DNA of 32,500 nucleotides from an uncultured Bacilli bacterium (GTDB lineage: Bacteria > Bacillota_I > Bacilli_A > RF39 > UBA660), in the NCBI GenBank assembly GCA_947632455.1, contig CANRPK010000014.1:1-32500 (forward strand). The letters run 5' to 3'. Made by a program: the position numbers and the translations under genes. Within the stretch, counting starts at the first letter, position 1. Each line of letters starts with the position of its first letter. The notes beneath the pieces are model-generated. The model was not told where the DNA came from, did not search any database, and was given only the letters and a program-made list of their open reading frames with translations. Below are positions 1-32,500 of this stretch, in pieces.

Positions 1-76
1 GTTCGTTAGTCTAGAGGCCTATGACGTCTGCCTGTCACGCAGAAGACCACGGGTTCGAATCCCGTACGAACCGCCA
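1..76 (+). tRNA. tRNA-Asp(GTC), first base cut off by the window
   Basis: A cloverleaf with the anticodon stem TCTGC/GCAGA enclosing the loop CTGTCAC gives anticodon GTC. The T arm ACGGG-TTCGAAT-CCCGT and the 3' acceptor strand ACGAACC followed by discriminator G and an encoded CCA are intact. The matching 5' strand should be GGTTCGT, but the window starts at the second G, so one base of the gene lies outside. It is followed after three bases by tRNA-Phe, so the two are probably cotranscribed. Confidence 0.95.
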
Positions 77-79
77 TTT

Positions 80-155
<76 letters not shown>

Positions 156-168
156 TTAAATAAAATAA

Positions 169-192
169 AAAGCCCTTATAAATAAAGGCTTT
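169..192 (+). terminator. tRNA operon terminator hairpin, left copy of the IS target duplication
   Basis: AAAGCC and GGCTTT form the stem of a hairpin 14 bases after tRNA-Phe. The same 24 bases recur at 1865-1888 on the other side of the insertion sequence, where they run on into a T-rich tail. The left copy has lost its T tail because the IS starts directly after GGCTTT. Confidence 0.75.
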
Positions 193-207
193 CAGACTGT
201 TGACAAA
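193..207 (+). repeat. IS left terminal inverted repeat
   Basis: CAGACTGTTGACAAA, matched at 13 of 15 positions by the inverted copy at 1850-1864. Because the flanking target is itself palindromic, the apparent repeat continues outward as GGCTTT on both sides, which belongs to the target and not to the element. Confidence 0.8.
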
Positions 208-261
208 AGAAATTTTGCTAATAGTCTTTTTATTTTGAAAAAAATATATTATAATATAAAT

Positions 262-310
262 GTAAGGCTGCTTATTGTACCTAAAATTAAGCTTACAAGC
301 CTTACTTTTT
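262..310 (+). terminator. IS-internal protective terminator
   Basis: GTAAGGCT (262-269) pairs with AGCCTTAC (298-305), followed by a run of T. It lies inside the IS, upstream of the transposase promoter, where it would block read-through from flanking genes such as the tRNA operon. Confidence 0.7.
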
Positions 311-321
311 TATTGAAAAAA

Positions 322-330
322 TGATATAAT
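322..330 (+). promoter_or_regulatory. Transposase promoter, extended -10
   Basis: TGATATAAT matches the extended -10 form used elsewhere in this window. No good -35 is visible; the site follows directly on the protective terminator and precedes the AAGGAG ribosome site at 348-353. Confidence 0.55.
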
Positions 331-365
331 GTAAATATAGGTGCAATAAGGAGTAAGTGATAAAA

Positions 366-1865
366 ATGGCAATGACCAGACAAAATTATAAAAAAGATTG
401 TATAATATTAAGTACATTAGAAGAGTTAGTACCAAAAGAACATTTAGTAAGAAAACTAGATAACTGTATAGATTTTACTTTTATTGAAGAATTAGTAAAA
501 GATTTATATAGTGAAATAGGAAAACCAAGTGTTCCTCCAATGGTACTTTTTAAATTGATATTTATAAATATAATATTTGGAATAAATAGTATGAGAAGAA
601 CATGTGAAGAATGTAAAGTTAATATTGCATATAGATGGTTTTTGGGATTAAGTATGTATGACGATATACCAAATTATTCAACATGGAGTAAAAATTATAT
701 AAGAAGATATAAAGATAGTGAAGTATTTAATGAAATATTTGAAAAAATATTAAATCAAGCGATAGAATATAAATTTATAGATATGGAAAGTGTATTTGGA
801 GATAGCACTCATCAAAAAGCAAATGCAAATAAAAATAAACATAAAGATGTCGAAGTAGAAATAGTAAAAAAAATATATGAAGATAAAATGTTAGAAGAAA
901 TAAATGAAGATAGAATATTACACGGAAAGAAACCACTCAAAAATATAGAAAGAACAGAAATAATGTTTAATGAAGAAACAGGAGAAATAATAGAGAATGC
1001 TGAGACTAAACATATAAAAGAAAGTCTAACAGATCCAGAAAGTGGATGCTTTCATAAAGGAGAAAAGGAAAAATGTTTTGCTTATTCTCATCATATATTT
1101 ACAGATAAAAATGGATTTGTACTATCAAAAACAACAATACCAGGGAATATACATGATAGTGTTTCATTTTTTGAAGCATATGCAGTATTAAATAGTAAAT
1201 TTAAAGATAAAATAAAAAATGTATGTTTAGATGCAGCATATACAACACCACCTATATGTCGAGAAATAATATTAAATAATCAAATACCACTTATGCCATA
1301 TAAAAGACCCATGACAAGTAAAGGCTTATTTAGAAAATACGAATATGTTTATGATGAATATTATAATTGTTATATCTGTCCAAATAATGAGATATTGGAA
1401 TATAGCACAACAGATAAAAATGGTTACAAATTATATAAATCAAATTCAGAGAAATGTAAAAGTTGTCCATTAAAAGAGCAATGTACCAAAAGTAAAAACA
1501 ATGAGAAAGTAATAACTAGACATATCTGGGAAGAATACAAAGAAGAAATGAATGAAAACAGGTATACTCAAAATTGGAAAGATAATTATCCATTAAGAAA
1601 AGAAACTGTTGAAAGAACATTTGGAGATTGCAAAGAACAAATGGGACTTAGATATACAAGGTATAGAGGATTACAAAAAAATGACCAATATTCGACCTTA
1701 ATTTTTGCATGTCATAATTTAAAGAAAATGGCAAATTGGAAATGGAAAAAAGACAAAAAGCATTATAATTTATACGTTATTTTCAAAAAAATTACTGATA
1801 TATTAAAAATTTTCAGACAAAAAGCAGTATGTTCATTTAAACATACCACTTTGTCAACAAACTGA
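366..1865 (+). CDS. IS1182-family DDE transposase
   Basis: Catalyses cut-and-join transposition of the surrounding IS. The N-terminal part (about residues 1-85) is the conserved helical domain of this family. The catalytic triad appears as D146 in VFGDSTHQKANAN, D289 in CLDAAYTTPP and E416 in ETVERTFGD, the last followed by the usual K and RG residues. A cysteine cluster (CYICP, then CKSCPLKEQC at about 334-373) lies between the second D and E and may bind zinc. I chose the ATG at 366, because a GTG at 357 sits only 3 bases from the AAGGAG site; the ATG spacing of 12 is somewhat long. The last base of the TGA stop is supplied by the first base of the target duplication. No frameshift or internal stop is seen, so it is probably functional. 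Confidence 0.9.
   Translation: MAMTRQNYKKDCIILSTLEELVPKEHLVRKLDNCIDFTFIEELVKDLYSEIGKPSVPPMVLFKLIFINIIFGINSMRRTCEECKVNIAYRWFLGLSMYDDIPNYSTWSKNYIRRYKDSEVFNEIFEKILNQAIEYKFIDMESVFGDSTHQKANANKNKHKDVEVEIVKKIYEDKMLEEINEDRILHGKKPLKNIERTEIMFNEETGEIIENAETKHIKESLTDPESGCFHKGEKEKCFAYSHHIFTDKNGFVLSKTTIPGNIHDSVSFFEAYAVLNSKFKDKIKNVCLDAAYTTPPICREIILNNQIPLMPYKRPMTSKGLFRKYEYVYDEYYNCYICPNNEILEYSTTDKNGYKLYKSNSEKCKSCPLKEQCTKSKNNEKVITRHIWEEYKEEMNENRYTQNWKDNYPLRKETVERTFGDCKEQMGLRYTRYRGLQKNDQYSTLIFACHNLKKMANWKWKKDKKHYNLYVIFKKITDILKIFRQKAVCSFKHTTLSTN
1850..1864 (-). repeat. IS right terminal inverted repeat
   Basis: TTTGTCAACAAACTG, the inverted partner of 193-207. It overlaps the last codons of the transposase, and the TGA stop is completed by the flanking A. 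Confidence 0.8.
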
Positions 1866-1888
1866 AAGCCCTTATAAATAAAGGCTTT
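1865..1888 (+). terminator. Right copy of the 24-bp target duplication, with T tail
   Basis: Identical to 169-192, but followed by TTTCTTTTGC, so this copy keeps the complete intrinsic terminator and now also ends IS transcription. The hairpin and the following sequence to about 1947 are repeated at 7831-7887 with two changed bases in the loop and a 26-base gap. Confidence 0.75.
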
Positions 1889-2507
1889 TTTCTTTTGCTA
1901 ATTTATGGTCCAAAAGTTATTGTGTCATTCATGGTCCATCTGTGGTCCAAAATTATTAGATTTATTTAGATATATTTAATTATATTATTCTTTGCTTTGT
2001 ATATTTTTTTTCAACTATAAATTCCTTAACAAATTCTCTTGATATGTTTTTAATTATTTCTTTATAAGAAAAATTAGTATATTTATATTTTTCAATTCTA
2101 TTTAATGAAAGATAAATTAAAACTTTGCAATAAGAAATAAAAAAAATTTAATGATACCTCTAAACTTAAATTAATTTAATTAATTAAATATAAGCAACTA
2201 ATCACTTGTGTCAAAAAAGTTTAATGTTTTTAACTTGATCAAAAAGAAATATATTTGTTTTGAATAACCTAATACCAAAATATGTCTTGAATGTGGTCCA
2301 GCTTTTAACTATCATTTTACTTACTGACAAATATATCTTTCTATTTTTGGGAATGATTATATTCTTTTATTATAAAAATGACTATCATATTTATCTTTCT
2401 TTAATATTTTTTAATAATTTAATAATAATTACTTAATTTTTTCCTTTTATACTTAATTATTATATTTGAAAATTATTTATTTTTAGGAAGGAAAAATTTT
2501 AATAAAT
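1889..2507. other. Gene-free AT-rich stretch with GGTCC repeats and a possible gene relic
   Basis: No intact gene. Four GGTCC motifs occur on the plus strand near 1906, 1933, 1944 and 2294, the first three inside the sequence that recurs at 7871-7887. On the minus strand from about 2140 down to a stop at 1980-1982 an open frame of about 50 codons is rich in Lys, Glu and Ile (ending VEKKYTKQRII). For such AT-rich DNA this is longer than expected by chance, and it may be the C-terminal relic of a lost gene. It has no start or ribosome site and I do not recognise it. Confidence 0.4.
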
Positions 2508-3488
2508 ATGAAAGTAAGTATTATTGTCCCAGTATATAATTCAGAAAAGTATTTAAAGGATTGTTTAGCTTCTTTAATTAATCAAACATTAAAAGAAATA
2601 GAAATTATTGCTATTGATGATGCTTCTAGCGATAAAAGTTTAGAAATATTAAAAGAATATGAAAAGAAATATCCAAATAAAATTAAAATTTATACTAATT
2701 CTAAAAATTTAGGTCAAGGAGCTACAAGAAACAAAGGAATTGAACACGCAACAGGAGAATATATTGGCTTTTTAGATAGTGATGATTATGTAAATTTTAA
2801 TATGTATGCTAAAATGTATGATATGGCTAAAAAATATGATAATCCTGAGATTATAACCACTGGATTAGTTTTTGCTAAAAATAGTGATTATTTAATTAAT
2901 AGTTTTAAGGGAATATCTCAAACAAAAGGTAGTGTTCTTAATGTCGCTGATAATCCTGATATAATATTAGATGAATCTCCATCTGTATGTAATAAATTAT
3001 TTAGGAGTGATACGATTAAAAATGCCCTATTTATAGAAGAAAGAATGTGGGAAGATATTGCTTTTACTTATGCTAAATTGTTTAAAGCCAAAAGAATATT
3101 AAAATTTAATGATGCTGATTATTTTTATCGTCGTAGAGCTAATGAAGGGGTTTCTTCTAAAAATAATCAATTTAATAATAATTTATTTGATATTTTTGAA
3201 GTTTGTGATTATTTGGAAAGAGAACTAAAAGAAGCAAGCAAATATGAGCAATATAAATACTATGTAAGATTTATTCAGTTAGCTTACTCATTATATCGAG
3301 TGACTGAGGTTTTTTCTTGGAATATAGATGAAAATAAGAAACATGATTTAGTTGATAAAATGTGCAAATTAGTAGTAGAAAAATATGGCGATTGGCGTGT
3401 TTATCCAAAAGAATTTTTGTCTAGTAAAATTGGAATTATTGAACTTGAAAAACTAAATGAATATTTTAAAAAATCAAAGCAATTATAA
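2508..3488 (+). CDS. Family 2 glycosyltransferase
   Basis: A GT-A fold transferase that moves a sugar from a nucleotide-sugar donor to an envelope or surface glycan acceptor. The N-terminal signature SIIVPVYNSEKYL (4-16), the Asp pair at 37-38 and the metal/nucleotide motif FLDSDDYV (88-95) are all present, as is GATRNKGI (71-78) that precedes the motif in this family. The C-terminal third (about 230-326) lacks a membrane helix, so it is probably a soluble or peripheral enzyme. It stands alone, with no other glycan genes near, which is typical of islands. The AGGAAGG site at 2485-2491 is 16 bases from the ATG, rather far. Donor and acceptor cannot be read from the sequence. Confidence 0.88.
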   Translation: MKVSIIVPVYNSEKYLKDCLASLINQTLKEIEIIAIDDASSDKSLEILKEYEKKYPNKIKIYTNSKNLGQGATRNKGIEHATGEYIGFLDSDDYVNFNMYAKMYDMAKKYDNPEIITTGLVFAKNSDYLINSFKGISQTKGSVLNVADNPDIILDESPSVCNKLFRSDTIKNALFIEERMWEDIAFTYAKLFKAKRILKFNDADYFYRRRANEGVSSKNNQFNNNLFDIFEVCDYLERELKEASKYEQYKYYVRFIQLAYSLYRVTEVFSWNIDENKKHDLVDKMCKLVVEKYGDWRVYPKEFLSSKIGIIELEKLNEYFKKSKQL

Positions 3489-3613
3489 AAAATATATTAT
3501 TTTTAATAATTTTTAATAAATTATATAAAAAATAATAATAATTATTATGTATAATTGTAAACGAATAGGAAGATTTATTACAAAATAATTAAGAACATGA
3601 TTATTTTGTATAA

Positions 3614-3829
3614 TTCAAAAACCCATTTAATAAAAATCATTTACGACCATGTTCAATGTTAGAAAATCCTGAAATTTTAAGAAAGTTAGTCAAAAAAACT
3701 CATGCCCATTCGACAGATTTAGAATCTCCTGAAAGCGTTGAACATTTATGTAGTAAATGTGATAGATATTCACGAAATTGGTAAAAAGAAGCTGATAAAA
3801 TATGGAATAGTCAAAAGCATAGAGTATGA
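3614..3829 (+). pseudogene. Relic of the C-terminus of a radical SAM/SPASM-type protein
   Basis: One reading frame carries NPFNKNHLRPCSMLENPE, then HSTDLESPESVEHLCSKC, then an in-frame TAA at 3782 followed by KEADKIWNSQKH. This looks like the cysteine-bearing C-terminus of a radical SAM protein with a SPASM-like region (recognised from memory). The rest of the gene, including the CxxxCxxC cluster, is absent, and the frame is closed by TAA at 3611 upstream. A 63-codon ORF with a TTG start at 3738 overlaps the relic in another frame; its tail beyond 3829 (about 34 residues) is not recognised and I do not call it a gene. Confidence 0.65.
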
Positions 3830-3936
3830 AGGAGAATTAGTAGATTTTGATTTTGATAAAGATGTTATAAAAGCATTCAATGTAAGAAATGTTGAAAAAT
3901 ATATAAGGATAAATAGCCATACGGGGTGATTAATTT

Positions 3937-4764
3937 ATGGATTATTACAAAATGTATGTCGAAAATGAAGAAAAGTATACAAATATCAATAACCAAAAAT
4001 TCAAAAAAATTATTGAACTTTTTGGGTTAAAAACGGGATTAATTAAATTAGATGTAATAAAAAAATATCAAGATGATTATCCATATGTAGAATTATACTA
4101 TAATTTAAGAGATTTTGTATTAACAGAGCACCCAGAGCATATTGTATTATTTTATGAAATACTAAATCAAGCTGGATTTTCAATGGAAGATGATATATTT
4201 TTAGCCATGAGAACTATTGGTAGCCTATCAGATTCAACGATTGATAAAAATATTAAAGATTATTTTCTTTTATCACCATATATTGACGATATAACAGTTT
4301 CAAATGGTAAGTTTAATATATTCAGCAATAAATTTGGAGAATATTCTTTTTATTCTACATATCATTATTTAAAAAATAATACCAATGCAATGGATATATT
4401 AAAAAATTATGTAGTTCAAAGTTATTGTCATCATGTTTCTTGGGAACTTATAAAATATCTTGATGATGCAAATTTAGTTACTTGTTTATTACCATCATAT
4501 TTTGAGGGAAATTATTATCATACAATAATTTGTGATAAAAATGGATTTTACATTGATGCAGCTTATGGATGTGTTTATGATAAAAAAACGGGAGAAAAAA
4601 TATTTGCAAATAAAATAGTATCTGATGTAAAAAAGGATGATTTAGATTCATTATTAGAAATTGCTAAACAAGAAGAAAGCGAAGAATCTAAAAAAGAAGA
4701 AATACCATCAGCACTTCTTTTGGCCTTACATAATCAGAGCAAAGGCATTAGTATAAGAAGATAG
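3937..4764 (+). CDS. Transglutaminase-like Cys-His-Asp protein, unknown role
   Basis: A 275-residue protein without signal peptide or membrane helix. Candidate catalytic residues appear in the order of papain-like transglutaminase folds: C164 in SYCHHVSWEL, H195 in YYHTIICD and D207 in FYIDAAYG. The last motif (Asp followed by small residues after a strand that begins ICDKNGF) is very typical of that fold. The region before residue 120 is helical and unrecognised, and the tail 230-260 is charged (KQEESEESKKEE). The start ATG follows GGGGTGA at 3923-3929. It precedes the two-component genes by 41 bases, but a promoter lies between. Two other proteins in this window (26196-27098 and 29818-30342) have a comparable Cys/His/acid layout. 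Function is inference from the motif pattern. Confidence 0.6.
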   Translation: MDYYKMYVENEEKYTNINNQKFKKIIELFGLKTGLIKLDVIKKYQDDYPYVELYYNLRDFVLTEHPEHIVLFYEILNQAGFSMEDDIFLAMRTIGSLSDSTIDKNIKDYFLLSPYIDDITVSNGKFNIFSNKFGEYSFYSTYHYLKNNTNAMDILKNYVVQSYCHHVSWELIKYLDDANLVTCLLPSYFEGNYYHTIICDKNGFYIDAAYGCVYDKKTGEKIFANKIVSDVKKDDLDSLLEIAKQEESEESKKEEIPSALLLALHNQSKGISIRR

Positions 4765-4773
4765 CAAATTATG

Positions 4774-4782
4774 TGATATAAT
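4774..4782 (+). promoter_or_regulatory. Promoter of the two-component operon, extended -10
   Basis: TGATATAAT lies between the stop of the upstream gene and the AAGAAGG ribosome site at 4792-4798. There is no clear -35. The resulting leader would be short. Confidence 0.6.
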
Positions 4783-4805
4783 AATTATGTTAAGAAGGCG
4801 ATAAT

Positions 4806-5492
4806 TTGAAAAGAGTTTTAATAGTTGATGATAATACTGATATATCAGAGCTTATAGCATTAATATTAAAAAAAGAAGATATTGATTCTAAAGTAGCTAA
4901 TAATCCTCTTGAAGTCCCAGAACTAATAAAAAATGAACATTTTGATTTAATTTTATTAGATATAATGATGCCTGAAATGTCTGGAACGGAGTTGTGTGCT
5001 AAAATTAGAGATGATGTAAATATTCCTATTATATTTTTAACAGCAAAAACTGAACTTTTAGATAAAATGTTAGGATATGAAATTGGTGGAGATGATTATA
5101 TTACTAAACCATTTGATAATACAGAATTAGTATTAAAAATTAAATCACATTTACGACTTAAAGATCGTTCAAGACAAAGTAATAACAAAAAAACAATAGT
5201 TATTGGTGATTTAGTTTTAGATAAGGAAAGTTTTGAAGTTAAACAAAATGGTGTCAAATTAGATCTTACTACAAGAGAATTTGAATTATTAAAATATTTT
5301 ATGGAAAATGCTGGAATAGTCCTTTCTAAAGAGCAAATTTTTGAAGCAGTATGGGGAAGTGAATATGGCGATGTTGGTACGGTAGCAGTTAATATTAAAA
5401 GTTTGCGAGATAAACTCAAAGATAATGATAAGTATATTATAACTGTTTGGGGATATGGTTATAAATTTTTGAGGAACAGCAATGAAGAATAG
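4806..5492 (+). CDS. OmpR-family response regulator
   Basis: A transcription factor switched by phosphorylation from the kinase encoded next. The receiver domain (1-115) has the acidic pair D8-D9, the phospho-acceptor D52 in LILLDIMMP, the Thr in FLTAKT and the Lys in YITKPF. The DNA-binding winged helix (about 130-225) ends in the usual VWGYGYKF. It starts with TTG, 7 bases after AAGAAGG; no ATG is available in frame near that site. It overlaps the kinase gene by 11 bases, so the two are translationally coupled. No obvious target gene or direct-repeat operator is visible nearby. Confidence 0.93.
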   Translation: MKRVLIVDDNTDISELIALILKKEDIDSKVANNPLEVPELIKNEHFDLILLDIMMPEMSGTELCAKIRDDVNIPIIFLTAKTELLDKMLGYEIGGDDYITKPFDNTELVLKIKSHLRLKDRSRQSNNKKTIVIGDLVLDKESFEVKQNGVKLDLTTREFELLKYFMENAGIVLSKEQIFEAVWGSEYGDVGTVAVNIKSLRDKLKDNDKYIITVWGYGYKFLRNSNEE

Positions 5493-6759
5493 ACGACTTG
5501 AAAAAAGGTTTATATACGCTGTTATTATTGGTAGCGTTGTTAATCTTATAACATTAGTATTGTGGCTTACATTTAGAATCAATCCTATAATTCTTAAAAT
5601 TGAAGCTTTAAAATCGGAAATATTTAATAATGAAGTAGAAAAAAAATATGATTCTTATGAAGATATGTTAATAGATATAAAGGAAGTAGCAAAAAAACAT
5701 AATTTAATTATAAATATTGAAGATATTTCTGGAAAGAATTTAACAAATAATAAAATAAAAATTGATGTACCTTTAATAACAAAAATGTTAGAAACAACGG
5801 ATAATACCTATTTAATAAAAATATATTTTGATAACCATAGCAATATATCAAGAGCAATACTAGAATTAATTATTATACAAATAATACTAGTAACTATCAT
5901 TCTTTTCATAACATTTATATATACAAGACAAACACTTTTAAAACCAATTAATACTTTAATAGATGATATTAGAAATTATAAATTTGGTAAAAAGCCGAAA
6001 AAAAGACCATTAAATACAGAATTTGATTTGATTGCAAATGAGTTTGCCAATTTAACTGATAGATTGGATGAAGAAAAAGCTGAACAAACTAGAATTATTG
6101 CCAGTATTTCTCATGATATTAAAACTCCACTTACATCTATTATTGGCTATTCTAATTTATTAAAAGACCAAAATTTGGGTGAAGAATCTCAAAAATATAA
6201 CGAAAAGATAAATGAAAAAGCCATAAATATTAAAGATATATTATCAACTTTTGATGATTATTTATTAAATCAAGAAAGAATTGAATTAAAACCTACTTTA
6301 GTGCAAGTTAAGGATATAGTAAATGAATTAAATAATGATTATAAAATAGAATTAGATAACAATAACATTAAATTTACAGTAACTACCAATATACCAGAAG
6401 AATACCTTAATATTGATATATTGAAATTAAAGAGAATTTTTTCTAATATGATTTCTAATAGTGCAAGATATTTAAAAGATGGCGGAAAAATATTAATTGA
6501 TATTTCTCCATATAAAGAATATATAAAATTTATTGTTAAAGATAATGGACCAGGCGTAAATGAAAAAATAATAGATAAAATATTTGAACCATTATTCACT
6601 ACTGATAATTCAAGGAAAATATCTGGATTAGGATTATCCATTTGTAAAGAATTTATTGAAATACACGGTGGAACAATAAAAGCATATAACGATCATGGTT
6701 TGACATTAGAATTTTTAATACCTAAATATAAAAGCAAAAAAAATAATGCAGAAAAATAA
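5482..6759 (+). CDS. Membrane sensor histidine kinase
   Basis: Senses an unknown external signal and phosphorylates the upstream regulator. Two membrane helices (about 11-31 and 128-148) frame an extracytoplasmic sensor loop of about 95 residues. A HAMP linker (about 149-200) follows, then the dimerisation and phospho-acceptor helix with H211 in ISHDIKTP. The ATPase domain has the N box around N326, the G1 box DNGPGV (354-359) and the G2 box SGLGLSICKEF. The order is the classic EnvZ/VanS-type plan. The sensor loop is short and Lys/Asp rich, with no recognised PAS or Cache signature. A weak hairpin follows the gene. Confidence 0.92.
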   Translation: MKNRRLEKRFIYAVIIGSVVNLITLVLWLTFRINPIILKIEALKSEIFNNEVEKKYDSYEDMLIDIKEVAKKHNLIINIEDISGKNLTNNKIKIDVPLITKMLETTDNTYLIKIYFDNHSNISRAILELIIIQIILVTIILFITFIYTRQTLLKPINTLIDDIRNYKFGKKPKKRPLNTEFDLIANEFANLTDRLDEEKAEQTRIIASISHDIKTPLTSIIGYSNLLKDQNLGEESQKYNEKINEKAINIKDILSTFDDYLLNQERIELKPTLVQVKDIVNELNNDYKIELDNNNIKFTVTTNIPEEYLNIDILKLKRIFSNMISNSARYLKDGGKILIDISPYKEYIKFIVKDNGPGVNEKIIDKIFEPLFTTDNSRKISGLGLSICKEFIEIHGGTIKAYNDHGLTLEFLIPKYKSKKNNAEK

Positions 6760-6774
6760 TAATAATAATAGAAA

Positions 6775-6797
6775 TAACTGTTTTACCAGTTGCTTTT
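6775..6797 (+). terminator. Weak terminator after the kinase gene
   Basis: AACTG and CAGTT form a 5-bp stem around TTTTAC, followed by GCTTTTT. Short, but correctly placed 17 bases after the stop. Confidence 0.4.
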
Positions 6798-6886
6798 TAT
6801 AAAAAAAGATATATTTTAATAATTCTTAATAAATTCATAAGAAAATAATAAATATGATTTTATACAATCATAATGAGGTGAATATA

Positions 6887-7126
6887 ATGGAAATAAAAAT
6901 TATTGGAAAAAATTCTAGCAATAGAATGAAACTAATGAAAAATATAGAAAGGGCATCATCTAATATTGAAGAAAAAATAGTTATAACATTATTAGAAGAT
7001 GAAAAATCTCTAAATAAATATAATGTTACTAATTCTCCAACATTAATTATTGCTGATAAGGTTGTAAGTCAAGGAAAAGTACTAAATGAAAAAGAAATAA
7101 AGAATTATATTAAGTTACTTAGTTAG
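6887..7126 (+). CDS. Thioredoxin-fold small protein lacking the CxxC
   Basis: A 79-residue protein that resembles the thioredoxin_3 / redox-active disulfide protein 2 family: it begins MEIKIIGKNSSN, has the cis-proline motif NSPTLII, and ends with VVSQGKVLNEKEIKNY. In that family the first strand is followed by a CPxC pair; here the corresponding residues read SSNR, so both redox cysteines are missing. It therefore cannot do thiol exchange and may be a binding or structural protein. The ATG at 6887 is 6 bases from GAGGTG (6875-6880); an upstream ATG at 6854 has no ribosome site. The stop lies 12 bases before the zinc peptidase gene, indicating an operon. Confidence 0.65.
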   Translation: MEIKIIGKNSSNRMKLMKNIERASSNIEEKIVITLLEDEKSLNKYNVTNSPTLIIADKVVSQGKVLNEKEIKNYIKLLS

Positions 7127-7138
7127 GAAGGAGATAAC

Positions 7139-7822
7139 ATGGATTATTATTTTATATCTTATGGTTTAACATTACTTGCATTTTTCTTGTCAACAATAGC
7201 TCAGATATTTGTTACAACTACATATAAAAAATACAATGGCTATAAAAATGAAAGGAATATAACTGGAGCTGAGGCAGCAAGAGAGATATTAAATAAAAAT
7301 TCTTTAAATGATGTAAAAGTAGTTGAAATAGGTGGATATTTAACCGATCATTATGATCCAAGAAAAAAAGAGGTGCGATTATCTTCTAATAATTATCGAG
7401 GGACTTCTATTTCTAGTGTTAGTGTTGCTTGTCATGAATGCGGTCATGCCATCCAAGATAAAGTTGGCTACGTGTTTATGCGAATAAGAGCTTCACTTAT
7501 TCCTCTTGTTAATTTTTCTTCTTATGCAGGATATATAGCAATTATTCTAGGGGTGATATTTAGTTCTCTTAATTTAATTTGGATAGGAATAGGATTAGAA
7601 CTCGTTATCTTATTATTTCAAATTATTACATTACCAGTTGAAATTGATGCTAGTAAAAGAGCCTTAAAAGAGTTGGATTATTCTCACTTTTTTAAAAGTT
7701 ATGAATTAAAACAAGGCAAGAATGTACTAGTTGCAGCAGCACTTACCTATGTTGCTAGTATAGCATCAACATTACTTGAAATTTTAAGATTAATTTTATT
7801 ATTTGGAAGAAGAGATGATTAA
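7139..7822 (+). CDS. YugP-type membrane zinc metallopeptidase
   Basis: A membrane-embedded neutral zinc peptidase of the YugP family (Pfam Zn_peptidase_2). The first helix spans about 5-25, the zinc motif is H99-E100-C101-G102-H103 in SVACHECGHAIQD, and hydrophobic helices follow at about 115-140, 142-165 and 190-220. The length of 227 residues fits the family. Its substrate is unknown. The ATG is preceded by AAGGAGAT and follows the thioredoxin-like gene closely. The gene ends at a copy of the hairpin and GGTCC sequence that also flanks the accessory region on its left, so this gene sits at the segment boundary. Confidence 0.88.
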   Translation: MDYYFISYGLTLLAFFLSTIAQIFVTTTYKKYNGYKNERNITGAEAAREILNKNSLNDVKVVEIGGYLTDHYDPRKKEVRLSSNNYRGTSISSVSVACHECGHAIQDKVGYVFMRIRASLIPLVNFSSYAGYIAIILGVIFSSLNLIWIGIGLELVILLFQIITLPVEIDASKRALKELDYSHFFKSYELKQGKNVLVAAALTYVASIASTLLEILRLILLFGRRDD

Positions 7823-7830
7823 TAAAATAA

Positions 7831-7887
7831 AAAGCCCTTGCAAATAAAGGCTTTTTTCTTTTGCTAATTTATGGTCCATCTGTGGTC
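7831..7887 (+). repeat. Second copy of the hairpin/GGTCC repeat; terminator of the peptidase operon
   Basis: AAAGCC...GGCTTTTTT is an intrinsic terminator 8 bases after the peptidase stop. The sequence from the hairpin through ATGGTCC matches 1865-1910 with only two changed loop bases, and ATGGTCCATCTGTGGTC matches 1931-1947. The two copies face the same way and enclose about 5.9 kb. Confidence 0.75.
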
Positions 7888-8004
7888 AGATTTAATAAGA
7901 ATAAACTAAAAGAAGTAATAAATTTAATTTGTAAAGCCACTATCTTGGCTATGGTTGTATTGATTTATTATGTATTTAAATATATTTGCTTAATAATAAA
8001 ATAA
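7882..8004 (+). CDS. Possible 40-residue single-helix membrane peptide
   Basis: An open frame from GTG 7882 encodes a basic N-terminus (RFNKNKLKEVINL) and one hydrophobic segment of about 22 residues (ATILAMVVLIYYVFKYICL). The stop at 8002-8004 is followed after 15 bases by a terminator hairpin, which supports a transcribed unit. Against it, no ribosome site is visible before the GTG and the start lies inside the 7831-7887 repeat, so this could instead be the tail of a truncated gene. I do not recognise a family. Confidence 0.35.
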   Translation: MVRFNKNKLKEVINLICKATILAMVVLIYYVFKYICLIIK

Positions 8005-8019
8005 GTATTATTCTAAAAA

Positions 8020-8050
8020 GCGAGTAGTTATTGAAAATTACTCGCCTTTA
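8020..8050 (+). terminator. Terminator after the small membrane ORF
   Basis: GCGAGTA (8020-8026) pairs with TACTCGC (8039-8045), a GC-rich stem for this genome, followed by CTTTAT. Confidence 0.55.
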
Positions 8051-8097
8051 TGTTAGTATTTAATTAATAAAGTACATTAATAAAGAGAGGATTGAGT

Positions 8098-8547
8098 ATG
8101 CAAAAATATTTCGATAAAGCAATAGAACTTGCTAAATTAGGAGTTAAAAATTTAGAAGGCGGTCCATTTGGAGCGGTCATTGTTAAAGATAATAAAATAA
8201 TAGGCTATGGAAATAATAAAGTTTTAAAAGAAAAAGATCCCACAGCGCACGCTGAAATAATTGCTATTCGTGATGCATGTAAAAGATTAAATATTCATGA
8301 TTTAACTGATTGTGTTATTTATTCTACTAGTGAACCTTGTCCTATGTGCTTATCAGCAATTATTTGGTCCAATATTAAAGAAATTTATTTTGTAAGTAAT
8401 AGAAAAGAAGTTGCCAAAATTGGTTTTAGAGATGATATGATATATAATTATTTAGAAAATAAAGAGAAAGATATTTTACAAATACATCAGGTTGAAAATA
8501 AAAAATGTCAAGAACTACTTGAAAGTTATAATCATGAACTATATTAA
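8098..8547 (+). CDS. guaD: Guanine deaminase (GuaD-type)
   Basis: Hydrolyses guanine to xanthine and ammonia in purine salvage, in the cytoplasm. The zinc deaminase motifs are H51-A-E53 (DPTAHAEIIAIRDACK) and C81-PM-C84 (SEPCPMCLSAI). The sequence GGPFGAVIVKDNKII at 21-35 and the FRDDMIYNYL segment near 113 resemble Bacillus GuaD more than tRNA adenosine deaminase TadA. The ATG at 8098 is 7 bases from GAGAGG; an in-frame TTG at 8092 is too close. A general cytidine/nucleoside deaminase is the alternative. Confidence 0.82.
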   Translation: MQKYFDKAIELAKLGVKNLEGGPFGAVIVKDNKIIGYGNNKVLKEKDPTAHAEIIAIRDACKRLNIHDLTDCVIYSTSEPCPMCLSAIIWSNIKEIYFVSNRKEVAKIGFRDDMIYNYLENKEKDILQIHQVENKKCQELLESYNHELY

Positions 8548-8582
8548 AAATTTTTAGAGTAAGGAAATAAAATTGATGAAAT

Positions 8583-9308
8583 ATGAAAAATAAAGTAAAA
8601 AAATATTTGTTTATCACTTTTGGAATAAGCTGGCTAAGTTGGTTAATAGTTATTTTATTAATTAAATTTAATGTTGCTAAATATCCCGATTTTTTAAGTG
8701 GTTTGATAGGAATTATCGGGACTTTAGGACCTACTATTGCATCAATTATGTTATTAGATAGTAAAAAGGATCTAAAAAACATCTTTCACTTTATATTTAA
8801 CAAAAAAGAAAAAACTTATTTTTATTTAATTTCTTTTAGTATTATTTTAATTTTAAGTTTTGCCTTTATTGGCACTTATAATAAAGAAATACCATTATAT
8901 TTTATATTACCTTTATTTATATATGCTCTAACTTTTGGAGGAGGTTTTGAAGAATTAGGATGGCGAGGAGTATTACAACCTAATTTAGAAAAAAAGCATT
9001 CCTTTATTGTTAGTGCTTTAATTACTGGGATTATATGGGGACTATGGCATGCTCCACTTCAAATAATTCAAGGATATGCTTTATTTGACTTTAGTTTTTT
9101 TCCTTTTATGTTAGGAATAATTATGTTTAGTATTTTTCTGGCTTATATTTATAGAAAAACAAATTCAGTATTTTGTTGTGCTTTTTTCCATGGTTTATAT
9201 AATACTTTAACAACAATTTTTATAACTAGTATTGGTTCATTAATTATAGAGTTATTACTCGCATTATTATGTATAGTTTTATATTATAAAGAAAAATCTA
9301 ATTGCTAG
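8583..9308 (+). CDS. CPBP-family intramembrane metalloprotease
   Basis: A polytopic membrane protein of the CAAX-protease/bacteriocin-processing (Abi) family. The signature motifs are EELGWRGVLQP (123-133), with the catalytic Glu pair, WGLWHAPLQ (152-160), with H156, and FHGLYNT near 203. About seven hydrophobic segments can be drawn. Members process peptides, confer bacteriocin immunity or act as membrane proteases; nothing nearby shows which. No bacteriocin gene is adjacent. The start has only a moderate AAGGAAA site about 17 bases upstream. Confidence 0.88.
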   Translation: MKNKVKKYLFITFGISWLSWLIVILLIKFNVAKYPDFLSGLIGIIGTLGPTIASIMLLDSKKDLKNIFHFIFNKKEKTYFYLISFSIILILSFAFIGTYNKEIPLYFILPLFIYALTFGGGFEELGWRGVLQPNLEKKHSFIVSALITGIIWGLWHAPLQIIQGYALFDFSFFPFMLGIIMFSIFLAYIYRKTNSVFCCAFFHGLYNTLTTIFITSIGSLIIELLLALLCIVLYYKEKSNC

Positions 9309-9340
9309 AATAAACTAACTTAATAGCTATTTCTAGTTTT
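9305..9340 (+). terminator. Probable terminator after the CPBP gene
   Basis: CTAGAA and TTCTAG form a stem that starts within the stop codon and is followed by TTTT. The loop is long (20 bases), so it is a weak call. Confidence 0.4.
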
Positions 9341-9353
9341 GTAATTATATGTA

Positions 9354-9362
9354 TGCTATAAT
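9354..9362 (+). promoter_or_regulatory. Redox operon promoter, extended -10
   Basis: TGCTATAAT 25 bases before the ATG of the aldo-keto reductase. The next ribosome site is ATGGAG at about 9375. It probably drives the run of genes to 11756. Confidence 0.6.
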
Positions 9363-9386
9363 ATAAATAATAGAAATGGAGTAAAA

Positions 9387-10454
9387 ATGAAAAAACGGCT
9401 AATTATTATTTTAATATTATTAGTTTTATTAATCCCAATTCCATTTCATTTAAAAGATGGTGGAACAATAGAATTTAAAGCCTTAGTTTATCAAATAAGT
9501 AACGTTCATAAATTAAATCCCCATTCCCAAAATGGTTATGATACAGGAATTATTATAAAAATATTAGGAATTAAAGTTTTTGATAATATAAAGGAAAATA
9601 AAAATATGAATAATTTAATAAATACTAATTATAAATCATTAAATTTTAATATAAATAAAAAAGTTGTTACTTTAAATAGTGGTTATGAAATGCCACTAAA
9701 TGGCCTTGGAACTTATAGCTTAACAGGTGATACTTGCTATAATGCAGTATCTAGTGCTTTAAAATCAGGGGTAAGATTAATTGATACAGCTTATATGTAT
9801 GGCAATGAAGAAGAAATAAGTAAAGCTATTAGGGATTCAGGAATACCTCGAGAAGAAATATTCGTTATTACTAAAATTTATCCTACCCAATACGATAACC
9901 CAAAAGAAGCCATCGAATTAGCTCTTAAAAAATTAGATATAGATTATATTGATATGATGCTATTACATCATCCAGGTGATTTTGATGTAAGTGCCTATAA
10001 GGAAATGGAAAAATATGTAACAAGTGGAAAGATTCATTCATTAGGACTTTCTAATTGGTATGTTGAAGAATTAGAAGATTTTCTACCTCAAATTAATATT
10101 AAACCAGCTTTAGTTCAAAATGAAATTCATCCATTCTATCAAGAAAATAATGTCATACCATATATTCAAAACCTAGATATTGTAGTCCAAGGTTGGTATC
10201 CATTTGGAGGAAGAGGACACACTAGTGAACTTTTAAATAATGAAACAATATTAAAAATAGCAAATAATCATAATGTATCCGCGGCCCAAGTAATACTTCG
10301 CTGGAATTTACAAAAAGGCGTTGTGGTTATACCAGGATCTTCTAATCCTGATCATATAAAAGAAAATATGGATATTTATAATTTTGAATTAACTAATACC
10401 GAAATGCAAGAAATAAATGCTTTAGATAGAAATGAAAAACATGATTGGTACTAA
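9387..10454 (+). CDS. Membrane-anchored aldo-keto reductase with an extra N-terminal domain
   Basis: Residues 92-355 are an NADPH-dependent aldo-keto reductase with the catalytic tetrad D133, Y138 (DTAYMYGN), K163 (ITKIYP) and H194 (LLHHP), plus the cofactor-side motif IPGSSNPDHIKEN. In front is an unusual segment: a membrane helix or signal anchor at 4-20, then about 50 residues (KDGGTIEFKALVYQI, then IIIKILGIKVFDN) that resemble a small stand-alone Gram-positive protein, and a Lys/Asn-rich linker (69-91). AKRs are normally cytoplasmic and lack this. Either a true fusion places the reductase at the membrane, or translation also starts internally at M74 (ATG 9606). Flavodoxin, CMD and cupin genes follow in the same direction. 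Confidence 0.85.
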   Translation: MKKRLIIILILLVLLIPIPFHLKDGGTIEFKALVYQISNVHKLNPHSQNGYDTGIIIKILGIKVFDNIKENKNMNNLINTNYKSLNFNINKKVVTLNSGYEMPLNGLGTYSLTGDTCYNAVSSALKSGVRLIDTAYMYGNEEEISKAIRDSGIPREEIFVITKIYPTQYDNPKEAIELALKKLDIDYIDMMLLHHPGDFDVSAYKEMEKYVTSGKIHSLGLSNWYVEELEDFLPQINIKPALVQNEIHPFYQENNVIPYIQNLDIVVQGWYPFGGRGHTSELLNNETILKIANNHNVSAAQVILRWNLQKGVVVIPGSSNPDHIKENMDIYNFELTNTEMQEINALDRNEKHDWY

Positions 10455-10485
10455 AAATTTTAGTAAGAAGGAAAGGAATGATTTT

Positions 10486-10953
10486 ATGAATAAAATTTTA
10501 GTAAGTTATTTTTCAGCAAGTGGCATAACAAAAGATGTAGCAAGTAAAATTGCTAAAGTTATAGAAGGGGATTTATTTGAAATAGAACCAGTAAATAAAT
10601 ATACCGACGATGATTTAAACTGGCATGATAATAATAGTAGGTCATCTATTGAAATGAGTAATCCTTCATCACGACCAAAAATAAAAAATAAAGTTTCTAA
10701 TTTAAGTGATTATGATACTGTTTTAATTGGTTTTCCTGTATGGTGGGATTTAGCCCCAAGAATTATTAATACGTTTATTGAAGAAAACAATCTTGAAAAT
10801 AAAAAGATTTATGTCTTTGCAACATCAGGTGGTACAAGTGTAAATAATAGTTTTAATACTTTAAAAAATACATATAGTAACCTAAATTTTATAAGTGCTA
10901 AAAGATTATCTAATAACGTATCAGATAGTGATATAACAAGTTGGATTATGTAG
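10486..10953 (+). CDS. Flavodoxin
   Basis: A small FMN-binding electron carrier. The phosphate loop SYFSASGITKDVA is at 6-18, and the flavin-side loops FPVWWDLAPR and FATSGGTSVNNSF match the flavodoxin_4 type. 155 residues from ATG 10486, which follows GAAAGGA by 8 bases; an in-frame ATG at 10432 lies within the upstream gene and has no ribosome site. It is part of the redox operon and may supply electrons in the same pathway as its neighbours. Confidence 0.88.
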   Translation: MNKILVSYFSASGITKDVASKIAKVIEGDLFEIEPVNKYTDDDLNWHDNNSRSSIEMSNPSSRPKIKNKVSNLSDYDTVLIGFPVWWDLAPRIINTFIEENNLENKKIYVFATSGGTSVNNSFNTLKNTYSNLNFISAKRLSNNVSDSDITSWIM

Positions 10954-11002
10954 GAAATATAAGTACGAAAGTAGAAAGATTTAAAAGTTTGGAGGAATAA
11001 AA

Positions 11003-11335
11003 ATGAAAAAACAAACAGCGGGCAGAGATAAGTTAGGCAATATTGCCCCTTTATTTGCCGAATTAAATGATGATGTATTATTTGGGGAGGTATGGTCAAG
11101 AGAAGATCAACTATCACCAAGAGATAGAAGTCTAATAACTATTTCTGCATTATTTACAATGGGAGCTTTCCCTCAATTAAAAAGTCATCTTGTAATGGGC
11201 AAAGAACATGGCCTTAAAAAAGAGGAAGTAGTTGAAGCAATAACCCAACTTGCTTTTTATAGTGGTTGGCCTAAAGCTTGGAGTACTTTTCCATTAATTG
11301 AAGAAGTATATGGGAGTGATAATGAAAATGAATAA
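11003..11335 (+). CDS. Carboxymuconolactone decarboxylase-like protein
   Basis: A 110-residue AhpD/CMD-fold protein: WSREDQLSPRDRSLITISALF, then HLVMGKEHGLKKEEVVEAITQLAFYSGWPKA. The AhpD CxxC is absent, so this is the CMD type and not a peroxidase-reducing disulfide protein. Proteins of this sort often sit beside cupins in operons of unknown substrate, as here: the cupin start overlaps its 3' end by 14 bases. GGAGG precedes the ATG. Confidence 0.85.
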   Translation: MKKQTAGRDKLGNIAPLFAELNDDVLFGEVWSREDQLSPRDRSLITISALFTMGAFPQLKSHLVMGKEHGLKKEEVVEAITQLAFYSGWPKAWSTFPLIEEVYGSDNENE

Positions 11336-11756
11336 AGAAGAATTTGATAAATTAAATGTATTTGGATTAGGAAATCCCAATAATGCGTATGCACAATATT
11401 TTACAGGTAATAGTTATTTAAATCCTCTTGCTAAAACTACTAATGGCATTAGTTTTGCAAATGTCACATTTGAACCAGGCTGTCGAAATAACTGGCATAT
11501 TCATGCATCTAAATCTGGTGGAGGACAAGTTTTAATATGTACTGCAGGATATGGTTATTATCAAGAAGAAGGAAAAGAAGTCCAAAAACTATCTCCTGGA
11601 GATATAATTGTAATCCCAGCAAACGTTAAACATTGGCATGGAGCAAGACCCAATTCTTGGTTTAGTCATATAGCTGTAGAAGTACCAGGTGAAGAAACTG
11701 AAAATGTTTGGTTAGAACCGGTATCAAATGAAGAATATAACAAGTTAAGTGATTAA
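11322..11756 (+). CDS. Cupin-domain protein
   Basis: A 144-residue single-domain cupin with metal ligands in motif 1 (NWHIHASKSGGGQVLICTAG) and motif 2 (PGDIIVIPANVKHWHGA). The family includes small lyases and isomerases linked with CMD proteins; the substrate is unknown. The ATG at 11322 is 5 bases from GGGAG; another ATG at 11328 is possible. It overlaps the CMD gene, showing translational coupling. Its 3' half (from 11559) is repeated almost unchanged at 12848-13042 beyond the RhuM-Fic gene, so this locus has undergone a duplication and insertion. Confidence 0.87.
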   Translation: MKMNKEEFDKLNVFGLGNPNNAYAQYFTGNSYLNPLAKTTNGISFANVTFEPGCRNNWHIHASKSGGGQVLICTAGYGYYQEEGKEVQKLSPGDIIVIPANVKHWHGARPNSWFSHIAVEVPGEETENVWLEPVSNEEYNKLSD

Positions 11757-11824
11757 AAAATTTAACTGTTTTTCTATACTATAATGTTTTATATCACAAA
11801 AGATTAAAACAAACCAAAAATACA

Positions 11825-11853
11825 TTGTTAAATAAATATTCTTGATATATAAT
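11825..11853 (+). promoter_or_regulatory. Promoter of the RhuM-Fic gene
   Basis: TTGTTA (11825-11830), 17 bases, TATAAT (11848-11853). A separate promoter fits with this gene having been inserted independently of the cupin operon. Confidence 0.65.
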
Positions 11854-11885
11854 CATTTATAAATCAAATGAAAGAATGGTAAATA

Positions 11886-12821
11886 ATGAAAAATGAAATT
11901 ATACTATTTAAAAATCAAAATGTTAAACTAGAAGTCAATATGAAAGATGAAACCGTGTGGCTTACACAAGAACAAATGGGAATTTTATTTGGCAAGTCAA
12001 GATCAACAATAAATGAACATATTAAGAACATTTATAAAGAAAAAGAATTAGATGAACAAGAAACTTTAAGAAAATTCGGAAATTCCGAATTTAGTGCAAA
12101 GTCAACAAATTATTACAATTTAGATATGATAATTAGTGTAGGGTATCGTGTAAACTCTAAAAATGGTATTATTTTTCGAAAATGGGCAACTAAAGTATTA
12201 AAAGATTATATGATTAAAGGTTATGCAGTTAATCAAAAGAGATTAGAATATCTTGAAAAAACAATAAAATTAATAGATATTGCTGGAAGAATAGATACCG
12301 AATTAACAGGAATAGAAGCTCAAGAAATCATTAAAGTAATAAATAATTATTCAAATGCTTTAAATTTGCTTGATGATTATGATCATAAAAAAATTACTAA
12401 ACCAAATGGAACAAAAAACAATAAAAAAATTACTTATGAAGATTGTAAAAATATAGTTAGTCAACTTGAATTTGGAAATGATAGTGATTTATTTGCTCTT
12501 GAAAGAGATGAAGGCTTAAAATCTATAATAGCAGATATTTATCAATCTTTTGATGGAAAAGATTTGTATTCTACTATTGAAGAAAAAGCAGCCAATTTCT
12601 TATATTTAATAACTAAAAATCATACTTTTATTGATGGCAATAAAAGAATAGCTGCTACCTTATTTATATATTTCTTAAAATTTTATAATATTTTATATAA
12701 TGAAAAAGGTCAAGTTATTGATAACAATACACTTGTTGCAATTACATTACTTATTGCTGAGTCTAATCCTAAAGAAAAAGATGTATTAATTGATTTAGTA
12801 ATGAACTTCTTAGTTTCATAA
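11886..12821 (+). CDS. RhuM-Fic/Doc fusion protein
   Basis: Residues 1-115 are the RhuM domain (VWLTQEQMGILFGKSRSTI, later VGYRVNSKNGIIFRKWAT), a putative DNA-binding module. The C-terminal part (about 185-311) is a Fic/Doc fold with the active-site motif HTFIDGNKR (H246-R254). The Lys in GNKR is as in the phosphorylating toxin Doc and unlike the glycine of classical AMP-transferring Fic enzymes. The catalytic His is present, so the domain should be active. There is no separate antitoxin gene beside it, so the RhuM part may bind DNA and self-regulate. It has its own promoter but a weak ribosome site (AAAGAATGGT). It is flanked by a cupin gene and a partial copy of that gene, a sign of horizontal insertion. 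Confidence 0.87.
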   Translation: MKNEIILFKNQNVKLEVNMKDETVWLTQEQMGILFGKSRSTINEHIKNIYKEKELDEQETLRKFGNSEFSAKSTNYYNLDMIISVGYRVNSKNGIIFRKWATKVLKDYMIKGYAVNQKRLEYLEKTIKLIDIAGRIDTELTGIEAQEIIKVINNYSNALNLLDDYDHKKITKPNGTKNNKKITYEDCKNIVSQLEFGNDSDLFALERDEGLKSIIADIYQSFDGKDLYSTIEEKAANFLYLITKNHTFIDGNKRIAATLFIYFLKFYNILYNEKGQVIDNNTLVAITLLIAESNPKEKDVLIDLVMNFLVS

Positions 12822-12847
12822 TAGATTTGACAAAAATACTAGCCTCC

Positions 12848-13042
12848 TATCAAGAAGAAGGAAAAGAAGTCCAAAAACTATCTCCTGGAGATATAATTGT
12901 AATCCCAGCAAACGTTAAACATTGGCATGGAGCAAGACACAATTCTTGGTTTAGTCATATAGCTGTAGAAGTACCAGGTGAAGAAACGGAAAATGTTTGG
13001 TTAGAACCAGTACTAGATGAAGAATATGGAAAGTTAGAGTAA
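12848..13042 (+). pseudogene. Duplicated 3' half of the cupin gene
   Basis: From TATCAAG onward the DNA copies 11559-11756 with a handful of changes (for example Pro-Asn becomes His-Asn), then diverges in the last 30 bases. It keeps motif 2 but lacks cupin motif 1, so it cannot be a working enzyme alone. The frame is open back to a TTG at 12827, but no ribosome site precedes it. It ends 5 bases before the GNAT start. Confidence 0.8.
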
Positions 13043-13047
13043 ACAAA

Positions 13048-13527
13048 ATGGTAATAGAATACAGTAGTCAATATGATGAAGAAATTAAAGATTTATTTGT
13101 CGAATTACAAGAATATATTGCCAGTATAGATAAAGAAAAATATAATATTATAACAGAAGAATATCGGGAAAAATATTTTAAAAAAACTATCGAAGAAATA
13201 AAAAAATATAATGGAAAAATGTTATTATATAGTGAAAATCAAAAGATAGTAGGTTTAATCGTGGGCTTAATAAATAATGAAGCTGCTTTTGAATATGATT
13301 TTAAAGCTCCTAAACGCGGTAGAATTACTGAATTAATTGTATCAAAAAATTGTCGTGGCAAAGGATATGGCCAAATATTATTAAATTCTATGGAAAAATA
13401 TTTACTTAATCATGAATGTCAAGATATTTTACTTGGAGTATTTGGTTATAATGAAAATGCAATTAAATTTTATGAAAAAAATGGCTATCATCCTCGACTT
13501 ATAGATATGACTAAAAAAATATTATAG
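13048..13527 (+). CDS. GNAT-family N-acetyltransferase
   Basis: A 159-residue acetyl-CoA-dependent transferase. The acetyl-CoA loop is RGKGYG (about 108-113) after the strand ITELIVSKN, and the C-terminal half has the usual NENAIKFYEKNGY motif. The substrate is unknown. It directly follows the cupin fragment, and may originally have been the next gene of the cupin operon before the insertion. No strong ribosome site: GGAAAG lies about 20 bases before the ATG. Confidence 0.88.
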   Translation: MVIEYSSQYDEEIKDLFVELQEYIASIDKEKYNIITEEYREKYFKKTIEEIKKYNGKMLLYSENQKIVGLIVGLINNEAAFEYDFKAPKRGRITELIVSKNCRGKGYGQILLNSMEKYLLNHECQDILLGVFGYNENAIKFYEKNGYHPRLIDMTKKIL

Positions 13528-13622
13528 ATTTAATATTTATTATCATCTTTTTCTAACTCTCACTTTACGTCCTGTTAATTATTATAATAATTATCTATAA
13601 TTATGTTTGAAAGGAGCAAAAT

Positions 13623-14231
13623 ATGAATCAAGAAAAAATTAGCAAATTTATTGCCGACTTAAGAAAAGATCAGGGATTAACTCAAGAACAACTTGCCGAA
13701 AGCTTAGGAGTTTCTAATAAATCAGTTAGTCGTTGGGAAAATGGGCAATCAATGCCAGATTATTCTATCATTGTAAAACTATGTAATAAACTTAATATTA
13801 CTGTCAATGAATTATTAAGTGGTGAGAAGTTAAAAAAAGATCAATATAATGAAAAATTAGAGCAAAACTTAATTGAAATGGTTAAACAAAAAGAGCAATC
13901 TGATAAAAAAATGTTAATATTAGAAAATATCTTAGGATTAACTTCTACAATTATAATTTTAGCTATAATATTGCTAGTATCATACCTAAAAATATCAGAT
14001 TGGCTTAGATATTTAATAATCATAATAAGCCTAATTTTTCTAGTAATTACTTATTTTTTACTATTACAAATAGAGCAAGTTATAGGTTATTATGAATGTC
14101 AAAAATGTCATTATAAATATATTCCAACCTACCAACAAGTCCTTTTAGCTATGCATATATGTCAAACAAGATATATGAAATGTCCAAAATGCCATGAAAA
14201 AAGTTGGCAAAAAAAAGTTACCTCCAAATAA
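13623..14231 (+). CDS. XRE regulator with membrane helices and a zinc ribbon
   Basis: Residues 5-60 are a Cro/CI-type helix-turn-helix (LTQEQLAESLGVSNKSVSRWENG). A charged linker to residue 95 precedes two membrane helices (about 98-122 and 128-150). The tail holds two CxxC pairs (CQKCH at about 160, CPKCHEKSW at about 188) that could bind one zinc. The arrangement suggests a membrane-tethered regulator. Promoter not clear; GAAAGGAG precedes the ATG at a normal distance. The next gene, a membrane-anchored protein of unknown function, has its own promoter. Confidence 0.85.
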   Translation: MNQEKISKFIADLRKDQGLTQEQLAESLGVSNKSVSRWENGQSMPDYSIIVKLCNKLNITVNELLSGEKLKKDQYNEKLEQNLIEMVKQKEQSDKKMLILENILGLTSTIIILAIILLVSYLKISDWLRYLIIIISLIFLVITYFLLLQIEQVIGYYECQKCHYKYIPTYQQVLLAMHICQTRYMKCPKCHEKSWQKKVTSK

Positions 14232-14252
14232 ATAAAAGTATTTTTTAATTAA

Positions 14253-14282
14253 TTGAAAATACCTAAATAAAAATGCTATAAT
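14253..14282 (+). promoter_or_regulatory. Promoter of the anchored protein at 14311
   Basis: TTGAAA (14253-14258), 18 bases, TATAAT (14277-14282) with TGC directly in front, that is both a -35 and an extended -10. Confidence 0.7.
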
Positions 14283-14310
14283 AATTATATAAAATTAAAT
14301 GGAGGGTTCT

Positions 14311-14880
14311 ATGAAAAAACGTTATATAATCATAATAATTATTGCTTTAATAATCACAACCATTGCTTCTTATTTAATTATTTCTAAATTAGATAATAAT
14401 AAAACAGATAAATATGATCAGTTTGATCATGCCAATTTAACTGGTAAAACTGCTATTTATTATGTTAATCCTAATGGAAGTAAAGATGAAACTTATGCAA
14501 TGGTCGATTTAACTCCAACTCCCTATGAAGCCTATCGTGCTGGTTTTTATCATAAAGTAGGCGAGGACGATTTTATTTTACTAAAAACTTTTGAAACATC
14601 AGATCCTCTAAGTTCCTTAGGTTTCTTTGAAAATGATAAATATTATGGTGTAAATGACTTTGAAATAGGCTCTTTTATAATTAATTTAAATAAAGAAAAT
14701 AGTACTTTTGAAAAATTAAGATTTAACTATAATAATACTGAAATTTTTCCACTATATCTTAAAAATTTATCTAATAATATGGTTGAAGTCCATACTATAA
14801 TGTTTGAAGATAATCATAATATTTCTAAAGAATTTGAATGTTCTTTAGTAGACTACAGTTGTAAATTAAATGAAGAATAG
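14311..14880 (+). CDS. Membrane-anchored extracytoplasmic protein, unknown
   Basis: 189 residues with an N-terminal hydrophobic anchor (KKRYIIIIIIALIITTIASY, about 2-25) and no lipobox Cys, so it is probably an anchored external protein. The rest is soluble, Asn/Lys/Asp rich and contains two Cys near the end (CSLVDYSC) that could form a disulfide. I do not recognise a domain. ATG 14311 follows GGAGGG by 4 bases; the ATG at 14299 would place the ribosome site inside the gene. A strong terminator follows at once, so this is a single-gene unit. Confidence 0.7.
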   Translation: MKKRYIIIIIIALIITTIASYLIISKLDNNKTDKYDQFDHANLTGKTAIYYVNPNGSKDETYAMVDLTPTPYEAYRAGFYHKVGEDDFILLKTFETSDPLSSLGFFENDKYYGVNDFEIGSFIINLNKENSTFEKLRFNYNNTEIFPLYLKNLSNNMVEVHTIMFEDNHNISKEFECSLVDYSCKLNEE

Positions 14881-14906
14881 AGCAAGCAAGCTTGCTTCTT
14901 TTTTTT
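14881..14906 (+). terminator. Intrinsic terminator
   Basis: AGCAAG (14881-14886) and CTTGCT (14891-14896) around the loop CAAG, followed by TC and eight T. Confidence 0.85.
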
Positions 14907-14943
14907 ATTTTGCAACTTTTTAAGCTTGTTATTTGTTAATATA

Positions 14944-14959
14944 TTGAAACTAGTTTCAA
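14944..14959 (+). promoter_or_regulatory. Perfect 16-bp palindrome at the sigma-factor ribosome site
   Basis: TTGAAACTAGTTTCAA is fully palindromic and abuts the AAGGAGG ribosome site (14958-14964). It contains the TGAAAC core known from -35 elements of many ECF sigma factors, on both strands. It may be an operator, an ECF promoter element, or in RNA a UUGAAA/UUUCAA hairpin next to the ribosome site. Confidence 0.55.
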
Positions 14960-14969
14960 GGAGGTTATA

Positions 14970-15449
14970 ATGGCTAATGATTTTATTAAAATATACCATT
15001 TAATCAAAAATGATTTATTACGCCTAGCATATAGCTATACTAAAAACCTATCAGATGCCGAAGATATTATTCAAGAAGTATTTATAAAACTATATGAAAA
15101 TTTTGCTAAATTTAATGATGAAGAACATTTAAAAAAATGGTGTATTAAAGTAACTATAAATAAATGTAAAAATTTATATTTTTCTTCATGGCAAAGAAAA
15201 ATAAAGTATTTAACTAAAATAGATGAAAATAAATCATCACTCATATTACCAGAAAATAATCTTTTAACGGCTATCTTAGAACTACCTAAAAAATATAGAA
15301 TTGTAATTATCTTATACTATTATAATGGTTATAAAATAAAAGAAATATCGCAAATTTTAAAAATAAAAGAAACTACAATAAAAACTCAGCTAAAAAGAGC
15401 TAAAAATAAATTAGAAATAATTTTAAAAGAGGAGGGTAATAATGATTAA
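14970..15449 (+). CDS. ECF RNA polymerase sigma factor
   Basis: A 159-residue sigma-70 family regulator. Region 2 (about 5-75) has the DAEDIIQEVFIKLYENF motif, and region 4 (about 95-150) has LPKKYRIVIILYYYNGYKIKEISQIL followed by the recognition helix TTIKTQLKRAKNKL. It directs RNA polymerase to a stress regulon, probably envelope related. The AAGGAGG site is 5 bases before ATG. It overlaps by 8 bases the next gene, a single-helix membrane protein that is the likely anti-sigma factor. Confidence 0.92.
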   Translation: MANDFIKIYHLIKNDLLRLAYSYTKNLSDAEDIIQEVFIKLYENFAKFNDEEHLKKWCIKVTINKCKNLYFSSWQRKIKYLTKIDENKSSLILPENNLLTAILELPKKYRIVIILYYYNGYKIKEISQILKIKETTIKTQLKRAKNKLEIILKEEGNND

Positions 15450-16263
15450 TAAAGAACAAATAAGTAAAGCTCTAAGTTCAATTAAAACTAGTGAAGAATT
15501 AGATAAAAAAATATTAGACGCGACTATTTATAAACAAGAAAATAAAAATATTTTTTCAAAAAAAGGAATAATAGCAATTTTAATATTAGTAGTATTTATG
15601 ACTACGACCGTATTTGCTAAAGATTTTATTTATAATTGTATTTTAAATTTAATTAATTCTAATGATTTAGAATATACAGAAAGTATTTCTCTAACTAACC
15701 ATGTTAATATTAAGAATACTTCCAATATTTCTTGTGATAACTTTTCCACTTTATCAGAAGTAGAAACAACTTTAGGAATAAAATTTATATTTGATACTTC
15801 AAAATATAATGAAAAAATTAGTAAATGTGCTATAAAAATAAATAATCAAGGTTATCTAGAAAGTCTTGAACTAAGCATTTTAGAATTTTATGATTATTCT
15901 CTAGCTAATAAAGATATCGATTTAAAATTAGAGGATAATTTTACCCAAGAAGAATACATGGCTTGGCTTGCAAAAAGAAAAATGGTAGATTTACATATCG
16001 CTTTTATGACGCAATATGCAAGTTATGAAACTAAAAATAAGTTTAAAAATTATAATATTATTTATTCAACCGGAGGTTATTTAGAAGCTCAAGAATTTAT
16101 TGCTAATAATATTAATACTACTGGTTATTATTTTCTATCTCCTAGTAAAAATATTCCTTTAAGAAAAGAATTAGTTTTTGTAAATAATAATATTCTTTAT
16201 GAATTTAGTGCTAATAAATCGGTTGAAATAGAAGAATTACTAAATATAATAAATGAATTTTAA
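15442..16263 (+). CDS. Probable membrane anti-sigma factor
   Basis: 273 residues with a cytoplasmic N-terminus (1-40), one membrane helix (about 41-61, GIIAILILVVFMTTTVFA) and an external domain of about 210 residues. The 8-base overlap with the sigma gene and the topology are the main evidence for an anti-sigma role; there is no zinc HxxxCxxC motif in the N-terminus. The external part resembles DUF4367-like sensor domains in tone (FTQEEYMAWL, then NIIYSTGGYLEAQEF), but I cannot assign it firmly. Confidence 0.72.
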   Translation: MINKEQISKALSSIKTSEELDKKILDATIYKQENKNIFSKKGIIAILILVVFMTTTVFAKDFIYNCILNLINSNDLEYTESISLTNHVNIKNTSNISCDNFSTLSEVETTLGIKFIFDTSKYNEKISKCAIKINNQGYLESLELSILEFYDYSLANKDIDLKLEDNFTQEEYMAWLAKRKMVDLHIAFMTQYASYETKNKFKNYNIIYSTGGYLEAQEFIANNINTTGYYFLSPSKNIPLRKELVFVNNNILYEFSANKSVEIEELLNIINEF

Positions 16264-16300
16264 AATAATTATTTAATTTATATAAGTAAAAGCTAAATTG

Positions 16301-16309
16301 TGCTATAAT
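16301..16309 (+). promoter_or_regulatory. murT promoter, extended -10
   Basis: TGCTATAAT, 24 bases before the murT ATG. Confidence 0.6.
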
Positions 16310-16333
16310 AAAAAAGAAATAAGGTGTTTAAAT

Positions 16334-17653
16334 ATGAAGATATTAGCAATATTAGTTGGTAAAATTATTATTTTAATTGGTAAAATATTTCATAAAGGTA
16401 GTTCCTTACCTGGCAAAGTTGCTCTAAAAATTTATCCTGATTTATTAAAAAACTTTCAATATCCTTCTATAAGAATTGTTGTAACCGGTTCTTCAGGAAA
16501 AGGTAGTACTACTAAATTAATTGCCGAGACTATTAAAAATACTAAAACAGTATGTTATAACTCTTCTGGAGCTAACCTCAGTTGGGGAATTACCACGGCT
16601 TTATTAGAGCATGCAAGCCTAAATGGTCATATTAAAACCGATGCTTTAGTCTTAGAAGTTGATGAACGTTATACTAAAACAATCCTACCTTATATAAAAC
16701 CTGATTATCTTGTTATTACCAATTTAACTAAAGATCAACCTCCACGTCAACATTATATCGATTTAGTTTATGATGACATAGTAAAAAGCATTCCTAAAAA
16801 TTCCCTTATTATAACTAATATGGATGATCCTTATTTACGTAATTTTGCTAAAGATTTAAAAAATAAAATAGTTTATTATAGTCTAGCTAAAAATAAATAT
16901 TCCTATAAAAAACAAATATTTGAAAACTTAAATATATATCATTGTCCATATTGCAATAGTAAATTAAAATATAGTTACTATAATATTGAAACTTTAGGTA
17001 ATTATAAATGTCCAAATTGTTCTTTTACTTATGAAGAACCTCAATATATAGGTAAAAATCTTGATTTGACTAAAATGACATTTACTATTAATAATGAAAT
17101 AATAAATATTGGGGGAGACATGCTATATAATGCTTATAATACTTTAGCTAGTTATACTTGTTTAGCTCAATTAAATCTTGATTTTACATCTATCAATAAT
17201 AGTCTTAATAATTTAAATAAATTACCAAGTAAAGACTTTATTAATGATAATAAAACTTTTCGCGCTATATCTTGTAAAGCTGAAAATGCCAGTACTTATA
17301 ATCAAGCCATATTTAAAGTAATGCATGATCAAGATAAAAAAGATATTATTATTGGTTGGTTAGAAATATCTCGTCGTTATAATCATTATGATATTTCCTG
17401 GCTTTATGATATTGAATTTGAGTTATTAAATAATTCTAGTTTAAATAAAATATATGTATGTGGTATTGATGCTTTAAATATTAAGCAAAGATTATTATTA
17501 GCTAATATTAAAAATGAAAAAATAGTCATGGGTGAAAATATTGCTAGTATTAAAGAAAAAGTTTTACATAGTAAAGCTTCTAAGGTTTATGGTATTCTAA
17601 ATTTTGATTATGTAAAACCTTTTGAAGAAGCTTTTAAAAAGAAAGAAGAGTAA
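16334..17653 (+). CDS. murT: MurT-like lipid II isoglutaminyl synthase ligase subunit
   Basis: A Mur-ligase relative that, with GatD, amidates the D-Glu of lipid II to D-isoglutamine at the cytoplasmic membrane. After a hydrophobic N-terminus (about 3-20) come the ATP loop TGSSGKGSTT (51-60), the EVDE motif (108-111) and TNLTKDQPPR. A four-Cys zinc ribbon (CPYC 204-207, CPNC 226-229) is characteristic of MurT. The C-terminal DUF1727 part keeps DISWLYDIEFE, the region that in Staphylococcus supplies an acidic residue to the GatD active site, but the usual KNPxG motif is altered. ATG 16334 follows AAGGTG by 7 bases; there is no ribosome site for an upstream frame extension. gatD starts 2 bases after the stop. 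Confidence 0.88.
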   Translation: MKILAILVGKIIILIGKIFHKGSSLPGKVALKIYPDLLKNFQYPSIRIVVTGSSGKGSTTKLIAETIKNTKTVCYNSSGANLSWGITTALLEHASLNGHIKTDALVLEVDERYTKTILPYIKPDYLVITNLTKDQPPRQHYIDLVYDDIVKSIPKNSLIITNMDDPYLRNFAKDLKNKIVYYSLAKNKYSYKKQIFENLNIYHCPYCNSKLKYSYYNIETLGNYKCPNCSFTYEEPQYIGKNLDLTKMTFTINNEIINIGGDMLYNAYNTLASYTCLAQLNLDFTSINNSLNNLNKLPSKDFINDNKTFRAISCKAENASTYNQAIFKVMHDQDKKDIIIGWLEISRRYNHYDISWLYDIEFELLNNSSLNKIYVCGIDALNIKQRLLLANIKNEKIVMGENIASIKEKVLHSKASKVYGILNFDYVKPFEEAFKKKEE

Positions 17654-17655
17654 AT

Positions 17656-18261
17656 ATGATAAAAATAGCTCATTTATATCCTGAATTATTAACTTTATAT
17701 GGTGAAAATGGTAATATTAAAGCCTTAACTAAAGAATTAACTAAAAATAAACAAAAATATTCTCTAACTAATATTAATTTAGAAGATGAAATAAATTTTT
17801 CTGAATATGACTTTATTTATATTGGAAGTGGTCGACCTAAAAATTTAGAATTAGTAAAAAATCATTTAATGAAGTATGAAAAAGATATTTTAACCTACAT
17901 TAATAGCCATAAAATTCTTTTGGCAACAGGAAATGCTCTAAGTATTTTTGACTTTTTAAATTTATATGAAATCGAAAAATATCCTGAATTTATAACCGCG
18001 GATATTAAAGCTACAACTCCTTTAGTAAAAGAAGAAATAAAAGGATTTCAAAATACTGAATGGTTAATCAAAAATTGTGATAATCCTTTTATAGATATTA
18101 TTGAAGGCTATGGTAATTCTAAAACCACTAAAGAAGGGTATTATAAAAATAATTTTTATGTTACTTCAATAATTGGTCCAATTCTTGCACGTAATCCTAA
18201 ATTAAATAATTATTTTGTTAAATTATTAATAAGTGTAAACAAAGATAAAAATATTATTTAA
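17656..18261 (+). CDS. gatD: GatD-like glutamine amidotransferase subunit without catalytic Cys or His
   Basis: Position and sequence mark it as GatD: HLYPELLTLYGENGNIKAL at the start, IGSGRPKNLELVK, then GFQN, EGYGNS and GPILARNP in family order. In working GatD the nucleophile lies in an ICGGYQ loop; here the loop reads LLATGNALS, with Thr91 in place of Cys. The catalytic His of the TYLHGPIL motif is replaced (TSIIGPIL, Ile173), and the GFENH motif has lost its His. Both glutaminase residues are thus missing while the frame is intact and the fold signature is kept. It probably serves as a structural partner of MurT, which would then have to use free ammonia. The length of 201 residues is somewhat short for the family. 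Confidence 0.82.
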   Translation: MIKIAHLYPELLTLYGENGNIKALTKELTKNKQKYSLTNINLEDEINFSEYDFIYIGSGRPKNLELVKNHLMKYEKDILTYINSHKILLATGNALSIFDFLNLYEIEKYPEFITADIKATTPLVKEEIKGFQNTEWLIKNCDNPFIDIIEGYGNSKTTKEGYYKNNFYVTSIIGPILARNPKLNNYFVKLLISVNKDKNII

Positions 18262-18274
18262 AACTAAATTTTAA

Positions 18275-18283
18275 TGATATAAT
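18275..18283 (+). promoter_or_regulatory. Extended -10 promoter before 18309
   Basis: TGATATAAT, 26 bases before the ATG. Confidence 0.55.
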
Positions 18284-18308
18284 ATATCTAAGTTTATAGA
18301 GGTATGTT

Positions 18309-19226
18309 ATGAAAAAATTTTTATTAACTCTTTTTTCTTTAATAATAAGTTTAATTCTTATATTTACATATTTTAATATAGTAAAAGAACGTAATTTAAA
18401 AAAACTTGAAGAAACAAGTATACCAACCAATAAAGTAGATCCCCAAACTATTCTTGTTCAAAACTATCTTCAAAAATTAATTAATTCTAATTATGATTTT
18501 TTAATAAATATTGCTAATAAAGAATTTGTTTTAACATATACTGGTACTTTTTTTGATGATATAACTAAAGGAAAAAGATATACTACTCCTCAAGTTGAAG
18601 GCCTAAATTCTGTTTCTTATCAAATAGAGGATCAAAAATGTTATAATTCTGAAACTAAAGAAGAAATATTTAATGCTTATTATGAAGCTGATTATGAATA
18701 TATATTTTTATATAATATTTTAACTAAACTTAATAATGCTAGTTGTGATATTAATGAAAATACCTTAACCTGCCAAGAAACAAATGCTAAATATACTTTT
18801 ATTATTAATGATGATAATATAACTGATATCGAAATAGAACTTATAGATAACCCATATTATTATAAATATACTCATAAATATTCTAATATTAATAATACTA
18901 TTACTTTAAATAAAATAAATAATTCTAAATATTTTGATATTACCTCAACCCCTAATAACCCTAATACAGCTAATTTAAATAGTAATTATATAGAATATGG
19001 CATATCTAATATTAATATTACTTTAAACCAAGAAGAATATACTTATTCTAATATTAATGATTTAATAAAACATGCCAAATATAGTAAAGTATATAATAAT
19101 AATATTACTAAATATATATTAGATGATGATTATGTTATTTTTATTAAAAATAATTATACTAGTCAAAAAATAATCTTTAGTCTAAATAAATATACTAATG
19201 CTATTTTAAAACTTTTAAATAAGTAG
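18309..19226 (+). CDS. Membrane-anchored external protein, unknown
   Basis: 305 residues with an N-terminal hydrophobic anchor (about 4-24) and a large, very Asn/Tyr-rich external region with four Cys clustered at about 117-156. No lipobox. I do not recognise a domain; the mean composition suggests a beta-rich sensor or cell-wall associated protein. It is followed by a DUF1287 protein after 9 bases, and the two likely form an operon. AGAGGT precedes the ATG. Confidence 0.65.
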   Translation: MKKFLLTLFSLIISLILIFTYFNIVKERNLKKLEETSIPTNKVDPQTILVQNYLQKLINSNYDFLINIANKEFVLTYTGTFFDDITKGKRYTTPQVEGLNSVSYQIEDQKCYNSETKEEIFNAYYEADYEYIFLYNILTKLNNASCDINENTLTCQETNAKYTFIINDDNITDIEIELIDNPYYYKYTHKYSNINNTITLNKINNSKYFDITSTPNNPNTANLNSNYIEYGISNINITLNQEEYTYSNINDLIKHAKYSKVYNNNITKYILDDDYVIFIKNNYTSQKIIFSLNKYTNAILKLLNK

Positions 19227-19235
19227 GAGATTAAT

Positions 19236-19943
19236 ATGACTTATTTAATAGTTTTTTTAGGTTTAATTAGTATCTATTTATTATTTTTTAAAAAAAAGAA
19301 ATCTTCCAATTTAAAAGTATTTCTTCTTTTTCTAATAATTTTAATTCTTATTATTTATATTTTATATTATCTAAATATTATACCCCATAAAAAATATACT
19401 GATAGTGACTTTAATATTAAAACATATATATCTAATATTGATAAAGATAATGATGGTATAGATGACGCTACCGACATTATTAGTAGTGTTAAAGCTTATT
19501 TAAAAACTAAACCCCAATATCAAAGTAAATATTATGCGACTGGTTATCCCAATGATAATTATGGAGTATGTACTGATGTTGTTGCCTTTGGTTTATTAGG
19601 CGCAGGTTATGATTTAAGAGAATTAATTAATAATGATATCAAAGCTAATCGTAATAAATATAATATAGAAGTAGTTGATAAAAATATTGATTTTAGAAGA
19701 GTAGAAAACATTAAAGTCTATTTAGAAAATAACGCTATAACTCTGACTACTGATTTAAAAGATATTTCTTCATGGCAAAGAGGGGATATAGTAGTATTTA
19801 AAAAACATATAGGCATTATTTCTGAACATCGTAATAAAAATGGTATACCTTTTGTTTATCATCATGCTAGTAAAAGCCAAAAACACTATGAAGAAGATAT
19901 TTTAAAATCATCTAATATTGTCGGACATTATCGAATTAGTTAA
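19236..19943 (+). CDS. DUF1287-type NlpC/P60-like protein with a calcium-loop motif
   Basis: Two N-terminal membrane helices (about 2-19 and 27-49) place the rest outside. Residues 69-77 (DKDNDGIDD) match the DxDxDGxxD calcium loop of dockerin/thrombospondin-type motifs. The DUF1287 domain follows, with candidate nucleophile C112 in YGVCTDVVAFGLLGAGYDLRE, the GDIVVFKKHIGIISEH motif with its His, and VYHHAS. DUF1287 proteins are papain-like enzymes thought to act on cell-wall peptides; the location between murT/gatD and the D-Ala-D-Ala carboxypeptidase fits that. Substrate unproven. Confidence 0.82.
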   Translation: MTYLIVFLGLISIYLLFFKKKKSSNLKVFLLFLIILILIIYILYYLNIIPHKKYTDSDFNIKTYISNIDKDNDGIDDATDIISSVKAYLKTKPQYQSKYYATGYPNDNYGVCTDVVAFGLLGAGYDLRELINNDIKANRNKYNIEVVDKNIDFRRVENIKVYLENNAITLTTDLKDISSWQRGDIVVFKKHIGIISEHRNKNGIPFVYHHASKSQKHYEEDILKSSNIVGHYRIS

Positions 19944-19999
19944 TATTTTTTGTCATAAATAGTTTATCTAATCGTACATATTTATTAAGAGGTGTTAAA

Positions 20000-21145
20000 T
20001 TGAAAAAATTTATAGGACTAATAATATGTACTTTTTTTATATCGATAATACCCGTTAAAGCCGCGGATACTCTTAATTTAGATAGTAAAAGTGCAATATT
20101 ATTAGATAATGCTAGTGGTAAAATTTTATATGAAAAAAATATTAATGAAAAACTTCCCATGGCTAGTATGACTAAAATTATGAGTATACTTCTTATTATG
20201 GAACAAATAGATAATGGTAATTTAAATTATAATGATAAAGTTTTAATTAGTAAAAATGCTAGTGGAATGGGTGGGTCTCAAGTATTTTTACAAGCCGGGG
20301 AAGAATATAAAGTTGAAGATTTGCTTAAATGTATTGCCGTTTCTAGTGCTAATGATGCCGTTGTAGCGATGGCTGAAAAAATAAGTGGCACTGAAGAAGC
20401 CTTTGTTGCCCAAATGAATGCTAAAGTAAAAGAATTAGGCCTTACAAATACTCATTTTGCTAATCCTCATGGACTTGATAATGAAAACCATTATTCTACT
20501 GCTCAAGATATGGCTCGTATAGCTCAAGAATTATTAAAACATGAAGATATTTTAAGATTTACTTCTATTTATGAAGATTATTTAACTAAACCTGATGGTT
20601 CTCAAGTATGGCTTGTAAATACTAATCGATTAGTTAGGTTTTATGATGGTGTAGATGGTCTAAAAACAGGTTATACCACAGATGCTGGATATTGCTTAAC
20701 TGCAACTGCTAAGAAAAATGATTTACGCTTAATTAGTGTTGTTATGAATGCCTCATCCGCGGATGCTCGAAGTAAAGATACCGCGACTTTATTAACATAC
20801 GGTTTTAATTCTTTTAAAAATAATATTATTTATTCAAAAGATAAATCTTTAGGGGAAATAAATGTTGATAGGGGTAAAAAATCTAAAGTGAAAGTTTATC
20901 TAAAAGAAGACGCTACCGAACTTTTAAAGGTTACGCAAAAACCAAATGATTATAGTTTTAATATTAAAGCTGATAAAATAGTTGCTCCCTTAAAAAAGGG
21001 TAGTAAAGTAGGTATAGCCGAAATAATTGATAATGAAGGAAATATCCTAAAAGAAATAGACATAGTTATAAAAGAAGATCTAGTTAAAGCAAGTTTTAGT
21101 GATTATTTAAAGAAAAATCTTAAAAATATTACGAGTGGTATTTAA
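20000..21145 (+). CDS. dacA: D-alanyl-D-alanine carboxypeptidase (PBP5/DacA type)
   Basis: Removes the terminal D-Ala from peptidoglycan stem peptides outside the membrane. A signal peptide (1-22, cleavage after VKA) precedes the penicillin-binding domain with the serine motif S56-M-T-K59, SxN at S116-A-N118 and K222-T-G224. A PBP5 C-terminal beta domain (about 275-350) and a terminal amphipathic helix (FSDYLKKNLKNI), the usual membrane foot, follow. Start is TTG at 20000, preceded by AAGAGGTG. DacF could be an equally valid name. Confidence 0.93.
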   Translation: MKKFIGLIICTFFISIIPVKAADTLNLDSKSAILLDNASGKILYEKNINEKLPMASMTKIMSILLIMEQIDNGNLNYNDKVLISKNASGMGGSQVFLQAGEEYKVEDLLKCIAVSSANDAVVAMAEKISGTEEAFVAQMNAKVKELGLTNTHFANPHGLDNENHYSTAQDMARIAQELLKHEDILRFTSIYEDYLTKPDGSQVWLVNTNRLVRFYDGVDGLKTGYTTDAGYCLTATAKKNDLRLISVVMNASSADARSKDTATLLTYGFNSFKNNIIYSKDKSLGEINVDRGKKSKVKVYLKEDATELLKVTQKPNDYSFNIKADKIVAPLKKGSKVGIAEIIDNEGNILKEIDIVIKEDLVKASFSDYLKKNLKNITSGI

Positions 21146-21149
21146 TTAA

Positions 21150-21178
21150 TTGACTTATGTTTTTCTTGTGTTTATAAT
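21150..21178 (+). promoter_or_regulatory. tRNA-Leu promoter
   Basis: TTGACT (21150-21155), 17 bases, TATAAT (21173-21178), 11 bases before the tRNA. An 11-bp perfect inverted repeat (CTTATGTTTTT at 21154-21164, AAAAACATAAG at 21179-21189) surrounds the spacer and -10. Confidence 0.75.
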
Positions 21179-21188
21179 AAAAACATAA

Positions 21189-21275
21189 GCAAGAATGGCG
21201 GAATGGTAGACGCGCTACTTTGAGGTGGTAGTGAATTATTAATTCGTGAGAGTTCAAGTCTCTTTTCTTGCACCA
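21189..21275 (+). tRNA. tRNA-Leu(GAG)
   Basis: Acceptor strands GCAAGAA and TTCTTGC pair fully, followed by discriminator A and encoded CCA. The anticodon stem CTACT/GGTAG encloses TTGAGGT, anticodon GAG. A long variable arm (GTGAATTATTAATTCGT) is typical of class II tRNAs. Confidence 0.94.
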
Positions 21276-21325
21276 AATTGCTATAAAACTCAAAAAATTG
21301 AGTAAAATATAAACAAAGAACGTAC

Positions 21326-21354
21326 TTGATAAAAGTACGTTTATGTGTTATCAT
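21326..21354 (+). promoter_or_regulatory. Promoter of the first antisense RNA
   Basis: TTGATA (21326-21331), 17 bases, TATCAT (21349-21354) with TGT in front. A perfect 9-bp inverted repeat (AACGTACTT/AAGTACGTT, 21319-21341) overlaps the -35 and could be an operator or a terminator for tRNA-Leu. Confidence 0.65.
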
Positions 21355-21360
21355 GAATAT

Positions 21361-21473
21361 GTCAAGGAAACTTGCATAAAATAAAAAAGGGAATACTTAA
21401 CATCACAGTGTTGAGTACTCGCCAATGATTTGGTTTGCACTTAATCTACTGAAAGTAAATTGAGTGCTTTTTT
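21361..21473 (+). ncRNA. Putative antitoxin RNA 1
   Basis: Predicted from the promoter above to the terminator GCACTTAA/TTGAGTGC-TTTTTT (21437-21473), about 113 nt. Three hairpins can be drawn: GAATACTTAACA/TGTTGAGTACTC (21391-21420), CCAA-TGAT-TTGG, and the terminator. The second locus repeats the same order with changed bases. It lies opposite the 3' part of the minus-strand toxin mRNA, as in TxpA/RatA-type systems. No ORF with a ribosome site is seen inside. Confidence 0.6.
21378..21420 (-). terminator. Terminator of toxin mRNA 1
   Basis: On the minus strand GAGTACTCAACA pairs with TGTTAAGTATTC (one mismatch, one G-U), followed by CCTTTTTTATTTTAT. Confidence 0.65.
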
Positions 21474-21487
21474 CATATTATAGTTTA

Positions 21488-21571
21488 CTAAATTACTAAA
21501 GTAAAAAGTAAGGCTATGAGTAATAAGATAATTAGAATAAGCGATAAGATTAAAAAATCTTTCTTATGCAT
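21488..21571 (-). CDS. Putative type I toxin peptide 1 (27 residues)
   Basis: The peptide starts MHKKDFLILSLI and continues as an almost unbroken hydrophobic helix to the end, as in membrane-acting type I toxins. A strong AAGGAGG site lies 8 bases before the ATG, and a good promoter (TTGCAC-17-TATAAT) lies 64 bases further up. The mRNA 5'UTR sequence GTTGAGTGCTTGCC can pair over 14 positions (two G-U) with GGCGAGTACTCAAC near its 3' end, a feature typical of translationally inert primary transcripts of this class. A plus-strand RNA covers the 3' part. A second copy with the same KKDFLILSL start lies at 21838-21921. No known family recognised; the toxin role is inference from this architecture. 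Confidence 0.7.
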   Translation of the reverse strand: MHKKDFLILSLILIILLLIALLFTLVI

Positions 21572-21634
21572 ATCAAAAGCCTCCTTCCGTATAGAAGTTG
21601 GCAAGCACTCAACTGTAAAATATTCCCAATATCA

Positions 21635-21663
21635 ATTATATCAAACATTTGTTTTTTGTGCAA
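21635..21663 (-). promoter_or_regulatory. Promoter of toxin 1
   Basis: Read on the minus strand: TTGCAC (21663-21658), 17 bases, TATAAT (21640-21635). Transcription would start near 21628, leaving a leader of about 57 bases. Confidence 0.72.
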
Positions 21664-21739
21664 TGTTTTAATAAATGTTTATATTTAAAAAGCTTGTAAA
21701 AACTCTATAAATATAAATGAATTAGAAAATAATATAGAT

Positions 21740-21836
21740 AACTGCATAAAATAAAAAGGAACATTCAATGTCGCATGTTGAGTGTTGCCATACAATTATG
21801 GTTCACCTAAATCATTGCTGAGTTAGGTGATTTTTC
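21740..21836 (+). ncRNA. Putative antitoxin RNA 2
   Basis: The stretch repeats the hairpin order of RNA 1: AACATTCAA/TTGAGTGTT (21760-21786), CCATA-CAAT-TATGG, and a strong terminator TCACCTAA/TTAGGTGA-TTTTTC (21803-21836). The middle stem differs in sequence from the first copy but stays paired. The 5' end is estimated; unlike locus 1 I cannot find a clear plus-strand promoter, so expression is less certain. Confidence 0.5.
21750..21786 (-). terminator. Terminator of toxin mRNA 2
   Basis: Minus strand AACACTCAA pairs with TTGAATGTT (one mismatch), followed by CCTTTTTATTTTAT, the same tail as in locus 1. Confidence 0.55.
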
Positions 21837-21837
21837 T

Positions 21838-21921
21838 TTATATTAAAACTATAAATAGTAATAATATTAATAGGAAGATAAGAATTACTAAAGATAGAAT
21901 TAAAAAATCTTTCTTGTTCAT
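21838..21921 (-). CDS. Putative type I toxin peptide 2 (27 residues)
   Basis: Same length and same start as peptide 1 (MNKKDFLILSLV, then an all-hydrophobic run to VLI). The ribosome site AAGGGAAG is 7 bases upstream. The 5'UTR sequence GTTGGGTGATTGC can pair with GGCAACACTCAAC at the mRNA 3' end over 12 pairs with one bulge, keeping the long-range interaction of locus 1 despite different bases. The first nine codons are the best conserved DNA between the two copies. An inverted, independent origin is unlikely; this is a tandem duplication that has diverged. Confidence 0.68.
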   Translation of the reverse strand: MNKKDFLILSLVILIFLLILLLFIVLI

Positions 21922-21983
21922 TATACCGCTTCCCTTCAATTAAGAAGATCAGCAATCACCCAACTATTAAATGCTCCTAAATA

Positions 21984-22012
21984 ATTATATTAAACATTCG
22001 TTCTTAACACAA
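21984..22012 (-). promoter_or_regulatory. Promoter of toxin 2
   Basis: Minus strand TTGTGT (22012-22007), 17 bases, TATAAT (21989-21984). Same spacing and leader position as for toxin 1. Confidence 0.55.
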
Positions 22013-22023
22013 GTGATATAATA

Positions 22024-22405
22024 CTAATTCGAATTTTTACGAGATTTACTAATAAGCTTCATAATACTATAAATAATCCATATCACCGCGATAATAATAA
22101 AAATACCAATAAAGAATAAAGCTCCACCATTCAAAAATAAAATATTCAAAAATGCCAAAAATGTCAAAGATGTCTCATCAAGCGTAAACATTGATTTAAG
22201 AATGAAGTGAATAATAAAATAAGTTCCACATCCAATAACTCCCACTAAAATTGATAAAACTATACATATCTGTTTAAAGGTATTTTTATTATTTGGTTTA
22301 TTTGAATTAACCTCATCATTATTTTGATTTATAATTTCATTTTGTTTAGTATCGTTGATTGAACTATTATTTTTTTTCAACATTATTATTTTGATTATTA
22401 TTCAT
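22024..22405 (-). pseudogene. Single-module membrane protein gene with an A8 frameshift
   Basis: The gene is a paralogue of 24686-25036 and of the modules in 22537-24597. From the ATG at 22405 the reading MNNNQNNNVE is the same as in its neighbour, but a run of eight A (T at 22370-22377) has one base too many, giving VEKK-stop. Downstream the frame continues as NNSSINDTKQNEIIN, two membrane helices (about 38-60 and 78-105) and a basic tail. An out-of-frame ATG at 22383 could restart translation but has no ribosome site. It is either a slippage pseudogene or a phase-variable/slippery gene; the rest of the frame is intact, implying a recent change. Confidence 0.65.
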
Positions 22406-22432
22406 TTTTCTCACACTACCTATCTACAACTG

Positions 22433-22441
22433 ATTATATCA
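22433..22441 (-). promoter_or_regulatory. Module-family promoter, copy A
   Basis: TGATATAAT on the minus strand, inside a block (about 22411-22460) nearly identical to that before 24597. Confidence 0.6.
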
Positions 22442-22502
22442 TATTAATAATTTTTAATAAATAATTATAATATATTTTTAATTATTTAAATAAATACTCG
22501 AA

Positions 22503-22533
22503 AATAAAAAAGTAGCTCAACATGAGTTACTTT
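22503..22533 (-). terminator. Terminator of the seven-helix gene
   Basis: Minus strand AGTAACTCA and TGAGCTACT (one mismatch) around TGT, followed by TTTTTTATTTT. The same hairpin is copied at 24662-24690. Confidence 0.75.
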
Positions 22534-22536
22534 CTT

Positions 22537-24597
22537 TTAAATATTAATTTTCTTTACAGAATAATTATTCCTAGATCGATATAATAAATACATGAAATTT
22601 TCATCAAAAGAAGCCTTATAGATATCATCATATTTTTCAATATTATTAGTTTGCTTATCATAAATTAAAACTGATCCAAAATTATCTTTATCAATATTAT
22701 ATTTTATATTATTAGTATTTTTTGTAAATATTAATTTATTATTTATATTATATACATATTCTGGTTGTTTTTCTACATCACTTATTATCAATTCAAAATT
22801 CTCTTTTTGTGTATTAAATGAATAAATTTTGTTATTATAATAAAAGTAATTATCTGTATTATTACCACTATTAATTCTTTCTACATTTAAATTTATATTA
22901 ATTTCTTTCTCAATAATTTTATCATTAATATTTAGTTTATAAAGGATACTTTTTTGTTCGAAATAAATATAATCATTATTTGCAGCTATAAATTCAATTT
23001 CTGGAAAATCAGATTTATCATATCCTGTAAATTCATATATAAGTTGATTATTTTTATAAATAGAAGGGAATTGCGAATAATTATTTTCTAAATAATATAT
23101 ATTAAATCCACCATAATCAAAATAAAATTTTTTATCATACATACTATAATTAGTTTTAATTTCTGAAATAATTTTGTTATTATCTAAATCAATTTTTCTA
23201 AATTTAGAATAATCTCTGTAATCTATAAAAGAATAGACAATTCCATTATTTAATGTTTTAGCAATATATGTATCATCTGTTCCTAAACTACTAATTTCTC
23301 CAGTGTTTAAATTTACTTTTTTATTTTCGTTGTAATACACAGAGTAGAAATAGGCTTCATCATTATAAACAAAATAAAAATAAGCATATCTTAATTCATC
23401 AGATTCAACTAGTTTTTTATTATGCGTTCCATCTAAATTCATTACAAATAATTTATCATGCATTTTATTAAAAATGTTATTAATATCTAGTTTATAATAA
23501 TAAATTTTATCTTTATAAATAAAATAATAATTTGTATCAGTATATAAATGATCACTAGGGGATTGATTTAAAACTTCGGCTAAATTTTTATTTTCATACT
23601 TGTACCAAGCTAAAGAAAACGCGCTTATTAATAATACAACCATAATAATAATTAAACTAATTTTAAAATTTTTTTTCTTCTTTGGATTTAATTTGTTATA
23701 AAACTTACTAATGAATGTTATAATTCTATAAATAAACCATATTGAAATTATAATAATTGTAGTTCCAAGCAAAAACCATAATCCCAATACAACAGTTAAG
23801 TTCTTCTCTAAACCTCCAAACATACCATTAGTACTAATAGAAAATGATTGGATAATATTAAAAATTCCATATCCATATCCAATAATCCCCACTATAATTG
23901 ATAAAATTATACATATTTTTGCAAACAAGTTTTTCTTCTTTGGCTGATTTGAGTTAACCTCATCATTAAGGGGATTTATAATGTCATTTTGTTTAATATC
24001 ATTAATTGAATTATTATTTTCTTTTAATGGATTTATTGCATTATATATAACCCATATTGTAATTATAAGATTTACAGCCACAAATAAAATAATAAGTGCC
24101 ACCCCTAAATAATGAGCTGAAGCTACACAAAATATAACTCCAATAATCCCCACTATAATTGATAAAATTATACATATATATTTTAACAAATTTTTCTTTT
24201 TTAACATCTTTGAATTAATCTCATCATTAAGGGGATTTATAATGTCATTTTGTTTAATATCGTTAATTGAACTATTATTTTTCTCTGATGTATTTATTTT
24301 ATTATATATAGTCCATATTGTAATTATAATATTTATGGTCATAAATAAAATAAATAACCCCCAAAAAAAGGCGAAAATATTAAAAGAATGAATTGATTGA
24401 ATAATAGTAAAAATTCCCAGTATAAATCCGATAATTCCTATTATAACTGATAAAATTATACATGTATATTTTAACAAATTTTTCTTTTTTAGCATCTTTG
24501 AATTAATCTCATCATTAGGATTTATAATTTCATTTTGTTTAGTATCGTTGATTGAACTATTATTTTGTTCAACATTATTATTTTGATTATTATTCAT
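22537..24597 (-). CDS. Modular membrane protein: three repeated two-helix modules plus external domain
   Basis: A 686-residue protein with three successive modules at about 1-104, 105-191 and 192-300. Each begins with an Asn-rich linker (NNSSINDxKQNxIINP) and a basic patch (KKKN), then two hydrophobic helices (first helix CIILSxIVGIIG). A seventh helix (311-331) leads to an external C-terminal domain of about 350 residues with repeated Tyr/Asp-rich strands (YYFIYKDKIYYYKL, LFVMNLDGTHNKKL), which resembles a DUF5050-type propeller. Start: ATG 24597, 10 bases after AGGTAG; GTG 24606 is too near it. The modules also exist as separate genes on both sides. The likely source is repeated unequal recombination; the function is unknown, possibly sensing at the envelope. 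Confidence 0.78.
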   Translation of the reverse strand: MNNNQNNNVEQNNSSINDTKQNEIINPNDEINSKMLKKKNLLKYTCIILSVIIGIIGFILGIFTIIQSIHSFNIFAFFWGLFILFMTINIIITIWTIYNKINTSEKNNSSINDIKQNDIINPLNDEINSKMLKKKNLLKYICIILSIIVGIIGVIFCVASAHYLGVALIILFVAVNLIITIWVIYNAINPLKENNNSINDIKQNDIINPLNDEVNSNQPKKKNLFAKICIILSIIVGIIGYGYGIFNIIQSFSISTNGMFGGLEKNLTVVLGLWFLLGTTIIIISIWFIYRIITFISKFYNKLNPKKKKNFKISLIIIMVVLLISAFSLAWYKYENKNLAEVLNQSPSDHLYTDTNYYFIYKDKIYYYKLDINNIFNKMHDKLFVMNLDGTHNKKLVESDELRYAYFYFVYNDEAYFYSVYYNENKKVNLNTGEISSLGTDDTYIAKTLNNGIVYSFIDYRDYSKFRKIDLDNNKIISEIKTNYSMYDKKFYFDYGGFNIYYLENNYSQFPSIYKNNQLIYEFTGYDKSDFPEIEFIAANNDYIYFEQKSILYKLNINDKIIEKEININLNVERINSGNNTDNYFYYNNKIYSFNTQKENFELIISDVEKQPEYVYNINNKLIFTKNTNNIKYNIDKDNFGSVLIYDKQTNNIEKYDDIYKASFDENFMYLLYRSRNNYSVKKINI

Positions 24598-24624
24598 TTT
24601 TCTCACACTACCTATCTATAACCG

Positions 24625-24633
24625 ATTATATCA
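24625..24633 (-). promoter_or_regulatory. Module-family promoter, copy B
   Basis: TGATATAAT on the minus strand, in the same surroundings as at 22433 and 25063. Confidence 0.6.
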
Positions 24634-24661
24634 TATTAATAATTTTTAATAAATACTCGAA

Positions 24662-24690
24662 AATAAAAAAGTAGCTCAACATGAGTTACT
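24662..24690 (-). terminator. Terminator of the single-module gene, overlapping its stop
   Basis: A copy of the hairpin at 22503-22533; here the ascending arm begins inside the last codons, so the TAA stop lies within the stem. Confidence 0.7.
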
Positions 24691-25036
24691 TTCTTTTACT
24701 AATAAGCTCTATAATACCATAAATAATCCATATTGCGATTATAATAATTGTAGTTCCAAGCAAAAACCATAATCCCAATACAACAGACAAAATATTCCTT
24801 AAATTTCCGAACCAACCATCAGTAATAAAAAATGATTGGATAATGTTAAAAACTCCATATCCATATCCAATAATCCCAACTATAAATGTTAAAATTATAC
24901 ATGTTTTTTTAAATAAACCTTTTTTCTTTGACTTCTTTGAATTAATCTCATCACTAGGATTTATAATTTCATTTTGTTTAATATCATTAATTGAACTATT
25001 ATTTGGTTCAACATTATTATTTTGATTGTTATTCAA
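24686..25036 (-). CDS. Single-module two-helix membrane protein
   Basis: About 116 residues: the Asn-rich linker (NNSSINDIKQNEIINPSDEINS), a basic patch, helix 1 (CIILTFIVGIIGYGYGVF) and helix 2 (VVLGLWFLLGTTIIIIAIW), ending in SKRK. It is nearest to the third module of 22537-24597 (shared GYGYGxFNIIQSF and LGLWFLLGTT). The start aligned with the paralogues is a TTG at 25036 (10 bases after AGGATG), in place of their ATG; a GTG at 25045 is the alternative. Its own promoter and terminator are retained. Function unknown. Confidence 0.7.
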   Translation of the reverse strand: MNNNQNNNVEPNNSSINDIKQNEIINPSDEINSKKSKKKGLFKKTCIILTFIVGIIGYGYGVFNIIQSFFITDGWFGNLRNILSVVLGLWFLLGTTIIIIAIWIIYGIIELISKRK

Positions 25037-25062
25037 CTTCTTCACACATCCTAACTTAACTA

Positions 25063-25071
25063 ATTATATCA
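25063..25071 (-). promoter_or_regulatory. Module-family promoter, copy C
   Basis: TGATATAAT on the minus strand, preceded by ATTATTAATA as in the other two copies. Confidence 0.6.
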
Positions 25072-25158
25072 TATTAATAATTGTTAATAAATATAAATTA
25101 GACTTAATTCTTTAACTCAAATACCCAATATTACATACAATAAAATAGGTGAATGTTA

Positions 25159-26079
25159 ATGAATTATGATTATAAGTTTGGTTCAGATTATTATAATTAT
25201 TATGGTGATATTGGTTTTAAAACTACTAAATATCATATATTGGCTCCTCCTCAAGAACAAGATGTGCAGCCAGGTAAAGAATATTTAATGACACCACTTC
25301 CTATATTTGATAATCCAAATTATAAGGGTAGTGAGAAATTAAAAGATAAAGTTGCCATCATCACAGGAGGGGATTCAGGTCTTGGAAAAGCATGCGCTAT
25401 TGCTTTTGTAAAAGAAGGAGCAAAGGTAGTAATTCCTTATTTAGATGAACATCAAGATGCTTTAACTACTAAAGAATATATTGAAAAATTAGGAGGAGAG
25501 TGTTTACTTTTAAGTGGGGATATAACGGATCCTAAATTTAGTGATACTATTGTTAAAAAAACTTTAGAAAAATTTGGCAAAATAGATATATTAGTTAATA
25601 ATGCTGGTGTTCAATATGAACAAGAATCCTTAGAATGTATATCAGAAGAACAATTTGATTATACAATGAAAGTCAATGTTTATGGTATGTTTTATCTAAC
25701 TAAAAAAGTTTTACCATATCTAAAAAAGGGTAGTTCTATTATTAATTTAAGTAGTGTTACCACTTTTTATGGTGAACCACAATTAATAGATTATGTTACC
25801 ACTAAAGGAGCTATCGTCGGTTTTACTCGATCTTTAGCGCGAAATTTAGCTGAGAAAGGAATTCGAGTTAATGCGATTGCTCCAGGCTTTTTTTGGACCC
25901 CACTTCAACCTAGTTGTTGGGTAAAAGAAAAAATTCCTTCTTTGGGCGCTGATGCTGCTATGCGAAGGGGAGCTATGCCTTATGAGATTGCTCCAACTTT
26001 TGTTTTTCTAGCCAGTGATGATTCTAGCTATTTTACTGGTCAAGTAATTCATAATAATGGTGGCCAAGTAATGGGTTAA
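25159..26079 (+). CDS. Short-chain dehydrogenase/reductase of the YhdF/GSP39 type
   Basis: An NAD(P)H-dependent oxidoreductase. Following an N-terminal extension of about 55 residues (with APPQEQDVQPG and the MTPLP motif of the general-stress-protein-39 group) come the Rossmann loop TGGDSGLGKA, the NNAG motif, the active-site Ser in NLSSVTTFYG and Y-x3-K in YVTTKGA. The C-terminus APGFFWTPLQP and HNNGGQVMG are as in YhdF/YhxC-type enzymes. The ATG at 25159 is 6 bases from AGGTGA. It stands alone with a terminator behind. Confidence 0.9.
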   Translation: MNYDYKFGSDYYNYYGDIGFKTTKYHILAPPQEQDVQPGKEYLMTPLPIFDNPNYKGSEKLKDKVAIITGGDSGLGKACAIAFVKEGAKVVIPYLDEHQDALTTKEYIEKLGGECLLLSGDITDPKFSDTIVKKTLEKFGKIDILVNNAGVQYEQESLECISEEQFDYTMKVNVYGMFYLTKKVLPYLKKGSSIINLSSVTTFYGEPQLIDYVTTKGAIVGFTRSLARNLAEKGIRVNAIAPGFFWTPLQPSCWVKEKIPSLGADAAMRRGAMPYEIAPTFVFLASDDSSYFTGQVIHNNGGQVMG

Positions 26080-26091
26080 TTAAAAAATATT

Positions 26092-26120
26092 AAGTACTAG
26101 CAATTAGCTAATACTTTTTT
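26092..26120 (+). terminator. SDR terminator
   Basis: AAGTACTAGC and GCTAATACTT (one mismatch) around AATTA, followed by a T run. Confidence 0.8.
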
Positions 26121-26151
26121 TATGTCTAGTCATGTTTTTTCTTAACATAAA

Positions 26152-26180
26152 TTGCATTTTTAACTTATTCATTATATAAT
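26152..26180 (+). promoter_or_regulatory. Promoter of the ASCH fusion gene
   Basis: TTGCAT (26152-26157), 17 bases, TATAAT (26175-26180). Confidence 0.7.
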
Positions 26181-26195
26181 AAAAATGGTGGTATT

Positions 26196-27098
26196 ATGAA
26201 AGTTCTATCAATTAAAGAGCCATGGTCAAGTTTAATAATAAATGGTTATAAAGAATATGAATTTCGTAATTTAAATACTAAATATCGTGGTAAAATTTTA
26301 ATTCATTCTAGCTTAAAAAATGATCCTAGAATATCCCAGTTTAAAAACTTAAATTTAAACTATCACCCAGGATATATAATTGGTGAAGCAACTATCAAAG
26401 AAACATTAGAAATTACTCCTAAGCTAACCCAAGAATTAATCAAGAAAAATCCCTTAGTATATACTCCCAAAATTAATGAAAGCAAATATGCTTGGCATTT
26501 AGTTGATATAAAAAAATATGAAAAACCTATTAAAGCTAAAGGCAATTTAGGTTTATGGAAATTTTATTCATTTAATGAAGTTTTAGAATTAATGGATAAT
26601 ATTTCTTATGGTTGGAAATCTAAAACTAATCAGTTAAAAACAAATATAGATGATACTTTCTTTAATGAATATGAACTTGAAACTCCCAAAGAAGTAATTA
26701 AAAATAAAATTGGTGTTTGTTGGGATCAAGTTGAATTAGAAAGATATTATTTTCGTAATCAATGTCTTGAACTTCAAAGTTATTTTATTGTTTATTATGG
26801 TTCTAATAAATGTCCCACTCATACTTTTTTAACTTTAAAAAAAGATGGAACATATTATTGGTTTGAGCATTCTTGGGCTAAGTATCGGGGAATTTATGCT
26901 TATTCAAGTAAAAAAGCTTTGCTAAATGATGTTAAAGCTAAATTTATTCCCGATTTTCTACCTTCAAAATATAACCCTAATAATATTGCTATCTATCCTT
27001 ATTCTAAGCCTAAAAGTCATTTAAGTGCTAAAGATTTTTTTACTCATTGTGAAAATAATCCCAATATAATAAAAGATTTAGAGGAAGTGATAAAATGA
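26196..27098 (+). CDS. ASCH domain fused to a transglutaminase-like Cys-His domain
   Basis: Residues 1-123 are an ASCH domain: VLSIKEPWSSLIINGYKEYEFR at the start, then KILIHSS, IIGEATI and a closing GLWKF. ASCH proteins bind RNA or modified bases. The second half (about 125-300) has C175 in KIGVCWDQVELER, H209 in CPTHTFL and E224 in YYWFEHSW, a Cys-His-acid order as in transglutaminase-like or papain-like folds. The second half is homologous to 29818-30342, which has Ser in place of the Cys. The stop overlaps the start of the pseudopilin gene by 4 bases (ATGA). GGTGG precedes the ATG. A possible role in RNA or peptide modification is inference only. Confidence 0.75.
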   Translation: MKVLSIKEPWSSLIINGYKEYEFRNLNTKYRGKILIHSSLKNDPRISQFKNLNLNYHPGYIIGEATIKETLEITPKLTQELIKKNPLVYTPKINESKYAWHLVDIKKYEKPIKAKGNLGLWKFYSFNEVLELMDNISYGWKSKTNQLKTNIDDTFFNEYELETPKEVIKNKIGVCWDQVELERYYFRNQCLELQSYFIVYYGSNKCPTHTFLTLKKDGTYYWFEHSWAKYRGIYAYSSKKALLNDVKAKFIPDFLPSKYNPNNIAIYPYSKPKSHLSAKDFFTHCENNPNIIKDLEEVIK

Positions 27099-27493
27099 AA
27101 AAAGGTTTTACTTTAATCGAAATATTATGTGTTATTTTAATTATTAGTATAATAACTACAATGGCTATAGGTGGGGTATTAAATTTTACCAAAAATAATA
27201 AAGAAAACTTATATTGTGCTCGCATCAAAGCTTTAGAAAGTGCAGCAATAGATTATAGTAAAAAGTTCGAACTTGATTTAAAAAATAGTCAAGTTTATTA
27301 TAATGGCTATCCTAGTCTAAGTATTACTGTCGCAGATTTAATTGCCAATAAAAATATTACTCCCGATCAAGATAATCAAATAATAAATCCCATAGATAAT
27401 ACTAGTATGAATGATGAAGAAATTATAATCTATTATGCAAATAATAATATTAAAGCCCATATTGAAACTAATAATATTTGTGAAAATTCATAA
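27095..27493 (+). CDS. Type IV pilin-like (pseudopilin) protein
   Basis: The N-terminus MKKGFTLIEILCVILIISI is a classical prepilin leader: short basic leader, cleavage between G4 and F5, Glu at position 5 of the mature chain, then a hydrophobic helix. The mature length of about 128 residues and two Cys (LYCARI; NNICENS at the end) fit ComGC/ComGD-like pseudopilins. No other pilus or com genes lie nearby; it overlaps the ASCH gene by 4 bases and precedes der. Its assembly machinery must be elsewhere. Confidence 0.85.
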   Translation: MKKGFTLIEILCVILIISIITTMAIGGVLNFTKNNKENLYCARIKALESAAIDYSKKFELDLKNSQVYYNGYPSLSITVADLIANKNITPDQDNQIINPIDNTSMNDEEIIIYYANNNIKAHIETNNICENS

Positions 27494-27528
27494 TTTATGT
27501 TAAAATAAAAGTCCAAAAAGGAGGGCCT

Positions 27529-28836
27529 ATGAAAAAATGTGTATGTTTAATTGGTAAACCTAATGTTGGTAAATCTACTATATTTAATAAACTTATTAAA
27601 GAAAAAAGATCAATTATTATGGATGAACCAGGAATAACTCGAGATAGAATATATGGTACAGTAACTTATAAAGAAAAAAGTTTTTCTCTAATAGATACTG
27701 GAGGTTTAACTACTTTAAATAATGATTTTGATGCCGAAATAAAAATGCAAGCCGAGCTAGCTATAGATGCATCAGATTTAATATTATTTGTAGTTGATGG
27801 CAAAAATGGTCTTGATTCTACCGATTATTTTATTCGTGATTTACTTATTAAATCTCATAAAGAAGTTATCGTTTTAGTAAATAAAATAGATAATACTAAA
27901 AGACAAGAAAATATATATGAATTTTATGAATTAGGTTTCTCCACTATAATTAGTGTATCTGGAGAACATAATTTAGGTTTTGAAGAATTATTAGAAGCTA
28001 TCACTAAAGATATACCGGCTAATTCTAATATTGTTTCATCTATTCCTAAATTTTGTATTATTGGACGTCCCAATGTTGGTAAAAGTAGTCTAGTTAATGC
28101 TCTATTAAATGAGCAAAGATCTATTGTCTCAGATATTGCTGGGACTACTAGAGATTCCCTTGATACTAAATTTACCTATAATAATGAAGAATATATAGTG
28201 GTAGATACTGCCGGTATTAAAAAAAGGGGTAGAATTTATGAAAATGTTGAAAAATATAGTTATTTAAGAAGCTTAAAAGCCATCGATGAATCTGATGTTT
28301 GTGTTGTTGTTATAAGTGCCCAAGAAGGTATAATTGAACAAGATAAACATATTTTAGGTCAAGCTTTAGAAGCCGGAAAAGGGGTTGTATTAGTTGTTAA
28401 TAAATGGGATACCATCACTAATCCTGATACAGCCATAAAAGAATGGAAAGTAAAATTAGAAAATGAATTTCAATTTGCCAGTTTTTTAAAAATTGTTTTT
28501 CTCTCAGCTAAAACCAAAAAAAGAATCCATACTTTAATGCCTGAAATAATTAATGCTTACCAAAATAATCATAAAGAAATTTCTACAAGTCTTTTAAATA
28601 GTGTAATTACTGATGCTGTAAGTTTTAATGCTCCTCCAAGCTTTAAAGGTAAAAGGTTAAAAATATTTTTTGTTACCCAAACTGGTATTTGTCCTCCTAA
28701 ATTTACTTTTCAAGTTAATAATAAACAATTAATTCATTTTAGTTATGAACGATACTTAGAAAATAAATTAAGAGAGAACTTTGATTTAACTGGTACACCA
28801 ATAATTTTACAATTTAAAACTAAAAATGAACGATAG
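27529..28836 (+). CDS. der: Ribosome-assembly GTPase Der (EngA)
   Basis: Double-domain GTPase needed for 50S subunit maturation. The first G domain has GKPNVGKST (9-17), the DTGG switch and NKID; the second has GRPNVGKSS, DTAGIKKRG and NKWD. The C-terminal KH-like domain (about 350-435, SFNAPPSFKGKRLKIFF) is complete. 435 residues is the normal length. The ATG follows AAGGAGG. A core gene that anchors this region as chromosomal. Confidence 0.97.
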   Translation: MKKCVCLIGKPNVGKSTIFNKLIKEKRSIIMDEPGITRDRIYGTVTYKEKSFSLIDTGGLTTLNNDFDAEIKMQAELAIDASDLILFVVDGKNGLDSTDYFIRDLLIKSHKEVIVLVNKIDNTKRQENIYEFYELGFSTIISVSGEHNLGFEELLEAITKDIPANSNIVSSIPKFCIIGRPNVGKSSLVNALLNEQRSIVSDIAGTTRDSLDTKFTYNNEEYIVVDTAGIKKRGRIYENVEKYSYLRSLKAIDESDVCVVVISAQEGIIEQDKHILGQALEAGKGVVLVVNKWDTITNPDTAIKEWKVKLENEFQFASFLKIVFLSAKTKKRIHTLMPEIINAYQNNHKEISTSLLNSVITDAVSFNAPPSFKGKRLKIFFVTQTGICPPKFTFQVNNKQLIHFSYERYLENKLRENFDLTGTPIILQFKTKNER

Positions 28837-28856
28837 ACTTACCAAAGTCTTTTTTA
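28835..28856 (+). terminator. der terminator
   Basis: AGACTT/AAGTCT around ACCA, then a T run; the stem starts within the stop codon. Confidence 0.8.
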
Positions 28857-28869
28857 ATTAAAAAAAGAA

Positions 28870-29133
28870 TTAATTGCCAACCTTTTCTCTAGCATCAATT
28901 CTTTTCTTAGTTACTATATGTTCTTCATTAAAAGTTATTAAATCTTCTAAATTAATATTTAGTTTTCTTGCCAATATATCTATATAATCGGTAGTTATAT
29001 TTTCTTCACCACGTTCTACACAGGCTAAATACTTATAAGATAAACCTAAATTAGAATAAAATTTCTCTTGACTAAGTCCACTTTTATAGCGATAGTATTT
29101 TAAATTCATTCCAATAATTTCCCGTAAATTCAT
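28870..29133 (-). CDS. Small XRE-family regulator
   Basis: 87 residues, essentially one Cro/CI helix-turn-helix (SGLSQEKFYSNLGLSYKYLACVERGEENIT) plus a short basic tail. AAGGAG precedes the ATG. It is transcribed away from another small HTH gene at 29254, with both promoters in the 120-base gap, so the two may regulate each other. Confidence 0.87.
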   Translation of the reverse strand: MNLREIIGMNLKYYRYKSGLSQEKFYSNLGLSYKYLACVERGEENITTDYIDILARKLNINLEDLITFNEEHIVTKKRIDAREKVGN

Positions 29134-29155
29134 TATAATAAACTCCTTACACTTA

Positions 29156-29184
29156 ATATTATTGATAAATAGTTGTAATGTCTA
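29156..29184 (-). promoter_or_regulatory. Promoter of the minus-strand XRE gene
   Basis: Minus strand TAGACA (29184-29179), 17 bases, TAATAT (29161-29156). Confidence 0.5.
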
Positions 29185-29206
29185 CCCACCTATAACTATA
29201 CAAAAA

Positions 29207-29235
29207 TTGACATAATAAAAATTTTGGTATATTAT
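29207..29235 (+). promoter_or_regulatory. Promoter of the plus-strand XRE gene
   Basis: Consensus TTGACA (29207-29212), 17 bases, TATTAT (29230-29235). Confidence 0.75.
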
Positions 29236-29253
29236 ATAACTAGTGGAGGATTT

Positions 29254-29472
29254 ATGGTCAAAAGTAGTACAAATGTAAATTTTAAACTTCAAAATTTACG
29301 CAAAGAAAACAATAAATCATATGCTGAAGTTGCAAGACAAATCGGTATATGTAAAGCATATTATTGGCAAATAGAGAATGGTAATCGTCGGTTATATTAT
29401 GATTTAGCCCTAAAAATAGCCGAAGTATTTGATAAAAAACCTGATGAAATATTTTATGATTATTATAAATAA
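29254..29472 (+). CDS. Small XRE-family regulator
   Basis: 72 residues, a minimal helix-turn-helix (NLRKENNKSYAEVARQIGICKAYYWQIENGNRRL) with the usual closing EVFDKKPDEIFY. The ATG at 29254 follows TGGAGGA; an upstream frame extension lies in the promoter. Divergent partner at 28870-29133. Its stop codon overlaps the left arm of the hairpin at 29471-29517. Confidence 0.87.
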   Translation: MVKSSTNVNFKLQNLRKENNKSYAEVARQIGICKAYYWQIENGNRRLYYDLALKIAEVFDKKPDEIFYDYYK

Positions 29473-29520
29473 ATACCTAAAAATACTTTCTAACATATAA
29501 TAAATTAGGAGGTATTTTTT
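29471..29520 (+). promoter_or_regulatory. Terminator-like hairpin that holds the next gene's ribosome site
   Basis: AAATACCT (29471-29478) pairs with AGGTATTT (29510-29517), and a T run reaches to the ATG at 29521. The right arm overlaps the AGGAGG ribosome site (29507-29512). A TATAAT lies in the loop (29496-29501). Read-through RNA would therefore be ended or translation-blocked, while RNA starting within the loop would have a free ribosome site. Confidence 0.5.
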
Positions 29521-29760
29521 ATGTTAGATGATTCTTTTTTTAATAAAGTAGAAAAGAAAACTAAAGTTGATAAAAATACAATTATATCTTTAGCTGAAAA
29601 ATTACAAAAGGGCAATATGAAAGATAAAGCCACATTAACCGAAGTAATTGATACTTTAAGTAAATTAACTGGGAAAAAAGTAAATCCTGAATTAAAAAAT
29701 AAAATAATTGAAAAAGTCCTTGCAGATGAAGTCCCAAAAAACGTTGATAATATGTTTTAA
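29521..29760 (+). CDS. SpoVIF-like small protein
   Basis: 79 residues: SFFNKVEKKTKVDKNTIISLAEKL, then NMKDKATLTEVIDTLSKLTGKKVNPELKNKIIEKVL. This follows the plan of Bacillus stage VI sporulation protein F (SpoVIF/YjcC), which acts in spore-coat assembly. If right, it hints that the lineage keeps sporulation genes or descends from spore formers. No other spore gene is nearby. AGGAGG is 8 bases from ATG, within a hairpin. The match is by eye and the domain is short. Confidence 0.6.
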   Translation: MLDDSFFNKVEKKTKVDKNTIISLAEKLQKGNMKDKATLTEVIDTLSKLTGKKVNPELKNKIIEKVLADEVPKNVDNMF

Positions 29761-29790
29761 AAAATTTTAATTGCCGAGAACATATTTTTT

Positions 29791-29799
29791 TGATATAAT
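29791..29799 (+). promoter_or_regulatory. Extended -10 promoter before 29818
   Basis: TGATATAAT, followed by AGGTGG ribosome site at 29807-29812. Confidence 0.6.
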
Positions 29800-29817
29800 A
29801 TCCTCTAGGTGGAGTAC

Positions 29818-30342
29818 ATGGAACAAGTTAGTAATGTGTTAGAAATTTTAGATAAATTAAAAGATATTGAAACTGGTTGGATGGATATTGATAAAAATAT
29901 CTACAAAAATATTGATAAAGGATTTAAAAAAAAATATATATTATCTAATCCTGAAGAAACAATAAGTAATAAAGTTGGTACAAGTTTTGATCTTGTTGAA
30001 GTTGAAAGAACTTATTTTAAAAACTTAGGCTTAAAATTTAATACTTATTTTATGATATATTATGAATCAAAAAGAATTTATACTCATACTTTTGTAGTGT
30101 ATGAAGAAAAAGAAAAATTTTATTGGTTTGAATGTGCCTGGCATAATGATAAAGGCGTTCATGAATATATGTCATTATACGATTTATTAACAGATATTCG
30201 AACTAAATTTATTAAATATAATAATATTAAATTTATGGATAATGATTATTTATGTGTTTATAAATATAAAAAACCTAAATTTCATATTGGTCTAAAAGAA
30301 TTTTATAAGCATTGTGAAAGTGGCGAAAACGTTTTAATATAA
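29818..30342 (+). CDS. Transglutaminase-like protein with Ser in place of the catalytic Cys
   Basis: 174 residues homologous to the second half of the ASCH fusion at 26196. Shared landmarks are NKVGTSFDLVEVERTYF (here S56 where the paralogue has C175), YTHTFVVY with H90, FYWFECAW with E105, and DIRTKFI. The loss of Cys with conservation of His and Glu suggests either an inactive binding version or a Ser-type catalyst. There is no ASCH domain; the N-terminal 35 residues match only the linker region (WMDIDKN). ATG 29818 is 6 bases from AGGTGG; a GTG at 29809 lies within that site. Confidence 0.7.
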   Translation: MEQVSNVLEILDKLKDIETGWMDIDKNIYKNIDKGFKKKYILSNPEETISNKVGTSFDLVEVERTYFKNLGLKFNTYFMIYYESKRIYTHTFVVYEEKEKFYWFECAWHNDKGVHEYMSLYDLLTDIRTKFIKYNNIKFMDNDYLCVYKYKKPKFHIGLKEFYKHCESGENVLI

Positions 30343-30345
30343 TTA

Positions 30346-30374
30346 TTGTCAAACTAAATTTAATATGTTATACT
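30346..30374 (+). promoter_or_regulatory. thrS T-box promoter
   Basis: TTGTCA (30346-30351), 17 bases, TATACT (30369-30374) with TGT in front. Confidence 0.75.
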
Positions 30375-30419
30375 TAACCTATAAAGCCATATAAAAGACA
30401 TGATTTATAAAAACCTATT

Positions 30420-30585
30420 TTTAAGAGAGTTAACGTTTGGTGTAAGTTAATAAATAGCTTTATAAATTACTCCTTTTATGAGTGAGATTAATACTCTCCG
30501 GGTAGTTAACGTTATAAACTAAATAAGTAATATAAAGGATGGTACCGCAGAATTTGCTCCTTGCAAGTTGTGCGGTTTTTATTTT
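30420..30585 (+). ncRNA. T-box riboswitch controlling thrS
   Basis: The conserved T-box bulge lies in AAGGATGGTACCGCA (30535-30549). Upstream is a Stem I with GAGAGT/ACTCTC base pairing and a GGTGTAAG motif. The terminator is ACCGCA...TGCGGT (30544-30576) with an inner stem AATTTGC/GCAAGTT and a T tail; the antiterminator would use the GGTACC part. Uncharged tRNA-Thr binding should allow read-through into thrS. The best threonine specifier candidate is ACU at 30493-30495, though it lies at the edge of the basal stem in my drawing. Confidence 0.88.
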
Positions 30586-30607
30586 TAAAAGAAAGAAGGA
30601 AAATAAA

Positions 30608-32368
30608 ATGCAAAATATTAAAGAAAATGAAAAACTAAGTACTCTAAATCATAGTTGTGCGCATCTTTTAGCACAAGCTGTAAAACATCTATATCCTGAG
30701 GCTTTATTTTGGGTAGGACCTGTTGTTGAAGAAGGATTTTACTATGATATAGATTTAGGAGATATAACTTTAACCGAAGAAGATTTGCCTAACATTGAAA
30801 AAGAAATGAAAAAAATTGCCAAAGATGGTAAAAATATAATTCGTCATGAAATCTCTAAAGAAGAAGCTTTAGAAATGTTTAAAAATGATCCTTATAAAAT
30901 AGATTTAATTTCTCGTATGGATGAAAATGAAACTGTAATTAGCTGCTATACTCAAGGCGATTTTACTGATTTATGTCGTGGACCCCATGTTTCTTCAACT
31001 AAACTATTAAAAAATTTTAAATTATTAAAAGTAAGTGGTGCCTATTGGAAAGGTGATACTAATAATAAAATGCTTCAAAGAATATATGGTGTATGCTTTG
31101 AAACTCCAGAAGAATTAGAAGCTCATTTAAAAGAATTAGAAGAAGCTAAAATGCGTGATCATCGAAAACTCGGTAAAGATTTAGGAATATTTATGACTTC
31201 TGATTTAGTTGGTAAAGGGCTTCCTATGTATTTACCAAACGGTTATATTATTTGGGAAGAATTAGAAAATTACATCAAAGGTAAAGAAAAGAAGTTAGGC
31301 TACCAACATGTTTTAACTCCACCTCTAGGCAGTATTGAATTATATAAAACTTCTGGCCATTGGGATCATTATCAAGAAAGTATGTTCCCTAAAATGGAAG
31401 TGGAAGGGGAAGAATTTGTTTTAAGACCTATGAATTGTCCTCATCATATGATGATTTATGGTAATTCTATTCATTCATATCGTGATCTTCCTATTAGAAT
31501 TGGGGAAATAGCTCGTGATTGCCGTTATGAAGCTAGTGGAGCCCTAAAAGGAATTGAACGTGGTCGAACATTCTGTCAAAATGATGCCCATCTTTTTGTC
31601 ACTAAAGAACAAATAAAAAGTGAATTTGAAAGTGTTGTTAATTTAATATTAGAAGTATATAAAGAGTTAAATATTACTGAATATCGTTTTGAATTATCTC
31701 TAAGAGATCCTTCTGATAAAGTAAAATATTATCCTGATGATGAAATGTGGAATAACGCTGAAAATACTTTAAGAAAAGTTTTAGATGATATTGGTCTTGA
31801 TTATGTTGAAAAAATAGGCGAAGCCGCCTTTTATGGTCCTAAATTAGATGTTCAAGTAAAACCAGCCGTTGGTAATGAATATACTTTATCTACTTGTCAA
31901 TTAGACTTTTGTTTACCAATGCGTTTTAATTTAAGTTATATTGATAAAGAAGGAAATAAACAAACCCCAGTTGTGTTACACCGCGCAATATTAGGTAGTA
32001 TAGATCGTTTTATTGCTTACTATCTTGAAGAAACTAAAGGCTTATTACCATTATGGTTATCTCCTGTTCAAATTAATATAATTCCAGTTAATAATAACTT
32101 TCATTTAGAATATGCGACTAAATTATTTAATAAATTAAAAGATTTAAATGTTCGAGTTAATTTAGATGATCGTGAAGAAAAAGTTGGTTATAAGATGCGG
32201 GAATCAGTTATTCAAAAAATTCCTTATGCTATAATTATAGGTAATAATGAAGTTGAAACTAATACCATTAGTTATCGTAAGTGTGGCAAAGAAGAAACTA
32301 CTAATATGCCATTAGATGAATTTATAAATCAAATAATTGATGAAATAAAAACTCGTAAAATTAACTAA
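30608..32368 (+). CDS. thrS: Threonyl-tRNA synthetase without TGS domain
   Basis: Charges tRNA-Thr. The editing domain (about 5-190) keeps its HSCAH motif (H15, H19) and DLCRGPH (C123, H127). The class II catalytic core follows, with RYEASGALKGIERGRTF (motif 2) and AILGSIDRFIAYYLEE (motif 3), and then the anticodon domain to 586. The typical enzyme is about 640 residues with an N-terminal TGS domain of about 60, which is absent here: ATG 30608 has a good AGAAGGAA site and the upstream frame runs through the T-box terminator. The enzyme is otherwise full length. Confidence 0.95.
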   Translation: MQNIKENEKLSTLNHSCAHLLAQAVKHLYPEALFWVGPVVEEGFYYDIDLGDITLTEEDLPNIEKEMKKIAKDGKNIIRHEISKEEALEMFKNDPYKIDLISRMDENETVISCYTQGDFTDLCRGPHVSSTKLLKNFKLLKVSGAYWKGDTNNKMLQRIYGVCFETPEELEAHLKELEEAKMRDHRKLGKDLGIFMTSDLVGKGLPMYLPNGYIIWEELENYIKGKEKKLGYQHVLTPPLGSIELYKTSGHWDHYQESMFPKMEVEGEEFVLRPMNCPHHMMIYGNSIHSYRDLPIRIGEIARDCRYEASGALKGIERGRTFCQNDAHLFVTKEQIKSEFESVVNLILEVYKELNITEYRFELSLRDPSDKVKYYPDDEMWNNAENTLRKVLDDIGLDYVEKIGEAAFYGPKLDVQVKPAVGNEYTLSTCQLDFCLPMRFNLSYIDKEGNKQTPVVLHRAILGSIDRFIAYYLEETKGLLPLWLSPVQINIIPVNNNFHLEYATKLFNKLKDLNVRVNLDDREEKVGYKMRESVIQKIPYAIIIGNNEVETNTISYRKCGKEETTNMPLDEFINQIIDEIKTRKIN

Positions 32369-32394
32369 AGAATGCTTTAAGTATTCTTTTTTTA
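32369..32394 (+). terminator. thrS terminator
   Basis: AGAATGC pairs with GTATTCT (one G-U) around TTTAA, followed by a T run directly after the stop codon. Confidence 0.8.
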
Positions 32395-32450
32395 ATAGGC
32401 AAAGCCTTAATATTATGTTATACTCCTAAATTTATCAGTTTTTAAAAAGC

Positions 32451-32494
32451 AAAATCTCCCAAACCCTTTATTTATAAGGAATTGAGAGATTTTT
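32451..32494. terminator. Possible second or converging terminator at the window end
   Basis: AAATCTC and GAGATTT enclose an inner hairpin CCTT/AAGG; T tail on the plus strand and A-rich on the left, so it might serve both strands. A TGTTATACT (32416-32424) extended -10 just upstream would make a short RNA of about 65 nt possible. Confidence 0.4.
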
Positions 32495-32500
32495 AATTGC

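Follow-up and report, generated by a model that had tools for sequence, protein, structure and literature searches.

How can a MurT-GatD complex serve the cell wall when its glutaminase subunit has lost the residues that split glutamine? D-Glu amidation by MurT-GatD sets cross-linking and shapes the muropeptides met by hosts. The question is raised by a gene pair in the window, by which we mean the whole 32,500-nucleotide stretch of DNA that was analysed, from an uncultured Bacilli bacterium. With a GatD of this kind, MurT must use free ammonia or another amine on the wall.

A GatD without catalytic residues

The gene pair and the positions of interest in GatD are as follows.

16298..17653, + strand: murT, ligase subunit; the start is more likely the ATG at 16334, giving 439 aa
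17656..18261, + strand: gatD, glutaminase-fold subunit without catalytic residues (family matches, PDB matches, AlphaFold model)
17926..17934, + strand: T91-G92-N93, conserved substitute for the loop of the Cys nucleophile, with Gly92 where the Cys would be (alignment)
17989..17991, + strand: Phe112 at the site of the glutamine-capturing Arg142 (alignment; the Arg is kept by most relatives)
18172..18174, + strand: Ile173 within TSIIGP, replacing catalytic His206 of S. pneumoniae (alignment)

The gatD gene starts 2 bp past the end of murT on the same strand and encodes 201 aa. Its family matches are to GatD or GATase_3 only, and fall far under the curated cut-off for the NCBIfam GatD model (E 2e-20, 73 bits against 400 bits) and slightly under that for Pfam GATase_3 (E 1e-5). 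Structural evidence places the protein in the same family: the best solved-structure matches by sequence are GatDs (E 1e-14 to 1e-10), and the AlphaFold model (pLDDT 95.2, pTM 0.91) retrieves GatD chains as all nine of its top nine PDB matches, with CPS1 also among the fold matches. GatD is shortened throughout the window's genus.

The first-pass annotation had described an intact frame, surviving family motifs and a complete loss of the catalytic Cys and His, and this description withstands closer inspection. The open reading frame is uninterrupted, every motif string named is present (strictly, it is Gly in ATGNALS to which the Cys maps), and both catalytic residues are absent in the alignment, Cys being replaced by Gly92 and His by Ile173. 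The Gly92 codon (nt 17929-17931) aligns with S. pneumoniae Cys107 with no gaps around the nucleophile among relatives, and across 81 relatives the T, G and N of the substitute motif each show 90% conservation or more. The gate tyrosine persists in most GatDs, as does the G-P of HGP. Two observations had been set down in advance as counting against the claim, a Cys or His at another place in the site and another catalytic GatD in the genome; the alignment yielded neither residue, and the assembly of the window's genome, 94.5% complete, gave no further GatD. Cys141 of the window protein was considered as a relocated nucleophile and ruled out, its segment being mostly S/T in genus mates. The further claim that such a protein cannot hydrolyse glutamine is a prediction from sequence that agrees with published mutants: in S. 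aureus, GatD C94G abolished glutamine-dependent amidation (PMC3266927), and replacement of Cys94 or His189 with Ala eliminated glutaminase activity (PMC6085368).

MurT: a conserved ligase centre with remodelled loops

The murT product matches Pfam MurT_C and Mur_ligase_M, the NCBIfam MurT models (E 3e-49 to 8e-53) and MurT in the PDB (E 2e-45); its AlphaFold model (pLDDT 94) retrieves MurT chains as PDB matches 1-13. Four segments bear on its function.

16487..16507, + strand: P-loop GSSGKGS with Lys56 (S. pneumoniae Lys59), the Lys being invariant in 247 of 247 MurTs tabulated
16724..16762, + strand: loop LTKDQPPRQHYID, equivalent to S. pneumoniae loop 135-143 and situated where MurT meets GatD (alignment, with the loop's role from PMC6085368)
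17276..17287, + strand: K-A-E-N where the canonical sequence is K-N-P-T-G (alignment)
17369..17380, + strand: loop S-R-R-Y, of the form S-x-[RK]-Y, where the canonical sequence is N-D-x-x-D-G (alignment)

In the loop LTKDQPPRQHYID, Asp134 and Arg138 are kept and the canonical Asp139 is Pro. Asp353, the equivalent of S. aureus D349, is kept slightly downstream of S-R-R-Y, and the Zn-ribbon Cys residues are present as CPYC and CPNC. Throughout the MurT clade marked by the S-x-[RK]-Y loop, K59, N85, E110, D112, E113, D136, R140 and D361 (S. pneumoniae numbering) never vary and position 355 always carries an acid; read against the roles assigned to the ATP, Mg, acceptor and gate residues (PMC6085368), these positions indicate that the ligase centre and the GatD-facing gate have been kept. 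Some further ATP-pocket positions vary, for example Arg304. The same clade replaces N-D-x-x-D-G and K-N-P-T-G with S-x-[RK]-Y and K-x-E-N, and has lost D139. The initial description of MurT as intact thus holds for the ATP, Mg and acceptor residues and fails for the C-terminal loop beside the GatD-facing gate, which is non-canonical. At position 143 (S. pneumoniae numbering), where canonical MurTs have Glu, both clades with a dead GatD have mostly His (100/146 and 9/10).

Spread of the variant and co-variation of the two subunits

Relatives were surveyed in the window's class and phylum and in the class of Ruminococcus bromii. Besides the window's own genome, 31 of 35 genomes of the genus gave a match, with open frames beside MurT, and Cys and His are absent from every GatD retrieved in the genus. 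One locus, L043 (genome G002, listed in the window's genus), carries the other type of dead GatD, which accompanies MurTs with an S-E-N loop; its presence there may reflect transfer or misplacement. A MurT-partner scan of named genomes recovered at least 575 relatives, and in the best 80 of these, which include a UBA660 genome, Erysipelotrichaceae, R. bromii 5AMG and Massiliimalia massiliensis, the adjacent GatD lacks the catalytic pair in every case. The locus in the UBA660 genome is identical in DNA to one from a genome assigned to the window's family, which makes that family the one to which UBA660 belongs. A single MurT_C gene, of this type, is present in R. bromii, in Massiliimalia and in each of six MAGs, which rules out for these genomes the idea of two systems, one of them canonical.

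Co-variation was counted over 234 unique GatD sequences grouped by the loop of the partner MurT. Both residues are missing from the partner GatD in 134 of 134 cases with a loop of the S-x-[RK]-Y type (counting L012 and its TKRY) and in 10 of 10 with S-E-N; the remaining MurTs, mostly with N-D-x-x-D-G, have a partner with Cys and His in 80 of 88 cases, these counts being frequencies rather than prevalences, as loci from the R. bromii class were taken mainly among better-scoring matches, and reflecting a few events, as members within one clade are non-independent. Four GatDs in the group of 88 have neither residue, among them L047 and L048, whose own MurT loop is altered too. In a MurT tree built with the diagnostic columns omitted, the S-x-[RK]-Y sequences form one clade (SH-aLRT 92) and the S-E-N sequences another (100). 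The former unites UBA660-type gut Bacilli, some Erysipelotrichaceae and Oscillospiraceae including R. bromii and Massiliimalia, and has Gly at the S. pneumoniae C107 position in 145 of 146 members. The latter (L039, L043, L213, L221, L225, L245, L247, L256, L275 and L292) has mostly Asn at MurT position 355 (S. aureus D349). Scattered and apparently recent losses of GatD residues also occur within canonical clades (L278, L280, L219 and L226), with the MurT loop still canonical. A GatD of the S-x-[RK]-Y clade, L163, reads FCGNS, with a Cys one residue ahead of the nucleophile site and no His. Far from being a local accident, the glutaminase-dead GatD characterises a large clade in which the MurT loop co-varies.

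Genome context

The glutamine amidotransferase repertoire of the window's genome is small. Its one GATase_6 protein is GlmS-like with MCGI, and only one PF00117 protein was found, so that the glutaminase domains of CTP synthase, GMP synthetase and CarA are not seen. We take this sole PF00117 protein to be PuuD-like. A GlmS with its Cys is present in the window's genome and in genus mates, and genomes larger than this one share the GatD trait; both facts weaken the notion that GatD lost its residues solely because glutamine is not used. The search for MurD came up empty in the window's assembly, but nearly all genus mates have it, and MurT as a MurD substitute is ruled out. MurE of the window's genome has a DNPR motif and adjoins a dapF-like gene, and the stem peptide of the organism therefore probably holds meso-DAP.

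Directly upstream of murT (14970-16263) lies an ECF-type sigma factor and, after it, an unassigned ORF with one apparent membrane segment, possibly anti-sigma-like by its position only. Downstream of gatD (18309-21145) are an ORF without a family, a DUF1287 protein and a DacA-like carboxypeptidase, possibly a cell-wall cluster, and a protein matching the RhuM and Fic Pfam families is encoded at 11886-12821. Some MurT-GatD loci lie near homologues of murB, murG, ftsQ, ftsA, ftsZ or mreB, recognised by eye; no conserved third partner gene emerged, the top neighbour family occurring in at most 8 of 80 loci.

Candidate functions of the complex

Could gatD simply be a relic of a shrinking genome? 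The small size of the window's genome, its few glutamine amidotransferases and the shortening of GatD across the genus would fit such decay. Yet the frames stay open beside MurT in the genus, the TGN motif is common to several families, and R. bromii and Massiliimalia have MurT of the S-x-[RK]-Y type alone. GatD dN/dS is about 0.06-0.2, near the MurT value; both genes are under purifying selection and GatD is maintained, which excludes both decay and the relaxed selection that had been raised at the outset in connection with a second GatD. We regard the relic reading as highly improbable.

For a maintained GatD, the two options named initially, use of free ammonia or formation of another product, are indeed the ones to weigh, and they cannot be told apart from sequence alone. 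The reading that we favour, and to which we assign about an even chance, is a MurT complex that does without glutamine, in which GatD is the scaffold and ammonia the nucleophile. MurT with ATP would activate the alpha-carboxyl of lipid II D-Glu, while GatD would carry out no hydrolysis and would act as a scaffold required for MurT activity; free ammonia would then attack the activated carboxyl, the product remaining D-isoglutamine, which is the least certain step. The natural GatDs carry the same Cys-to-Gly change as C94G, and it is the use of ammonia by that mutant that favours this reading: S. aureus MurT with GatD C94G retains ammonia-dependent activity at pH 8.5, and neither subunit is active alone (PMC3266927). 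Human CPS1, in which the Cys is replaced and ammonia is used, provides a precedent (PMC4655335). The canonical MurT loop kept in the recent losses L278, L280 and L219 is as expected if ammonia can substitute for glutamine, and a search of the window's genome for glutamine synthetase detected none, a further point in favour. Against the ammonia reading, S. aureus uses ammonia at pH 8.5 only and not at 7.5 (PMC3266927), and the MurT loop changes are unnecessary for ammonia use.

It is this remodelling beyond what ammonia needs that makes a serious rival of the proposal that the clade MurT couples the D-Glu alpha-carboxyl with an amino acid or another amine rather than with ammonia, with GatD as scaffold only and a substituted D-Glu as product, as in group B or A2-type walls. 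N-D-x-x-D-G has given way to S-x-[RK]-Y in every clade member. Judged by the succession of secondary-structure elements in the model, this loop may be the counterpart of the MurC loop that holds the incoming L-Ala and contains His376, Arg377 and Arg380 (PMC3060825). Most clade MurTs also have a His in the 135-143 loop, and canonical MurT lacks a His that other Mur ligases have (PMC6085368). However, profile alignment lends the MurC equivalence no support: hhalign aligned only the N-terminal and middle part of MurT with MurC and MurE and gave no alignment of the MurT C-terminal domain with MurC, S-x-[RK]-Y itself being conserved. Furthermore, the GatD-facing gate residues of MurT are kept, and the basic loop residues might instead bind the acceptor's meso-DAP. 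On balance, amino-acid ligation is a possible but doubtful outcome. A more distant alternative casts GatD as a regulatory sensor that would bind glutamine or another amino acid without hydrolysis and switch MurT. Retention of Arg142 in 132 of 146 clade members and of the gate Tyr30 in 144 of 146 is what such a sensor might display, but the window GatD has Phe at the Arg142 site and GatD is shortened in its genus; judged from these sequences, a sensor seems unlikely.

Comparison with known systems

The window pair resembles MurT-GatD of S. aureus and S. pneumoniae in its pairing and order of genes, its folds and its ATP, Mg and acceptor residues, and differs from them in a GatD without Cys and His and a MurT with S-x-[RK]-Y and K-x-E-N for N-D-x-x-D-G and K-N-P-T-G. 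The closest experimental likeness is the S. aureus C94G mutant, in which GatD has the same Cys-to-Gly change, the complex is still needed and ammonia is usable (PMC3266927); that mutant is, however, a single engineered change, whereas the natural pairs also lack the His, have a remodelled MurT and are conserved over a large clade. CPS1 likewise retains an ancestral glutaminase domain without its Cys and uses free ammonia (PMC4655335), but it catalyses another reaction with another synthetase, has Ser rather than Gly at the Cys position and carries the domain as a fusion. Archaeal MurT-like and pseudomurein peptide ligases are Mur-ligase relatives of MurT, the MurT-like ones occurring without GatD (PMC11915815); in contrast to these ligases, which have no GatD at all, the window MurT is nearer bacterial MurT by sequence and fold. 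Searches of the open-access literature returned no paper on a GatD that is inactive or a pseudoenzyme and, judged on the literature searched, a MurT-GatD variant with a conserved dead GatD seems to be previously undescribed.

Implications for gut Bacillota

It is enticing to speculate that the S-x-[RK]-Y clade represents a distinct peptidoglycan ligase in many gut Bacillota, which would couple the lipid II D-Glu alpha-carboxyl with an amino acid or another amine, GatD serving as scaffold, although we consider this rather unlikely. If true, the enzyme would be a candidate for amino-acid substitution of D-Glu, for instance as the initial step towards group B or A2-type walls; a gut peptidoglycome review leaves the wall type of Ruminococcus blank. 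Nature also provides, in the dead GatD clade and the repeated losses, an equivalent of the C94G mutant in which the change from glutaminase to scaffold can be studied. MDP, the NOD2 ligand, contains D-isoglutamine (PMC11382707). Where gut bacteria such as R. bromii have a form that works without glutamine, carrying the genes is no proof of amidation, and the product may differ.
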